From the NCBI RefSeq assembly GCF_019669965.1, contig NZ_AP019781.1, positions 1,799,092 through 1,863,091 of the forward strand: a stretch of 64,000 bases of DNA, in the 5' to 3' direction. How positions within the stretch are numbered: the first letter of the stretch is position 1; every line of letters begins with the position of its first letter. Positions 1 to 64,000 of the stretch are shown one piece after another. The DNA is from Methanoculleus chikugoensis. GTDB taxonomy: Archaea; Halobacteriota; Methanomicrobia; Methanomicrobiales; Methanoculleaceae. A model generated the notes under the pieces. The model saw nothing but the letters and a program-made list of their open reading frames with translations, had not been told where the DNA came from and made no database searches. Both the position numbers and the translations under genes were made by a program.

Positions 1-378
1 TATATGGAGCACCCGGAACTGTTCCGGTGGCTTCTCTCGTTCGAGCGGCAGGTGCTCGGGATATCCTCCGGGATGCTGGCGCTCGCGGCGGCGTTCGGCG
101 GCAGCACCGAGCCGTGCCGCGAGATCGGCATGACCGACGTAAACGTGCTCGCGCCCGATCCCCTCTTTTTCGGGCGAGAGGTCTTTTCCGCCTACGCGGT
201 GCACGATTACGCGGTGCGGGTTCCCGGGGAGTTCGTAGCGCTCGCCGCGTCCGACCGATGCGTCCAGGCGATCCGGCACCGCTCCCTCCCCCTCTACGGG
301 CTCCTCTTCCACCCCGAGGTCAGGAACGAGTGGATCGTCGAGCGGTTCTGCGAGCTGGTAGATCGTCAGAGCCCGTAA
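1..378 (+). CDS. Glutamine amidotransferase-like protein (5' end outside window)
   Basis: This is the C-terminal part of a class I glutamine amidotransferase fold; the frame is open at the window edge, and the first ATG (position 4) lies too deep in the fold to be the real start. The nucleophile elbow reads GISSGM where active enzymes have GICxGxQ, so the catalytic cysteine is a serine. The His-x-Glu part of the triad is kept in the segment LLFHPEV near the C-terminus. The layout resembles the amidotransferase subunit of archaeal GMP synthase, but the missing cysteine argues against ordinary glutaminase activity. It converges on mmp10 and overlaps its 3' end by 13 bases. The family is fairly sure; the function is not. 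Confidence 0.7.
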   Translation, partial: YMEHPELFRWLLSFERQVLGISSGMLALAAAFGGSTEPCREIGMTDVNVLAPDPLFFGREVFSAYAVHDYAVRVPGEFVALAASDRCVQAIRHRSLPLYGLLFHPEVRNEWIVERFCELVDRQSP

Positions 379-1592
379 CGGTTGATCGTGTTGATCAGGG
401 CCGCGAACCCTTCCATCTCCTTATCGAGCACTTCCGTCCGGGTCATGCCCATGCTCGTCTCCGCGTCGGCGGTCAGCGTCTCGGGGCCGCGCACCACCTC
501 GCGGTCGACGCCGTCGGCGGAGAGGATCGCTCTCGCCTCAGCGTCGTGGACGAACGCCCGGCCGGGGAGGATAACGACGTCTTCGAGTCTGGACAGGTTC
601 ACCCCGGCGAGGTCGTCGGCGGTGATGAGGCAGGCGATCTCCTTTTTGACCGCAACGACCCTTGAGATCGAGCCGCGGATCGAGAGGAGCCGCTGGAGGA
701 ATGGGGCCGCGACGCTCCCGGTGATCACCGTCGCGCGCTTCCGGACACGGGGGAGTTTCTTCAAGAGGTCGGGCTCGTGAAGGAGCGCGAACGGCGAGCC
801 TATCGAGGGGTCACCAAGCGGGGTTCCGCTGATCTTCATCGAGAACCGATTGTTCAAGTCCGTCACCATCTCGTGGAACTCGTCGACGGTGTGAACCCGC
901 TGCCCCTCGAGGATGGGCGTGTTGCCGAGGATCAGACCCTGGTCGGTCCGGTTCGCAAACCGCATCAGGATAAGCCCTTTGGCGCCGCGCTCCTCCAGCC
1001 ACGCGCAGGTCTCTTCGAGGACCTCGCCGTCGTTGACGCCCGGGACGACGACCGCCGCGGCGTAGACGTCGATTGCGCCGCAGAGCCGGTCGAGAACCGC
1101 GAGCGAGGCTTCCGGCGTCGGGTCGTGCATCCACTGCCGCCGGAGTTCGGGGTCGGCGGCAAAGACCGTGTAAGAGACCTCGGATAGACCGTTCTCGATG
1201 AGGTGGTCGGCGACGGCCGGGTCGTCGAACCCCTTGCCGCTGGTGTAGCCGATGTGGAGCGGCACCTCCATGCTGCCGAGCAGTTCGACGAGGTCGCCGA
1301 ACTCCGGGTAGCAGCTCGGGTCGCCGCCGCCGCTGATGGTGATCCGGTCGACGTCGTCGCTCATCACCTGGAGGTTTGCGAGCGTCTCGTCGGCGACCGT
1401 CCGGAGGCTCTTGAACCCCTCGTAGCCTTCCCGCACCCCCCGGGTGCAGTAGTCGCAGCCCTTCTGGAAGGGGAGGCAGTATTTGCAGCCGAACGCGGTC
1501 GTCCCCTCGACGTGTTTGAAGTAGCAGTACGAACAGAATCCCCGGCAGTCGAGGCCGGGCCGGCCCCCGAGATCGACGGTGAGATGCGACAT
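366..1592 (-). CDS. mmp10: Radical SAM methyltransferase Mmp10 (McrA-arginine methyltransferase, methanogenesis marker 10)
   Basis: The protein (408 aa) opens with a radical SAM cluster motif CX3CX2C (CRGFCSYC) followed closely by further cysteines (FGCKYC, GCDYC), then ITISGGGDPSCYPEF, which matches the SAM-binding Gly-rich strand. This is the arrangement of the methanogen-specific Mmp10 family, a cobalamin-dependent radical SAM enzyme that C-methylates an arginine in the alpha subunit of methyl-coenzyme M reductase. The frame is open upstream to 1745, but family members begin just ahead of the D(L/V)GG-PG-DCRGFC motif, so the ATG at 1592 is chosen. It is a strong marker of a methanogen. No mcr genes are in view. 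Confidence 0.9.
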   Translation of the reverse strand: MSHLTVDLGGRPGLDCRGFCSYCYFKHVEGTTAFGCKYCLPFQKGCDYCTRGVREGYEGFKSLRTVADETLANLQVMSDDVDRITISGGGDPSCYPEFGDLVELLGSMEVPLHIGYTSGKGFDDPAVADHLIENGLSEVSYTVFAADPELRRQWMHDPTPEASLAVLDRLCGAIDVYAAAVVVPGVNDGEVLEETCAWLEERGAKGLILMRFANRTDQGLILGNTPILEGQRVHTVDEFHEMVTDLNNRFSMKISGTPLGDPSIGSPFALLHEPDLLKKLPRVRKRATVITGSVAAPFLQRLLSIRGSISRVVAVKKEIACLITADDLAGVNLSRLEDVVILPGRAFVHDAEARAILSADGVDREVVRGPETLTADAETSMGMTRTEVLDKEMEGFAALINTINRYGL

Positions 1593-1741
1593 TCTGATGG
1601 TACTTCTGTGCTCTTCTGTTATGAACGTTGCAGACCTCTCCCGGCGCCGGTTCGCGGGGAGAACGGGCGCTGCTCCGGGTGCAGGACTACGCTGAAATGT
1701 TTGAGACGGACCCCAGGAGGTCAAACCATTGACTTCCTTTT

Positions 1742-1922
1742 GCACCTTCGGTGCTCCAACTCCTTCTACCGCAGGCTAACGGTTGCTCGAACTCCTTTCC
1801 CGCACCTTGCGGTGCTCAGACTCCGTTCCTACGGAACGTCGCACCCTGCGGGAAAAGTCGTCCTTCGCGTTCTTCGCGGCTCGAAGCCTATGGCTTCTCA
1901 AACTCCTTCCCCAAAGGGGAAG
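1742..1922. repeat. Row of mini-hairpins with 3-base loops
   Basis: Within about 180 bases there are at least five short perfect inverted repeats, each with a three-base loop: GCACC-ttc-GGTGC (1742-1754), CCGCA-cct-TGCGG (1800-1812), CGTTCC-tac-GGAACG (1824-1838), GAAGCC-tat-GGCTTC (1883-1897) and CTTCCCC-aaa-GGGGAAG (1906-1922). Several are separated by a spacer close to GCTCnAACTCC, seen near 1753, 1785, 1814 and 1894. The motif GTCGTnCTTCGCG appears near 1857 and 1923. The rest of the 1593-2174 gap holds no supported gene; open frames here are made of these repeats. Confidence 0.6.
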
Positions 1923-2174
1923 TCGTTCTTCGCGCGACACAACTGGTGCAGATAACGATATAGTCCCACGCGAAGCCGCGAAGCCGCGAACGTGAGCACC
2001 AGAGGTGCGAGCTCCGGTGTTTCTGGGTGTTGCTAATTTCTTTTTAGTTATCGCACGAGGTTGCATTGCTCGATACCGGATGCCACACAATAGTGAAGTG
2101 CCGGGCACGCCGTGGCGGCTGCTCCAGGCGGGCGGCGGCACCTTTATGCCACGCCGGGGCGACGAAGTCGCGGT

Positions 2175-2423
2175 ATGCGGACGAGCCACCGGCTGCTGCT
2201 CCGGTTCTATCACGACCCCGGCTACGACTTCTCCCGGGTCGAGGTCGAGTACGTCGACCGGGGGGCGCCCGGCGACCGCTCGACGGTCCGGGGCGACCGG
2301 GTCGTCGCGCTCGATGCGCAGTACCTGGAGGTGGACGCCGGGACGCATGTGGCGTGTATTCCGTATCATAGGGTCCGGCGGATACTGTATGACGGTGATG
2401 TCATCTGGACGAGGGAGGCGTGA
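2175..2423 (+). CDS. DUF504 / UPF0248 family protein
   Basis: A small protein of 82 aa beginning MRTSHRLLLRFYHDPGYDF, with the DUF504 (UPF0248) pattern: an N-terminal basic strand, the 'V.Y.DRG.PGD..TV.G' core, and the end 'IPYHRVRRILYDGDVIW'. The family is common in archaea and its role is unknown; the fold is thought to be nucleic-acid related. The ATG at 2175 is chosen over the more upstream in-frame ATG at 2112 because the family starts here. A T6 run follows at 2441-2446 and may serve as its terminator just before the tRNA. Confidence 0.75.
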   Translation: MRTSHRLLLRFYHDPGYDFSRVEVEYVDRGAPGDRSTVRGDRVVALDAQYLEVDAGTHVACIPYHRVRRILYDGDVIWTREA

Positions 2424-2474
2424 GGAGAACCGGCGCCACCTTTTTTACCGCAGACCGCCCACAATATAAGGTAT

Positions 2475-2547
2475 GCCCCAGTGGCTTAGCTGGCAGAGCG
2501 GCTGACTTGTAATCAGCAGGTCCCGAGTTCAAATCTCGGCTGGGGCT
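2475..2547 (+). tRNA. tRNA-Thr (anticodon TGT)
   Basis: A complete cloverleaf can be drawn: acceptor stem GCCCCAG/CTGGGGC, anticodon stem GCTGA/TCAGC with loop CTTGTAA giving anticodon TGT, and T stem CCGAG/CTCGG around loop TTCAAAT. The discriminator base is T, as usual for archaeal tRNA-Thr. CCA is not encoded and no intron is present. The AT-rich foreign-looking islet begins just downstream, so this tRNA may have served as an integration point, although I found no repeat of its 3' end further on. Confidence 0.95.
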
Positions 2548-2737
2548 TCCAGGAAAGCATGTTCGTAAGCCATTCCACCCGTTTCTCATCCGAATTAACT
2601 GTGCGTGTTTAATGCGTGCATATTGCCGTATGGCCATTGACCCATATCCGGCGCGGTGCCGCACCGACACAATTTGCTTGCCTTTCTGGCGAAGGTGAGG
2701 CAAGGAGCCCAGAGAGGGGCAAATTGTCTAACCGGTA

Positions 2738-2902
2738 CTATCCCAGTGCAGTCAGCTCGGTGATGACTGATTCGATCAATTTTTTCTGAACATCCTGCCG
2801 TTTCCTGACCCGTTTTTCGAGGTCGTCGCAGAGAATCATGAGAGGATCGACTTTGGAGACGATGTGGTGCTGTTCGGGGAGGGGAGCGAGAATCTCAATC
2901 CT
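2738..2902 (-). pseudogene. hsdS: Remnant of type I restriction specificity subunit HsdS (C-terminal piece)
   Basis: Read on the minus strand and ending at the stop at 2738-2740, the frame encodes the conserved C-terminal coiled-coil region of HsdS: 'LPEQHHIVSKVDPLMILCD' followed by 'DLEKRVRKRQDVQKKLIESV'. Only about 55 codons remain. The same frame is stopped by TAA at 2903-2905, and a further 47 open codons (to 3046) show no recognisable recognition domain. No hsdM or hsdR is present. This is the relic of a lost type I restriction-modification system in the low-GC islet downstream of tRNA-Thr. Confidence 0.7.
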
Positions 2903-3129
2903 TTAATCTTTCCAACGAACAAATTTGACTGAACTGTCGTTTTTGATTTCGCTTCTATTTGATTCAGGGCTATTTCTGCTTTTTTGAAGATATCTATTGT
3001 AGAAAGCATCTAGTCCAGCATCAACGTCCATTAATTCATCATTCATAAGAAAAATGCAAAATTGCTACTTTTCTATCGAGTGCTTTCACCATTACCCGTG
3101 GCGACCACAACTTAATTCCGAGAGTGATG

Positions 3130-4086
3130 TTAAGCAATCTCATCATCGAAAATTTCCGCTGGAATCATTCTATTTTGCTTAGAATGGGTGTAGAAATGTA
3201 AGGACATACACATCTTATCACTATCACGAGACGAGAATGTAATCATTTTAATTGCTAAGTCTCGCTCCTTTACATAGGCGTCTTGGAGTGTAGCATCCTC
3301 TTCGAGATCAACGATAAATTCTCGAATTTCTTGGTGAAAGAAGGTGTTTTGAACTGCGTCTTTACTATGTATCGAAAAACGAACAGCGATATATCTAGTC
3401 TTATTTTGTTGGCAAAATGATCTCAATTTTTCAAAATCAAAGCATTGGTGGATTTTATTAACACCATAGAAGTCCCTCTCTTCCCTATCGGTAACAAAAA
3501 AAACAGGATTTGCTCTGAATATTTTTGTGACCTCTCCCGGTTTCAGTATCGCTTCACCGTCATCTTGGCATTTCACCAGAGCAACGCTCGCCTTTGGATG
3601 TACCTTTAAGAATTTACTAGCCAAACCAAGCCTCTTTGCAGTTTTTACAAGAAAATTATCATTTTCCCACCCCAACCCGGAAGGGAAGAGAAATTCTTGA
3701 TTTTCAGTAGGATCGAACAGGTCCTTAAGATCTTCATCTCTATCCATTAAGAAAAACTCTTGAATGATCTGCTGCTCCTCTTTACTGCGTCGCAACTTTA
3801 CCCGGTAAAAATTTGAGGCAACTACAATCTGATACGCAGTTCCGCCCCCGATATTCAGTAGCGACATGTTCAGTTCATTGCCGACAAAATGTGATTTTTT
3901 AACGAGGATATGAGGTTCTTGGTTTGAAAGTAGGGCAGTTATCTGCCGTTGCTGAATTCTCAATTGCTTTTTTATCTGCTTAATATTTGATGAATTGTAA
4001 TAGACAGTGACAAAAACGAGGAGGAGAGTGGCGATCGCAACAGCAATGTTAGCTAACGTAGCATCATCCATATCTCTCTCTCCCAA
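3130..4086 (-). CDS. Hypothetical membrane-anchored protein
   Basis: A 318-residue protein with one hydrophobic segment near the N-terminus (about residues 10-28, rich in Ala, Val and Leu) followed by a basic coiled stretch (KQIKKQLRIQQRQI) and a large soluble domain. This suggests a single-pass anchor with the bulk in the cytoplasm. I recognise no catalytic motif. Base composition is much more AT-rich than the surrounding chromosome and codon use differs, pointing to horizontal transfer. Proteins of this shape often occur near defence or restriction genes, and an HsdS remnant is adjacent, but a defence role is only a guess. The start could also be the ATG at 4071. Confidence 0.6.
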   Translation of the reverse strand: MGERDMDDATLANIAVAIATLLLVFVTVYYNSSNIKQIKKQLRIQQRQITALLSNQEPHILVKKSHFVGNELNMSLLNIGGGTAYQIVVASNFYRVKLRRSKEEQQIIQEFFLMDRDEDLKDLFDPTENQEFLFPSGLGWENDNFLVKTAKRLGLASKFLKVHPKASVALVKCQDDGEAILKPGEVTKIFRANPVFFVTDREERDFYGVNKIHQCFDFEKLRSFCQQNKTRYIAVRFSIHSKDAVQNTFFHQEIREFIVDLEEDATLQDAYVKERDLAIKMITFSSRDSDKMCMSLHFYTHSKQNRMIPAEIFDDEIA

Positions 4087-4376
4087 AGCGGGTGGCAGCC
4101 CATTTCAATGAAGAGTTATCTGCTGGAAAGAAAGCCCTTTCTAAATGTACTCACCTCGTTCCAATCCGTTGGAACAATCATTCGAGAGTCTATCCCCAAA
4201 CACCGCTAGCGGGAGGAGGGAAACACCCTCATAGCCCCCCGAGTGACGAACCCCAATGGAAAGCTGTTTCGTCATCCTTGCTCTGGATCTGGATCAGACA
4301 GTAGAAATATTGGATGTAAGTGCTCTGATCAGGGTGTACCGAAGGTTCAGAGATCTTTTTAGGACGACCTCAAGAG
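4087..4376. other. AT-rich intergenic stretch, no gene seen
   Basis: Between the two orphan membrane-protein genes no coding frame with family features or a ribosome binding site is visible. The only open frame (from 4092) has low-complexity translation and no supporting signals. Confidence 0.5.
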
Positions 4377-4383
4377 TATAAAA
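4377..4383 (+). promoter_or_regulatory. TATA box (TATAAAA) of the small membrane ORF
   Basis: TATAAAA is a close match to the archaeal TATA consensus. The predicted start of transcription, about 25 bases downstream, falls near 4403, just ahead of the small ORF at 4460 (or at its alternative TTG start at 4403, which would then be leaderless). Confidence 0.45.
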
Positions 4384-4459
4384 CATGTGAGAGATTGGAG
4401 AGTTGTGGTGTTCCGCAACACAGAAATTCTTCATATCCCAACTGGCCGAACTCATTTAT

Positions 4460-4621
4460 ATGGCACATTACCCTTCAATGGCTTTGGGAATTTTTCTTTG
4501 TTTGTTAGGTGTACTGATCTATTTTGCACCACCAGAAGTTCATTCACTCAAATGGCTTGACGTTCCACTAGTAATCATAAGCGTACTAGTAATTGTGATA
4601 TCATTCTTGACTAAAAGGTAA
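4460..4621 (+). CDS. Small hypothetical protein with two membrane segments
   Basis: A 53-residue reading frame consisting almost entirely of two hydrophobic helices (MALGIFLCLLGVLIYFA and VPLVIISVLVIVISFL) joined by a short polar loop, ending in a positively charged tail. A TTG at 4403 would give 72 residues. A good TATA box lies upstream and the composition is AT-rich like the rest of this islet. No family is recognised. Small two-helix proteins of this kind are common in islets of foreign DNA; the evidence for expression is only the promoter. Confidence 0.4.
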   Translation: MAHYPSMALGIFLCLLGVLIYFAPPEVHSLKWLDVPLVIISVLVIVISFLTKR

Positions 4622-4851
4622 TAAGCACTATATTTTTGGTTTTTTCACACTCTCTGGTAATTTTTCACTCATGATTGAGCCCTTTAGAAAATCTCCTGAA
4701 GCCATTTCCTGTGATAACTCTACAGGACCTGCTCGCAGTAACAGCGTCATCGAACTGTCGAAAATATCTCAACCCACTTCAGTTACCATAACATCCTCAC
4801 CACCCCCACCCCATCGTAGCCCTTTTCACCAGATCCAACCCATATTTATAC

Positions 4852-7797
4852 ATGGCCTCGTACGTCCACCGGATAGAGGTACAATATTCCCGCGATCCAC
4901 GGCTGCCGACGCGTACCGAGAGGTTCCGCTCGCTGGGCTTCCCCCTGCGCGAGCTGCATCTCGTCGATGTCTATACCATAGCGACCGCCCGGAGGGACTT
5001 CTCCCCCGAGGAACTCTCGCAGATCGGCGCGCAGCTCAGCAACCCCGTCGTCCAGCGGTACTCCGTAGACCGGCCGACCGAGGCCGACTTCGACTGCGCC
5101 ATCGAGGTCGGGTTCCTGCCCGGGGTCACCGACAACGCCGGGACGACGGCAAGACAGACCATCGAGGACTACTTCGGGTTCCGGTTCGGCGAGGGGGAGG
5201 CGGTCTTCTCGTCGCAGCTCTACCTCGTCTCCGGCGACCTCACACCCGAAACCCTCCAGAGGCTCACCGCCGCCCTCGCGAACCCGCTCGTCAACCGCGT
5301 CCACATCAGGAGCCGCGAGGAGTACGCCGGGAAGGGGATGGACGCGATCACGCCCTTCGTCCACCTCCACGACCTGCAGGCCGCCGGGACCGTCGACCTC
5401 GACCTCCCCGATGCGGAACTCGCCCGCATCGGAAAAGAGGGGATCCTGGACCCCGGGACAGGGGAGCGGCGCGGGCCGCTCGCGCTCGACCTCGCCCAAC
5501 TCCACGCAATCCGCGACTACTTCCGGGGGCTCGGGCGGAAGCCGACGGACGTCGAACTCGAGTCGCTCGCCCAGACCTGGAGCGAGCACTGCAAGCACAC
5601 CATCTTTGCTTCAGCCATGGACGACGACGTCCCACGCGGGCTCTACAAGACCTGCATCCAGGCCGCCACCAATACTATCCGCAAAGAGAAGGGCGACGAC
5701 GACATCTGCGTCTCGGTCTTCACCGACAACTCCGGCGCCATCGTCTTCGACGACGAGCACCTCGTGACCTGCAAGGTCGAGACGCACAACTCCCCCTCCG
5801 CCCTCGACCCCTTCGGCGGCGCTCTCACCGGGATCGTCGGGGTGAACCGCGACACCATCGGGTTCGGCCTCGGCGCCAAACCCTGCATCAACATCTACGG
5901 CTACTGCGTCGGCGACCCCGACACCGAACCGGCGCTCTTCCGCGGCAAGAACCGGACGAACCCCATCCTCCCTCCCCGGAGGATCTTCGAGGGCGTCGTC
6001 CGCGGCATCGACGTCGGCGGCAACTGCTCGGGCATCCCGACGCCGCAGGGATGGTGCTACTTCCACGACCGCTACGTCGGTAAACCCCTCGTTTTCGCGG
6101 GCACCGTCGGCGTGATGCCGCGCGCCAACAACGGGAAAAACCTCCACGAGAAGCAGGCCCTCCCCGGCGATCTCATCGTCATGGTCGGCGGCAGGGTCGG
6201 CAAGGACGGCATCCACGGCGCCACCTTCTCTTCAGAAGCCCTCGACCCCGCGAGCCCCGTGACCGCGGTCCAGATCGGCGACCCGATCACCCAGAAGAAA
6301 TTCTCCGACGTCATCGTCAAGGAAGCCCGCGACCTCGACCTCTACCGGAGCATCACCGACAACGGGGCGGGAGGAATCTCCTGCTCCGTCGCGGAGATGG
6401 CACGGGAGTCGGGCGGGTGCCATGTCCTCCTCGACCGTGTGCCGCTGAAGTACCCCGGCATGGCGCCGTGGGAGATCTGGATCTCCGAGTCGCAGGAGCG
6501 GATGACCCTCGCCGTCCCGGAAGAGAAGATCGAGGCGTTCATGAACCTGATGAAGAGGAGGGAGGTCGAGGCGACCGTCATCGGGACGTTCACCGATACG
6601 GGGAGATGCGTCGTGGAGTACAACGGCGAAGCCGTCATGGACGTCGACCTCGACTTCCTCCACGACGGCCTGCCGAAGAAGCACCTCATAACAGAGCCCG
6701 TGGAGACGGCCTATCCCGAGCCCGACTTCGTCTGCCCCGACCGGCTCGACGACCTCCTCCTCGCGATGCTCAAAAGGAAGAACATCTGCTCCAAAGAGTT
6801 CATCTCGACCCGGTACGACCACACCGTCCAGGGCGGGCACGTCCTCGGGCCGGTGCAGGGAGCCGGGCGGGTCCAGGCCACGGCCACCCTGACGAAGGTC
6901 GTCCCCGGCTCGATGAAGGGCGTGGGGCTCTCGCAGGGCCTCTTCCCGTCCTACTCGGAGCTCGACCCCTACCGCATGGCGCTCGCCGCGATCGATGCGG
7001 CGGTCCGGGGGCTGATCGCGATCGGCGTCCCGCTCGCGACCATCGCGCTCCTCGACAACTTCTGCTGGTGCTCCTCAGACGAGCCAGAGAGGCTCTGGCA
7101 GCTCAAGCGCGCCGCGTTCGGGTGCTATGACGGCGCGGTCAACTTCGGGACGCCGTATATCTCCGGGAAAGACAGCATGTTCAACGACTTCTCCGGGTTC
7201 GACGCCGACTCGAACCCCGTGAAGGTCTCCGTGCCGCCGACGCTCCTCATCACCTCGATCGGCGTCCATCCCGACGTCACCACCGCGGTATCGATGGACG
7301 CAAAGTTCGACGGTGACATCGTCTACGTCGTGGGGGAGACCGGGGAGGAACTCGGCGGGTCGGAGTACCTCGCGCACCTCGGCATCGAGGGGGGCGCGGT
7401 CCCGTCCCTCGATATCGAGACGGCAAAGGTGCGCTACGGCCGGATGACCAACGCGATCGAGAAAGGGCTTCTCGCCTCCGCCTTCCCCGTCACCCACGGG
7501 GGGCTCCTCGTCGCCCTTGCAAAGGTCGCGATCGCCGGAAGAGCCGGCATGGACATCGCCATACCCGGCGGGATGCGCACGGACACCTACCTCCTCTCGG
7601 AGTCGCTCGGGCGGCTCATTGTCACGGTCGCCCCCGGCGACCGCGAAGCCTTCGAGGAGATCTTCGGCAGCGACGCGCACCTCCTCGGCCGTGTCGGCGG
7701 CGAAACGTTCCGGGTATCGGCAGGAGGAAAAACCCTCATCGAGCAGCCGGTGACGACAATGGAAACTGCGTACAAAGCGCCTTTCGGGGGGTACTGA
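4852..7797 (+). CDS. purL: Phosphoribosylformylglycinamidine synthase, PurS-PurL fusion
   Basis: At 981 aa this enzyme is longer than the usual small PurL (about 720 aa). Its first 160 or so residues look like PurS-type repeats fused ahead of the catalytic body (VHRIEVQYSRDPRL; later FDCAIEVGFLPGVTDN). The catalytic part shows the AIRS/PurL hallmarks SLAQTWSEHCKHT, CKVETHNSPSALDPFGGA, NGAGGISCSVAEMA and YISGKDSMFNDF. It makes FGAM from FGAR, ATP and ammonia in purine synthesis. The glutaminase PurQ follows after two bases, so the two are co-transcribed and coupled. The ATG at 4852 is the only good start. An AT-rich TATTTATA string touches the ATG and is too close to be its promoter. Confidence 0.93.
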   Translation: MASYVHRIEVQYSRDPRLPTRTERFRSLGFPLRELHLVDVYTIATARRDFSPEELSQIGAQLSNPVVQRYSVDRPTEADFDCAIEVGFLPGVTDNAGTTARQTIEDYFGFRFGEGEAVFSSQLYLVSGDLTPETLQRLTAALANPLVNRVHIRSREEYAGKGMDAITPFVHLHDLQAAGTVDLDLPDAELARIGKEGILDPGTGERRGPLALDLAQLHAIRDYFRGLGRKPTDVELESLAQTWSEHCKHTIFASAMDDDVPRGLYKTCIQAATNTIRKEKGDDDICVSVFTDNSGAIVFDDEHLVTCKVETHNSPSALDPFGGALTGIVGVNRDTIGFGLGAKPCINIYGYCVGDPDTEPALFRGKNRTNPILPPRRIFEGVVRGIDVGGNCSGIPTPQGWCYFHDRYVGKPLVFAGTVGVMPRANNGKNLHEKQALPGDLIVMVGGRVGKDGIHGATFSSEALDPASPVTAVQIGDPITQKKFSDVIVKEARDLDLYRSITDNGAGGISCSVAEMARESGGCHVLLDRVPLKYPGMAPWEIWISESQERMTLAVPEEKIEAFMNLMKRREVEATVIGTFTDTGRCVVEYNGEAVMDVDLDFLHDGLPKKHLITEPVETAYPEPDFVCPDRLDDLLLAMLKRKNICSKEFISTRYDHTVQGGHVLGPVQGAGRVQATATLTKVVPGSMKGVGLSQGLFPSYSELDPYRMALAAIDAAVRGLIAIGVPLATIALLDNFCWCSSDEPERLWQLKRAAFGCYDGAVNFGTPYISGKDSMFNDFSGFDADSNPVKVSVPPTLLITSIGVHPDVTTAVSMDAKFDGDIVYVVGETGEELGGSEYLAHLGIEGGAVPSLDIETAKVRYGRMTNAIEKGLLASAFPVTHGGLLVALAKVAIAGRAGMDIAIPGGMRTDTYLLSESLGRLIVTVAPGDREAFEEIFGSDAHLLGRVGGETFRVSAGGKTLIEQPVTTMETAYKAPFGGY

Positions 7798-7799
7798 GC

Positions 7800-8612
7800 A
7801 TGGCTCGCGCAAACAATCCAAGGGCCCTCATCATGAGCGGCTACGGGCTCAACTCCGAGATGGAGACGGCGGAAGCCCTGATGCGGGCGGGCATGGCGTC
7901 CGACATCGTCCACATCAACGACCTCATCGCGGGGGAGAAAACCCTCTCCGACTACCGGCTGATGGTCTTCCCCGGCGGGTTCTCCTACGGCGACGACACC
8001 GGCGCCGGCAACGCCTACGCAAACCGCGTGAGAAACAACCTCTGGAGCGACGTAAAGGAGTTCCTCGCGGGCGACAACCTCGTCCTCGGGATCTGCAACG
8101 GGTTCCAGATCCTCGCGAACCTCGGCCTCGTTCCGGCGTTCGACTGGGACCGTCCCCGCGAGATCGCCCTGATGCCGAACAGGAAGGGCGTGCTGGAGTG
8201 CCGGTTCGTCACCCTGAAGCCCGCCGCGGATAACCTCTGGACGCGGGGCATCTCGCACCTTTACTGCCCCGTCTCCCACGGTGAAGGGAACTTCTCCTGT
8301 TCGGAGGAGACCCTGAAGCGGATCGAGCGGGAGGGGATGGTCGCCTTCCGGTACTCGCGCGACGACCTCTCCCCCGCGGGAGGGGAGTACCCCTACAACC
8401 CGAACGGGGCGCTCGCGGACATCGCCGGAGTAACGTCGGCGGACGGCAAAGTTCTCGGGCTGATGCCGCACCCCGAGCGGGCGATGGAGTTCGTGAACCT
8501 CTACGACTGGCCGACCCGGAAAGAGCGGCTTAAACGCGAGGGAAAACCGCTGCCCACCGAGTCGATGAACATGCAGTTCTTCCGTAACATCGTCGATTAC
8601 TTCGGAAGATAA
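7800..8612 (+). CDS. purQ: Phosphoribosylformylglycinamidine synthase, glutamine amidotransferase subunit PurQ
   Basis: This 270-residue class I amidotransferase has the cysteine elbow LGICNGFQIL, the oxyanion region GGFSYGDD and the C-terminal catalytic pair LMPHPERAM. It supplies ammonia to PurL, encoded immediately upstream (two bases between stop and start). The C-terminus carries an insertion typical of the longer archaeal and bacterial PurQ forms. A T7 run at 8623-8629 shortly after the stop probably ends the purL-purQ transcript. Confidence 0.93.
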   Translation: MARANNPRALIMSGYGLNSEMETAEALMRAGMASDIVHINDLIAGEKTLSDYRLMVFPGGFSYGDDTGAGNAYANRVRNNLWSDVKEFLAGDNLVLGICNGFQILANLGLVPAFDWDRPREIALMPNRKGVLECRFVTLKPAADNLWTRGISHLYCPVSHGEGNFSCSEETLKRIEREGMVAFRYSRDDLSPAGGEYPYNPNGALADIAGVTSADGKVLGLMPHPERAMEFVNLYDWPTRKERLKREGKPLPTESMNMQFFRNIVDYFGR

Positions 8613-8622
8613 CCATCCCCGA

Positions 8623-8629
8623 TTTTTTT
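8623..8629 (+). terminator. T-run terminator of purL-purQ
   Basis: Seven consecutive T residues follow the purQ stop codon by 10 bases in an otherwise GC-rich setting, as expected of archaeal T-tract termination. Confidence 0.4.
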
Positions 8630-8676
8630 GGGGAGAGCGGAACACCACCCGCGACGGAGACCTCCCCTTCCCCGGC

Positions 8677-8686
8677 ATAAAACTAT
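8677..8686 (+). promoter_or_regulatory. TATA-like element (ATAAAACTAT)
   Basis: An AT-rich box in a GC-rich intergenic region. A start about 25 bases downstream (near 8708) would leave a short leader containing the Shine-Dalgarno GGAGG at 8721-8725 of the next gene. Confidence 0.5.
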
Positions 8687-8732
8687 ATCATTCCCCCGGG
8701 AGAATATCGGCCGGAACCGGGGAGGAGTCGCC

Positions 8733-9071
8733 ACGAAGATCAGGATCGCCCGCTGTTTTGCAGAGGAGAGCGTCGATACGCCTGCGGTCCTGGAGGTAGA
8801 GGTCGACCAGGCAGACGTCCCCTCCGCCGACGAGATTCTAACGTTTGCCTCCGTACACGGGAACTTCGTCTGCATCTCCGACCGCATCTTCCGCCGGTTC
8901 GAGATCCTCCTCCCGCTGGAGAGCCGCCTCGAGATCCTCAAGGACGCGCTCCTCGAGGTCATACGCCTCGAACCTGAAGGCGCGGAGGGGCTCAACCCCT
9001 ACGAGGTCGAGGACTTCGTCGACGCACTCGAGCGGACGCGGCAGAAGGTGCTCGCCGACGACAACGCCTGA
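8733..9071 (+). CDS. Small acidic hypothetical protein; start codon uncertain (candidate ACG)
   Basis: The frame from about 8733 encodes roughly 112 residues of an acidic alpha/beta-looking protein ([19 protein letters not shown] at the start, [18 protein letters not shown] at the end). No family is recognised. No in-frame ATG, GTG or TTG lies between the promoter-like element at 8677-8686 and the core of the protein; the only canonical in-frame start is a TTG at 8628, upstream of that promoter. A strong GGAGG (8721-8725) sits seven bases ahead of an in-frame ACG at 8733, which encodes the position where the fold seems to start. Either ACG initiates, or the longer TTG form (147 aa) is made. 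A T6 run follows the stop. Confidence 0.55.
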
Positions 9072-9117
9072 CATCGTGTTTCGTTCATCTTTTTTGCCCT
9101 GGACCGCGAACCTGAAC

Positions 9118-9987
9118 ATGATCGGAGTGACAAACAAGGAGAGAGGGGTGGGCGGGCTTGCCGTCAACACCATCCATACCATGGACTGTATCGAGGGTAT
9201 GCGGCGCCTGGCGGAGGGGGCCGTCGAGATCATCGTCACGTCGCCGCCCTACAACATCGGGAAGGCCTACAACTCCTACGACGACAAAAAACCCCGCGAG
9301 GACTACCTCGACTGGATCGGGGAGGTCGCCGCCGGGGCGGCGCGGGTCCTCGCCGACGACGGTTCGTTCTTCCTCAATATCGGCGGCAAACCCCGGGACC
9401 CCTGGATCCCCTTCGACGTCGTCCAGCGGTTCCGCGCTCACTTCGAACTGCAGAACGTCATCCACTGGGTCAAGTCGATCGCGATCGAAAAGGGGGACGT
9501 GGGCGACTACGAGAAGATCGCCGGTGATATTGCCGTCGGCCATTACCAGCCGGTGAACAGCGCCCGCTACCTGAGCCAGTGCCACGAGCACATCTTCCAC
9601 TTCACGAAGAAGGGCGACGTGGCGCTCGACAAACTCGGCGTCGGCGTGCCCTATCAGGACAAGAGCAACATCGGCCGGTGGAAGGCGGCGGAGCGCGACC
9701 TCCGCGACCGGGGGAACACCTGGTTCATCCCCTACCGGACGATCCGCTCCTCCCGGCCGCACCCGACCAGTTTCCCGGAGAAACTCCCGGAGATGTGCAT
9801 CCGGCTCCACGGCTGCCGGCCCGGGACGCTCGTCATGGATCCGTTCATGGGCATCGGGAGCACGGCGCTTGCGGCACTTGCCCTCGGCGCGGACTACATC
9901 GGGTTTGAGATCGACCCCGAATACCGGGCAATCGCGGAGAGCCGGATCGCCGAGGTACGCCGCGGAAGAGATCAGGACGAAAACTGA
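9118..9987 (+). CDS. DNA methyltransferase (N4-cytosine or N6-adenine), solitary
   Basis: A 289-residue site-specific DNA methyltransferase of the beta (permuted) class. The catalytic motif IV TSPPYN comes first (about residues 41-46) and the SAM-binding motif DPFMGIGST comes near the C-terminus, followed by GFEIDPEY. Motif IV TSPPY is usual for N4-cytosine enzymes but also found in some N6-adenine enzymes, so the base is left open. No restriction endonuclease is next to it, so it is an orphan, perhaps with a regulatory or protective role. The start could be the ATG at 9118 or the GTG at 9148, which has GGAGAG just before it. Confidence 0.85.
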
Positions 9988-10371
9988 CGGACGACATATC
10001 CCCAAAACCCCAACGAGAGACAGATGGAGACCCGAATCGCCTTCGCGCCGATCCCATCGCGTCACTCAGGTACCGCCGTTTCCCACCCGGTAGGCACATC
10101 TCTCCTCTTCGGCCTCCTTTCCCGCATGCCGCAGGAGATGATCGCTTCGGGCGGCGCCGGCCGGATCTTATCCAGCCCCGGGATCATCGTCTTCTCCTCC
10201 ATCGGCGACCCCTTCTTCTCAAACGGACGACCGGCGACAACTTCTCCGCGGCCTGGATCGTCGCGCTGTGGCGAAATCCACCGCCGGCCCCCACCAGTAT
10301 TAATCAAAAATTTAGTCACGACCATGACCATTATATAATCCGGGCGGCATGTAGTCCCTGCCAGAGGGAGA
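9988..10371. other. GC-rich intergenic region upstream of fdhA
   Basis: No gene is supported here. Two open frames on opposite strands (from 10024 on the plus strand; through 10062-10330 on the minus strand) overlap each other and show no family features. The last 80 bases turn AT-rich and carry the fdhA promoter. Confidence 0.5.
10331..10339 (+). promoter_or_regulatory. TATA box (TTATATAAT) of fdhA-fdhB
   Basis: A near-perfect archaeal TATA box about 40 bases upstream of the fdhA start. A transcription start near 10357 would give a short leader carrying the GAGGGAG ribosome binding site. Confidence 0.65.
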
Positions 10372-12438
10372 ATGATGGAAATCAAGTACGTATCGACGAC
10401 ATGCCCGTACTGTGGCACCGGGTGCGGGTTCAACTTAGTCGTCCGGGACGGCAGGGTCTTTGACGTGGCGCACTGGCAGCGCGCACCCGTCAACGGTGGC
10501 AAACTCTGCCCTAAAGGGCGCTATGCCCACGAATTCATCAACAGCCCCGATCGCCTCACGAAACCGCTGATCAAGAAGGACGGCGAATTTGTGGAGACGA
10601 CCTGGGACGAAGCCTACGACCTGATCGCGGAGAAACTCGGGTCCTACAACCCCGACGAGATAGCCTGCCTCTCCTCCGCCCGGACATCGAACGAGGAGAA
10701 CTACCTGATGCAGAAGTTCGCCCGGGTGGTTCTCAAGACCCCGCACGTCGACCACTGCGCCCGGCTCTGCCATTCGTCCACCGTCGCGGGCCTCGCGGCA
10801 GTCTTCGGATCGGGGGCAATGACCAACTCGATCAAGGACATCGCCGAGTCGAAGTGCGTCTTCGTCCTCGGGTCCAACACCTTCGAGCAGCACCCGCTCA
10901 TCGGGCGGAGTATCGTCCGGGCAAAGCAGAACGGCGGAAAGGTGATCGTGGCCGACCCGCGCTACACCCCGACCGCCCGGCAGGCCGACCTCTACATGCC
11001 GTTCGTCTCCGGCACCGACGTCGCGGTCCTGAACGGCCTGATGCAGGAGATCATCAAGAACGGCCAGGAGGATAAGGAGTTCATCCAGAGGCGCACGAAG
11101 GACTTCGAGAACCTCAAGAAGGCTGTCATGAAGGACGACTACAGCCTTGAGAACGTCTCGAAGATCTCGGGCATCCCCGTCGAGAGCCTCAGGACCGCAG
11201 CCGAGTGGATCGCGACCGCCGACGTCGCCACGCTCATCTACTCGATGGGCATCACCCAGCACACCGTCGGCGTCGACAACGTCAAATCGACCGCCAACCT
11301 GATGATGCTCACCGGCAATCTGGGCAAACCGGGAGCCGGCGTCAACCCGCTCCGCGGCCAGAACAACGTCCAGGGCGCCTGCGACATGGGAGCCCTCCCG
11401 AACGTCTACTCGGGTTACCAGAAGGTCACCGACGAAGCGGCGCAGACGAAGATGAAGGAGATGTGGGGTGTCGAGGAGATTGCCGAGGGCAAAGTCGGCT
11501 ACACCGTCACCGAGATGGTGAACATCCTCGCGGAAAATCCCGGCAAACTCAAAGCGATGTATATCATGGGCGAAAACCCGATGCTCTCCGACCCCGATCT
11601 CAGCCACGTCGAGGAGGGGCTCAAGAACCTCGAGTTCCTGGTCGTCCAGGACATCTTCATGACCGAGACCGCCGAACTCGCCGACGTCGTTCTGCCTGCG
11701 GCATGCTACGCCGAGAAGGACGGCACCCAGACAAACACCGAACGGCGCGTCCAGCGCTGGAAGAAGGCGCAGGATCCCCCGGGCGAGGCGAAGCCCGACT
11801 GGCAGATCCTCTGCGAACTCGGGAGCAAACTGGGCTATCCGGATCAGTTTGCGTTCGAGAGCCCCGAAGCGATCTTCGACGAGGTCGCCGCCGTCACGCC
11901 CTCCTACCACGGCATGTCCTACGCCCGCCTCGATCCCGACGGCCTGCACTGGCCCTGTCCGACCGTGGAGCACCCGGGAACGGCGATCCTTCACCGGGAG
12001 ACGTTCGCCATGCCCGACGGGCTCGGGGTCTTCTCTCCCATCGAGTGGAAACCGCCCGCCGAGGTGCCGGACGACGAGTATCCGTTCGTCCTCACGACCG
12101 GCCGCACGATCTGGCAGTGGCACACCGGCACCATGACCCGCCGGTCATGGAGCCTCGAGAAAGAGGCGCCCATCGGCTGGATCGAGATCAACCCCGAAGA
12201 CGCAAAAGAACTCGGGATCAAGGACGACGAGGTCGTCCGGGCAAGCACCCGGCGGGGCTCGGTCGATATCCCCGCGAAGGTGACACCCGAGATCATCAAG
12301 GGCGTCATGTTCATCCCGTTCCACTACAAGGAGCATCCGGCGAACAGATTGACTCACAATGCGCTCGACCCCATAGCAAAGATCCCCGAGTTCAAGGCCT
12401 GCGCCGTGAAGGTCGAGAAGATTCCGGAGGAGGCCTGA
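10372..12438 (+). CDS. fdhA: Formate dehydrogenase alpha subunit (molybdopterin, F420-type)
   Basis: A 688-residue molybdopterin oxidoreductase. The N-terminal [4Fe-4S] motif is CPYCGTGCG with the fourth cysteine in LCPKGR. The metal-ligand position sits in DHCARLCHSSTV and is a plain cysteine codon, where some formate dehydrogenases have selenocysteine. Further family signatures are GSNTFEQHP, VADPRYTPTA and RGQNNVQGACDMG, and the C-terminal cofactor-binding domain is complete. It oxidises formate to CO2 and passes electrons to FdhB for F420 reduction. Start: two tandem ATGs (10372 and 10375) follow GAGGGAG. fdhB begins two bases after the stop, and its ribosome binding site lies inside the end of fdhA. 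Confidence 0.95.
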   Translation: MMEIKYVSTTCPYCGTGCGFNLVVRDGRVFDVAHWQRAPVNGGKLCPKGRYAHEFINSPDRLTKPLIKKDGEFVETTWDEAYDLIAEKLGSYNPDEIACLSSARTSNEENYLMQKFARVVLKTPHVDHCARLCHSSTVAGLAAVFGSGAMTNSIKDIAESKCVFVLGSNTFEQHPLIGRSIVRAKQNGGKVIVADPRYTPTARQADLYMPFVSGTDVAVLNGLMQEIIKNGQEDKEFIQRRTKDFENLKKAVMKDDYSLENVSKISGIPVESLRTAAEWIATADVATLIYSMGITQHTVGVDNVKSTANLMMLTGNLGKPGAGVNPLRGQNNVQGACDMGALPNVYSGYQKVTDEAAQTKMKEMWGVEEIAEGKVGYTVTEMVNILAENPGKLKAMYIMGENPMLSDPDLSHVEEGLKNLEFLVVQDIFMTETAELADVVLPAACYAEKDGTQTNTERRVQRWKKAQDPPGEAKPDWQILCELGSKLGYPDQFAFESPEAIFDEVAAVTPSYHGMSYARLDPDGLHWPCPTVEHPGTAILHRETFAMPDGLGVFSPIEWKPPAEVPDDEYPFVLTTGRTIWQWHTGTMTRRSWSLEKEAPIGWIEINPEDAKELGIKDDEVVRASTRRGSVDIPAKVTPEIIKGVMFIPFHYKEHPANRLTHNALDPIAKIPEFKACAVKVEKIPEEA

Positions 12439-12440
12439 AC

Positions 12441-13706
12441 ATGGCAGAAAAAGGCGATTTACTCTATGCATGGACGACGGACGACGAACTCCGCGAGAAG
12501 GCCGAGACCGGCGGGGCGGTCACCGCGCTACTGCGCCACGCCCTCGAGAGCGGCATGGTCGACGCGGTCTTTGCGGTCAGGAAGGGCGCGGACGTCTACG
12601 ACGCGATGCCGGCCATGATCACCGATCCCGCCGAGATCGGGGGGATTGCGGGATCGCTCCACTGCGGCACCCTGCTGCTCCCCAAGCAGATGCGGCGATG
12701 CCTCCTCTCCACCGAGCCGGACATGAGAATCGCAACCGTTCTTAAAGGCTGCGATGTCAAGGCGATCTACGAGATGGCGAAGCGCAACCAGGTCAACCTG
12801 GACAACATCATCATCATCGGCCTCAACTGCGGCGGCACCATCCGCCCGGAGACGGCCCGGATCATCGTCCGGGAGAAACTCGGCCTCGATCCGGACGACG
12901 TCGTCAAGGAGGAGATCGACAAAGGAAAGTTCATCGTCGTCACGAAGGACGGCGAGCACGCCTCGGTCTCGATCGATGAACTCGAAGAGGGGGCGGAAGA
13001 CCTCCTCGGAAAAGAAGGCCTCGGCCGCCGGTCGAACTGCCGCCGCTGCAAGATCAAGATCCCGCGCCAGGCAGACCTCGCCTGCGGCAACTGGGGCGTT
13101 ATTGGGGAGAAAGCCGGGAACGCCACGTTCGTCGAGGTCTGCTCCGAGAAGGGGGCGAACCTCCTCGACGGCGCCCTGAAGGCAGGTGCGGTCGCAACGG
13201 AGCCCGCAAACCCGAAGGGTATCGAGATCCGCGGCAAGGTCGAGAACGCGATGCTGAAACTCGGCGACAGGTGGAGGGAACGCTACTTCGGGGCGCTCGG
13301 TGAGGGAACGGAGCGCCTGAACAAGATCCGGGAGCAGACAAGCCGGTGCATCAAGTGCTATTCCTGCATCGAGAACTGCCCGATCTGCTACTGCATCGAC
13401 TGTAGCACGAAGAAGGACTACCTGGTCGAGCCCGGCGTCATCCCGCCGCCGTTCATGTTCCACCTGATCCGGTTCGCACACATCTCCGACTCCTGTGTCA
13501 ACTGCGGCCAGTGCGAGGAACTCTGCCCCGTGGAGATCTCGAACTCGGTCTTCCTGCACGCCATCCAGACCGATCTTGAGAGGCTCTTCGGGTTCCATCC
13601 GGGCGAGGATATGACCCCGCCGGTGCTGGCTCTGGTCGAGGAGACTGCCGAGAGAAGACGTCTTGAGGCGACGGGAAGTGACCAGATCTTCGACATCTTC
13701 AGATGA
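12441..13706 (+). CDS. fdhB: Formate dehydrogenase beta subunit (F420-reducing)
   Basis: A 421-residue FrhB/FdhB-family protein. The N-terminal half carries the F420/FAD-binding domain (ETGGAVTALLRHALESG; VLKGCDVKAIYE). The C-terminal third has two ferredoxin-type clusters, CIKCYSCIENCPICYC and CVNCGQCEELCP. It takes electrons from FdhA through the Fe-S centres and reduces coenzyme F420 in the cytoplasm; in methanogens the FdhAB dimer can also bind heterodisulfide reductase. GGAGGAGG at the end of fdhA supplies the ribosome binding site. The gene converges on the ClC gene. Confidence 0.95.
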   Translation: MAEKGDLLYAWTTDDELREKAETGGAVTALLRHALESGMVDAVFAVRKGADVYDAMPAMITDPAEIGGIAGSLHCGTLLLPKQMRRCLLSTEPDMRIATVLKGCDVKAIYEMAKRNQVNLDNIIIIGLNCGGTIRPETARIIVREKLGLDPDDVVKEEIDKGKFIVVTKDGEHASVSIDELEEGAEDLLGKEGLGRRSNCRRCKIKIPRQADLACGNWGVIGEKAGNATFVEVCSEKGANLLDGALKAGAVATEPANPKGIEIRGKVENAMLKLGDRWRERYFGALGEGTERLNKIREQTSRCIKCYSCIENCPICYCIDCSTKKDYLVEPGVIPPPFMFHLIRFAHISDSCVNCGQCEELCPVEISNSVFLHAIQTDLERLFGFHPGEDMTPPVLALVEETAERRRLEATGSDQIFDIFR

Positions 13707-13720
13707 CCCGGGCTGAAATC

Positions 13721-15607
13721 TCAACTATCCGCCCATTTTTCCCCGCCGGGCTTCTTTCCTGCTGCCGTATCCGATTCGATCAGGGTAACGGAACCGGTAC
13801 GGTGGTGCCTTCCTGCCAACCGTGATGCCTTCTGGGTATAAGCCTTCATAATATCCGTCCGGGTGATGAACCCGGAGAGTTCTCTTGGGTCGTCTGCCGG
13901 GACGACGGGCAGGTGATGAATGTCGTGTTCGGCCATCAGATCCAGAGCCTCGCGGAGCGTACAGGCGTGATGCACGGTGAACACACGTGAACTCATGACA
14001 TCCTCCACCAGCTCGTCATGCTCGCCGTTTATCCGGTTGTCTCTGATATCATCGAGAGCGATCATGCCGACAAGGCTCCCTTTCTTATCGAGCACCGGAA
14101 ATCCGGTATGCAGCGTCTCGTCAATCAGGTGAAGCACCCGTCCGGCGGTATCTTCGGGCGACACGGCCACAATCCGGTCACGGGGCACCATAACATCGCC
14201 CACGTGAATATCCTGAAGGATCTCGATCATATACTCGTCGCGGTGAGCGGGCGACTGTGAACGGTTCGGCACCTGTTCGCGGAAGATGGTGGACTGGCCA
14301 ATGAGAATAACCGCCACAGAAACGGCGCCCATCGCCGGCACGAGCAGGGAGAAGTCGCCGGTCATCTCCACGACCATGATCATGACCGCGATGGGTGCAT
14401 GGGAGATCGCACCGAAGAGGGCGATCATCCCGACGATGAAGAAGACCGGCACCGATTCGGCGGGTATGATCCCGGGTAGGGCGAGATGCAGCAGGGAACC
14501 GAAGGCGCCTCCCGTCGCCCCCCCAATCACCAGCCCCGGTGCGAAGACGCCGCCGCTCCCCCCGGAACCGATGGTGAGCGACGTCGTCAGGATCTTTGCA
14601 AACGGGAGGAAGAGCAGCACCCCGACAGGGAGCATGTTATAGAGCGCGAGTTGCGCAAAACCGTATCCGGTTCCGAGGCTCCCGAGCCCGACGATTGCCG
14701 CTTCGGGAGAGAGGGTTGCAAGGGCGAGAACGAACGTGCCGGTGAGGAATGCTCCGGCGAGGGGTTTGAAGTGATTCGGGATCTTCAGGCGGCTGAACAC
14801 CTTCTTAAAAATCCTGTTTGTCCCATAGAATGTATTTATGTAGATCAGACCGACTGCGGTCGAGACCACGCCGAGGAGGATGAAGAACGGGATCTGGGAA
14901 ACGTTCCAGGAAGTCACCCCCGGGCCGAAGACCGGTTCAAAGCCTTCAACCAGACCGAAGATGGCGTACCCGATGACAGAGGCTAGAAACGCAGGAACTA
15001 TCGCTTCGGTCTCGAAATCCTGCTTGTAGAGGATCTCCGCAGCGAGGATCGCCCCTCCGAGAGGCGCCATAAAGATCGTGCCGATTCCGGCGCCGACACC
15101 GGTGGCGATAGCAAGCCTCCGCTCACGTGCGGAGAGGCCCAGAAGATCGGCGGCGATCGAGCCGAAGCCGGCCGACATCTGTGCGGTCGGCCCTTCACGC
15201 CCCGCGCTTCCTCCCGTCGAGATGGTCAGGACGGCGGTGACTGCTTTGACGAGGGGAACTCGCCAGCGCACTTTTTTTCCTTCGTGAAACGCCTTTATCG
15301 CCGCATCCATCCCGTGGCCCTCCGCCTCCGGGGCAAAGGTGTAGACCAGGAGACCGGAGAGAAGCCCTCCGAAACAGATGACGGGGAGGATCATCCAGAG
15401 GTGATCAGGAGGGGCCCATTGAGCAATATCCTGGAGATTTTGCCCTTCCTTCGGGAGTTGGAACCCGACGATCCCTTCCATGAAGAATGCAGTTCCCAGT
15501 TTCAGCCCTTCGAAAAAGAACAGAGCGCCGAGGCCGGCAATGAGCCCGACGATGACGGCGATAAGTATAACCCTCCTGTAGGGAGTGACGGTTTCCTCGA
15601 CCTGCAT
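13721..15607 (-). CDS. ClC-family chloride channel with C-terminal CBS pair
   Basis: A 628-residue membrane protein with the ClC core (about 400 residues, 10 or more hydrophobic helices) and two CBS domains at the C-terminus (HVGDVMVPRDRIVAV and VEDVMSSRVFTVHHA). The gating glutamate is kept in GREGP. The first selectivity loop reads GHGMD instead of GSGIP, and the position matching the internal proton glutamate of the E. coli exchanger reads isoleucine (MAPLGGAILAAEIL). This suggests a passive anion channel rather than a Cl-/H+ exchanger, which is inference from the motif. CBS domains usually sense adenine nucleotides. The ATG at 15607 starts the first hydrophobic helix region; the open frame further upstream is low in family signal. 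Confidence 0.88.
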   Translation of the reverse strand: MQVEETVTPYRRVILIAVIVGLIAGLGALFFFEGLKLGTAFFMEGIVGFQLPKEGQNLQDIAQWAPPDHLWMILPVICFGGLLSGLLVYTFAPEAEGHGMDAAIKAFHEGKKVRWRVPLVKAVTAVLTISTGGSAGREGPTAQMSAGFGSIAADLLGLSARERRLAIATGVGAGIGTIFMAPLGGAILAAEILYKQDFETEAIVPAFLASVIGYAIFGLVEGFEPVFGPGVTSWNVSQIPFFILLGVVSTAVGLIYINTFYGTNRIFKKVFSRLKIPNHFKPLAGAFLTGTFVLALATLSPEAAIVGLGSLGTGYGFAQLALYNMLPVGVLLFLPFAKILTTSLTIGSGGSGGVFAPGLVIGGATGGAFGSLLHLALPGIIPAESVPVFFIVGMIALFGAISHAPIAVMIMVVEMTGDFSLLVPAMGAVSVAVILIGQSTIFREQVPNRSQSPAHRDEYMIEILQDIHVGDVMVPRDRIVAVSPEDTAGRVLHLIDETLHTGFPVLDKKGSLVGMIALDDIRDNRINGEHDELVEDVMSSRVFTVHHACTLREALDLMAEHDIHHLPVVPADDPRELSGFITRTDIMKAYTQKASRLAGRHHRTGSVTLIESDTAAGKKPGGEKWADS

Positions 15608-16537
15608 GGAATACAGGGAATATGTTAGCCCAACATTTATGTGATTTGATTGACTTCTCGTGATAGTATATGGGAGGAAGTTATGTGCGTCCGCCGGATT
15701 TCCCGGTGCGCCTTCTTCATCGGCATCGCTCCCGGACACCCTGATGGCTTCCCGCGAGAGTGTCCGGGTACCGGTTGCCACCAGAAGCCCGACAGTGACC
15801 CTATAGGACGCGATGTCCGGGGAGAGGGCAGACTTGCACCCACAATCGGCGGAGGCCCGGTATATCTGTATCGGCGGGAGGAGCGTGACATCGGATGGGT
15901 AATCGGAGGCACCCATCTCCGGGAGAGACAGATGAACGCCCCGTTCTTGAGGGGCTGTCAGTGCAAGATCCCGCGCCCGTTGTCCCCGGTGCGGCTATCG
16001 GGACAGACCCCGGAGAGACGGAGCGCACACACGGGTGGGGATGGGTGCCACGGCATCTTCAGGGCTGTTCAAACGGAGGCGCGATCCGGAGGGGGGTGGC
16101 CCATTAAACCGAAAAAGAAACGATCTTCTCAAAAAACGCTTTATACTCCCTTCCCACATCCATTCTTGAAGCATATCCCGACGCGCATACACCTACGGCA
16201 ATTTTACCCGACGCCCGATGCCCCGGCAGAAATGCAGGTAGAAAAACACGGGATCTGCGCGCCCGTCTCCGCACACCAGTCCACAAACTCGCTTCTAACC
16301 CCATATATTCTGCGTGGGCGCGCAAGTAATAGCAAAAGCATCGTTTATCGAGATGTGGTGTTTAACGACAGGAATTAACTTAAAGCGGGGATAAACGCCT
16401 GAATTTTGGTTATCTTTGGCGCGCACAGCGATCATTTCGAAACCTATTAATAGCACTCTTAAATTACTGATTAACTAGACCTATCCATTCGAATTACTTG
16501 ATGGTATAGGTAGGACGTTTAGAGAGGTGTATGAAAA
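15608..16537. other. Long non-coding region upstream of fdhC
   Basis: About 930 bases without a supported gene. An open frame on the plus strand (ATG at 15682 after GGAGG) gives an Arg/Pro/Gly-rich translation without family features and is not accepted. A TATA-like CTTTATAC lies near 16138-16145 after an A-rich stretch that could be a BRE. The last 150 bases are strongly AT-rich (TATTAATA near 16444; TTAAATTA near 16460) and probably hold the fdhC promoter. The ribosome binding site GAGAGGTG lies at about 16519-16526. GGCGCGCA occurs twice (near 16318 and 16418). Confidence 0.5.
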
Positions 16538-17410
16538 ATGGTATTCCATCCTCCAGTTGCTATCGTAGCAAAAGCGGGTGATTCCGGAAAGTACAAGGTC
16601 GGACTCCCCGCCTGGAACATGGTCCTGCGTGGATTCCTGTCCGGAGCGTTCATCGCCATGGGTGCTGCCCTGGCGACGGTCTGTTCGACCGGCATCCAGG
16701 CAACCGACGTCGCGATGCGGTTCGGTGCCGCGAGTCCCGGTATCTCCCAGCTCATTCTGGGTGCCGTCTTCCCTGTGGGGCTTATCATCACAATCATGAC
16801 CGGTGCTGAGCTCTTCACCGGCGACGCGATGCTCGCCCCCATGGCGGCGTTTATCCACAAGGTCAGCTGGGCAAGCGTGCTCAACCTCTGGCTCTGGGTA
16901 TATGTCGGCAACCTCATCGGGTCGGTGGTCTTCGCGTACATCATGGCATACGGCCCGTTTGTCAGCTTCGATGCCGCCGGAACCGCAACGCTCACCGCGT
17001 TTGGTTTGAGAGCAGTTGCCATAGCAACCGCAAAGACGAGTTACTTCGGTGCTATGGGCATGTGGTCGGTCTTCCTCAAGGGGATCGCCTGTAACTGGCT
17101 CGTCAACCTCGCTGTCCTGCTCGGTATCTGTGCCGACGACGCGATAGGCAAGATCGTCGGTATCTGGTTCCCGATCTTCGCTTTCGTTGCCAGCGGGTTC
17201 GAGCACAGTGTTGCGAACATGTACTTCATCCCCGCGGGCATCTTCTGCACGGGCATCGACCCCACGAAGGCAGTCGACACAGTCAACTGGGTTGCCATGT
17301 GGACCAACAACATCATCCCGGTCACGCTCGGCAACATCGTCGGAGGTCTCTTCTTCGTCGGTGTTCTCTACTGGGTCGCGTTCAGAAAGGAAATTGCAGC
17401 CCTTAAGTAA
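16538..17410 (+). CDS. fdhC: Formate transporter FdhC (FNT family)
   Basis: A 290-residue formate/nitrite transporter family protein with six hydrophobic segments. It has the FNT features WNMVLRGFLSGAFIAMGAA at the first helix, TGAELFTGDAMLAP in the second, a conserved KGIACNWLVNLAVLLG stretch and the SGFEHSVANMYFIPAG motif. It moves formate across the cytoplasmic membrane to feed FdhAB, encoded about 3 kb upstream on the same strand but separated by the oppositely directed ClC gene. The separate AT-rich promoter region means it can be regulated apart from fdhAB. The OB-fold gene follows after 12 bases. Confidence 0.93.
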   Translation: MVFHPPVAIVAKAGDSGKYKVGLPAWNMVLRGFLSGAFIAMGAALATVCSTGIQATDVAMRFGAASPGISQLILGAVFPVGLIITIMTGAELFTGDAMLAPMAAFIHKVSWASVLNLWLWVYVGNLIGSVVFAYIMAYGPFVSFDAAGTATLTAFGLRAVAIATAKTSYFGAMGMWSVFLKGIACNWLVNLAVLLGICADDAIGKIVGIWFPIFAFVASGFEHSVANMYFIPAGIFCTGIDPTKAVDTVNWVAMWTNNIIPVTLGNIVGGLFFVGVLYWVAFRKEIAALK

Positions 17411-17422
17411 CCCTGATTAACG

Positions 17423-17926
17423 ATGCAAATCGGAGATGTCAAAGTGAGGGTGACGGCCGTTGCGCTGGCCGTCTTCCTCTTTTTTGTTATCCTGATCGCG
17501 GTGTATGTCTTCTCAACCGGGGATGTATACGCGCTGTATTGGGCGGTTCCGTCGGCTGTCATGCTGCTTCTCATACCCATGGCACTTAACTACATGAGCC
17601 AGAAGCAGTATGCGTCGCTGGTGCCGATGTATGAAGCGGAAGCAAAGAACGCCCGAATACGGGAGATTACCCTGAATCGGCTCGGTGAACCGGTGCGCAT
17701 AAAAGGTGTCGTCGAGCGGGTCTATTTCCAGTTCCTCAACCGGCCGCAGTACCTCGTTGCCGACCGGACAGGTGAGATATCGGTCAAGATGTTCACCTCG
17801 CCGACAGAAAACGTGCAGAAAGGGGATGTGGTCGAGGTGCTCGGAACCGTCGTCAAACGCTACATCATGACCGGGGATGCGGTCATCAACTGCGTCTCCA
17901 TACGGAAGATCAAGAACGATCAGTAA
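17423..17926 (+). CDS. Membrane-anchored OB-fold nucleic-acid-binding-like protein
   Basis: A 167-residue protein with two N-terminal membrane helices (about residues 10-30 and 38-56) and a C-terminal domain that reads as a small OB fold (VRIKGVVERVYFQFLNRPQY, then DRTGEISVKMF and KGDVVEVLGTVVKRY), as in short archaeal OB-fold proteins. The domain would face the cytoplasm. It is 12 bases downstream of fdhC and probably shares its transcript. A direct role in formate metabolism is not evident from the sequence. Family identification is moderate; function unknown. Confidence 0.65.
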   Translation: MQIGDVKVRVTAVALAVFLFFVILIAVYVFSTGDVYALYWAVPSAVMLLLIPMALNYMSQKQYASLVPMYEAEAKNARIREITLNRLGEPVRIKGVVERVYFQFLNRPQYLVADRTGEISVKMFTSPTENVQKGDVVEVLGTVVKRYIMTGDAVINCVSIRKIKNDQ

Positions 17927-18015
17927 TTCCGACGCCCGCAGGGCGTCAAGCAATTCAGTGAAGGGGCGGCGGAAACGGTACGGTTTCCTGCCAGAATCAC
18001 CTTCGTGTTTGTATT

Positions 18016-19611
18016 CTAAAACGTCTTTTCAAGCCCGTCGTCTATCGGCGTTGCCGCCGGTTTTTTGTTGAGATCCGCGATATACTCCTCGAAGAGATGG
18101 ATCCGGGTGCTCACCGGGAAGGGTATCCCGATGGTGCTGATGACCGCTTCTCCTCGCTCGAGCGTCTGAATCTCGGTATCCAGGCGCGAGAGATCCTGTT
18201 TTGCGCTGCTTGCTATGGTGTCGCGGTCGCCACGATCGGAGAGCCCCATCACCACGAAGGTGTTCAACTGCGCAAGAACCCGGGCATCGATGTTCTTGGG
18301 CTGCTGGGTGACCACGCAGAGCCCCACGCCGAACTTCCGCCCCTCCATCGCGGCTTCCCGGAACGTCCGGGTGCTCCCCGAGCCTGAGCCCAGCACCCGC
18401 TGCGCCTCCTCGATGGTGATCAAGACCTGTTTAGGCTCCCCCTCGCCCCCGGCCTCCTCGCCCTGGTGGCTGCGCATGATCCTGCGCGTTATGATCGAGA
18501 GGACGAAGAGCTCGCTCTGCTCGCTTATTCCGGGGATGTCGATCAGGACGACCTTGTTCTCGTGGAGCGCCTTCAGGATATCCGGGATCGAGGAACCCTG
18601 CCTCCGGAAGAAGTCCCGGTTCCGGTTCATCATGCCGGTGATGCGCCGCTGCATCACCGAGAGCGTGCTCGGCGAGAAGTTCTTCAGGTCGTTCGCAATC
18701 CGGGGGTGCCGGCCGGTGTAGGTCTCGGCGTCGAAGGTCGCGAAATCGGTGCTCTGGAAGAAGTCGATCACCTCGGAACCGGGCGTGCTCTCGAGCATCT
18801 CCACGACCTCGCGCTGGGGCGGCGAGTGCTCGTAGAGGAGGAGGAGATCGGGCGCCCTGAAGTCGTCGTAGTCCAGGTAGAGCTGGTTCAGGTGGTACTT
18901 TCTCCTGAACGACTCAGGCCGGGTGGAGAAGACCTCGAGCCCGTCACGGCCGGCCTGGTAGTGCAGGAGCCCCATGGTAGCCTCTCCGCTCGACGACCGC
19001 CCCCCCGCTACGTACTCGCCGTGCGGGTCGACGATGAGGAGCCCGAACTCCCGCGCCTGCATGCAGGAGGCGCAGAAGACCTTCATGAAGTTGCTCTTCC
19101 CCATGCCGGTCGTCGCAAAGACACCCATGTGCTGACGCATCACCTGTGCGTGGAGCGCCACCCTGACGTCCTTCATGACGCCCTGGCCGGTCTTCATCAC
19201 GCCGACCTCGATCTCGCCCATCACCTGCGCGAGGAACGCGAAGTCGCGGGACTCCGGGCGCTCCACACGGGAGAACTTCGCAGGAAGTGTCCGGGGTTTG
19301 CGGAAGGCGCCGTCACCCCCGACGTACCCGAGCGGCATCGCCTCGACGAGGATGAAGACATCCTCTCCTATCCCGTAGAAGTGCTCGGTATGAGGGCGGG
19401 TGTCCCACTTCGGGTCGGAGAAGTTGCAGTCGTGGAGGAGATCGGTCACCTTGGCAAAGAACGTCAGCCCTTTGACACTGTCCGTGATCTTCAGCACGTC
19501 CCCGAGATAGAGTTCCGCGTCGTGGGGGGCGGCAAACCGGTAACCGAGCACCCGGTCGCCGATCAGGCGGTACTTCGAGGCGTCATCGCCGTTAATATCG
19601 GTCAAACTCAT
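18016..19611 (-). CDS. herA: HerA-type DNA translocase / bipolar helicase
   Basis: A 531-residue HerA/DUF87 ATPase. The N-terminal HAS-barrel-like domain (about residues 1-120) precedes the Walker A motif TTGMGKSN (about residue 170), Walker B LLIVDPHGEY, a second acidic motif LITIEEAQR, and the arginine-finger region AMEGRKFGVGLCVVTQQP. HerA forms a hexameric ring that pumps DNA for the nuclease NurA and works with Rad50-Mre11 to resect double-strand breaks. It is the last gene of the operon and overlaps the end of nurA. Tandem ATGs at 19611 and 19614 follow GGTGA; 19611 is given. Confidence 0.92.
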   Translation of the reverse strand: MSLTDINGDDASKYRLIGDRVLGYRFAAPHDAELYLGDVLKITDSVKGLTFFAKVTDLLHDCNFSDPKWDTRPHTEHFYGIGEDVFILVEAMPLGYVGGDGAFRKPRTLPAKFSRVERPESRDFAFLAQVMGEIEVGVMKTGQGVMKDVRVALHAQVMRQHMGVFATTGMGKSNFMKVFCASCMQAREFGLLIVDPHGEYVAGGRSSSGEATMGLLHYQAGRDGLEVFSTRPESFRRKYHLNQLYLDYDDFRAPDLLLLYEHSPPQREVVEMLESTPGSEVIDFFQSTDFATFDAETYTGRHPRIANDLKNFSPSTLSVMQRRITGMMNRNRDFFRRQGSSIPDILKALHENKVVLIDIPGISEQSELFVLSIITRRIMRSHQGEEAGGEGEPKQVLITIEEAQRVLGSGSGSTRTFREAAMEGRKFGVGLCVVTQQPKNIDARVLAQLNTFVVMGLSDRGDRDTIASSAKQDLSRLDTEIQTLERGEAVISTIGIPFPVSTRIHLFEEYIADLNKKPAATPIDDGLEKTF

Positions 19612-20632
19612 CATGATAGTCACCAAAGATGCCGGTATAGTCGGCAAGGGTCATGCCGAGCCGGTCCATGTCCCGGATGATGTCCTGGCGGACCTGCTCG
19701 ACCGCATCCTTCCCGATCTTGGTGGTGAGGTGCGCGTCGAGGAGCGGGTAGGGGTAGCCCGTGACGCGCCCGTCGTCGGCGTAGGCCGCGAGCGCCGAGA
19801 AGACCCGTTCGACCTTCTCCGGGCTGTAGAGCGCGGGGATCTCCACCTTGAACGCCCGTTCCGCCCGCGGATGCAGCCGTGCGACGTACTGCTCGCCCCG
19901 CTGCTTCCAGGAGTCCGTCTCCCGGCGGTCGATCAGGCCTTCGGGGGTGGAGACGCAGAGGTACCAGGGTCCGGGGACGCCGAGGTCACGTGCAAGCCCC
20001 TCCGCTGCCGGGACGATCGGGTGTCCGTCGCCCCAGGTGAGCGACGTCCGTTTCGTCACCGCGGCGATGAGCACGCCCCGGAGATTGCAGAGGTTCAGGA
20101 GTTTTTCGACGACCTCGCCGTGGCTCGCGTGGCGAACCTGGAGCGTGCCGTCGAGGACGATGAGGTCGCCGGCATCGAGCTCCGCGGCCATCTCCGTCGC
20201 CGCCCAGAACTCGAGGGTATCCCGTATGACGGCGGTGTTCCGGACCGGGTCGTCGTGGTCGAGGGGCACCTTCGGGGCGCAGTGGAAGCAGTCGTGATAG
20301 ATCTCGTCGAAGTCCTCGTTCCCCGTCCCGGGGTTGACCGTGACGATCTGGAGAGGCGTCGTCCGGTGGTGGAGGCGTGAACCGCCCGCGTACGAACTGA
20401 CCGATGCCCGGACGGCGGCAACGGCAAAACTGCCTGCATCGAGGATGACGGTATTGCTCCCGTCCACCGCGCAGATCGCCCCGTCAAACCTGGACGGGCA
20501 GCGGCGGTACGACGATGCATCGAACCCCCCGGCAACCGCGAACCGTCCGGCAAGGTCGGGCGGGGAACACTCGCGAATCCGCCCCGCGATTCTCCGGATC
20601 GCGTCCCGGTAGACGGCATTCGGATCGGTCAT
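19592..20632 (-). CDS. nurA: 5'-3' nuclease NurA
   Basis: A 346-residue NurA-domain nuclease. The metal-binding aspartate of the first motif lies in GAICAVDGSNTVILDAG (about residue 57). A second acidic motif is LIVLDGTLQVRH, and the C-terminal part has FKVEIPA followed by PYPLLDAHLTTKI, all typical of the family. It degrades the 5' strand in partnership with HerA. The ATG overlaps the rad50 stop as ATGA (20629-20632), so translation is coupled. The frame is open for another 600 bases upstream inside rad50, but that part is only a shadow. Confidence 0.9.
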   Translation of the reverse strand: MTDPNAVYRDAIRRIAGRIRECSPPDLAGRFAVAGGFDASSYRRCPSRFDGAICAVDGSNTVILDAGSFAVAAVRASVSSYAGGSRLHHRTTPLQIVTVNPGTGNEDFDEIYHDCFHCAPKVPLDHDDPVRNTAVIRDTLEFWAATEMAAELDAGDLIVLDGTLQVRHASHGEVVEKLLNLCNLRGVLIAAVTKRTSLTWGDGHPIVPAAEGLARDLGVPGPWYLCVSTPEGLIDRRETDSWKQRGEQYVARLHPRAERAFKVEIPALYSPEKVERVFSALAAYADDGRVTGYPYPLLDAHLTTKIGKDAVEQVRQDIIRDMDRLGMTLADYTGIFGDYHDEFDRY

Positions 20633-23600
20633 TCGAACTCCCTGACCTGGCTCGCCTGATCTCTGCCCATCTCGACCATCAGCGTCGTCGAGAACTCGTC
20701 CTGGACCTCGGTGATGTGGGATATCAGGAGGATCTGGGGGAAGTGGGCCTCCTGGGTCCGGAGCGCCCGGAGAAGGTTGCTCCGCCGTCCCTCGTCCTGG
20801 CTCCCGAAGATCTCGTCGAAGATCAGGAACGTGGAGTCGTGCACCTCGTTCACCTCGGCGAGGAACCGGGAGAGCGCCACCCGGAGAGCGATGGCGATGT
20901 CGTCCTGTTCTCCGCCGCTGAACCGCTCGGCCGGGTAGTCGTCTCCCATGTCGTGGACAAGGACGGTGAAGTCGTCGTCGAGCATCACGGTGCTGTAGCG
21001 CCCGTCGGTGATCTCTGAGAGCACCCTCCCCGCCTCCTCCTCGATCCGGTCCCTGACCACCTGGAGGAGGTGATCGGTATACTCCTTGATCATCGACCGG
21101 GTCAGTTTCAGGCGGGCGATCTCCTCGGTGAGCGCTTCCTGCTGCCGGAGGAGGTCGTCCGCGCGCGAGAGTCTCCCGGTCTCTTTCTCGATATCCATCT
21201 TGAGGCCGTTTATCTTGAAAGCAACGGCGGATCGCTGCTCCCGCGCCGCGAGGAGGTCTCGCTCGCACTTCAAGGCTCGCTCCTCTGCTGCCGTGACCGC
21301 CTCTTCGCTGAACCCGAGCCCTTCGGCGGCCTCCACGACCCGGAACCGTTCGGCCTCCCTCTTCGCGAGGAGGCCCTGCTTCGCCTCCAGCGCCTCGACC
21401 AGCCTCGGGACCTCTTCGAGGCGGACGCGGAGTTCGAGCGCCCGATGATGCGCCGCCTCAGCGCGACTGAACTCCTCGCTCTGGCGTGCGAACCGGTCGG
21501 GGTCGAACGAGAGGCGGGTGAGTTCGTCCCGGATAGCCTGCAGCCTCCCTTCGAGTGCGGTGATCCGTGCGGAGACGTCCTCCAGTTCCTCTTCCAGCGC
21601 CGGCCGCCGCGTGAGCCGGGCCTGCGCCTCCGTGTATGCCCGCCAGGACGGTTCGAGCGCCTGCGCCTCGCTCTCCAGGTGCTGCCGGACCGCCGGGTCG
21701 AACCCGAGCCGGGAGATCTTCGCCTCAACCTCCTCTTTTCGGACGAGATACTCCTCAACGTCGGCGATGAGTCGCTGCCGTTCCTTCTGGAGGACGGGGA
21801 GGCGGCTGCACTCGCCCCGGAGGGTATCGGCCGATGTCCGCTTCTCCGAAAGGGCACGGATCCGCTCCTTGAGAGCGGCGTGCGCCGCCGGGTCGTACCC
21901 CTCCATGCCGAGCGTCCGCATCGCCGCACGGTGACCCTCCGCCTCGGCCCGCCACCGCTCTCCGACGCTCGCGCTCTGCTCATACCGGGACGAATAGAGC
22001 GCGTGCTGCTCTTTCAGGCGCTGGGAGACGGTGCGCTGTTCGTAAAGATCCTTCAGCGCGGCGCCGAGGCTCTCCCGGTCGGCGGTCGCCCTCGCATACC
22101 CGCCCTCAAGATCGGCGAGCGTCTTCTGCATCGCCGCGGCGGCATCTGCAAGATCGCCGAGCAACTGCTCGTAGTGGTCGCCGAGGCCCTGGTGGCACGT
22201 CGGGCACGACCCCTCCGGGCCGGCGGCAAGGATCTCCGCCCGGTGTTCGGCAAGCCTTCGGATCTCCTCGCGGAGCGTCTCCTGCCGCTCGGCGCACGCG
22301 CTGATCCGCGAGGTCAGGTACTCTTTCCGGCTCTCCGCAGATTCGATCTCATCTTCGATCGAGCCCATCCCGGCAAGCTGCCGGGCAAGCCCGGCAATCT
22401 CGCTCTCGAGGAGGCTCATCTCTTCGGAAGCCGCGTCGACCTCCCGCAGGCACCGCTCCTCCTGGCGGGCGAGTTCCTGGGCCCGGAGAAACACCTCCTC
22501 GCGGGCCAGGAGGGCGTCGTACTCCCCGATCTCCTCTTCGAGCGCGCGGAGGCGTTCGACCTTCTCTTCGATCCCTTCGATCTCCGTCCGGTTCTCCCCG
22601 ACTCGCCGCTCGATCTGGGCGAACCGCTCGTCCATGCGCGCGAGGTCTTCGCGGAGGGCGTCGTACTCCGGCTGGAGTTCTGTCATCGCAGCGATGCGAT
22701 CGCGGAGTGCCTGCCACTCCCCGACGTCCCGCTCGAGATCGGCAACCGCCTCTTCGTCCCCTGCAAGCGCGGCGAGTTCTGCCTCGATCTTCGTGCGGCG
22801 CTCGCCGTACTCCCGGACCTGCCCCTCCGCGGTCTTCGCTTCGAGGTTCAGGCGGTCGGCGAGCGCCTTCTCCTCGGCCATCGCGGCCGTCTCGGCTTTC
22901 AGGCCCTCATACCGGTCGGCGAGGGGAGCGAGTCCTTCGAGTTCGGCCTGCAGCCGCTGCCGTTCGGCTATCTCCCCCTCCGTCTCCCGGCACTCGCTCC
23001 GGAGCCGCTCGATCTCGGCCGCGAGCACCTCCCTTTCCCGCGCAAGGTGCAGGTAACGCTCGCGCACGGAGAGCTGCCGATCGCGCTCCTTCCTCGCACG
23101 CTCGAACACCTCCGCGGCAGCCGTCTCTCTCCCCAGGGCCTTCTCCGCCTCCTCCTCCACCCCGGCGAGCTCGGTGCGGAGCGCTGCAAGGCGGCCGCGA
23201 ACCTCGTCGGCATCCAGTTCCTGGAGCCGGCCGGAGAGCTCGCGGCAGTTCCCTTCCCGGGCATCGACGATCGATTTGAGGTGCTCCATGCTGTCCTTCT
23301 TGAGGTAATCGATGCCCAGCACCTGCATGAACCAGTCCTTCCGGGACCCGGCCCTGCTCTCGAGCAGGGCAAGGAGTTCCTTCTGCCCGGCGTAGATGGT
23401 GTTGCGGAAATCGCCCGGCCCCATGCCGACAACCCGCTGCACCTCCTCTCCCACTTTCTGGACGCTGCTCGCGAGGAGTTTCTGGTTCAGGTAGAGGTTT
23501 GCCTCGTGGAGCGTCGAAGAGGGGCGGCGTTTGAATCTGCGGACGACGGCGTACTCGTTGCCGCCGACCGAGAAGTCCAGGCGAACCTCGCAGACGTCCT

Positions 23601-23802
23601 GCGGCCCCGCAAAGGAGCTGACGATGTAGTTTCCGTCGAGCCCCGTCCCCTGCAGACCGTAGAGGGCAAAGAGGACGGCGGAGACGATGCTGCTCTTGCC
23701 GGTCCCGTTGTTCCCGACGATCCCCGTGATGCCGTCCTGGAAGACGATCTCCTGGTCGCGGAAGCGCTTGAAGTTGCGCATCCGGAGTTTATTCAGCAGC
23801 AC
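20629..23802 (-). CDS. rad50: DNA double-strand-break repair ATPase Rad50
   Basis: A 1057-residue SMC-like ATPase. Walker A is GNNGTGKSS at residues 30-38. A long two-armed coiled coil rich in Glu, Arg, Leu and Ala carries the zinc-hook motif CPTC near residue 534, halfway along. The signature FSGGEQDD and Walker B FLIFDEIFGSQD lie near the C-terminus. It tethers broken DNA ends and controls Mre11. The start is a GTG at 23802, giving the usual 'LLNKLRMRNFKRF' beginning, and overlaps the end of mre11 by 14 bases. Confidence 0.95.
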   Translation of the reverse strand: MLLNKLRMRNFKRFRDQEIVFQDGITGIVGNNGTGKSSIVSAVLFALYGLQGTGLDGNYIVSSFAGPQDVCEVRLDFSVGGNEYAVVRRFKRRPSSTLHEANLYLNQKLLASSVQKVGEEVQRVVGMGPGDFRNTIYAGQKELLALLESRAGSRKDWFMQVLGIDYLKKDSMEHLKSIVDAREGNCRELSGRLQELDADEVRGRLAALRTELAGVEEEAEKALGRETAAAEVFERARKERDRQLSVRERYLHLAREREVLAAEIERLRSECRETEGEIAERQRLQAELEGLAPLADRYEGLKAETAAMAEEKALADRLNLEAKTAEGQVREYGERRTKIEAELAALAGDEEAVADLERDVGEWQALRDRIAAMTELQPEYDALREDLARMDERFAQIERRVGENRTEIEGIEEKVERLRALEEEIGEYDALLAREEVFLRAQELARQEERCLREVDAASEEMSLLESEIAGLARQLAGMGSIEDEIESAESRKEYLTSRISACAERQETLREEIRRLAEHRAEILAAGPEGSCPTCHQGLGDHYEQLLGDLADAAAAMQKTLADLEGGYARATADRESLGAALKDLYEQRTVSQRLKEQHALYSSRYEQSASVGERWRAEAEGHRAAMRTLGMEGYDPAAHAALKERIRALSEKRTSADTLRGECSRLPVLQKERQRLIADVEEYLVRKEEVEAKISRLGFDPAVRQHLESEAQALEPSWRAYTEAQARLTRRPALEEELEDVSARITALEGRLQAIRDELTRLSFDPDRFARQSEEFSRAEAAHHRALELRVRLEEVPRLVEALEAKQGLLAKREAERFRVVEAAEGLGFSEEAVTAAEERALKCERDLLAAREQRSAVAFKINGLKMDIEKETGRLSRADDLLRQQEALTEEIARLKLTRSMIKEYTDHLLQVVRDRIEEEAGRVLSEITDGRYSTVMLDDDFTVLVHDMGDDYPAERFSGGEQDDIAIALRVALSRFLAEVNEVHDSTFLIFDEIFGSQDEGRRSNLLRALRTQEAHFPQILLISHITEVQDEFSTTLMVEMGRDQASQVREFE

Positions 23803-24949
23803 GCTCTCCCTCTTTATGGTGCGCGATGACCGACCGGAGGACCTCCGTCCCCGTCTTCTTCACGAACTCCTCGTCGCCCGGGGCGAGGTGCTCCTTCTCC
23901 ACGAACCGCTCGAACTCGGCGACGTAGTCGATGCCGACGAGCGAGTCTTCGTAGAAGATCCGGGACGGATCGTCGACGGCCAGCACCTGCAGCTTGAGGT
24001 CCAGCGCACGGTTCCGGATATCCTGGAGCGCCTTCTGGTCGAGCGCGCGAAGCGTATCGCGGCGTATCCCGTCGAGCGTGACCTGGCAGATAGCGTGGTG
24101 AATCTTTTGTTCATGGTTATCGGCAGCATCGAGGATGCCGTCCACGACCTCTCTGGCCGAGAGCCCGTCGCAGTTGATCCTGCCGAGGCTGAACATCGGC
24201 GTGCGCGGAAGATCGATATGCTCGACCTCTCCCGACGCGAGGTTCACGGCGAGGCCGCCCTTCTCCTCCGCGATCTCGCCGTAGTTGCAGTGTTCGAGCG
24301 ACCCGCTGTACCAGGCGTTGTCGGCGACCTGCACCTGGTTGTGGTAGTGACCGAGCGCGATGTAGTCGAACCGGTCGGAGAGGATGGTCGCGTCCAGTTC
24401 GTGTTCGGCGACGGTGTGCAGCCTTTTATCCGAGAGAATACTTGCAAGACCGTGGGTGACGAGCACGTTCTTGCCGCCGGAAAACTCAATCCCCTCAAAC
24501 GCCCTCCGGTAGCCTTCCACCTCGAGCATATTCGGTATCAGGTGAAAGACCGTATCTCCCAGTTCCACTCGCCGGTAGCGGTTGTGGTGGGCGACGTAGA
24601 GGTCGGTTGCAGCGTAGCCGCCCCGCTCAAGCACCTCGAACGGCGACGCCGTGTATCGGGTCTTCGCCATGCTGTGGTTGCCCGCGACCACGAGCATCGG
24701 GATCCCCGCATCGTGCAGACGGGAGAGAGCGTCGAGCGCCGTCGTGTAAGCGCGGGTCTTCGGCTTGACCTGGTGAAAGAGGTCGCCCGCGTGGACGAAC
24801 ACGTCAGGGCGCATGGCGATGATCCGGTCGATGGCAGCAAGAAAGTTGTCGTAGATGAGTTGTTCGCGCAGGTTCATCCCGGTCTCCGGATCAACCCGGT
24901 TAAAAGCCGCTAATCCGAGATGCGTGTCTGCCAGGTGAACGATCTTCAT
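23789..24949 (-). CDS. mre11: DNA double-strand-break repair nuclease Mre11
   Basis: A 386-residue metallophosphatase with all phosphoesterase motifs: HLADTHLG (residues 5-12), HAGDLFH, VAGNHS, VTHG and ALGHYHNQ. The C-terminal capping and Rad50-binding part is present. It is the first gene of the mre11-rad50-nurA-herA operon, each member overlapping the next. The ATG at 24949 gives the standard MKIVHLAD beginning; a TTG two codons upstream is less likely. The upstream region to 25040 is AT-rich and is shared with the divergent SepCysS operon. Confidence 0.94.
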   Translation of the reverse strand: MKIVHLADTHLGLAAFNRVDPETGMNLREQLIYDNFLAAIDRIIAMRPDVFVHAGDLFHQVKPKTRAYTTALDALSRLHDAGIPMLVVAGNHSMAKTRYTASPFEVLERGGYAATDLYVAHHNRYRRVELGDTVFHLIPNMLEVEGYRRAFEGIEFSGGKNVLVTHGLASILSDKRLHTVAEHELDATILSDRFDYIALGHYHNQVQVADNAWYSGSLEHCNYGEIAEEKGGLAVNLASGEVEHIDLPRTPMFSLGRINCDGLSAREVVDGILDAADNHEQKIHHAICQVTLDGIRRDTLRALDQKALQDIRNRALDLKLQVLAVDDPSRIFYEDSLVGIDYVAEFERFVEKEHLAPGDEEFVKKTGTEVLRSVIAHHKEGERAAE

Positions 24950-25043
24950 GCCCAATTAGTCTCCGTGTTCCTTGAGTATAAATGCCTGATCTGCGCGGCG
25001 CGAATGTATCCGGTACCGGACCGGTTTCCGGAACACGCGTAAT

Positions 25044-25052
25044 CTAATATAT
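25044..25052 (+). promoter_or_regulatory. TATA box (CTAATATAT) of the SepCysS operon
   Basis: An AT-rich box about 28 bases upstream of the GTG at 25080. Transcription would begin around 25070-25077, so the first gene is nearly leaderless. Confidence 0.5.
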
Positions 25053-25079
25053 CCTCGCTGATATTTGTATGGTGATCTC

Positions 25080-25262
25080 GTGTCAAAAAGGGCCGTAGAT
25101 GCAGTTTTTCAGGCACTATTCCTCCTATCCGACGTCCGGTTCCTGCTCCGGGAGACAGCTCCCGGGCATGACCTTGACGAGGTGCAGAAAGCGCGCGCCG
25201 CAACAACCCTCGATAAGGTGAAACGGCAGGTTGCAATCCTCGAAGAGGAGTTGATCCGGTGA
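25080..25262 (+). CDS. 60-residue helical protein coupled to SepCysS
   Basis: The frame from the GTG at 25080 encodes 60 residues (SKRAVDAVFQALFLLSDVRF at the start; TLDKVKRQVAILEEELIR at the end) predicted by eye to be almost wholly alpha-helical and charged. Its stop overlaps the SepCysS start codon as GTGA (25259-25262), so the two are translationally coupled and probably made in a fixed ratio. I recognise no family. Class I methanogens use a helical accessory protein, SepCysE, to join SepRS and SepCysS. A similar tethering role here is only a hypothesis from position, size and helix content. Confidence 0.6.
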   Translation: MSKRAVDAVFQALFLLSDVRFLLRETAPGHDLDEVQKARAATTLDKVKRQVAILEEELIR

Positions 25263-26437
25263 AGTGCGCGGTCGATATCGAGTCCCGCGACGTCGAGGAG
25301 ATGTACATCAACATCGACCCCATCCAGGCGGGCGGGCGGCTCACCGCAGAAGCCATGAGGGCAGCGATAGCGTACGGGGACGGCTACTCGGTCTGCGACA
25401 ACTGCCGGAACCCTCCCCGGCTCGACTATATCAAGAACCCACCCATTGCGCAGTACCACGCGGATCTCGCTGCGTGGCTGAATATGGACACGGCGCGGGT
25501 CGTCCCCGGCGCCCGCCGGGGGTTCCAGGCGGTCGCCTCCACGCTTGTCGAGAAGGGCGACCCGGTCATCCTCACGGCGCTCGCCCATTACACCGAGTTC
25601 ATGGCGGTTGAGGCGGCCGGCGGGATCCCCCGGGAGATCCCGAAGGACAAGAAGAACCATATCACCCCCGATGCCGCGGCAGAGAAGATCGAGGCGGTGA
25701 TCCGGGAGTTCTCGAAGACGCCGCCCCTGCTCTTCGTCGACCACGTCGACTACCAGTTCGGGAACGTCCACGACGTCGCGGGCATCGCGAAGGTCGCCCA
25801 CCAGTACGACATCCCGGTCCTCGTCAACGGGGCCTACACCGTCGGGATCATGCCCGTCGATGGGAATGCGCTCGGCGCCGATTTCGTGGTCGGGTCGGGG
25901 CACAAGAGCATGGCGGCCCCGGCGCCTTCAGGCGTCCTCGCGACGACGAACGAGCACGCGGAGCGGGTATTCCGGACGACGCAGGCGAAGGGAGACGTGA
26001 CCGGCCGGACGTTCGGTCTCAAAGAGGTCGAGATGATGGGCTGCACCCTGATGGGGGTCACCGTCGTCGGGATGATGGCCTCGTTCCCCCGCGTCCGGGA
26101 GCGCGTAAAGCACTGGGATACCGAGGTGGCGCATTCGCAGGCGGTCGTGGACGCCCTCCTCTCCATCGAGGGGACGAAGGTCCTCTCCGACTACCCGCGG
26201 CAGCACACCCTGACCCGGATCGATACCCGCGAATCCTTCGATACAGTAGCACAGCAGCACAAGAAGCGCGGCTTCTTCCTCTCGAGCGACTTAAAGAAGC
26301 GGGGCATCACCGGCGTCATCCCCGGCTCCACCAGGGTCTGGAAGTTCAACACCTTCGGGCTGACGGAGAAGCAGATCCGGCACGTGGGGGAGGCTTTCCT
26401 CGGGGTTGCCCGGGAGAATGGGCTGAATATCATCTGA
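25259..26437 (+). CDS. pscS: O-phosphoseryl-tRNA(Cys):Cys-tRNA synthase SepCysS
   Basis: A 392-residue PLP enzyme that converts phosphoseryl-tRNA(Cys) to cysteinyl-tRNA(Cys), the cysteine route of many methanogens. Family marks are INIDPIQAGGRLT at the N-terminus, the conserved cysteine pair in YSVCDNCRNPP, the PLP lysine in GSGHKSMAAP and the third conserved cysteine in MMGCTLMGV. These three cysteines are thought to carry the Fe-S cluster or persulfide that delivers sulfur. The start is a GTG overlapping the stop of the upstream 60-aa gene. The neighbouring thiI and larE (on the other strand) are also sulfur-transfer genes. Confidence 0.93.
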   Translation: MKCAVDIESRDVEEMYINIDPIQAGGRLTAEAMRAAIAYGDGYSVCDNCRNPPRLDYIKNPPIAQYHADLAAWLNMDTARVVPGARRGFQAVASTLVEKGDPVILTALAHYTEFMAVEAAGGIPREIPKDKKNHITPDAAAEKIEAVIREFSKTPPLLFVDHVDYQFGNVHDVAGIAKVAHQYDIPVLVNGAYTVGIMPVDGNALGADFVVGSGHKSMAAPAPSGVLATTNEHAERVFRTTQAKGDVTGRTFGLKEVEMMGCTLMGVTVVGMMASFPRVRERVKHWDTEVAHSQAVVDALLSIEGTKVLSDYPRQHTLTRIDTRESFDTVAQQHKKRGFFLSSDLKKRGITGVIPGSTRVWKFNTFGLTEKQIRHVGEAFLGVARENGLNII

Positions 26438-26568
26438 GGGATATCCCCCGGAATTCAATTTTTGAGTGGGTTTGGGCAGGCCGTGGCGCTATTGTCGTAA
26501 AGATCCTGGGCAAACCAGTGAGAACTTGCCGTAGTCGATCAAAAGCCCGGTACAGTGGACCGTGGGAG

Positions 26569-26714
26569 TATCGCCACGCAGGGGTGGGGCCGACGGGGAG
26601 GGGGTCTCCCCCTCCCCTGTCTCTACTACGCAAAGGAGATACCTATAACCCCCACCCCACCCGGCCTTCGGCCTCCTCCCCCGCCCCTTGGGGCGGGGGC
26701 AGTGCGTGGCGATA
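26569..26714. mobile_element. MITE-like element with perfect 12-base terminal inverted repeats
   Basis: TATCGCCACGCA at 26569-26580 is repeated exactly in inverse as TGCGTGGCGATA at 26703-26714. Inside lie two more perfect palindromes: a 10-base stem with a TCT loop (26595-26617) and a 10-base CCCCCGCCCC stem with a TT loop (26678-26699), plus CGGCCTTCGGCC near 26662. There is no reading frame of note. Total length is 146 bases. No clear target-site duplication was seen. The rest of the 26438-26814 gap contains no gene. Confidence 0.6.
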
Positions 26715-26814
26715 GCCGATGGAAATCCGTGCATGGATTATGCAGATTAAGAGAGAGTGAAAGTTTTCCAGGAACAATCGTGGATTAACACGCATTCAAT
26801 GGCTGAGAATCCCA

Positions 26815-27993
26815 TCACCCAACCTCCTCAACCACCCCGTTCTTCGCCCGAAACCGCCGCACCGCCCCCGCCGCCCGTTCCGCGAGCCCCCCCGCATTGA
26901 TCTCCTCCTCGATCTTCATGATCGTCTCCGCGGGCGCCGCAGTCGAGGGGTAGCGGGGGGCGACCGTGCACCCGACGTCTCCCGGGTGGGCCTCGAACGT
27001 TCCAATAGCACGTGCGCGGTCGACGACCTCCTCCTTGTCGAACCCGATCAGCGGCCGGAGCACCGGGACCGTCGCCGCAGGAGCAATCACCGCCATGTTC
27101 GCGAGCGTCTGGGACGCAACCTGCCCCAGGTTGTCGCCGCTGACCAGAGCGGCGGCTCCCCGCTCTTCTGCAAGGATACTCGCCACCCTGAGCATGAACC
27201 GCTTGCAGAGGACGCACCGGTAGCGCGGCTCTTTCAGTGCCGTGATCGCCGCAAAGAACGGCTCCATCTCCACGACCAGGAGATCGAGAGTGTGCCCCGG
27301 AACCCAGCGAGAGAGCCGGGCGTGGTTCTGCAGGACGTTCTTCTCCGCATCCCCACCCCCGAACCGCCCGCCGTGCATGTTAACGTGCACCATCCGGCAC
27401 CCCCGGCGCATCATCAGCCACGACGCGACCGGCGAGTCGATCCCTTCCGAGAGCAGGGCCATCACCTCGCCCTGCGTCCCGTAGGGAAGCCCGCCCGGCC
27501 CTGCGATCCTCTCGTCGTAGACAAGGCCGCCGTATTCCCGGGCTTCCACGAATATCTCGTAGTCGGGCGCCGTCAGGTCGACCCTCGCCTCCGGTATCCG
27601 GTCGAGGACGGCCGAACCGACCGCCGCCGCAAGTTCCTGGCTGCTGAACCCCTCGACACCCGACCGGCGCGCCCTGACCGCAAACGACATCCCGGGCCCA
27701 AGATTCCTCTCTGCATACTCGACCGCCGTGACCGCGAGCCCCTCGATATCCGCCGCGGTCACCGTGCAGACGCTCGCGCTCACCACCCCGAAGGTCTTTG
27801 CGGCCGCCACCGCGATCCGCCGGGGCTCGTCGCCGTAGATCATGATCCGCCCCCGGTAAGTCTCGATACGATGGGTGAGCCCCTCAGCCTCCAGCGCAAG
27901 GCCGATATTCCCCGTCATTATCGATATGTACCGACGCTTTACCGTCTCGCTCTTGAGGAAGATCTCCCCGTACCTGACCATCACCGCTTCCAC
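26815..27993 (-). CDS. thiI: tRNA 4-thiouridine synthase ThiI, archaeal type without rhodanese domain
   Basis: A 392-residue protein with an N-terminal ferredoxin-like region, THUMP domain, and PP-loop ATPase motif SEGIDSPVASW (the usual second Gly is Glu). It adenylates U8 of tRNA for sulfur insertion. The C-terminal rhodanese domain of bacterial ThiI is absent. Instead there is a CXXC (RCVLCKRFM) and a further cysteine in DVGCTVAP, the pattern in which methanogen ThiI proteins hold an Fe-S cluster and use sulfide. The GTG at 27993 is used, overlapping the end of larE by 13 bases; a methionine at 27981 is an alternative. Confidence 0.9.
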   Translation of the reverse strand: MEAVMVRYGEIFLKSETVKRRYISIMTGNIGLALEAEGLTHRIETYRGRIMIYGDEPRRIAVAAAKTFGVVSASVCTVTAADIEGLAVTAVEYAERNLGPGMSFAVRARRSGVEGFSSQELAAAVGSAVLDRIPEARVDLTAPDYEIFVEAREYGGLVYDERIAGPGGLPYGTQGEVMALLSEGIDSPVASWLMMRRGCRMVHVNMHGGRFGGGDAEKNVLQNHARLSRWVPGHTLDLLVVEMEPFFAAITALKEPRYRCVLCKRFMLRVASILAEERGAAALVSGDNLGQVASQTLANMAVIAPAATVPVLRPLIGFDKEEVVDRARAIGTFEAHPGDVGCTVAPRYPSTAAPAETIMKIEEEINAGGLAERAAGAVRRFRAKNGVVEEVG

Positions 27994-28754
27994 GAATCCG
28001 CACCTCCTTCCCGGTAGCCGCCGGAGGCTATCGCTACGTCCTCGAACCCGAGTTCCTTCACCGCACCGAGCAGTTCCTCAAGCCTCCGGCGGTGCGCCGG
28101 GTCGGCCTCGACCAGGGCCCGGGCGCCGCCGGTGCACCGGACGCGTATCGTTCCCGGGATCTCCCGCGCGAGGAGAGACTCTGCCGCCGCGACGAGCGCG
28201 AGGCACTCCCGGGTGACCGGCTCGCCGGTGGGGATGCGGGTTGCGAGGCACGCGGACGGCGGGCGGACGGGAACCCCGAGTTCGCGCGCAAGGGCCTCGA
28301 TCTCCGCCTTCCCCATGCCGCACTCGGCAAACGGGCTCCTGATCCCGAGTTCGGAGAGCGCCCGCATCCCGGGCCTCTCCGCGGGCCGATCGTCGGCGTG
28401 GGTTCCGTCGACCACCGTCCGGCAACCCTGGCGGCGTGCCTCCGCCAAGACCGCCTCCATCATCGCCCGCTTGCAGACGTAGCACCGTTCCGGCCGGTTC
28501 TCCCGGACAGCGGGGATCTCAAGCATATCGAGCGGTGTCACAATGTACGGAACCTCCAGGCGCTCCGAGAGTCTGCGCGCCGCCGCGAGCTCTCCCGGCG
28601 GGGTAAGGCCGGTATCGACGCTGATCGCGATCGCCTGAACCCCGTGATGCCGGGCGAGGCCCAGCAGAACCGAACTGTCCGTTCCACCGGAGAGCGCGAC
28701 CGCAACGGGTTCATAGGATTTCAGGAGTGTATCAAGCCCGCGAACTCTCGTCAT
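27981..28754 (-). CDS. larE: LarE-like sulfur transferase of the PP-loop ATPase family
   Basis: A 257-residue adenine-nucleotide alpha hydrolase with PP-loop SGGTDSS at residues 22-28. Cys169 in SACLATRIP matches the cysteine that LarE sacrifices for sulfur insertion into the nickel-pincer cofactor, and a CXXC (Cys91, Cys94) is also present. No larB or larC is nearby, so its substrate may differ; many methanogens carry LarE-like proteins without lactate racemase. The overlap with thiI suggests a shared transcript and a joint role in sulfur transfer, which is inference from position. Confidence 0.8.
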   Translation of the reverse strand: MTRVRGLDTLLKSYEPVAVALSGGTDSSVLLGLARHHGVQAIAISVDTGLTPPGELAAARRLSERLEVPYIVTPLDMLEIPAVRENRPERCYVCKRAMMEAVLAEARRQGCRTVVDGTHADDRPAERPGMRALSELGIRSPFAECGMGKAEIEALARELGVPVRPPSACLATRIPTGEPVTRECLALVAAAESLLAREIPGTIRVRCTGGARALVEADPAHRRRLEELLGAVKELGFEDVAIASGGYREGGADSWKR

Positions 28755-28868
28755 CTGCTCTTCATATGCTCGCTCGTTCTAGATGAATGTTCGCGAATCG
28801 CGCCAATTCCCGGTATCTGCACGAAGAGCAAATGATTTTTAACAGAGGCACTCCGAATGTGTAATGAT

Positions 28869-29495
28869 ATGGCGAAGAAAGCGAGTGCCAAACAGGCAGA
28901 ACCCATGAAACTCTTCTATATTTTTTACAATCAGGAGCGCTGGGACAACTGGATCAAGACGCTGGAGGAAGCAAATTTCGAGCCAGCCGAAGGCGAGGAG
29001 GTCTCGGAAGGCGAGCAGATGCTCTTCAGCTTCACCGAGGATATCACCCTCTCGGTCTTGAAGATCGTCCGTCTCTACCAGAACGGCCGGTTCACGAAGG
29101 AGGAGGCCACGGAGAAACTCGACGACGTCGAACTGATCGTCATGACCGGGCTCCCCGAGGGCGAACTCGAAGATATCATCGGATCGTTCCAGCTCTCCCT
29201 GCTGGTGCTCTTCACCGCCTGCCGGAAGTACCTCGAGGGCGAGTTCGACAAGGACATCAAGACCCTCGTGAAGAAGGGCAAGAGTATCGACGAGGAGAAC
29301 CTCGAGGAGGCGCTCGAGGTTGCAGCGAATATCGGGGCCGCCGTGGTCGACGGCGCCACCTGCTGCGCGAAATACATCAAGGACAACGTGGAGAACCCGT
29401 CCCTCTTCGACGAGTGGCTCATCGAGGTCGAGACCATGAGCAACGCCATGAAGTCGCTTGCGAAATTCGACGAGGAGCCCGGCGAGGCGTCGTGA
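28869..29495 (+). CDS. DUF2150 family protein
   Basis: A 208-residue acidic protein (MKLFYIFYNQERWDNWIKTL near the start; then a helical Glu-rich body with ELIVMTGLPEGELEDIIGSF). It matches what I know of DUF2150, a family confined to methanogens and relatives and without known function. A TTTTTAAC element near 28836 is a likely TATA box, placing transcription start close to the ATG at 28869; an ATG at 28857 (four codons earlier) is the alternative. Its stop overlaps the next start as GTGA, so the pair is coupled. Confidence 0.75.
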   Translation: MAKKASAKQAEPMKLFYIFYNQERWDNWIKTLEEANFEPAEGEEVSEGEQMLFSFTEDITLSVLKIVRLYQNGRFTKEEATEKLDDVELIVMTGLPEGELEDIIGSFQLSLLVLFTACRKYLEGEFDKDIKTLVKKGKSIDEENLEEALEVAANIGAAVVDGATCCAKYIKDNVENPSLFDEWLIEVETMSNAMKSLAKFDEEPGEAS

Positions 29496-29944
29496 TTGCG
29501 GATAAAGCCCGGTTCCGGGCAGCACGGAAACTTGAGCGGGCAGCAGGGTTCCGGCTCCCGGACCATGTCTTCTCGGGCGCGTTTCTTGAGTCGCTCGGGA
29601 AGGCAATCGATTTCGAGAACCTCGACCGCCGGACGCACGAGCAGCTCCTGGCCTTTTTTCGCGACTTCATGGACTGCAAGTGCAAGAACGCACCCTTCTG
29701 CGGATGCCCGGAGAGGAAGTTCACCTTGACCATCATCGAATTCCGGGAGCTGGGGCTCGATCACCGCCAGATCAGCGCCCACCTCCTCGACGAATACGGG
29801 ATCGACCTCTACCCTGCCGACATCCTGAGTTTCCTCGAAGACTCCGTCCACATGCTTGAGGCGATCCGGGACGTCGCCGAGCTGCAGGGGCGGGAGAGAC
29901 TGGCGGAGAACGCCATCGAGCATATCAAGAAGATCGAGCATTAG
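29492..29944 (+). CDS. Cys-rich helical protein, DUF5814-like
   Basis: A 150-residue protein starting at a GTG that overlaps the upstream DUF2150 stop. In the middle it has a compact metal-binding cluster CKCKNAPFCGC followed by a helix-turn-helix-like stretch (IIEFRELGLDHRQISAHLLD) and a helical tail. This resembles the small Cys-cluster domain found at the end of some archaeal superfamily II helicases (DUF5814), here standing alone. A zinc-binding and nucleic-acid-contacting role is plausible but not shown. The family assignment is tentative. Confidence 0.6.
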   Translation: MIADKARFRAARKLERAAGFRLPDHVFSGAFLESLGKAIDFENLDRRTHEQLLAFFRDFMDCKCKNAPFCGCPERKFTLTIIEFRELGLDHRQISAHLLDEYGIDLYPADILSFLEDSVHMLEAIRDVAELQGRERLAENAIEHIKKIEH

Positions 29945-29968
29945 ACCCGGTCCTGTTCGCGGTGCCGG

Positions 29969-30085
29969 TCAAGATCTCTTCTTTCCCCGGTCAATCTCGA
30001 AGTACCTGTCAGGAAGCATATACCCGATGAAGTAGTTCAGCCGCAGGGTAACGTTCTCCCGGTAGGAGAGGTCCAGACCGTTCAT
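29969..30085 (-). pseudogene. Possible C-terminal gene fragment
   Basis: The minus-strand frame ending at 29969 reads as a plausible protein end (LDLSYRENVTLRLNYFIGYM, then LPDRYFEIDRGKKRS), while the sequence further upstream in the same frame is Arg-rich and looks non-coding. It may be the tail of a gene cut by a mobile element whose hairpin end lies at 30233-30252. No family is recognised. The rest of the 29945-30307 gap holds no gene. Confidence 0.25.
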
Positions 30086-30232
30086 CGGGAGTCCGACGAC
30101 TGCGCCGCCGGGGAAAGACTTACATGTCGAGGGGCGAAACCCTTTCCGCCGCCGGAGTCCGGCCCCCAGCCAGCGCCATCTCCGTGAACCTGGAATATCC
30201 CGCATCTCATGGTGAGGGGCGACGTCATTGCT

Positions 30233-30252
30233 CCCCCGACTGAAGTCGGGGG
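30233..30252. repeat. Hairpin like the end of an IS200/IS605 element
   Basis: CCCCCGACT-GA-AGTCGGGGG is a perfect inverted repeat of nine bases. Hairpins of this type mark the ends of IS200/IS605-family elements. The related sequence GTCGAGGGGCG lies near 30126. No transposase gene is present, so this may be a solo end or a decayed element. Confidence 0.45.
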
Positions 30253-30307
30253 CCTTCTGTGCGTTTCGTCGTAAAAACGGGATGAAAATATCCAGAGCGC
30301 CTGGGAT

Positions 30308-30745
30308 CTATCTTGTCCTCGGGCTCCGCATCATGGGGGCGACGTTGCACCCCGCCATCTCCCCAAAGCAGAAGATGAACCGCTCTCTGATACTCTCCGG
30401 CAGTCTTGCCTCCGGAATGGGTTCAAAACCGAGGCTCCCGTAGAACTCGATCAGGGGGAGGGTCGAGTGGATGTAGATCGTCTCGGAGCCGCATTCTTCG
30501 AGGAGCATCTGCACGACTTCCCTGGCGTATCCATGCCCGCGGTGCTCATCGAGCGTGAAGACGCAGTCCATCTCAAGGCCGCCCGGATGGCGGGTACAGC
30601 GTGCTGTCGCCGCAAGGGTTCCGTCGATAAAGATGCCGAATATCCTCTCCCGCGCCGGGTCGGCCTTCTGACCGCGGTAGTGCGTCCAGACCTTCTCTGC
30701 AAGCGGGAATTCTTCATGCTCCAGTTCACGGACTTCTTTTGCCAT
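30308..30745 (-). CDS. GNAT-family N-acetyltransferase
   Basis: A 145-residue acetyltransferase. The acetyl-CoA-binding motif is DEHRGHGYAREVVQMLLEE (R/Q-x-x-G-x-G/A type), preceded by the strand GLEMDCVFT and followed by a second strand TIYIHSTLPLIEFYGSLGF ending in the usual 'FY..LGF' motif. The substrate cannot be told. A TATTTAAT box at 30785-30792 on this strand would give a leader of about 20 bases. It stands alone next to the glycan locus. Confidence 0.85.
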   Translation of the reverse strand: MAKEVRELEHEEFPLAEKVWTHYRGQKADPARERIFGIFIDGTLAATARCTRHPGGLEMDCVFTLDEHRGHGYAREVVQMLLEECGSETIYIHSTLPLIEFYGSLGFEPIPEARLPESIRERFIFCFGEMAGCNVAPMMRSPRTR

Positions 30746-30831
30746 CGTCTTCCTCGCGTATGACTACAGATTGCCGCACCCGGGTATTTAATCGAACGGG
30801 CAGGAGATACCCCGGCCGTCTGAACGAGCCG

Positions 30832-32277
30832 TCAGAGCACACCCGGCCAGGGGATGCCGAGGCCCATGATCAGCTCCTTCAGTTCGTCGCGGATGCCCCG
30901 ATCGGTCTTGAGAAGAACCAGGAGGTAGACCAGCCCGCCGAGCGCGACCGCCCCGAGGACGACGAAGACGTTCGTGAGCGGGATGACGAACGAGTAGATC
31001 ACGACGACGGTCACCATAACAAGCGCGGCGAGGACGATGTGCCCCACGGCTCCGGGTTCAATCCGCACGCGGATGCTCCGGGAAAGGGCGCGACGGGAGA
31101 GCGCCGCGTTCAGCACCATGGTGGCGAGTGTCGCAAGCGCCGCTCCGACGATGCCGTATGTCGGGATGAGGAGGATGTTCAGCACGACATTAGCCGTGAC
31201 CGCGACTGCCGTCACCCGGAACGAGTCCTTCGGCCGGTCGAGGGCGTTCAAGCACATCGTCTGGAGGTACATGAAGATGCTCGCCACTTGGACGAACAGG
31301 AGTATCGCAAGCGCCCCCGCGCCGGTGGAGAACGACGCCCCGTAGAAGAAGTAGAGGAGGCGTTCGCCGAGAAGCCAGCCCCCGGCAACGACCGGGACCG
31401 CGAGGAGGAGCGAGTAGGTGAAGGCACGGGCAAGCGCACGCTCTACTGAAGCGAGGTCATTCTGCTTCCCCCAGTAACTGATCTTCGGGTAGAGGGTGGT
31501 ATGGAGTGCTACGGTGGTGAACGTCGCGATCGACGTGAGCTGGAGCGCCACGCGGTAGATGCCGATGTCGGCATCGGTCATGAAGTAGCCGATCATGATG
31601 GTATCGGCGTAGGAAAAGACGAGGTAACCGCCTGAACTGAGGAACGTCCAGAACGAGAACGCGAAGAGGCTCTGGATGTGAGAGCGGCAAAACGGTGCCA
31701 GCTTGAGGTCGAGGAACCGGAAGTTAACGATCCCTGCCGCAAGGAGCCCGGCAACGAACCCCCCGGTGAGGCCGGCAAGGCCGTAGCCAAGGATGATCGC
31801 GACAACCTGGATGCCTATCCGGGTCAGGTTATCGACCAGGCTGCCGATCTGGTTGATGCCGACCTTTCCTCTCCCGTAGACACCGTTTAAGACGATGTTC
31901 GTGAAGGCGCTGACGACCAGCGCGAGGATCAGCCAGGGTAGCGTCCCTGATGAGGTAAGTTTGACGAGGTACGGCTGCGCGATGAGGAGAAAACTCACCG
32001 AGACGACCACCAGCGCCACCCGGAGGAGGGCAAATGCGGTGAAGTACGCGTTCTGGTCCTCGCCCTCGCTGATCCGCTTCACGGCGGCGCCGCCGAACCC
32101 CCCATCGCCTATCAGGTTGAAGACGCTGAAGTAGGCAACAAAGAGGTAGTACGCACCCAGTATCGCGGGACCTACCGTGTGGGCGAAGTACATCGTGGAG
32201 AGGAACCCGATTGCAGTGAGGGCCAGCGTCGAGGCGAGGCTGATGACGCTCTGGCGCTGGACGGCATCGATGCGCAT
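30832..32277 (-). CDS. Wzx-type polysaccharide flippase
   Basis: A 481-residue membrane protein with about 14 hydrophobic helices of the MATE/MVF superfamily. The N-terminal pattern is SVISLASTLALTAIGFLSTM followed by the glycine-rich loop GAYYLFVAYF; a central FSYADTIMIGYFM and a C-terminal half with VTANVVLNILLIPTYGIVGA are typical of oligosaccharide repeat-unit flippases (RfbX/Wzx). It would move lipid-linked sugar units across the membrane for a surface glycan or the N-glycosylation system. The ATG at 32277 is used; another at 32316 is possible. It is divergent from the glycan operon starting at 32463. Confidence 0.85.
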   Translation of the reverse strand: MRIDAVQRQSVISLASTLALTAIGFLSTMYFAHTVGPAILGAYYLFVAYFSVFNLIGDGGFGGAAVKRISEGEDQNAYFTAFALLRVALVVVSVSFLLIAQPYLVKLTSSGTLPWLILALVVSAFTNIVLNGVYGRGKVGINQIGSLVDNLTRIGIQVVAIILGYGLAGLTGGFVAGLLAAGIVNFRFLDLKLAPFCRSHIQSLFAFSFWTFLSSGGYLVFSYADTIMIGYFMTDADIGIYRVALQLTSIATFTTVALHTTLYPKISYWGKQNDLASVERALARAFTYSLLLAVPVVAGGWLLGERLLYFFYGASFSTGAGALAILLFVQVASIFMYLQTMCLNALDRPKDSFRVTAVAVTANVVLNILLIPTYGIVGAALATLATMVLNAALSRRALSRSIRVRIEPGAVGHIVLAALVMVTVVVIYSFVIPLTNVFVVLGAVALGGLVYLLVLLKTDRGIRDELKELIMGLGIPWPGVL

Positions 32278-32399
32278 GACGCGGGCAAGGTATCCGGAGG
32301 GACGGAACACGAGCATTGGTTTCGCCGGGAAAGGCCTTATTGATTTTGAACTGGTGCGGGAGAAATAACCGTGATCCGGCGGGTGGAATTGTGCCAACA

Positions 32400-32406
32400 T
32401 ATATTA
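32400..32406 (+). promoter_or_regulatory. TATA box (TATATTA) of the wecC-wecB operon
   Basis: An AT-rich box upstream of the oxidoreductase gene. Transcription would begin near 32428, leaving a leader with the strong GGAGGTGA at 32445-32452. Confidence 0.5.
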
Positions 32407-32462
32407 CGATCCGCGCACACAGGAGGTCGCTCATACGATTTGCGGGAGGTGAGATCCTGGAT

Positions 32463-33386
32463 GTGGGAGTAATCGGTGTTGGGATGATGGGCAGGAACCA
32501 TGCCCGTGTGTACTCGGAATTGAAAGCAGTGGACTCGCTCTACCTGTACGACCTCAACGGGAAGGCGGCCAGCGACCTTGCCGGAGCCTTCGGGGCAACG
32601 GCCTCCCCGACCGTCGAGGATCTGCTCAGAAGCGTCGACGCGGTGAGCGTATGTGTCCCGACGCCCTACCACTTCTCCGTTGCGGAAACGGTGCTTGATG
32701 CCGGGGTGCCGGTGCTGATCGAAAAGCCTATCTGTGCGACGGCAGAGGAGACGCGACGGCTCATCGCGATGATCTCCGACGGCCTCATCGTCGGCGTCGG
32801 GCACATCGAACGGTTCAACCCGATCGTTCCTGAGATCAAGAAGATCGTCCGACGTCCCCTCTACATTGAGATGAAGCGGCACAACCCGGCATCGTCCAGG
32901 GTGAGCGGCTCCTCGGTCGTCGAGGACTTGATGATCCACGATGTAGATATTGTGCGAAACGTTCTCCTTCCGGACGGCCCCTATCAACTCACCGGCAGTG
33001 GGAACGAGGACGTTTGCAGCGCCCTCTTCTCTTTCGGAGGAACCCCGGTATACCTCTCGGCGAGCCGGAAGTCTTCAAAGAAGATCCGGATGATCTACAT
33101 CGAGGAGGAGGAGTTCACCATCGAAGGGGACTTTATGGCCCAGGAGATCTACATACACAGAAAACCCGGGCAGTATGCGGTCGAGGACGAGCGCTACGTC
33201 CAGGAGAATATCATCGAGAAGGTGCTCGTGAACAAGCAGGAGCCGCTGAAGATCGAACTCTCGACGTTCCTCGACTGCGTGGCCCGGGGACGCGAATTCC
33301 CGGTCAGCCCCGCACAGGCACTGTTGAATATGAAGATATGCGAAGACGTCACGCGGTGTTTCTCACCTTTGATGGTGTTGGCATGA
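32463..33386 (+). CDS. Gfo/Idh/MocA-family NAD-dependent sugar oxidoreductase
   Basis: About 307 residues with the Rossmann fingerprint VGVIGVGMMGRNHARVY, the family motif EKPICATAEET (the catalytic lysine lies in EKP) and a C-terminal substrate-binding sheet. It acts on a nucleotide sugar or its oxidised form; its place before wecC-like and wecB genes suggests the 3-oxidation step of a 2,3-diamino uronic acid pathway, but the needed aminotransferase is not seen. Start: GTG at 32463 is the first canonical codon, yet the GGAGGTGA box at 32445-32452 is better spaced for the in-frame CTG at 32457. The stop overlaps the next start as ATGA. Confidence 0.85.
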   Translation: MGVIGVGMMGRNHARVYSELKAVDSLYLYDLNGKAASDLAGAFGATASPTVEDLLRSVDAVSVCVPTPYHFSVAETVLDAGVPVLIEKPICATAEETRRLIAMISDGLIVGVGHIERFNPIVPEIKKIVRRPLYIEMKRHNPASSRVSGSSVVEDLMIHDVDIVRNVLLPDGPYQLTGSGNEDVCSALFSFGGTPVYLSASRKSSKKIRMIYIEEEEFTIEGDFMAQEIYIHRKPGQYAVEDERYVQENIIEKVLVNKQEPLKIELSTFLDCVARGREFPVSPAQALLNMKICEDVTRCFSPLMVLA

Positions 33387-34813
33387 GCAACCGGTTACAA
33401 TCGCTCATCAGCGCCGGGGGTTCAATCAAGAAGATCGGTGTCGTCGGGATGGGATACGTCGGCATCCCCGCCGCGGTGCTCTTTGCAGATGCCCCGGAGT
33501 TTGAGTCCGTCCTGGGGTTCCAGCGGGCCTCCGCTTCATCTGGCTACAAGATCGATATGCTGAACCGTGGTGAATCACCCCTCAAGGGCGAGGAGCCGGG
33601 GCTTGAAAACCTTCTTGCAAAGGTTGTCGATGCGGGGAAGTTCCAGTGTACCTCGGACTTCTCGGAGGTCGCGGGGTGCGATGCGGTAACGCTCGCGATC
33701 CAGACCCCCTTTGCAGATCCAAAAGACCTGATCCCCGACTTCTCGGCCCTGACTGAGGGGCTCCGGCAGGTGGGGAGGCACCTTTCGGAGGGCACGCTTG
33801 TGGTCCTCGAGTCGACCGTCACCCCCGGGACGACCGCCGGGATGGCCCGCGAGATCCTCGAAGAAGAGTCGGGGCTCGTCGCCGGTGAAGACTTCGCCCT
33901 CGCCCATGCCCCCGAGCGAGTGATGGTCGGGCGGCTGCTCCGGAATATCCGCGAGCACGACCGGATCGTCGGCGGGATCGACGAGGTCTCGACGGCGCGG
34001 GCGGTCGAACTCTACCGCCCCGTCCTCACGACGGGGAAGATTATCCCGATGACCGCAACCGCGGCCGAGGTGACGAAGACCGCCGAGAACGCCTTCCGCG
34101 ACCTCCAGATCGCCGCTGCAAACCAGTTGGCGCTGCACTGCGAGGCGATGGGCGTCAATGTCTACGACGTCCGTGCGGGGATCGACTCCCTCAAGGGCGA
34201 GGGGATCACCCGGGCGATCCTCTGGCCCGGCGCCGGGGTCGGGGGCCACTGTCTCACGAAGGACTCATGGCACCTCGAGCGGGGCGCACAGGTTCTCGGC
34301 GGTGATCTCTGGTACCCGCACGGGGCGGAGTCGGTCTTCGGCGTCGCACGGAAGATCAATGAGTTCATGCCCGAACACATGGTTCACCTGACTCTTGAGG
34401 GGCTCAGGCAGGCCGGGAAATCCCCGGAGGGCGCGAAGGTCGCGCTCCTCGGATGGGCATTCATCCAGAACTCCGATGACACCCGGAATACACCGGCAGA
34501 GCCCTACCTCACGGCGATGAAGGAGGCGGGAGCGGAAGTCCGGGTTCACGACCCGTATGTGGATACGTATCGGGGGGTTGAGGTCTCGCACGATCTCGAT
34601 GAGACCCTTGCGGGAGCGGACGTCGTCACCATCTTCACCGGCCACCATCATTATGCCTCCCTCGATCCGGCGCGGGTGAAGGAGTTGTCGGGAGAGGAGC
34701 ACCCGGTGATCGTCGACGGCAGGAACGTCGTCGATCCTGATGCGTTCATCCGGGCGGGGTTCATCTACAAGGGCATCGGCCGCGGCGATAAGAACAGCCA
34801 TCCGATCCGGTAG
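33383..34813 (+). CDS. wecC: UDP-N-acetyl-D-mannosamine dehydrogenase-like nucleotide-sugar dehydrogenase
   Basis: A 476-residue UDP-sugar 6-dehydrogenase. The NAD site is IGVVGMGYVGIPAAVLFADA, the middle has TAAEVTKTAENAFRDLQIA, and the catalytic cysteine lies in GAGVGGHCLTKD. The FILP-type C-terminal domain (LLGWAFIQNSDDTRNTPA) is complete. The neighbouring wecB-type epimerase makes UDP-ManNAc, so oxidation to UDP-ManNAcA is the likely reaction, although UDP-GlcNAc oxidation cannot be excluded. The ATG overlaps the oxidoreductase stop; wecB follows after five bases. Confidence 0.88.
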   Translation: MSNRLQSLISAGGSIKKIGVVGMGYVGIPAAVLFADAPEFESVLGFQRASASSGYKIDMLNRGESPLKGEEPGLENLLAKVVDAGKFQCTSDFSEVAGCDAVTLAIQTPFADPKDLIPDFSALTEGLRQVGRHLSEGTLVVLESTVTPGTTAGMAREILEEESGLVAGEDFALAHAPERVMVGRLLRNIREHDRIVGGIDEVSTARAVELYRPVLTTGKIIPMTATAAEVTKTAENAFRDLQIAAANQLALHCEAMGVNVYDVRAGIDSLKGEGITRAILWPGAGVGGHCLTKDSWHLERGAQVLGGDLWYPHGAESVFGVARKINEFMPEHMVHLTLEGLRQAGKSPEGAKVALLGWAFIQNSDDTRNTPAEPYLTAMKEAGAEVRVHDPYVDTYRGVEVSHDLDETLAGADVVTIFTGHHHYASLDPARVKELSGEEHPVIVDGRNVVDPDAFIRAGFIYKGIGRGDKNSHPIR

Positions 34814-34818
34814 TTACC

Positions 34819-35904
34819 ATGAAGGTCGTATCGATCGTCGGCGCCCGGCCGCAGTTCATCAAGTGCGCTCCCGTTTCCCGGGAACTCAGGAAGGAGAACG
34901 AGGAGATCCTCGTCCACACCGGGCAGCACTATGACCACGGCATGTCGGAGGTCTTCTTCGAGGAACTCGCGATACCGAAGCCCGACTACAACCTCGGTAT
35001 CGGCTCCGGGACCCATGGCCGCCAGACCGGGGCGATGCTCGGTGCGATCGAGGCCGTTCTCGAAAGGGAGAAGCCCGATGTCGTTCTGGTCTACGGCGAC
35101 ACGAACTCGACCTTTGCTGGCGCGCTTGCGGCGGTAAAACTCCATATTCCGGTCGCACACGTTGAGGCGGGGCTCCGGAGCTTCGACCGGCGTATGCCCG
35201 AGGAGGTGAACCGGGTGCTTACGGACCACGCATCTGACCTCCTCTTCTGCCCGACGGAGACGGCTGTTAGGAACCTTGCGGCCGAGGGGATCACGGAGGG
35301 TGTCTTCCTCGTCGGGGATGTGATGATGGATGCGATGAACCACAACCGCGCAGTTGCGGAGGAGCGCTCCCGGATCCTCGATGAGGTCGGGGTCAGTCCG
35401 GGAGAGTACCTCGTCGTCACCGTCCACCGGCCGTCGAACACCGATAGCCCGGAGAACATGGCTGCTGTCCTTGGCGCCCTCGGGGAGGCCGGAATGTCGG
35501 CCGTCTTCCCGGTTCACCCCCGGACACGGAAGTGCCTCAGTAAATACGGCCTTCTCGCAACGATGCCGGAGAACGTCCGGGTCTTCGAGCCGCTCGGCTA
35601 CCTCGATATGCTCCGCCTGATGGCGCATGCGAAGAAGATCCTCACCGACTCCGGCGGCATCCAGAAAGAGGCGTATATGCTCGGCGTGCCCTGCATCACC
35701 CTCCGGGAGAACACCGAGTGGGTCGAGACGGTCGAGGCCGGGTGGAACGTGCTCGTGGGGGCGGAGAGGGAGAGGATTGTCTCGATGATCCGCGAGTTTG
35801 CTCCGGCAGGAGACCAGTTCCCGCTCTTTGGGAATGGGCAGGCTGCCGCCGGGATTGCAAAGATTATTCGTTCCAGAGGTACCACCAACCGCCCCGGTGT
35901 GTAG
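34819..35904 (+). CDS. wecB: UDP-N-acetylglucosamine 2-epimerase (non-hydrolysing)
   Basis: A 361-residue epimerase with the family marks VGARPQFIKCAPVS, HTGQHYDHGMSEVF, VYGDTNSTFAGALAA, HVEAGLRSFDRRMPEE and SGGIQKEAYMLGVPC. It interconverts UDP-GlcNAc and UDP-ManNAc in the cytoplasm. The upstream dehydrogenase would oxidise the product to the uronate. The next gene starts within about 15 bases of the stop. Confidence is high because every active-site segment is present. Confidence 0.94.
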   Translation: MKVVSIVGARPQFIKCAPVSRELRKENEEILVHTGQHYDHGMSEVFFEELAIPKPDYNLGIGSGTHGRQTGAMLGAIEAVLEREKPDVVLVYGDTNSTFAGALAAVKLHIPVAHVEAGLRSFDRRMPEEVNRVLTDHASDLLFCPTETAVRNLAAEGITEGVFLVGDVMMDAMNHNRAVAEERSRILDEVGVSPGEYLVVTVHRPSNTDSPENMAAVLGALGEAGMSAVFPVHPRTRKCLSKYGLLATMPENVRVFEPLGYLDMLRLMAHAKKILTDSGGIQKEAYMLGVPCITLRENTEWVETVEAGWNVLVGAERERIVSMIREFAPAGDQFPLFGNGQAAAGIAKIIRSRGTTNRPGV

Positions 35905-35918
35905 GGAGGTGTGGGCAT

Positions 35919-36917
35919 CTGGTAGGCGGTGGTAAACCAGTTTTCTCGGTGGTCATCCCCCTCTATAACAAGGCCCCATATATCGAGCGAGCGGTTCGAT
36001 CGGTGCTTGCCCAGACCGAACAGGAGTTCGAGGTCATCGTCGTAGACGACGGGTCGACCGACGGGGGTGCGACGATCGTCGAGCGCTTTGCAGACGCCCG
36101 GATACGCTTGATCGTGCAGGAAAACCGGGGCGCCTCGGCTGCACGGAACCGGGGGATCCGGGAGGCGAACGCGGATCTCGTAGCGTTTCTAGATGCAGAT
36201 GACGAATGGCATCCAACTTTTCTAGGGGCGGTTCTCGACCTCTGCAGGCGTTACCCCCGGGCCGGGGCTTATGCGACGGCCTACGCGGTCTACAACCCGG
36301 ACGGCGGTATGCGGGTCGCCTCGATTGCGGCCGTGCCTCCGGCCCCCTGGAGCGGGCTGCTCCCGAACTACTTTCAGTCGGCAACCCTCGGTGAGCCGCC
36401 GGTCAGCGCCTCCTCAGTGGCGATACCCAGAGAGGTCTTGGAGGAGATGGGTGGATTTATCGAAGGGTTCTGGTGGGGCGAGGATGTGGACCTCTGGGGC
36501 AGGATTGCGTTCTGCTACCCGATCGCATTCACCCATCGGATCGGTGCGGTTTACCATACCGAAATTGCCTGCAGGGCCTGCACAAGGGTCCAGCCAGTCC
36601 CCGAGAACCCGTTCGTCGCCTCGGCACGGCAAGCGGCCAAACGCGGGCTGATTCCTCCGGAGATGCTTGACGACGTGCTGGAGTATGTTGCCGCAAAACA
36701 ACTGCAGACTGCAGCGCGGAACATCCAGGCCGGGCGCCCCGACCTCGCGCGGGCCAACCTGGCCTGGTGCCCGACCCGGAGGTTCCGCCAACGAAAATTC
36801 TCGTACTCCCTGATGGCGTTCATACCCGCTCCCTGGTACCGGCGCTACCGGGGCCTGAAAGCAGCCCTCTTACCGACGGTCACCGAACCGTCGGACAGCA
36901 GGCCCCGTCAGCACTGA
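35919..36917 (+). CDS. Family 2 glycosyltransferase; candidate CTG start
   Basis: A GT-A fold transferase with FSVVIPLYNKAPYIERAV at the N-terminus, VVDDGSTDGG, NRGASAARNRGI and the DxD-type FLDADDEWHP, then a central GFWWGEDVDLWGRI that places the catalytic base (ED). The acceptor is unknown. No ATG, GTG or TTG lies between the wecB stop and the conserved first strand; the first GTG (35949) would cut into that strand. A clear GGAGGTG (35905-35911) is seven bases ahead of an in-frame CTG at 35919, which I take as start. The frame also runs on upstream inside wecB, but that part is a shadow. Confidence 0.82.
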   Translation: MVGGGKPVFSVVIPLYNKAPYIERAVRSVLAQTEQEFEVIVVDDGSTDGGATIVERFADARIRLIVQENRGASAARNRGIREANADLVAFLDADDEWHPTFLGAVLDLCRRYPRAGAYATAYAVYNPDGGMRVASIAAVPPAPWSGLLPNYFQSATLGEPPVSASSVAIPREVLEEMGGFIEGFWWGEDVDLWGRIAFCYPIAFTHRIGAVYHTEIACRACTRVQPVPENPFVASARQAAKRGLIPPEMLDDVLEYVAAKQLQTAARNIQAGRPDLARANLAWCPTRRFRQRKFSYSLMAFIPAPWYRRYRGLKAALLPTVTEPSDSRPRQH

Positions 36918-36954
36918 AAAACTCTTATCTGCTCCGGCCCCCTTACCGGTGACG

Positions 36955-38238
36955 ATGGCTCCCGAGAACGGCGACCACCTGGTTGTCTTCACTACATCCT
37001 ACCCCTTCAGCAGGGTCGTGGAGTCGTTCCTCGACCGGGAGCTCCCGCACCTCTCCTCGGTGTTTGACACCGTCACGCTCGTCCCGCGCCTCTCTCCCCC
37101 GCCCGGCGAGAGGCTCGACCGGCCGCTCCCGGAGAACATATCGGCCGAGACTTCCATCATGCACGATGCGCAGAAAGAGAGCACGGCAGCCTACTACCTG
37201 CACCTCATCCTCTCATCGCTTGCATCACCGGAGTTCTACGCAGAGTTCCGGCAAAACTACCGGTGCATGATCCACCCGGCCGGGATGCGCAAGGCGCTCG
37301 GCTACCTCGGCATCGCGCTCGACGTCCGGGACTGGGTCGCACGGAGGGTCGAAGAGGGGCTGCTCGATCCCGCCCGCACGCTCCTCTACACCTACTGGTT
37401 CGACGGCACCGCGCTTGGCGCCGCGCTGGCGAAGAGGGACTTCCCGGAGATCCGGTGCGTCTCGCGGGCGCACGGGTATGACCTCTACGCCGAGCGCTAC
37501 ACCCCGCCCTACATGCCGTTTGAGGAGACCAGAACCTGCTCCCCTGACCGGATCTACCCCGTCTCGGAGCACGGGAAGAGGTATCTTTCAGCCCGGCACC
37601 CCTCGTGTGCATCCGGCTTCCGGGTGGCCCGACTTGGTACGGGAGATCCCGGGTTCCTCACGCCCCCCTCCCTCGACGGGGTCTTTCGGGTCGTCTCCTG
37701 TTCCCACATCATTCCGATAAAACGCATCGATCTCCTGCTCAGGGGCCTTGCGGAGGCAGGCCGGATGCAGCCAGACCGGGAGTTTGAGTGGGTGCACATC
37801 GGCGGAGGGCCGTTGCAGGCAGAGTTGGCGACCTACGCCGATGCGACGCTGCCAGGGAACGTCAGCCACCGGTTCACCGGGTACCTCGACAACGCCGCCG
37901 TCCTGGAGCATTACCGGCAGAGCCCCATCGACGTCTTCATAAATGTCAGCGAGTCCGAGGGCATCCCGGTCTCGATCATGGAGGCGGAGAGCTGCGGTAT
38001 CCCGGTGATCGCAACGGCGGTGGGCGGGATCCCGGAGATCGTCTCCGACGCTACGGGCATCCTGCTCCCGGAGCACCCGGCGCCACGGGATATAGCAAAA
38101 GCCGTCGTCAGGATCGCTGCCGACCCTGGCGGCACCCGGGCGATACGGTCGGCGTGCAGGGAGAACTGGGAACGCTGCTATGACGCGGACCGGAACTTCG
38201 GTGCCTTCGCTGGCGACCTGCAGGCCCTCCTGCGGTGA
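36955..38238 (+). CDS. Family 4 (GT-B) glycosyltransferase
   Basis: A 427-residue GT-B transferase. The C-terminal domain has CSHIIPIKRIDLLLRGL, VFINVSESEGIPVSIMEAES and CGIPVIATAVGGIPEIV, the GT4 nucleotide-sugar site with the E-x7-E pair. The N-terminal domain begins with VVFTTSYPFSRVVESFLDREL. The sugar and acceptor are unknown. A GTG at 36949 is an alternative start. The stop converges on the next, oppositely directed glycosyltransferase with only four bases between them. Confidence 0.88.
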   Translation: MAPENGDHLVVFTTSYPFSRVVESFLDRELPHLSSVFDTVTLVPRLSPPPGERLDRPLPENISAETSIMHDAQKESTAAYYLHLILSSLASPEFYAEFRQNYRCMIHPAGMRKALGYLGIALDVRDWVARRVEEGLLDPARTLLYTYWFDGTALGAALAKRDFPEIRCVSRAHGYDLYAERYTPPYMPFEETRTCSPDRIYPVSEHGKRYLSARHPSCASGFRVARLGTGDPGFLTPPSLDGVFRVVSCSHIIPIKRIDLLLRGLAEAGRMQPDREFEWVHIGGGPLQAELATYADATLPGNVSHRFTGYLDNAAVLEHYRQSPIDVFINVSESEGIPVSIMEAESCGIPVIATAVGGIPEIVSDATGILLPEHPAPRDIAKAVVRIAADPGGTRAIRSACRENWERCYDADRNFGAFAGDLQALLR

Positions 38239-38242
38239 TTCG

Positions 38243-39325
38243 TCACACCCGCCAACCGTCCGAGAAGAGCGTCAAAAACTTCGCTGCGCTCTTCTGCCAC
38301 GTAAACCGTTCGTCAACGGTCCTCTTCGCATTTTCTCCGAGGCGCCGGGCTATATCCGGGTTCTCGATCAGGTAGTCGATCATTTTAGCGATCTCAACCG
38401 GCTCCGGCGGCACGAGGATACCATTCTCCCCATCTCTGATCGCCTCCGGTATCCCCGCCACAGGGGTTGCAATGATGGGTTTGCCCATGGCCATCGCCTC
38501 AAGGAGCGCTATCGGCAACCCGTCCCCGAAGGTGATGTGCGTGTAGATATCGCAGAAGGAGAGCGGCACAGCGGTGTCCTCGATATCTCCCGTGAAGACA
38601 ACGTGCCCGGACGCCCCTTCGGCCCGTGCGAACTCCTCTACCTCCGGGGAGAAGACGCCCTTCCGGGTCGCGACAAGGACGATCTCCGGATACTTCTCTT
38701 TGAGGAGATTGACGGCCCGGATGAGATGTTTCAGGCCTTCGGCCTTGTACTTCAGCGCGGTCAGGCCGAGGGCAAGGAGCACCGGCCGGCGGTCTTCGAT
38801 GCCAAACCGCTCGCGGAACGCAGCGACCCTCTCCGGGGTCACCATGGCAATCTCAGGGGCCCCTGCGTAGGTTATCTCGGTCCTCGGGAACTTCAGGTTC
38901 CAGACCTCGAAGGTCCTCTCCCTGAGCCGGTTCGATACGAACGTTACGTGGTCGCACCGGTTGAGGAGGGTCTGGTAGAAGAGCCTGAACCGGTCCGTCA
39001 GCGCCTCCTCCGGCTCGGTGTGGAATGTCTGCACAACGATGCAGCCGTGGAGGAGTTTGTAGGCGATTGCAGGGAAGAGGCAGTGCCAGCCGCCGTGAAC
39101 GGTGACGACGTCCGGCCCGTAGTCACGCAGGGCAAAGAGCGACCGCACCGCAAAGAGCCGCTGGCTCGCCGGGATCCCGACCTCGTCGGGATCATGCCCT
39201 TCCCTGAATATGACCCGGATATCGGCGCCGCTTGCAGCAAGTTCGTTGACCAGGTTCTGCAGGTAGACCCTGATGCCTCCGCCCTGGCTCTCCTTCCAGT
39301 AGTTGGTGATGAGCGCGACCTTCAT
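38243..39325 (-). CDS. Family 4 (GT-B) glycosyltransferase
   Basis: A 360-residue GT4 transferase beginning MKVALITNYWKESQGGGIRV (glycine-rich acceptor loop) with the donor site TFGDGLPIALLEAMAMGKPI followed by ATPVAGIPEAIRDGENGIL. The middle carries LALGLTALKYKAEGLKHLI. It is alone on the minus strand among plus-strand genes and so has its own promoter in the 39326-39500 region. Substrates are unknown. Confidence 0.88.
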   Translation of the reverse strand: MKVALITNYWKESQGGGIRVYLQNLVNELAASGADIRVIFREGHDPDEVGIPASQRLFAVRSLFALRDYGPDVVTVHGGWHCLFPAIAYKLLHGCIVVQTFHTEPEEALTDRFRLFYQTLLNRCDHVTFVSNRLRERTFEVWNLKFPRTEITYAGAPEIAMVTPERVAAFRERFGIEDRRPVLLALGLTALKYKAEGLKHLIRAVNLLKEKYPEIVLVATRKGVFSPEVEEFARAEGASGHVVFTGDIEDTAVPLSFCDIYTHITFGDGLPIALLEAMAMGKPIIATPVAGIPEAIRDGENGILVPPEPVEIAKMIDYLIENPDIARRLGENAKRTVDERFTWQKSAAKFLTLFSDGWRV

Positions 39326-39510
39326 GCAACCCGGGTTGATGGGTGCTGCGTCGTTATATCAACTTTTGCGCACCCCGGGGGAGGACGCCGGGTAGACTGC
39401 CGCGAGTGCTGTCCGGCGGGTCGCCGGTTGCCTGTCGGTCGTTCGGCGAAGGTGATGGCGGTGATACCCTGGTGCCTCCTCTTGCCTCCTGCTGTGCCCA
39501 TCGGAGAGCG

Positions 39511-39520
39511 ATTATATATA
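39511..39520 (+). promoter_or_regulatory. TATA box (ATTATATATA)
   Basis: A strong TATA box in a GC-rich gap, about 100 bases before the glycosyltransferase at 39612; the leader would be about 70 bases. Confidence 0.55.
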
Positions 39521-39611
39521 CTCTGCCCATAGACAGGGAGCTGTTCAGCCACTCGCGTTCGTGCCGGACCGGAGGGGAAGGTTCCGGGCAGAGAGGCCTG
39601 GACTCTTGCCT

Positions 39612-40754
39612 ATGCGTATCTGCATGCTTACCACGACTCACCTCCCCTACGACGGGCGGATATTCGAGAAGGAGGCGAAGAGCCTTACAAAGGAGCATGA
39701 TATTATAATCATCGCTCCTTCGGAATACGGGGGTATCGAGGAGAACAGCGGTGTGAAGATCGTCGCCGTCCGGAAACCCGCTTCAAACCTCCTTCATCCC
39801 CTGACACTCTGGAGAGTGCTTCGGGCAGGTCTGGGAGAGGAGTGCGACGTCATTCACTGCCATGAACCGGACGCTCTCCTCGCAGCGCTCCTGTTGAAGG
39901 CCGTGAAAGGCCGAAAGGTCGTCTACGACATCCACGAGCACTGGCCGAGCGAGATCCCGTTCGATCTCGGTGTCCCGAACGTGTCAGTCCTCACGAGGGT
40001 TCTTGAACCCCTGCTTTCCCGGGGAGAGGTTCTGCTCTCGCGGTTTGCCGACGCGAGGATTGCCGTCAGCGAGAGTGTCGCGGAGCGGTTCGGCAAGAAC
40101 GGGACGCGTCCTGTGATCATCTCCAACTACTCGGTCGCCGAGTCGGCGCCGCCACCGGCATTGCCGGCAGGGGGCAACCGTAACGTGGTCTACATGGCCG
40201 GGAACATGCAGATGTTTCACGGCATCAGGGAATGCATCCAGGCGATGTCGAAGGTGGCGGCGATATACCCCGACATCTCCCTGACGCTCGTCGGGAACGT
40301 CCGGGAGGATATCGGGGCGATTGCGGCGGGGGCGGACCCGCGGCCGGAGATCACGCTGACAGGCTACCTCCCCTACCGGGAGATGTACGACACCCTGCGC
40401 ATGGGGAGCATCGGGCTCCTCGTCTTCCAGCCCGACTACTACAACGCCTACATCGGCCTCCCGAACAAGCTCTTTGACTATATGCTCTGCGGCCTTCCTG
40501 TCGTTGCAAGCGACTTTCCGGAGATCCGGAAGGTGGTGGCGGAGACAGAGTGCGGGGTGCTGGTCGACCCGACCGACCCCGATGCGATCGCGGAGGCGAT
40601 CACCTATCTTCTGGAACACCCGGACGCGGCGCGGAGGATGGGGGAGAACGGGCGGAAGGCGGTTCTTGAGCGATACAACTGGGGGGAGATGGAGAAGAGG
40701 CTGCTTGGGGTGTACCGCGCAATTGAGGGACAGTTGGGGGGTGGCGGGGTCTGA
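39612..40754 (+). CDS. Family 4 (GT-B) glycosyltransferase
   Basis: A 380-residue GT4 transferase: MRICMLTTTHLPYDGRIFEK at the start, VIHCHEPDALLAALLLK and VYDIHEHWPSEIP in the acceptor domain, and IGLPNKLFDYMLCGLPVVAS in the donor site. This subtype is common in capsule and exopolysaccharide loci. It is the last plus-strand gene of the GC-rich left half of the glycan cluster, directly before the decayed transposase. Confidence 0.88.
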   Translation: MRICMLTTTHLPYDGRIFEKEAKSLTKEHDIIIIAPSEYGGIEENSGVKIVAVRKPASNLLHPLTLWRVLRAGLGEECDVIHCHEPDALLAALLLKAVKGRKVVYDIHEHWPSEIPFDLGVPNVSVLTRVLEPLLSRGEVLLSRFADARIAVSESVAERFGKNGTRPVIISNYSVAESAPPPALPAGGNRNVVYMAGNMQMFHGIRECIQAMSKVAAIYPDISLTLVGNVREDIGAIAAGADPRPEITLTGYLPYREMYDTLRMGSIGLLVFQPDYYNAYIGLPNKLFDYMLCGLPVVASDFPEIRKVVAETECGVLVDPTDPDAIAEAITYLLEHPDAARRMGENGRKAVLERYNWGEMEKRLLGVYRAIEGQLGGGGV

Positions 40755-40843
40755 AACCGGCACTGAGGGGGAATCCCGCCCTGCCCCCGGACGTCCGTCT
40801 CCAGCCCCAACCCTCACCCGGGGATTCGTCTCAGGGGCGAATG

Positions 40844-41490
40844 AGATCCTCCCAGGAGGCCAGGACCCCATTTATCCTCTCGCAGCGCCACAACAGCACC
40901 CGGTACGAGAACCGGATCCATCTCACCGACCACTTCGTCTACCACAGACGGATGATCCACACCAGTAAACACGAGGAGGATGGGTAACGCTCTACCTTTA
41001 TGAGGATGTCGAACTGGTGGCGGAGGAGATCTTCTACCGCTGCAGAAAGAGGCCGATATTGGTCAGTAAACGCCGAATAAGCGGCAAGGGGTACGCTGAC
41101 CGGATCCGGATCGTCTCTTCGCTGACGGTGGAGCCCTACGAGATTTACGATCTATATATTCCAGAACCTGATCGAAGGCTCTAACGTCTGCGTTCAAGAG
41201 CCAGAGCCAGGCGGATACACCCTATCTCCGGAAGAGAGACGGTCTTCGGCCACATCTTCGTCGGGCTCCTCTGCCTCTACTCTTATTGCGGGATCCTGAA
41301 CCGGATCAAGCAGGCGGAGATGACAGCGCACCTCTCGCCCCCGGGCCTGCTCCTGAAACGCTCAAAAGTCTATGCAGTGAGCCCTGGGGGAGGAACAGCC
41401 CGTCAAGGTGCCGAAGTAGGTCTAAAAATTGCGGAGAAACGCAATCTCGATATATTCCCTAATATGTGAGGAGTTTGGGATCAAACTTAT
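40844..41490 (+). pseudogene. Decayed IS4/IS1634-type transposase
   Basis: Pieces of one DDE transposase appear in shifting frames: 'RYENRIHLTDHFVYHRRMIH', then after a frameshift 'LYLYEDVELVAEEIFYRC' and 'RISGKGYADRIRIVSSLTVE', then 'FGHIFVGLLCLYSYCGILN' and 'KIAEKRNLDIFP', ending near 41469. Several frameshifts and stops prevent expression. The N-terminal half is missing. A second decayed copy of the same family lies in opposite orientation at 48625-48960. The first 90 bases of the gap (40755-40843) hold nothing recognisable. Confidence 0.75.
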
Positions 41491-41574
41491 CCTCTACAAT
41501 CTCAGGAGAACGATCACCCCGGGCCGATCATGGCCTGGGATCGATTTTTTCTACAGAGCATTTCAAGGGTAACA

Positions 41575-42384
41575 TTAAGCGACATATGTGGTTTTCTTAC
41601 CATCCCTGTCAAGCAAGAGGCGGGAAGAGTACCAGGCATAGGCCAGCGATTTATAGTAAGCGGCCCTCAGGAAGTCATACCACCGGTAGCGTTTACTTCC
41701 GTTGTACCTGTCCCACAGTAATTGATTCTCCCTGCGGCGGACATCCGTAAGAGTACTTGTCTTTGACTCCGGGTGGAAACGGAATGCTGAGAGGAAAGCA
41801 TCGACATAGATTGGAACTGTCCTTTGTGCAAAGCGGATATTGAGGTCATAGTCAAAACAGAACTGCATCTGTGTATCCAGCTTCCCATACTCAAAATATT
41901 TGTCCCGCTTCCAGAAGGTCGAGGGTTGAGCTGCCGTCATGCCAGAGTAGAGGAGTTTTTGCAGATTTGTGGGTCTTGCATACCACCGAACAATGACACG
42001 ATTTTGTGGATTTATCATGAACGTATTCCCAATCCACCATTCGGCAGAAGGGTTTGCGTTATATGCTTCGCTTACTCTCTGCAGGGTCCCCGGAAGATAG
42101 ACGTCGTCGGAGTTCAACCAGGCGATGATATCTCCCGTGGCTACATCAAACCCCTTCGCTATCGCTTCCGCCTGACCACCATCCGGTTCACTGACCCAGT
42201 ATGTGAGGGAACGATCGTATCGCTCAATGATGGAAACGCTCTGATCGGTAGAGCCTCCATCCAATATAATATATTCAAGGTTCGGATAATCTTGTGTGAG
42301 AACAGATTTGATCGTCTGCTCCAGGTACTGCCCCTGGTTATATGATGGAGTAACAACGGTAATTTTTGGATAGGGATTACTCAT
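41575..42384 (-). CDS. Family 2 glycosyltransferase
   Basis: A 269-residue GT-A transferase: ITVVTPSYNQGQYLEQTIKS, LEYIILDGGSTDQSV, the DxD-type AWLNSDDVYLPGTL, and a central WWIGNTF. This subgroup (with YNQG and GGSTDQS) is frequent in O-antigen loci. The ATG at 42384 is preferred because upstream codons of the open frame (to 42483) have no family counterpart. The base composition is lower in GC than the left part of the cluster. The gene begins the right-hand, AT-rich module, just after the transposase remnant. Confidence 0.87.
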   Translation of the reverse strand: MSNPYPKITVVTPSYNQGQYLEQTIKSVLTQDYPNLEYIILDGGSTDQSVSIIERYDRSLTYWVSEPDGGQAEAIAKGFDVATGDIIAWLNSDDVYLPGTLQRVSEAYNANPSAEWWIGNTFMINPQNRVIVRWYARPTNLQKLLYSGMTAAQPSTFWKRDKYFEYGKLDTQMQFCFDYDLNIRFAQRTVPIYVDAFLSAFRFHPESKTSTLTDVRRRENQLLWDRYNGSKRYRWYDFLRAAYYKSLAYAWYSSRLLLDRDGKKTTYVA

Positions 42385-42659
42385 GGCTGATATAGTTTTT
42401 CCACTGCGAGTTAAATTAATTTTGGTAGAAACATGGATTTTTCTGTAATCGGATTTCGTTGAAACTTTTTTGTCAACGGGCAATCCAGCCTAGAGGAGGC
42501 TGATCGCTAAATTGCTCCTGGTGTCAACGACTGTTCGTGTCGACGAACGGGTCAATCAACCGTTTAGAAAACTTGCCATCCTCCTCAGCCCGAACCACCG
42601 TAGAAATTGGCGAAATATGCTGGGAAAATGGAGAGGACATTTGAACTGTGTTGAAAATA

Positions 42660-43892
42660 CTATATCAAATGATATGCTAAATTGTCATATACGGCCTTTG
42701 TTTCCTGGGCTGTCTTTTCCCAGGAAAAGAATTTCAAACGTTCGAATCCTTTCATGATACATTGCTCCCTGTATTCATTGTCAGAAAGAATTTCTTCTAC
42801 TCTCCGAGTAAGTGACTCTGGATCGTTCGGATCGAAATAACAGGCGGCATCTACTCCGATTTCCGGGAGAGAACTAGAATTGCTCAGTATTGCAGGACAA
42901 CCACAGGAAAATGCTTCCAGAATGGGCAGTCCAAAACCTTCGTAAAGAGAAGGAAATACGAATGCCTGCGCGTTTTCATACAACTGTCTCATGATGTAGT
43001 CGTTTGTTTTAACAAAATGCACTTTCGAAGAGATATCTAACTCGCGCAACATTTTCATTTCATTTAAGTTGAATGGTCCCCCTCCTGCACAGTAAATGTG
43101 AAGATCCTCATCATTCTTCAACAGTTCAGCCATAGCTTTGATGAAAAAGATGTAATTTTTATAGCCTTCTCGGTTCCCAACGTAGAGTAGATATGGCTTC
43201 ATTAAATATGAGTCGTTTAAAGTAGAACCAACGGGGGAATTAATTTTGCTCTCAAACGGATTCCCATGATAGACAACATGAATCAGATCCGGGTCAACAT
43301 CAAAGATTTTTATAATATCTTTTTTTGTATTTTCAGACACGGCGATGATGCAGTTCGCACCTTCGATAAGCCGTTTTTTCCCTTCTTCTGTTCTGTCGTA
43401 GGGTGAGAAGAAGTCTGGATAAAGTTCATGAATCATGTCGTGAACCGTTAATACATAGGGTTTTTCCATGAGATACTTTGTGAAATATGGATCATAGTAT
43501 GTTGGATGAAAAATATCAAATTCTTGTTTCTTCAATAAACGAACAGATTCTCTTTGATTACTACGTAGACCGTTTAATATATCTATCGGCGCAACCTTCC
43601 GAATGATCGGAAACCCAATACATGCAATTTTTCGGATGATTGGTAAACCGTGATGTATGATCTTTTGAATTGCTGGAGATCCCTGTGCGTCATATAAACA
43701 GATATCATTGTTTAATCGTTCTTTGCTCGATGAGTAGAGATCACGAAGGTTCTCATTACGCGACTTACGTAGTGCAAGGGTGAATTCAGTGTCGGGGTCC
43801 AAAGAAAACTGACCCATTAGTTCACAAAAGTAACGTGATATACCGCCGTACTTTTGCAATGTGAAGATCTGGTGATCATAAAGGAGTTTCAT
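42660..43892 (-). CDS. Family 4 glycosyltransferase (paralogue of 50116-51279)
   Basis: A 410-residue GT-B transferase: KLLYDHQIFTLQKYGGISRY at the start, PYVLTVHDMIHELYPDFFSP in the middle, and the donor site FPSLYEGFGLPILEAFSCGC. It is closely related over its whole length to the transferase at 50116-51279 (shared YDPYF, TVHDMIHELYP, AQAFVFPSLYEGFG segments), so one is a duplicate of the other, acquired or diverged. AT-rich codon use suggests transfer from elsewhere. 175 bases of AT-rich sequence without a gene separate it from the previous gene. Confidence 0.88.
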   Translation of the reverse strand: MKLLYDHQIFTLQKYGGISRYFCELMGQFSLDPDTEFTLALRKSRNENLRDLYSSSKERLNNDICLYDAQGSPAIQKIIHHGLPIIRKIACIGFPIIRKVAPIDILNGLRSNQRESVRLLKKQEFDIFHPTYYDPYFTKYLMEKPYVLTVHDMIHELYPDFFSPYDRTEEGKKRLIEGANCIIAVSENTKKDIIKIFDVDPDLIHVVYHGNPFESKINSPVGSTLNDSYLMKPYLLYVGNREGYKNYIFFIKAMAELLKNDEDLHIYCAGGGPFNLNEMKMLRELDISSKVHFVKTNDYIMRQLYENAQAFVFPSLYEGFGLPILEAFSCGCPAILSNSSSLPEIGVDAACYFDPNDPESLTRRVEEILSDNEYREQCIMKGFERLKFFSWEKTAQETKAVYDNLAYHLI

Positions 43893-44310
43893 GATTTATA
43901 TCTGCCCCAGTAAAGGTATTCTAGGTATCTATCTTGATGTTATTTGTTGCAAAGGGGATCCTTACATCGTACAGAAAGGCAGAGTATCTCTCGTGCCTCA
44001 GTGCGAGTACCAGGGTGGAAGAAGGTCCCTGCCTTGCGCTGCCAGTTGTAGACCGTCGCATCCTTCCTGATCGCAGGATAGATCGCGAGAGTGGGGCGGG
44101 TAGTTCCCGCACCCGGTCTTCCAGCGCTTGCAGTCTAAGGAATGGGCGCAGCGACCGGCAAGGATCTAGGCACCCTGCAGTCATTATCACTAACTTTGAC
44201 TGTATCAACATCTGGGTGCCTACACTGAAGTCGGGTAGAGTCCGTTGCAATCGATACGCTGCCTGGGCAGCCCCACCCCATATGTCGAATGCAGTGACTT
44301 TGGAAAATTT
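43893..44310. other. GC-rich patch without an intact gene
   Basis: Within the AT-rich module this stretch (about 44000-44290) turns GC-rich. On the minus strand a short open piece reads 'KDATVYNWQRKAGTFFHPGT', which looks like coding sequence but has no start or conserved family features. I take it as debris of a lost gene; identity unknown. Confidence 0.35.
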
Positions 44311-45246
44311 TCACCGTATAACATTTCTATTAAAGAGATCTCTTGACACCTTATTGATTCCCCGCACGATAAGAGATTTTTTACGATGGAATCTCCAGAA
44401 CTCCAGCATAACATCTTTATTGAGCTGGATATCTTTTATGAAGGTGCAAGTACGCTTCGCTCTTGAGAGATCGTTCTCAAAAATGCGCGTCTTGTCGCAG
44501 TGCGTTCCCGTGCCATCGAGACCGATATTGTTGACATATGAGTAGCGGGGGCAGATAGAATACATTCTATGTTTGAAATGCGCATAACTAAATCGGATAG
44601 CCCAGGAATTAATTTTTCCTTCCATCTGTAATTTAAGCATATTTGTAAGATCATCTCCTCCGCGGTTGAACTGCTTTTGCCGTTCAGAATCATTAATGAA
44701 TTGACGATAGTCCTTGATCTCCCAATCGACAAGGTTCCACCGGTCAGCCCAGGTAGCCCAACCCCATGATGAATTCCGGTAATTCAGATAGATGTCATCG
44801 GGAAAGTTTTCGGGAAAACTCATACAGACTGGCGGTAGAGTGTAGCCACTTATCGACATAATTTCAGGGTTACAGTGATAGAATTCCAGCCCCTCGTTCA
44901 TGAACCGCAGGAAGTAAGGACTTGTTACGAGGTCATCTTCCAGCACGATCACCCTGCCGTAGTCGTTCACAATCTTTGTCACGCCATCGATGATCGAATC
45001 GGCCAACCCCCAGTTTTCACTCCGCTCGATGATCGTGACTTTTTTGAATCCGTCTATTGTTTTGATATACTCGCGGACTCTGGCAACATCTTCTACCGCG
45101 CGCTCAGTTTTGGGAGCGTCGCTGTAGATGAAGATCTCACTTTCGCTCGCCAACTCGTTCTTTTGTAGCGCCTCTACAGTCTGCCGGGTGTGCAACGGTC
45201 GGTTGTAGACGAAGAGAGTTATGGGAGCTAATTCAGTTTCAGTCAT
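44311..45246 (-). CDS. GT-A glycosyltransferase (GNT-I-like)
   Basis: A 311-residue protein: LAPITLFVYNRPLHTRQTVE at the N-terminus, SENWGLADSIIDGVTKI, and the EDD metal motif VIVLEDDLVTSPYFLRFM, then SSWGWATWADRW. This is the pattern of a group of transferases distantly related to eukaryotic GNT-I. Its paralogue lies at 52098-53033. The substrate is unknown. Start: ATG at 45246, with other ATGs at 45255 and 45267 possible. The IS256-type element sits about 110 bases upstream of its start and may have separated it from its promoter. Confidence 0.82.
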   Translation of the reverse strand: MTETELAPITLFVYNRPLHTRQTVEALQKNELASESEIFIYSDAPKTERAVEDVARVREYIKTIDGFKKVTIIERSENWGLADSIIDGVTKIVNDYGRVIVLEDDLVTSPYFLRFMNEGLEFYHCNPEIMSISGYTLPPVCMSFPENFPDDIYLNYRNSSWGWATWADRWNLVDWEIKDYRQFINDSERQKQFNRGGDDLTNMLKLQMEGKINSWAIRFSYAHFKHRMYSICPRYSYVNNIGLDGTGTHCDKTRIFENDLSRAKRTCTFIKDIQLNKDVMLEFWRFHRKKSLIVRGINKVSRDLFNRNVIR

Positions 45247-45353
45247 TCTACCCATCCCTCGCGGCATGAAAGCATAATAGAATCATGACTTCTGGACATA
45301 CATTTAGATATTTTTCGATGAACAATATGAATCGAAAGGCTATTGAAGATAAT

Positions 45354-46610
45354 GGTAACGTCTCAGATCTTCTGTAATTTGCCTGAGCCCTGTCTCCTTG
45401 TCTGATCATTCCTTCTCCATCGTCAAATACCTTCTGCCGGTGACCCACTCCTCGTTGATGTCCATCAGGATAGATCCGACCAGCCGGAGAAGGGATTCCT
45501 CGTTCGGGAACACGCCTACAACCTTGGTTCTCCGTTTCAGTTCCCTATTGACCCGCTCCACCATGTTCGTCGTTCTGAGCCGTTTCCCGTGCGGTTTTGG
45601 GAATGCCGTGTAACTCATAAGCCCGGGGAGGAATCGTTCGATGGTGTTGGCTGCTTTCCGGTACCCCCTGGCATTCAGGTCATCAGCGAGATCTTGAAGC
45701 CTTTGTTCACTTCCATAGGCCTCCTTCAGGCCTTCTACAACCTCTTTCTGGTGTTTCCGAGGAATATTCCTCAAGACAGCTCGGGTACAATGAACCTGAC
45801 ACATCTGCCAGGATGCACCGAGGAAGGCGGCTTCAGCCGCCTTCTGGATGCCGGTATGCCCATCCGAGACGACCAGTTGAACCCCGGTGAGTCCCCGTTC
45901 GTTGAGCTCCTCGAACATTCCTGACCAGAATTCTTCGTTCTCACAATCCGTGATTCTTGCGCCCAGGATCTCCCGGTAGCCGTCATCCCGGACGCCGGCG
46001 ACCACCAGGACCGCTTTGGTGACGTATCGTGCTCCGTCCCGGATTTTGTAGTAGGAGGCATCCACGAAGAGGTATGGGATAGCCTGTTCGATCGGCCGCA
46101 GGAAGAATGCCTGCACCTGGTCGTCGAGGTTCTTGGCCATCCGGGAGACCGAAGCCGGGGAGAGCTGGTCGATCCCCAGATGACTGACGATCTCCTGGAT
46201 CTTTCTCGTCGAAACTCCCTGGAGGTAGGATTCGACAATTGCGTTCACCAGAGCTTTCTCCACCCGGGCATAGCGCCCGAAGACCTGTGTCTCGAACGGG
46301 AACTCCCGGAACTGCGGTTTCCGGAGGATCGTCTCCCCGTATCGGGTCTTGAGGGATCGGTCCTTGTAACCGTTTCGATGCGCTTTCCGCGCATCGGTGC
46401 GTTCGTACTGGGCGGCTCCTGCCTGCTGGAGGGCCTCTGCGAGCATCACCTGGTTGAGGAACCAGGTGATGAGCGTCTTCATGCCGTTCTCCTGATCGGA
46501 AAGATAATCTTCGATTAACGCTAAGGGATCCATGGCCCTGTTTCTCCTTTGTCCAAATCTAGGTTGGATCCAGGGCCAATTCAATTTTACAGAACTTTCG
46601 TTACGCTACC
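45354..46610. mobile_element. IS256-family insertion sequence
   Basis: The element of about 1257 bases is bounded by imperfect inverted repeats. The left end begins GGTAACGT and contains TTCTGTAA and CCCTG; the right end, read in reverse, begins GGTAGCGT and contains the same TTCTGTAA and CCCTG at matching spacing. It contains one intact transposase gene. The flanks (GAAGATAAT at left and TTTTTCATT at right) do not match, so no target duplication is visible. Confidence 0.75.
45406..46533 (-). CDS. IS256-family transposase
   Basis: A 375-residue mutator-type transposase with the three acidic residues in PYLFVDASYYKIR, VVSDGHTGIQKAAE and TNMVERVNRELKRRTKVVG, and the zinc-like MCQVHCTRAVLRNI segment. 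The reading frame is intact, so it could be active. The ATG at 46533 is chosen; the frame opens slightly upstream in the terminal repeat. It is GC-rich compared with the surrounding AT-rich module, hence a later arrival. Confidence 0.93.
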   Translation of the reverse strand: MDPLALIEDYLSDQENGMKTLITWFLNQVMLAEALQQAGAAQYERTDARKAHRNGYKDRSLKTRYGETILRKPQFREFPFETQVFGRYARVEKALVNAIVESYLQGVSTRKIQEIVSHLGIDQLSPASVSRMAKNLDDQVQAFFLRPIEQAIPYLFVDASYYKIRDGARYVTKAVLVVAGVRDDGYREILGARITDCENEEFWSGMFEELNERGLTGVQLVVSDGHTGIQKAAEAAFLGASWQMCQVHCTRAVLRNIPRKHQKEVVEGLKEAYGSEQRLQDLADDLNARGYRKAANTIERFLPGLMSYTAFPKPHGKRLRTTNMVERVNRELKRRTKVVGVFPNEESLLRLVGSILMDINEEWVTGRRYLTMEKE

Positions 46611-47064
46611 TTTTTCATTTAGTGACTGGCAAAATAAGCTGCACTACATCTGCCGTTCATTTTAACAATCTTTGTAGGTTGTTATTTGTCTTAACTTTCA
46701 GGCTCAATAAGTTTGAAACAGTTCCCCAATATTTTATCTTGTCCTTCGAATCAACTACATAGATAGTCTCAAAACACCATTACCTGGACGGGGACACCCA
46801 TTCAAAGATCATCACGTTTCTCGTACATCTGCCATTCCAGCAGGACCAGAATTTGAGCACCATCAGGTACGGTTCCCGGGGAAGCCATACCGGCGATTCG
46901 ACGCAAGATATAACTCAGCTATTTGTTAAACCGTGGAAGAGTGCTCCAAATCATGTGAATGTTGGATCCGCGAATGCTTTTAGGACAACTTCTAATCTAC
47001 CTTAGGGAACATCGCATTAGAATGACCTTCAGATCATTTATTCCGTTTTACTATCAAGCAGATT
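46611..47064. other. AT-rich gap with debris, no gene
   Basis: No intact gene is seen. A GC-richer piece near 46780-46920 looks like a fragment of another gene or element but could not be identified. Confidence 0.4.
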
Positions 47065-47913
47065 TTATGTCTCTCCCCTTCTACCGACTATAATATTTTT
47101 TAAGAACATCTGCAGACGCCGAACTGGATTATATTCATTGGAATGAACGTTTTTTGCCAACCCTTCTGGGGTCAATAGTAAATTTGCCTCTTTTAGTGTG
47201 TATGTTCGTTTTCTATCTCCAATAATCTCCCTATTTCGAGCGGATTCAGGATTTTCGTAAGTGTCTCCTAGATTATGTTTTACATGGCTATAATCATGAT
47301 TCTGATGTATCACTGTGGTAACCGCTGTTGCATCAATCACAGGAATCCTGTTTGTTCGGGCGTTGTAAATCATCCAGTTATCCCATCCAGCTCTTCCAAC
47401 AGCAAATGGTGGAATAGACTCAAAAGTATCTCCCGGAAAGACAAAATAGTCGCTTCCTGCTGGGGGGTGAATTTTCGCGTGAACTTTTAGGTAATCATGC
47501 ATGTTCTTTTGCCAATTATCTACTGAAAAATCCCACGGTACATCGATATCTACATCCCACCGTTGACCAACCATCAAATATGCTTCTGGTAATGTCTGAA
47601 TTGTTCTGATTGCTCCTATAAAGTCTTGCAAGAGAATAATATCTGCATTAACATAGCAGAGGATCCCGTTGCGAGCCTCACGATGTGCTTTTGTAAAAAC
47701 GTCGCTTAATAGTGGTGTGCCATATTCGTTTTTTGCAATGTTCTGAATATGACGCACGCCAAGTTCTTGTGCAATTTCTTCAACCCCCTCTTCATCTCCA
47801 AAAAGGATAATTTCACAGGACGGTTCGAGTAGAGTCCAACTCTTGATCGCGTTCTTTTGAATAACGGAGATATGATCTTTAAATGGTTTGGGGATCGTGA
47901 AGATCGTCAACAT
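47065..47913 (-). CDS. Putative GT-A-fold glycosyltransferase
   Basis: A 282-residue protein: MLTIFTIPKPFKDHISVIQK at the start, SCEIILFGDEEGV, then GILCYVNADIILLQDFIGAI, where NAD stands in the DxD-like metal position, and a C-terminal GRAGWDNWMIYNAR. The layout suggests a nucleotide-sugar transferase of the type often annotated only as hypothetical in glycan loci. The start codon ATG at 47913 lies six bases from the methyltransferase stop, so the two form an operon. Confidence 0.65.
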   Translation of the reverse strand: MLTIFTIPKPFKDHISVIQKNAIKSWTLLEPSCEIILFGDEEGVEEIAQELGVRHIQNIAKNEYGTPLLSDVFTKAHREARNGILCYVNADIILLQDFIGAIRTIQTLPEAYLMVGQRWDVDIDVPWDFSVDNWQKNMHDYLKVHAKIHPPAGSDYFVFPGDTFESIPPFAVGRAGWDNWMIYNARTNRIPVIDATAVTTVIHQNHDYSHVKHNLGDTYENPESARNREIIGDRKRTYTLKEANLLLTPEGLAKNVHSNEYNPVRRLQMFLKNIIVGRRGET

Positions 47914-47919
47914 AGGTTC

Positions 47920-48585
47920 TTAATCTCCTTTTCGTTTGAGGATAAAACAGCCTAACCCATAGAGTCTTTCTTGAGGGAATCTGTTAAGGGCTTCTTTTTT
48001 TGTAACAGGGATCCACTTATTCTCCATATCTTTAGTCCAATACTGTTCTTTCTCAATGATGTATCCACTTAACAAGAGAGGTAAGCGGGCTTCTCCGTAC
48101 ACTCTATGGAGAGGGGGAAATACAGCATCTTTACCCACGGGAATTGTTAGAAGCATGATTCCCTCCGGCTTAAGTAACATTTTCAGTCGCTCCATTGCAT
48201 CTAAATCACCGTCAAGTAGATCCTCTGTTACTCCATAACGACCCGCAAGGCCAACATGTTCGATGACGGAGCAGTTGATAATCAGATCAAAATGACTTTC
48301 GGGCAGCTGGAGTTTGAGAATGTCTCCTTGCGTAAAGTGGAGGTGGGGGTGATGATACAGCCATGCAATTGGCTGCTGGTCGACTGCCGTCACGTTGAAC
48401 CCGGCCTCTGCGGCGACAAGCCCTAATGAACTCCCCCCGGGCCCAAAATCCAATGCTTCTCCTGATCCCTTGGGCATCTGCGATGCGACCCACGACCATT
48501 CGATGTCACGGTCGCCGAGAAGATTCAGTTTGTCGCTATGACCGGCGAGAAATTGATCTCTAATAAACCTATATATCCTTTTCAT
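47920..48585 (-). CDS. Class I SAM-dependent methyltransferase
   Basis: A 221-residue methyltransferase with motif I ALDFGPGGSSLGLVAAEAG, the acidic residue after beta-2 in VTAVDQQPIAW, and the post-motif FDLIINCSVIEHVGLAGRYG. It may methylate a sugar or lipid-linked glycan. It is upstream of the putative glycosyltransferase with a six-base gap. Promoter signals lie in the AT-rich stretch at 48590-48640, next to the transposase remnant. Confidence 0.82.
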   Translation of the reverse strand: MKRIYRFIRDQFLAGHSDKLNLLGDRDIEWSWVASQMPKGSGEALDFGPGGSSLGLVAAEAGFNVTAVDQQPIAWLYHHPHLHFTQGDILKLQLPESHFDLIINCSVIEHVGLAGRYGVTEDLLDGDLDAMERLKMLLKPEGIMLLTIPVGKDAVFPPLHRVYGEARLPLLLSGYIIEKEQYWTKDMENKWIPVTKKEALNRFPQERLYGLGCFILKRKGD

Positions 48586-48624
48586 TTTAGTATTTCCATC
48601 TCCATTGTTTTTTTCTTCCTTTAT

Positions 48625-48960
48625 TTATTTGATCCCAAACTTCTCACGTGTTAGGAGGTTATCGAGGTTGATTTTCTCGGCGATCTTGTAGACCTGCTTC
48701 GGCACCTCGGCGGATCCGCCTCTCCTCCCAAAAACTCACTGCCTATGACCTTTGAGATTTTCAGGAGCAGCCCCGGGGGTAGGAGGTGTGCAGTCATCCT
48801 CGCCTGCCTGCTCTGGTTCTGGATCCGGTAGGAGAAGTAGAGGTACCCAACGAAGACGTGGCTTAAGATCACCATTACTTCCCGGAGATAGGGTGTATCC
48901 GCCTGGATCAGGCCCTTCGGCAGACTGGTCTTCGACCAGGTTCCAGTTGACATGGGACGA
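48625..48960 (-). pseudogene. Second decayed IS4/IS1634-type transposase copy, opposite orientation
   Basis: On the minus strand, pieces match the C-terminus of the same transposase as at 40844-41490: 'VFVGYLYFSYRIQNQSRQ', 'ARMTAHLLPPGLLLKISKVI', and after a frameshift 'EVPKQVYKIAEKINLDNLL' and 'TREKFGIK' to a stop at 48625. The end GAAGTTTGGGATC is shared with the first copy. The copy is truncated and shifted in frame. The remaining gap to 49168 holds no gene. Confidence 0.72.
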
Positions 48961-49168
48961 ACTGGATCTCGACGCCGCCAACCCGTTCCGACGGGGCGGC
49001 TTCGTCGCAGGCGGATACGAACTGGGAGAAGATATTTGGCGTAGACAAAGAACGATTAGATACGAATATAGGTCTCAGGCAAGCCATAGAAATATGAGAC
49101 AATGCAACTCAAAAAGAGGTGCAAAAACGAACATATTAAAATATCGCTCGTCAAATCATTGATGGGCT

Positions 49169-50140
49169 ATGGTATCAATACTCATTACCGGGATAAGTGG
49201 TTTTGTCGGCGGGCATTTTACTCGATACTTGTTGAGCAAGAAAACAGGCTATGATATCCACGGTGTGAGTCGTTCAAAACCCGCGTGGGATACTGTTCTG
49301 GATCAGGCGTTTGATTTACGCTCAATTACGTTTCATCCATGCGATTTGCTTGACTCCGCAAAAATCAATACAATAATTAAAGAAATACAGCCGGATCTCA
49401 TTCTCCACCTGGCATCGTTCAGCTCTGTCGCTCAAAGTTGGCGAGATCCTCCCGGTTCGTTTCTCAACAATACCAATGCATTTCTCAATATTATTGAAGC
49501 AGTGAGAACTCAGGAGTTAGACTCTAAGATACTATCCATTGGTTCTTCCGAAGAATACGGCATCGTTAACATGAGTGATCTCCCACTTACCGAAGAACGG
49601 CAGGTTAGCCCTGCAAATCCATATGCGATCGCAAAAGTCTCTGAAGAATACTTATCCCGAATCTACGTAAAAGGCTACCACCTCAATATTTGTTGTACAC
49701 GCTCTTTCAACCATATTGGACCGGGACAAAGGGATCAATTTGTAGTAAGTTCTATTGCCAGGCAATTCGCTGATATTGCAGTTAATCATAAAAAACCGAT
49801 AATAAAAATTGGGGCGGGATCAATTATCCGTGATTTCGTGGATATAGATGACGTAGTTTTGGCATACAATGCAATATTAGAAAAAGGGGTACCTGGCGAA
49901 GTTTACAATGTATGCAGTGGTAGAGGGCATTCAATTCAGGATATTGTAGATTGCCTGTCCAAGTTAACACAGATACCGATAGAAATAGAGCAGAAAACTT
50001 ATCTCCTCCGCCCGATAGACAATCCGATACTCATCGGGAGTTATGAAAAACTTCACCGTGAAACGGGGTGGGAACCCACCCATTCTATCGAGCAAAGTCT
50101 TGAAAAAATCTATACTTACTGGTTTAATAAATTGTCATAG
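49169..50140 (+). CDS. NAD(P)-dependent sugar epimerase/reductase (GDP-4-keto-6-deoxymannose reductase-like)
   Basis: A 323-residue extended SDR. The cofactor site is ILITGISGFVGGHFTRYLL; the catalytic residues are in SIGSSEEYG and PYAIAKVSEEYL (Tyr-x3-Lys); HIGPGQRDQFVVSSI is a family segment. It is most like Rmd enzymes that reduce the GMD product to GDP-D-rhamnose, so it could compete with fcl at 59819 for the same intermediate. It is the only plus-strand gene in this AT-rich module. Its end overlaps the convergent glycosyltransferase by 25 bases. A GALE-like epimerase role is the alternative. Confidence 0.8.
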   Translation: MVSILITGISGFVGGHFTRYLLSKKTGYDIHGVSRSKPAWDTVLDQAFDLRSITFHPCDLLDSAKINTIIKEIQPDLILHLASFSSVAQSWRDPPGSFLNNTNAFLNIIEAVRTQELDSKILSIGSSEEYGIVNMSDLPLTEERQVSPANPYAIAKVSEEYLSRIYVKGYHLNICCTRSFNHIGPGQRDQFVVSSIARQFADIAVNHKKPIIKIGAGSIIRDFVDIDDVVLAYNAILEKGVPGEVYNVCSGRGHSIQDIVDCLSKLTQIPIEIEQKTYLLRPIDNPILIGSYEKLHRETGWEPTHSIEQSLEKIYTYWFNKLS

Positions 50141-51279
50141 ACCTTTTTTGTGCCCTGAGCCGTATTCTCCCAGGAAAATAGTTTTAATCGTTCGAATCCT
50201 TTTCTGATAAGTGTCTCCCTGTAATGATCGTCGGAAAGAACTGTTTCGATACTTTGAAGAAGGGATTCCGGATCATTTGGATCGAAATAGCAGGCTGCAT
50301 CCGCCCCGACCTCGGAAAGGGAACTGGAGTTACTTAATAGCGCAGGGCAACCACAGGAAAATGCCTCCAGAATGGGAAGCCCAAAGCCTTCGTAGAGAGA
50401 GGGGAATATGAACGCCTGTGCGTTTTCATATAAATGCTTCATAATCAGATCATTTGTGTTGATAAATCGCACTTTTGAAAGGATATTCAATTCATTGAGT
50501 ATTTCCAGTTCAGGCCGCATAAATGGCCCTCCTCCAGCACAATAGACACGCAGGTTCTCATCTTTTTTTAGCAGTCTTGCCACGGATTTAATGAAAAATA
50601 TAAAGTTTTTATACCCATTCCGATTTCCTACAAATAAGATATAGGGCTCCTCAAGTGCTGGATGCTCAAAATTGTTTTTGACCCGGTGTGATTGAACCAG
50701 ATATTCAAAGGGGTTTCCAAGATACACCACAGAGATTCTATCCGGCTCGGCATTTGTATATTTTATTATATCGCTCTTCGTGCTCTCTGAAATCGCAATG
50801 ATTGCCTCAGCCTGTTCGATCAATTTCTTTTTCCATGTTTTTGTAGGATCATTGGGGGAGAAGTAACCAGGATATAGTTCATGGATCATATCATAAACAG
50901 TTAGTATGAATGGTTTTTGCTGGAGATGCTGCAAGAAATACGGGTCATAGTATGTCGGATGGAACAGGTCAAAGTCCTGTTTCTTTAACATACGTACTGA
51001 TTCTCTTTGATTAATACGCAGGTAATTTAATACATCGACACGTGTAATTTTCCGGATGACCGGGAAGATATGTGTGTTACACAAGAACTCACTTCTGCTT
51101 GACCAGTGCTGATATAATGCATAGCGACTGCAAAGGTTTTCGTTACGCGAATAACGCAGGGCGAGAGTTTGCTCAATGTCTGGATCTTGGGAATACTGAT
51201 CCATCAGTTCACAAAAGTACCGAGAGACGCCGCCATAGTTCTGCTGAGTGAAGATCTGGTTGTCGTAAAGAATTTTCAT
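50116..51279 (-). CDS. Family 4 glycosyltransferase (paralogue of 42660-43892)
   Basis: A 387-residue GT-B transferase: KILYDNQIFTQQNYGGVSRY at the start, TVYDMIHELYPGYFSPND in the middle, and donor site FPSLYEGFGLPILEAFSCGC. It is similar along its length to the gene at 42660. The ATG overlaps the stop of the upstream methyltransferase as ATGA (51276-51279). Substrate unknown. Confidence 0.88.
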   Translation of the reverse strand: MKILYDNQIFTQQNYGGVSRYFCELMDQYSQDPDIEQTLALRYSRNENLCSRYALYQHWSSRSEFLCNTHIFPVIRKITRVDVLNYLRINQRESVRMLKKQDFDLFHPTYYDPYFLQHLQQKPFILTVYDMIHELYPGYFSPNDPTKTWKKKLIEQAEAIIAISESTKSDIIKYTNAEPDRISVVYLGNPFEYLVQSHRVKNNFEHPALEEPYILFVGNRNGYKNFIFFIKSVARLLKKDENLRVYCAGGGPFMRPELEILNELNILSKVRFINTNDLIMKHLYENAQAFIFPSLYEGFGLPILEAFSCGCPALLSNSSSLSEVGADAACYFDPNDPESLLQSIETVLSDDHYRETLIRKGFERLKLFSWENTAQGTKKVYDNLLNQ

Positions 51280-52067
51280 GCAACCTCATCCTCCTTGCTA
51301 ATTTTAAGGTATTCCATATCTCGAAATGTTTTACTGACCATTTTTGATTTAACCAATGGAAATATCAACCAGTACAGTTTGCACACAAGAAACCACAATT
51401 TTTTATCTATTTTTTTAGGCGTAAAAAGATGTATGGAACTGTACGAATAACAGTTCACCCTAAATTTTTTGGCTATGGTTTGTAATGTTTTCTGGGAGTA
51501 AAATGAAACATGCTGTCCATGCTCTAAGCCATAATACCACCAGTCATCAGGTTTCGGTACGGGCTTAGGCAATAATACTGTTGAAAAAATAATATTGTGA
51601 GATACAGCAAAAATTTTTTCGAGATCATCAAGAGGCTGGACAAAATGTTCAAAACTTTCAAACGAGGTAATAACGTCTATTTCATCGCCATTGGGAGAGT
51701 ACTCAAATCCTTGTGCAAATTTGTTTTGTGTATATGGATCGTACCAACAAAAATCAAAACCAATATCTCGCATTAGGCGGGTAAGAATTCCGTAGCCTCC
51801 GCCATAATCTAGATATTTCTTGTTTTGAGAAAAAAAACTGTAAATAATACATGAAGTTATTTTGGCGTCGTAGATGTTACGCGACAATATACCTGTGTCG
51901 GTACGATTAATTGGATTTTTATATGCTTCTTGCAACCAACTGGGGTCATCAGTACAAATGTATTCACAATCAGGACATTGGAAATATTGAACTTTATGTT
52001 TGTTTAGGATTTGACCTGAAAAAACAGGAATCATGACCCCTTCACAAATATTACATCTCTTTTTCAT
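51276..52067 (-). CDS. Methyltransferase with N-terminal zinc ribbon
   Basis: A 263-residue protein. The N-terminus has paired cysteines (CNICEG and FQCPDCEYIC) that would bind zinc, as in sugar C-methyltransferase-like proteins. A Rossmann methyltransferase motif YLDYGGGYGILTRLMRD follows, then DVITSFESFEHFVQP. It may methylate a nucleotide sugar. The ATG at 52067 fits the first cysteine pair; it couples with the downstream glycosyltransferase. Confidence 0.8.
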   Translation of the reverse strand: MKKRCNICEGVMIPVFSGQILNKHKVQYFQCPDCEYICTDDPSWLQEAYKNPINRTDTGILSRNIYDAKITSCIIYSFFSQNKKYLDYGGGYGILTRLMRDIGFDFCWYDPYTQNKFAQGFEYSPNGDEIDVITSFESFEHFVQPLDDLEKIFAVSHNIIFSTVLLPKPVPKPDDWWYYGLEHGQHVSFYSQKTLQTIAKKFRVNCYSYSSIHLFTPKKIDKKLWFLVCKLYWLIFPLVKSKMVSKTFRDMEYLKISKEDEVA

Positions 52068-52097
52068 ATTTTCCCACACAGTTTTAAAATTCTATAT

Positions 52098-53033
52098 TCA
52101 TTTCATTAGTTTAAGTCTTGATAACATTTTTGGATTATTTGATCGAGAATACCAGACATTTTCAGTAAATTCATCTGCAGCAACATTCCGAATAATATAT
52201 TTTGGATGTTTCAATGGAAATTTTATCCTACCAGTGGGCAGGTTGGAAAAATTACTACCTTCTTTAGTGTGTGTACTCGATTGGCAAAATCCAATGTTTG
52301 AGATAAGATTTTGATTTGGAGTAATTGAAAGACCCCCCTGGATCCAGCAAGAAAATACCCATTGATAATCCCATGTATTAATAGACCCATCATATACAGA
52401 ATTGAAAATGGATTCCCAGTACTTAACCGCTCTTTTCTCAGATAAAGTATCTTCAAGATATCCATTTTTATGAAAGTCTGGCCAGGTGCTTATTTCGCTA
52501 TCATATAACTTCCAAGCACGTTCCCACGAAGCCCATCCCCAGATATGGGGATACCGCGAAAAGTAGTAACTATTTTCTGTACATTTCTGTCCAAACTGGA
52601 AATTGTCGCCAGAGATCATCATAATCCGCTTATCATCGCGGTAGCGTTCAAGAAGTTCCTGGCAGAATGGAAAGAAACTCTGATCAGGCACGCAGTCATC
52701 CTCAAGAATAATCCCCTCTTCAACATGGGAAAAGAACCAGTCGATTGCGGAGCTCACCGCCCGTTTACATCCAAGATTCTCGTCCCGAAAAAGCGTTTTT
52801 ACTTCGCAATTCCAGTCGATAGAGCTCAGAATATAATTCCGAACAGCCCGGACTTTTTCGCCTTCACCCCGGTGGTCTGCTCTGGGACCATCTGCAGCCA
52901 CATATAATCTTGGAGGTTTTGCCCGGCGGATCGCTTCAAAAACCTGCTTGGTAGTATCGAGCCTGTTGAAGACCAGAAATAGTACCGGAGTCCTCAAAGG
53001 GAGTGGGGGGTTAAACGTGTCAGATTCATTCAT
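52098..53033 (-). CDS. GT-A glycosyltransferase (GNT-I-like; paralogue of 44311-45246)
   Basis: A 311-residue transferase: [20 protein letters not shown] at the start, [18 protein letters not shown], metal motif [18 protein letters not shown], and [16 protein letters not shown]. It shares order and motifs with the gene at 44311. The start is within the overlap with the UXS-like gene stop (53026). Confidence 0.82.
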
Positions 53034-53970
53034 TCTGCAATACCCTCTCAAAATATTCTATTGTTCTCTTTAACCCGTCTTCCAATTGAACCTTTGGCGT
53101 CCAGCCCAACTTCTCTTCAGCCAAATCTATGGCCGGTTTTCTCTGCTTTGGATCATCCTCTGGAAGCGGTTTAAACACAATCCGGCTCTTCGATCCGGTC
53201 ATGGCGATGACCATTTCTGCCAGTTCCAGGATGGTAAATTCGCCGGGATTCCCCAGGTTTACAGGGCCGATGAACCCTTTCTCTGTCTTCATCATCCGCA
53301 TCATGCCGTCTACGAGATCATCTACATAGCAGAAACTGCGGGTCTGCGATCCGTCACCGTAGACCGTGATCTCCTCATTTCTAAGGGCCTGGACGATGAA
53401 GTTGCTGACGACTCGCCCGTCATTGGGGTGCATCCTGGGGCCATAGGTGTTGAAGATGCGAACCACTTTGATATCCAGCCCGTGTTGACGGCGGTAGTCA
53501 AAGAACAGTGTCTCCGCACAGCGTTTCCCCTCATCGTAACATGCACGTGGCCCAATGGGGTTGACATTCCCCCAGTAGGTCTCGGGTTGAGGGTGAACGG
53601 TCGGATCTCCATACACTTCACTCGTCGACGCCTGGAGAATAGGAATGCGCAGCCGTTTCGCCAGCCCCAGCATGTTGATCGCCCCCATCACCGAGGTTTT
53701 GGTGGTCTGTGCCGGGTTGAATTGGTAATGCACCGGGCTTGCAGGACAGGCAAGGTTGTAGATCTCGTCCACTTCGACGTACAGCGGGAAGGTGATATCG
53801 TGACGCAGGATCTCAAAATTTTTGTTCTCAAGGAGATGTGCCACATTTTGGCGACTGCCTGTGAAGAAGTTATCAACACAGAGCACTTCGTTTCCTGCAT
53901 TCAGAAGTCTCTCACAAAGATGAGAGCCGATGAAACCAGCTCCGCCAGTAATGATTACCTGTTTTGCCAT
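53026..53970 (-). CDS. UDP-glucuronate decarboxylase / UDP-xylose synthase-like
   Basis: A 314-residue [22 protein letters not shown], the UXS-type [19 protein letters not shown], the catalytic STSEVYGDP and the Tyr-x3-Lys of [18 protein letters not shown], plus [20 protein letters not shown]. These agree with UDP-glucuronate decarboxylase, which makes UDP-xylose from the product of ugd at 58554. The ATG at 53970 precedes the Rossmann strand directly; codons further upstream (to 54006) have no counterpart. GC content is higher than that of its neighbours. Confidence 0.88.
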
Positions 53971-54015
53971 CTTTTTCTGCCCCACCACTGTTGATTTATG
54001 TGCCACTCCATGGAG

Positions 54016-54744
54016 TCACTCCTGAAGAGAGTAAAGGATATCCGAATAAAGTTCATTTGAATTTAGAACATCTAAAACATTATACTTTTTTCCAATTATT
54101 TCCTCTATATTCTTTTTATGTTCGGGTCGAACTTCAATAAGGAGATAATTAGGAGCATGCCGATCAAAGTCAATCCCCCTAAGAACCTCGACCTCATAAC
54201 CTTCGACATCTAGGGATAGTAAATCAATGTGATTCAGGTTATGGGAGTCCAGAACAACAGAAAGTGGTCTGGCAGCCACTTGTATTTTATATGAAGATTC
54301 ATTTTCCCTGAGATATTTTATCCCCGATTCAATATAATGACGAGCAGTCGCCTCATCATGAAATGCATCTTGTGCGCAACTCATCAAATTACAATAATTC
54401 ATCACAATTGTATCTTCGGGATAATCGAATGCAACGAGTGCATAGTTTTCAGTAATACATCTTGGACGGTTTTGACGACACTTATCTGCAAGATCAGGAA
54501 TAGCTTCGATTAGTAATCCTTTCCATCCCATATATTTCTCAAAATATAATGTGTTACTTTGACTTATTCCATCATTAGCACCAACTTCAATGAAAAAACC
54601 GTCCGTAAAGTCAATATATGATTTCAACTTTATATCGAGTTGATCCAGTGAAAAAGATCTTCTAAAGAGCGGTAATTGAGTGTTACTCGCCCTCTTTTTT
54701 GCGTTATTAAGCAGACTGCGAAAAGATCTATAATAACCTGTCAT
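54016..54744 (-). CDS. FkbM-family methyltransferase
   Basis: A 242-residue protein with the FkbM pattern: FFIEVGANDGISQSNTLYFE (motif I), GWKGLLIEAIPDLADKCRQN, and HIDLLSLDVEGYEVEVLRGI. FkbM enzymes O-methylate sugars or polyketides; here a glycan sugar is likely. GGTGGGAGAGG stands immediately before the ATG at 54744. It overlaps the upstream methyltransferase gene by 17 bases. Confidence 0.85.
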   Translation of the reverse strand: MTGYYRSFRSLLNNAKKRASNTQLPLFRRSFSLDQLDIKLKSYIDFTDGFFIEVGANDGISQSNTLYFEKYMGWKGLLIEAIPDLADKCRQNRPRCITENYALVAFDYPEDTIVMNYCNLMSCAQDAFHDEATARHYIESGIKYLRENESSYKIQVAARPLSVVLDSHNLNHIDLLSLDVEGYEVEVLRGIDFDRHAPNYLLIEVRPEHKKNIEEIIGKKYNVLDVLNSNELYSDILYSLQE

Positions 54745-55501
54745 CCTCTCCCACCTGAACAAGTCCACCAATCACTTTGACATTTCCAGTGCTAATAATT
54801 CTTGGAATTTCTAACGAGTTTTGGAAGAACAACGAGGTACTCCAAGAGTACATGTTAACAGGACCAACACCAATGAAATCGATCTGTGTTAATCCAGCTT
54901 CCTGTAAGAGTCTTGTTGCATTCGGAAACCAATCTGAATTATCCAATATGATAATTCCTCCACTCTTTATTCTTTTCACTGCTTCAACTGCACAATTATA
55001 TCGATATTTGCCATCGATCACGATCACATCATAGCAAGTATTCTCCAAATGAATAGAGTTGATGTAATCTATCTGTTCAGTACTTAACAGTAGTTTTTGG
55101 TTTGACAGAATATTTTGATTTCCAATCCAATACCAATCTTTATCGGATTCAACACTTGTGACCCTCAAAGCTCGCTGAGCCCAAAATTGAGAACTATTTC
55201 CAGAACCATATTCAAAGACTGTACATTTTGAATAGTCGAACTGCGTAAGATATTCGATAGCGGAATATGTATACCAAGGAAGAGGATTTTTATTACAATC
55301 CATTGGCACTTTCTCTTTATAGGATACGGAACCGCCTAACTTCTTTCCATAATAGTCTAGTAACCAAGATGGTTGGGTAAAGCCATGGAACCATATATAC
55401 TTACAAATGCTCAAAATACCGCGAATTTTTCGATAAATAGGATGATTACAAAACTGTATTGCTTGCTTCATTGCCGATATTTTATAATTCAACACAATCA
55501 T
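54728..55501 (-). CDS. Methyltransferase-like protein of the glycan locus
   Basis: A 257-residue protein with a Rossmann-type core CTVFEYGSGNSSQFWAQRAL and VTSVESDKDW, then the acidic strand YDVIVIDGKYRYNCAVEAVK and GGIIILDNSDWFP. This looks like a SAM-dependent methyltransferase of the class next to FkbM enzymes. The start ATG at 55501 overlaps the wzt stop (TGATG), so it is coupled to the transporter. Substrate unknown. Confidence 0.7.
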   Translation of the reverse strand: MIVLNYKISAMKQAIQFCNHPIYRKIRGILSICKYIWFHGFTQPSWLLDYYGKKLGGSVSYKEKVPMDCNKNPLPWYTYSAIEYLTQFDYSKCTVFEYGSGNSSQFWAQRALRVTSVESDKDWYWIGNQNILSNQKLLLSTEQIDYINSIHLENTCYDVIVIDGKYRYNCAVEAVKRIKSGGIIILDNSDWFPNATRLLQEAGLTQIDFIGVGPVNMYSWSTSLFFQNSLEIPRIISTGNVKVIGGLVQVGEDDRLL

Positions 55502-56814
55502 CACACCTCAAATACTCCAACTCTCTTCCGCTCCTCATATGTTAGATGATCTTCATTCTTGGAGTCCCAAGAACAATCCATTAGAACAATCCCCTGTTCA
55601 CGTTCAATCAATTTTCCTGTTCCATAATAGTCTCCATCGTCAACATTAATTCTGAAGGCACCTCTAACCCAGTCAACAATTTCTCCATTAATTGCACAGA
55701 ATAACGTACATTCATAGACATCAGATCTAAGATTAAATTTTGGTAAATAGCACTCAAAATATCCGTCCTTGTAAATATTAAATTGATTTGGCCCGGAATC
55801 CGCAGAATTAAGGTTGGCTAAAAGATAACCCAAACTGTTGCTAATATTAAAAGCAACGAGGACCGATGCATTGAGAACCTGTTTTTTGGATTGATAATAG
55901 AACCTAATGTACACATCTTGTCCACATAAGATACGGCTGATCTCATTGCCATCGGAATTAAAAAGAGAAACTCGACTAAATGTTAGCCACTGGCTCCCCT
56001 GTCGGTCTTTTCTCGTTTCAATATCCCCTTTTGAGTCGCTTTCACTACATTGGAGATAATTTCGAACTGCCTCATCTTTCGTGCCACTGAAAACAATTTT
56101 CCCCTCATCCAATAATATTCCAGATGAGCATAACTGCTGGACCGCCGCCATATTATGACTCACAAACAGCACCGTCCTCCCCTCGCTCGCCACCTCCCCC
56201 ATCTTCCCGAGGCACTTCTTCTGGAACTCGGCGTCCCCCACCGCCAGCACCTCGTCCACCAGCAGAATCTCCGGGTCCAGGTGCGCCGCTACCGAGAACG
56301 CGAGCCGCACCTGCATCCCGCTCGAGTACCTCTTAACCGGGGTGTCCAGGAACTTCTCGACGCCCGAGAACTTGACGATCTCGTCGAACTTCTCCTCGAT
56401 CTCGCGCTTCTTCATGCCGAGAATGGCGCCGTTGAAGAAGATGTTCTCCCGGCCGGTGAGTTCGGGGTGAAAGCCGGTGCCGACCTCGAGGAGGGAGCCG
56501 ACCCGGCCCCGCATGACAATCTCGCCCTCGGTCGGGTGGGTGATCCGGGAGAGGATCTTGAGGAGCGTGCTCTTGCCGGCGCCGTTCCGCCCGATTATGC
56601 CGAGGACTTCGCCGCGCTCGACCTCGAAGTTGACGTCCTTGAGCGCCCAGAAGGTGTCCTTCGGTTCAGTGAGGCCACTCAGGGTCCTGATCGGATGTCG
56701 CACGGCGTTCGTGAAGCTCTCCGTGAACCGCTTGTAAGTCCGGTCCATCCCTATCTGGTACTGCTTGGAGAGGTTCTTTACCTCGATGATCGGTTTCTCT
56801 TTTCGGGATGTCAT
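55501..56814 (-). CDS. wzt: ABC transporter ATPase for polysaccharide export (Wzt-like), mosaic
   Basis: A 437-residue protein. Residues 1 to about 228 form the ABC domain with Walker A GIIGRNGAGKSTLLK, signature YSSGMQVRLAFSVA and Walker B ILLVDEVLAVGD. The C-terminal 200 residues are the Wzt-type beta-sandwich that recognises the glycan (SNSLGYLLANLNS; VDWVRGAFRI). At about 56130 the base composition changes abruptly from GC-rich to AT-rich, exactly between the two domains, so the recognition domain seems to have come with the foreign glycan genes. It works with Wzm, encoded one base upstream. Confidence 0.92.
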   Translation of the reverse strand: MTSRKEKPIIEVKNLSKQYQIGMDRTYKRFTESFTNAVRHPIRTLSGLTEPKDTFWALKDVNFEVERGEVLGIIGRNGAGKSTLLKILSRITHPTEGEIVMRGRVGSLLEVGTGFHPELTGRENIFFNGAILGMKKREIEEKFDEIVKFSGVEKFLDTPVKRYSSGMQVRLAFSVAAHLDPEILLVDEVLAVGDAEFQKKCLGKMGEVASEGRTVLFVSHNMAAVQQLCSSGILLDEGKIVFSGTKDEAVRNYLQCSESDSKGDIETRKDRQGSQWLTFSRVSLFNSDGNEISRILCGQDVYIRFYYQSKKQVLNASVLVAFNISNSLGYLLANLNSADSGPNQFNIYKDGYFECYLPKFNLRSDVYECTLFCAINGEIVDWVRGAFRINVDDGDYYGTGKLIEREQGIVLMDCSWDSKNEDHLTYEERKRVGVFEV

Positions 56815-56815
56815 G

Positions 56816-57652
56816 TTACACCAGGTCCGCAAAGTATTTCTCTGTCCGGCGGAGGTACAGGACGCCGCTGACGAATACCGCAAGCGTGATCGCCGCCGAT
56901 ACGCCGAGGCCGACGTAGTCCACCGGGACGTGACCGAGAAGGACAGCCCGGTGCGCGTTGAGGAGGCCGGTGAGCGGATTGAGGGAGAGGAGCCACTGCA
57001 GGTTCCCGCCGACGATGTCTGTCGGGTAGATGACGGGGGAGACGAACATCAGGAGCTGGACGAAGAACGGGAGAGCGAACTTGACGTCCCGGTACTTCAC
57101 GCAGATCGATGAGAGCCAGTAGCCGGTCCCCGCCGCGAGGAGGAAGGTCAGGAGGACGATCACCGGCAGGAGGAGGATCGCGGCCGTCGGCACGAACTGG
57201 TAGTAGACCATCATGGCGGCGAGGATTGTCATGGCGATCCCGTAGTCCACGATCCCGGCAAGGCACGGTGCCGTCGGGATGAATAGCCTCGGCATGTAGA
57301 CCTTCGAGAGGAGCGGAGCGTTGTCGACCAGGCTGTTCCCCGCTCCGGACAATGCATTCTGGAAGTAGGTCCAGAGGAGGAGGCCCGAGTAGGAGAAGAG
57401 GGCGTATGGGATCCCCTCCGATGGCATCTGCGCAAGGCCGCCGAAGATCAGGGTGAAGACAATCATCGTGAAGAGCGGCTGGAGCACCGCCCACGACGCA
57501 CCCATGACGGTCTGCTTGTAACGGATCTTGATCTCGCGGAGCGCGAGGAAGAAGAGGAGTTCATGGTACTCCTTCAGCTCCTTCCAGTTCAGGTCAAGGA
57601 GACCATACTTCGGGCGGATGACCAGTTCGAAGTCTGAGGTGTGCTCGGTCAT
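56816..57652 (-). CDS. wzm: ABC transporter permease for polysaccharide export (Wzm-like)
   Basis: A 278-residue ABC-2 type permease with an N-terminal cytoplasmic stretch, the EIKIRYKQTVMGASWAVLQP motif ahead of the first membrane helix, and six hydrophobic segments. Together with Wzt it exports a lipid-linked polysaccharide across the membrane. The start overlaps the galU stop as ATGA (57649-57652). Confidence 0.92.
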   Translation of the reverse strand: MTEHTSDFELVIRPKYGLLDLNWKELKEYHELLFFLALREIKIRYKQTVMGASWAVLQPLFTMIVFTLIFGGLAQMPSEGIPYALFSYSGLLLWTYFQNALSGAGNSLVDNAPLLSKVYMPRLFIPTAPCLAGIVDYGIAMTILAAMMVYYQFVPTAAILLLPVIVLLTFLLAAGTGYWLSSICVKYRDVKFALPFFVQLLMFVSPVIYPTDIVGGNLQWLLSLNPLTGLLNAHRAVLLGHVPVDYVGLGVSAAITLAVFVSGVLYLRRTEKYFADLV

Positions 57653-58553
57653 GGTTCTCTAATTCCGTGAATCCTGTCAGCGTAGCGCTCTACCTTCATC
57701 GCCTCCCGGAGATGAGACATGACCCCCTCCCTCAGCGAAGGCCTCTCGAGCGCGAAGTCGATGATCGCCTGTACGTAGCCTGCCTTGTCCCCGGTGTCAT
57801 ACCTCTTGCCCTCGAAGGCGTAGGCATACACCTGCTGCTGTTGCATGAGCATCCGTATCGCGTCCGTCAACTGAATCTCCCCTCCGACCCCTGTCGCCGT
57901 GCGTTTCAGGCAATCAAAGATCTCCGGGGTGAAGACATACCTCCCGATTGCGCCGATGTTCGAAGGAGCATCTTCAACAGAGGGTTTCTCGACGATATCT
58001 TCGAGTATGTAGAGAGAGTCTAAAAACTCCCTGCCCCGGATGATCCCGTAACTGCTGATCTTCTCCGGGGGAACCTCCTCGACAGCCAGCACCGACGCGT
58101 CGTACCGCCCGGATATATCGATCAACTGCCGTGTACATGGGGTTGAATTCCGGATAATATCATCGCCAAGGAGGACGGCGAAGGGCTCGTCCCCGATATG
58201 CTTCTCTGCCCGAAGCACCGCGTCGCCAAGTCCTTTCGGTTCCTTCTGCCTGATATAGTGGATATCCGCAAGAGACGAAACATCCTGCACCACTTTGAGG
58301 AGTTTCTCCTTCCCGTTCTCCTTCAGGTGAAGTTCCAGTTCCGGGGAGTCGTCGAAGTAATCCTCGATCGCGCGCTTTCCCCGGCCGGTTATGATCAGGA
58401 TATCGTCGATCCCCGAGGCGATCGCCTCCTCGACGACGTACTGGATGACCGGCCGGTCGATGAGGGGAAGCATCTCCTTGGGCATGGCCTTCGTCGCAGG
58501 GAGGAACCGAGTGCCGAGGCCGGCCGCAGGAATAACAGCTTTCTTGACCTCCA

Positions 58554-58554
<1 letters not shown>
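57649..58554 (-). CDS. galU: UTP-glucose-1-phosphate uridylyltransferase
   Basis: A 301-residue nucleotidyltransferase with the GalU signature AVIPAAGLGTRFLPATKAMP, PKEMLPLIDRPVIQYVVEEA, LGDDIIRN and the lysine in VEKPSVEDAPS. It makes UDP-glucose, which ugd (upstream) oxidises to UDP-glucuronate. The ATG shares a base with the ugd stop (TGATG at 58554). Confidence 0.93.
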
Positions 58555-61817
<3,263 letters not shown>

Positions 61818-61836
<19 letters not shown>

Positions 61837-62873
61837 CGGTCCGGATACTTCCGGGCGAGGAACGCGTCCCCCTCGCCGGGGGGCTCAAGCCCTGCCTCTC
61901 TCAGGTCCGCGTCGACCATGATCTTCGTTAAGTCGGTAAACGTCACGCAGGGCTTCCAGCCGAGTTTCTTCCGGGCCTTCCCGGCATCCGCAATGAGGTC
62001 TTCGACCTCGGTCGGCCGGAAGTACCGGGGATCGATCCTGACGTGCTCCTCCCAGTCGAGGCCTGCGTACGAGAAGGCAGTTTCAAGGTACTCCCGGACA
62101 GAATGGCTCTCCCCGGTCCCGATGACGAAGTCCTCGGGCTCTTCCTGCTGGAGGATCCTCCACATGCACTCGACGTACTCCGGGGCAAATCCCCAGTCCC
62201 GCCGGGCATCCAGGTTCCCCATGTAGAGATACTTCTCCTTGCCGGCAAGAATCCGGGCGATCCCCCGGGTGATCTTCCTCGTCACGAACGTCTCGCCCCG
62301 CCGGGGGGATTCGTGGTTGAAGAGAATCCCGTTTGCGGCAAACATCCCGTAACCGTCACGGTAGTTCCGCGTCATCCAGTAGGCATAGAGTTTGGCGCAG
62401 GCATAGGGGCTCCGCGGCCAGAATGTTGTTTCCTCGCTCTGCGGCGGCGGTGTCGCTCCGAACATCTCGCTGCTCGAAGCCTGGTAGAACTTCGTCCCGT
62501 TCTCGCTCCTCCTGATCATCTCAAGAAGCCGGGTCGTCCCGAGCCCGGTGACGTTCCCGGTGTACTCGGGGATATCGAAACTGACCCGCACATGGCTCTG
62601 GGCCCCGAGATGGTAGACCTCGTCGGGTTTTATATTATAGATGAGGTGGGAGATCTGCTCGTCGTCGGAGAGGTCGCCGTAGTGAAGATAAAGCCGTGCG
62701 CCTGTATCGTGCGGATCGGTGTAGATATGATCGATCCGGGGAGTATTGAAGGTCGATGCCCGCCGGATGATCCCGTGTACCTCATACCCCTTATAGAGGA
62801 GAAACTCAGCGAGGTAGGAACCGTCCTGTCCGGTGATGCCGGTTATTAAAGCTTTTTTAGATATATTGCTCAC
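61818..62873 (-). CDS. gmd: GDP-mannose 4,6-dehydratase
   Basis: A 351-residue SDR with [50 protein letters not shown], the catalytic SSEMFG and [12 protein letters not shown], and the [11 protein letters not shown] signature of GMD. It converts GDP-mannose to the 4-keto-6-deoxy intermediate for GDP-fucose (fcl) or GDP-rhamnose (the reductase at 49169). The GTG at 62873 follows a GGAAGGTGAG stretch; the frame is open to 62915 but upstream codons do not fit the family. First gene of the right-hand operon. Confidence 0.94.
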
Positions 62874-62911
62874 CTTCCCGTCTTGACAATCAATAACTAG
62901 TTTGTACGTCC

Positions 62912-62921
62912 GCAATATATG
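62912..62921 (-). promoter_or_regulatory. TATA box (CATATATTGC) of the gmd-wzt operon
   Basis: An AT-rich box on the minus strand 40-50 bases ahead of the gmd start; the leader would be about 20 bases. It probably drives the whole gmd-GT-fcl-ugd-galU-wzm-wzt operon. Confidence 0.55.
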
Positions 62922-63148
62922 AATATTGTATTGTGAATAACTATGTAAAACGGTGGATTAGTAAGGCCGGGGCAAAAAAGGAACTATATTGGCATTTTGT
63001 TCCCTGAATGAGGCGAGACATTTTCACTAACTCTGCGATCGGATTCCGAACGAAGGTATATCGTAACCCGCTTGCCGGGATAACCTCCGCACCTTATTTA
63101 TGCTCACGCGGAAGGCAGGCGGTTCTTGGGACGTACATCCGGGCCGTG

Positions 63149-63271
63149 ATGGGGCCGTTTTTCTGCGGACATACTAAAATCCTCTCCCAGCGGGATTACC
63201 AGGAGATAGAGGAGCACAACCGGGACATCGTCCTTCCGTCAGGTACTAGTAGCCGGCAATCGATGAGATAA
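63149..63271 (+). CDS. Possible 40-residue protein upstream of the HAD gene
   Basis: A short frame (MGPFFCGHTKILSQRDYQEI to RQSMR) begins about 50 bases after a TATA-like CTTATTTATG (63093-63102) and ends five bases before the HAD start. It has no clear ribosome binding site and no known family. It may simply be the leader of the HAD transcript. Confidence 0.3.
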   Translation: MGPFFCGHTKILSQRDYQEIEEHNRDIVLPSGTSSRQSMR

Positions 63272-63276
63272 CTATC

Positions 63277-63954
63277 ATGCTCACCACCCTCATCCTCGAC
63301 TTCGACGGCGTCATCGTCGAATCCCTCCCCCTGAAGACCGCGGCGTTCAAAAAGATCTTCTCCTTCGCGCCCCCAAAACACCTCGACGAGATCATCGCCT
63401 TCCACCTCGAAAACGGCGGGATGTCCCGGTACGACAAGTTCCGCCACATCTACGCAAACATCCTCCACGAAGAACTCACCCCTGAGACAGAGGAGCGGCT
63501 CGCGAGCGAATACGTCGCTCTGATCTTTGAATCCATGCTCACCGTCCCGTACGTCGAGGGCGCAGAGGAACTCCTCAGGGACTGCTCGCAGAGAATCCCG
63601 CTCTATATCGTCTCCGCGACCCCGGAGGGCGAGATGCAGGAGATCGCCCAGCGCCGGAACCTCACAAAGTACTTCGTCCGGATCTACGGCTCGCCGAAGA
63701 TGAAAGCCGAGTGCATCAGGGAGATCCTTCTAGAGACCAGCGCGCTGCCGGATGAGGCCCTCTTCGTCGGCGACGCCCCGAACGATTGGGACGCAGCCCG
63801 CGCGACCGGCGTTCGGTTCGTTGCGAGGATCCCGCCCGGCGACCCGAACCGGTTTACCGACCGGCCGGGAGTGGAGGGGATCGTGGAGAACCTTCATGAA
63901 CTCCGGGAGTACCTACGGGAGAACATATGCTCATCCCGATCTCGTACCCCCTGA
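63277..63954 (+). CDS. HAD-superfamily phosphatase (phosphoglycolate phosphatase-like)
   Basis: A 225-residue HAD hydrolase: motif I ILDFDGVIVES, motif II YIVSATPEGE, lysine in SPKMKAECIRE and motif IV FVGDAPNDWDAA. The cap is small and helical (C1). The substrate may be a sugar phosphate or phosphoglycolate. It follows the glycan locus with its own promoter and overlaps the next gene by 28 bases. Confidence 0.87.
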   Translation: MLTTLILDFDGVIVESLPLKTAAFKKIFSFAPPKHLDEIIAFHLENGGMSRYDKFRHIYANILHEELTPETEERLASEYVALIFESMLTVPYVEGAEELLRDCSQRIPLYIVSATPEGEMQEIAQRRNLTKYFVRIYGSPKMKAECIREILLETSALPDEALFVGDAPNDWDAARATGVRFVARIPPGDPNRFTDRPGVEGIVENLHELREYLRENICSSRSRTP

Positions 63955-64000
63955 ACCGGAGAGCGCCCCTCTATCCCGGAACGGAACCGCTCGCGATCTC
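63927..64000 (+). CDS. Start of a cyclase/arylformamidase-family protein (runs off the window)
   Basis: The first 24 codons (LIPISYPLNRRAPLYPGTEP) resemble the beginning of cyclase-family metal-dependent hydrolases (pattern SxPL-PxYPG). It starts inside the end of the HAD gene. Too little is visible for a firm function. Confidence 0.5.
   Translation, partial: MLIPISYPLNRRAPLYPGTEPLAI

Follow-up and report, generated by a model that had tools for sequence, protein, structure and literature searches.

SepCysE of Methanocaldococcus jannaschii (MJ1481; Pfam family PF09873, DUF2100) is built of three parts: an N-terminal helix (N-helix, residues 1-24) that binds SepRS, an N-terminal domain (NTD, residues 35-101) that binds the SepCysS dimer and a Toprim-like C-terminal domain (CTD, residues 111-213) that binds tRNA (Chen et al., 2017, PMC5688128). 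Deletion of the N-helix abolishes SepRS binding in M. jannaschii, and when SepCysE lacks its CTD no affinity for tRNA(Cys) can be detected for it together with SepCysS (PMC5688128). A second described system is SepCysSn, the name given by Mukai et al. (2017, PMC5424206) to a stand-alone domain that, as far as the searchable text of that paper goes, is encoded by a small separate gene directly 5' of SepCysS and has no CTD; the text of a later paper has it occurring often in archaea without SepCysE (Mukai et al., 2022, PMC8762117). The same features are found in a gene of the window, by which we mean the whole 64,000-nucleotide stretch of the Methanoculleus chikugoensis genome that was analysed. 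We conclude that this gene is a member of the already described SepCysSn kind, and the sequence-only reading, which had taken the product for an unrecognised protein, has to be corrected on this point. Neither the Methanomicrobiales nor fixation across that order is named in the searchable text of PMC5424206 and PMC8762117, the figures or supplements of which may show the family; the order-wide fixation of SepCysSn that is described below is new here.

The SepCysSn gene lies at positions 25080-25262 of the plus strand, exactly where the sequence-only reading had put it, and its open reading frame, as read from the sequence, runs from a GTG codon at 25080 through 60 codons to a TGA codon at 25260-25262. 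The encoded 60-residue protein has the sequence MSKRAVDAVFQALFLLSDVRFLLRETAPGHDLDEVQKARAATTLDKVKRQVAILEEELIR. The overlap with the start of SepCysS that had been claimed for it is also there: the four bases GTGA at 25259-25262 (plus strand) hold both the SepCysSn stop and the SepCysS start codon, a GTG at 25259, so that the two genes share 4 nt and their translation is presumably coupled. SepCysS itself (25259-26437, plus strand) was identified by a match to TIGR02539, the only one in this genome, and by a match to the M. jannaschii SepCysS chain 3wkr_A with an E-value of 2e-81. Two genes on the minus strand converge on it from the other side, one ThiI-like (26815-27993) and one LarE-like (27981-28754), both names being read from the sequence.

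An archaeal Shine-Dalgarno sequence, GGTGAT (25071-25076, plus strand), ends three bases 5' of the SepCysSn GTG codon, and a TATA-like element, CTAATATAT, that is kept in the loci of the same genus is found at about 25044-25052 on the same strand. Judging by the overlap and the spacing, this element may be a promoter common to SepCysSn and SepCysS, and the two proteins would be made in a 1:1 ratio. The 20-nt leader at 25060-25079 shows a pairwise difference of 3.3% within the genus, as against 14.2% for the SepCysSn gene. This leader holds the triplets ATG GTG ATC TCG, continuing into TGT at the start of SepCysSn, and it is possible that they form a tiny out-of-frame reading frame with a Cys codon. 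Because the ATG is missing in several other families of the order, the conserved leader is probably a promoter and Shine-Dalgarno signal only.

SepRS is also encoded in this genome (TIGR00470, 716 bits), and no match over the cut-off was found there for either CysRS (TIGR00435) or SepSecS (TIGR03531). Since SepRS is present and no CysRS passes the cut-off, SepRS and SepCysS are probably the sole route to Cys-tRNA in this organism. Selenocysteine is probably not made.

When the 81 genomes of the order, including the one that contains the window, were searched with tblastn, the SepCysSn gene was found in 77, and matches came from all 25 genera and from every one of the 63 genomes with a completeness of at least 90%. 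The gene was not found by tblastn in 4 of the 81 genomes, each of which is 71-86% complete: G013, G025 and G071 gave no SepCysSn match, and in G026 the sole match lay in a 457-residue frame of the fused-paralogue type considered below. We read 70 loci, each around one of 70 matches from 68 genomes, and in all 70 of them SepCysS lies directly 3' of SepCysSn on the same strand; in one locus the contig end cuts SepCysS after 19 codons (L066), another has a run of N (L069) and in a third the N-terminus of SepCysS is disturbed (L019). The junction is mostly a 4-nt overlap, and otherwise ranges from -1 to +3 nt. Where the pair has been duplicated, as in G079 (L042 and L056) and G074 (L055 and L067), every copy of SepCysS has its own SepCysSn beside it. 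The sequence-only reading had allowed that the small gene might be absent from beside SepCysS in close relatives; this was examined, and the two are linked in close and distant relatives alike.

The genes around the pair are not constant: among 40 loci that do not belong to the genus set, most of them 5.5 kb in length, ThiI occurs in 23 and Mre11 in 19. The linkage of SepCysSn to SepCysS therefore goes beyond general synteny. The frequency of ThiI in these 40 loci suggests a sulfur-transfer neighbourhood. We also considered a programmed frameshift that would join the two open reading frames, and rejected it because their frame relation differs among the relatives.

The protein sequence has been conserved along with the position of the gene. 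Pooled within the genus, SepCysSn has a dN/dS of about 0.21 and a pN/pS of 0.26, which is close to SepCysS itself (0.26 and 0.33, respectively, within the genus), whereas the same DNA read in the two other frames gives pN/pS values of 0.84 and 2.7. In the family alignment F10, R20, R24 and P28 are invariant across the order. We conclude that SepCysSn is a real gene under purifying selection, which also answers the second doubt attached to the sequence-only reading, that its protein might lack conservation.

A single SepCysSn protein has no match in Pfam or NCBIfam, and the family gives only scattered weak matches to the models of the two databases, none of them over threshold, among which DUF2100, that is SepCysE, is the meaningful one. 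PF09873 has eight sub-threshold matches in the 81 genomes, of which five, in five genomes, fall on the SepCysSn gene; these cover model positions 38-87 of 210, and the best score 13.6-14 bits, where 23 bits would be needed to pass the cut-off. We built a profile from 34 SepCysSn members, and the two best matches to it among 177,635 PDB sequences are the MJ1481 SepCysE chains of M. jannaschii, over residues 54-95, with E-values of 0.0059 and 0.018. After the profile was broadened with the fused domains SepCysE still came first, at an E-value of 0.028, so that nothing was gained in E-value. None of the 81 genomes has a PF09873 match over the cut-off, as would mark a full-length SepCysE; of the 14 control genomes one does, as M. 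jannaschii should, and one Methanocaldococcus SepCysE (L153) was found among the class I methanogens sought.

The structural comparison leads to the same protein. In keeping with the earlier description of the product as helical, the AlphaFold2 model of SepCysSn has two helices, at residues 3-25 and 34-59, with a mean pLDDT of 97.2. It can be seen from a Foldseek search of 350,542 PDB chains that the five best matches of this hairpin are all SepCysE chains, each with a probability of 1.00, and that it superimposes on chain 5x6b_F with an rmsd of 0.8 A over 49 columns. The Foldseek E-values of 0.1-0.25 are non-significant on their own, the compared fold being no more than a short hairpin, and the structural alignments show 22-26% identity between SepCysSn and SepCysE. 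Each of these statistics is marginal; the searches by sequence, by Pfam model and by structure agree with one another and with the gene context, and SepCysSn is thus homologous to SepCysE.

The region matched by the profile, residues 54-95, falls within the SepCysE NTD of residues 35-101, and the 60 residues of SepCysSn correspond to about 44-103. From the alignments and the model, SepCysSn is best described as the SepCysS-binding NTD of SepCysE encoded by a separate gene. Unlike SepCysE it starts at about residue 44 and has nothing to match residues 1-34, where the SepRS-binding N-helix lies; it ends at about residue 103, so that the tRNA-binding CTD is missing too, and it scores below the Pfam DUF2100 cut-off that SepCysE exceeds. 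In the profile alignment M. jannaschii SepCysE has D and Y at the positions of R20 and R24, and because of this difference the interface with SepCysS may differ in detail.

Some weaker secondary matches of the tblastn search fell elsewhere, including on the N-termini of longer SepCysS proteins that carry a SepCysSn-like domain. Such fused proteins, SepCysSN, occur elsewhere among the archaea of this phylum and as paralogues within the order, and nine of them matched the SepCysSn profile with E-values of 9e-8 to 5e-3, calculated as if the database held 1000 sequences. In an alignment they are co-linear with the small protein, a linker and SepCysS; SepCysSN is thus one polypeptide with a short linker, whereas SepCysSn has a gene to itself. 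Only R20 and R24 are invariant in the split and the fused proteins alike, and L16 and P28 are nearly so. When a natural fusion was modelled, the linker had a pLDDT of 56-68, and the docking of the domain was not fixed by the model. With the SepCysSn profile the domain was not recognisable in the Methanosarcina-type SepCysS loci that were sampled, so it would not be a universal need of SepCysS.

Taking the evidence together, we consider it probable, at roughly 0.87, that SepCysSn acts as a stand-alone SepCysS-binding domain, whose part is probably to stabilise or shape the enzyme and not to link it with SepRS. It would be translated just before SepCysS and, by analogy with the structure of the SepCysE NTD on SepCysS (3WKR/5X6B, PMC5688128), two copies would sit together at the twofold axis of dimeric SepCysS, as a structural subunit; the physical binding, the stoichiometry and the effect on SepCysS are inferred. 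With the N-helix and the CTD both absent, an NTD by itself is not expected to connect with SepRS or to bring in tRNA in the known way. The suggestion of the sequence-only reading that the product might be a short stand-in for SepCysE accordingly stands as far as homology to the NTD is concerned, but the protein would not be a full substitute, since it has neither the SepRS-binding N-helix nor the tRNA-binding CTD.

The complex with SepRS that had also been suggested found no support. In a comparison by eye of a single sequence, the SepRS of this genome reads about SVAGK, EIAG and AARCG where the loops that hold the N-helix in M. jannaschii are ILDEF, FNGE and ALVSN, and the two look unlike. 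This comparison bears on a proposal that we regard as distinctly unlikely, namely that SepCysSn uses its own surface to contact SepRS or tRNA(Cys), for instance through R20 and R24 of helix 1, and so makes up a minimal transsulfursome without N-helix or CTD. The invariance of these two arginines in the split and fused forms, together with their lack of conservation in SepCysE, may indeed reflect a function specific to this group, and SepRS, as probably the only enzyme that charges tRNA(Cys) here, would be available as a partner. However, SepRS binding depends on the N-helix in M. jannaschii, and tRNA(Cys) affinity on the CTD (PMC5688128), the loops of SepRS differ as described, and R20 and R24 could equally contact SepCysS.

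It could further be argued from the marginal primary similarity to SepCysE, and from the fact that helical hairpins are common, that the likeness is convergent and that SepCysSn is an unrelated helical protein binding SepCysS, or another protein of the cysteine pathway, in its own way. We hold this to be very improbable, as three partly independent searches converged on one and the same domain of SepCysE, for a protein encoded beside the same enzyme; moreover, in published alignments based on the crystal structure such peptides are grouped with the SepCysE NTD, according to the searchable text of PMC5424206. Scarcely credible, finally, is a role for the small gene mainly in coupling or regulating the translation of SepCysS, with a protein of little function of its own. 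The 4-nt overlap in most relatives and the strongly conserved 20-nt leader would fit such a role, but it is the amino acids that are conserved and not the position alone, as the dN/dS and the four invariant residues make plain, gaps of 0-3 nt replace the overlap in some relatives, and in other archaea the same domain is fused inside SepCysS, where coupling is impossible as a role.

The fixation of SepCysSn in an order described as being without SepCysE offers a natural test of what this domain does in the absence of the bridging and tRNA-binding parts. It is also a caution for the expression or modelling of Methanomicrobiales SepCysS alone, since the native enzyme is probably made of two subunits. 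SepCysSn is short and falls below all Pfam and NCBIfam thresholds, and annotation could miss the gene.

In SepCysS trees, whose split forms come from one phylum, the enzymes with and without the domain part on a branch with 100% support, and the split clade of the order is likewise supported at 100%. In the best tree the split clade is nested among paraphyletic fused forms, and these form a single group in 0 of 200 bootstrap trees. Provided that the root lies outside the domain-bearing group, this suggests that a fused ancestor was split to give SepCysSn; fission is put forward as a suggestion only, because a tree with one fused clade was not rejected (p-AU 0.18), and the direction suggested by Mukai et al. 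(2017) in the searchable text of PMC5424206 is the opposite one. A more far-reaching scenario, in which SepCysSn came from SepCysSN by fission, became an obligate subunit and, through R20 and R24, took over part of the lost handling of tRNA or SepRS as a minimal transsulfursome, strikes us as unlikely.

Within the order SepCysSN is an extra paralogue, usually found right behind tRNA(Cys), whereas the split pair is the form fixed across the order. The distance to tRNA-Cys is usually a few to about 20 nt (L154-L162, L166, L168 and L171); a second tRNA-Cys is present upstream of SepCysSN in L157 and L161, L164 is without a tRNA, and L169 (G050), like the relic described next, is a broken SepCysSN copy. 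That tRNA-Cys is associated with SepCysS genes of this type has been reported (PMC5424206). The M. chikugoensis genome holds a relic of SepCysSN outside the window, at about 1,544,150-1,544,445 of G000:C1 (L173:3654-3945; L002:1354-1704). There a tRNA-Cys (L002:1624-1696, minus strand) is followed by a SepCysSn-like domain, a linker and roughly 20 residues from the start of SepCysS, where the frame breaks off, then by an apparent thiI-like 3' end and by a cysteine-synthase-like gene, an arrangement that looks like the outcome of a large internal deletion.
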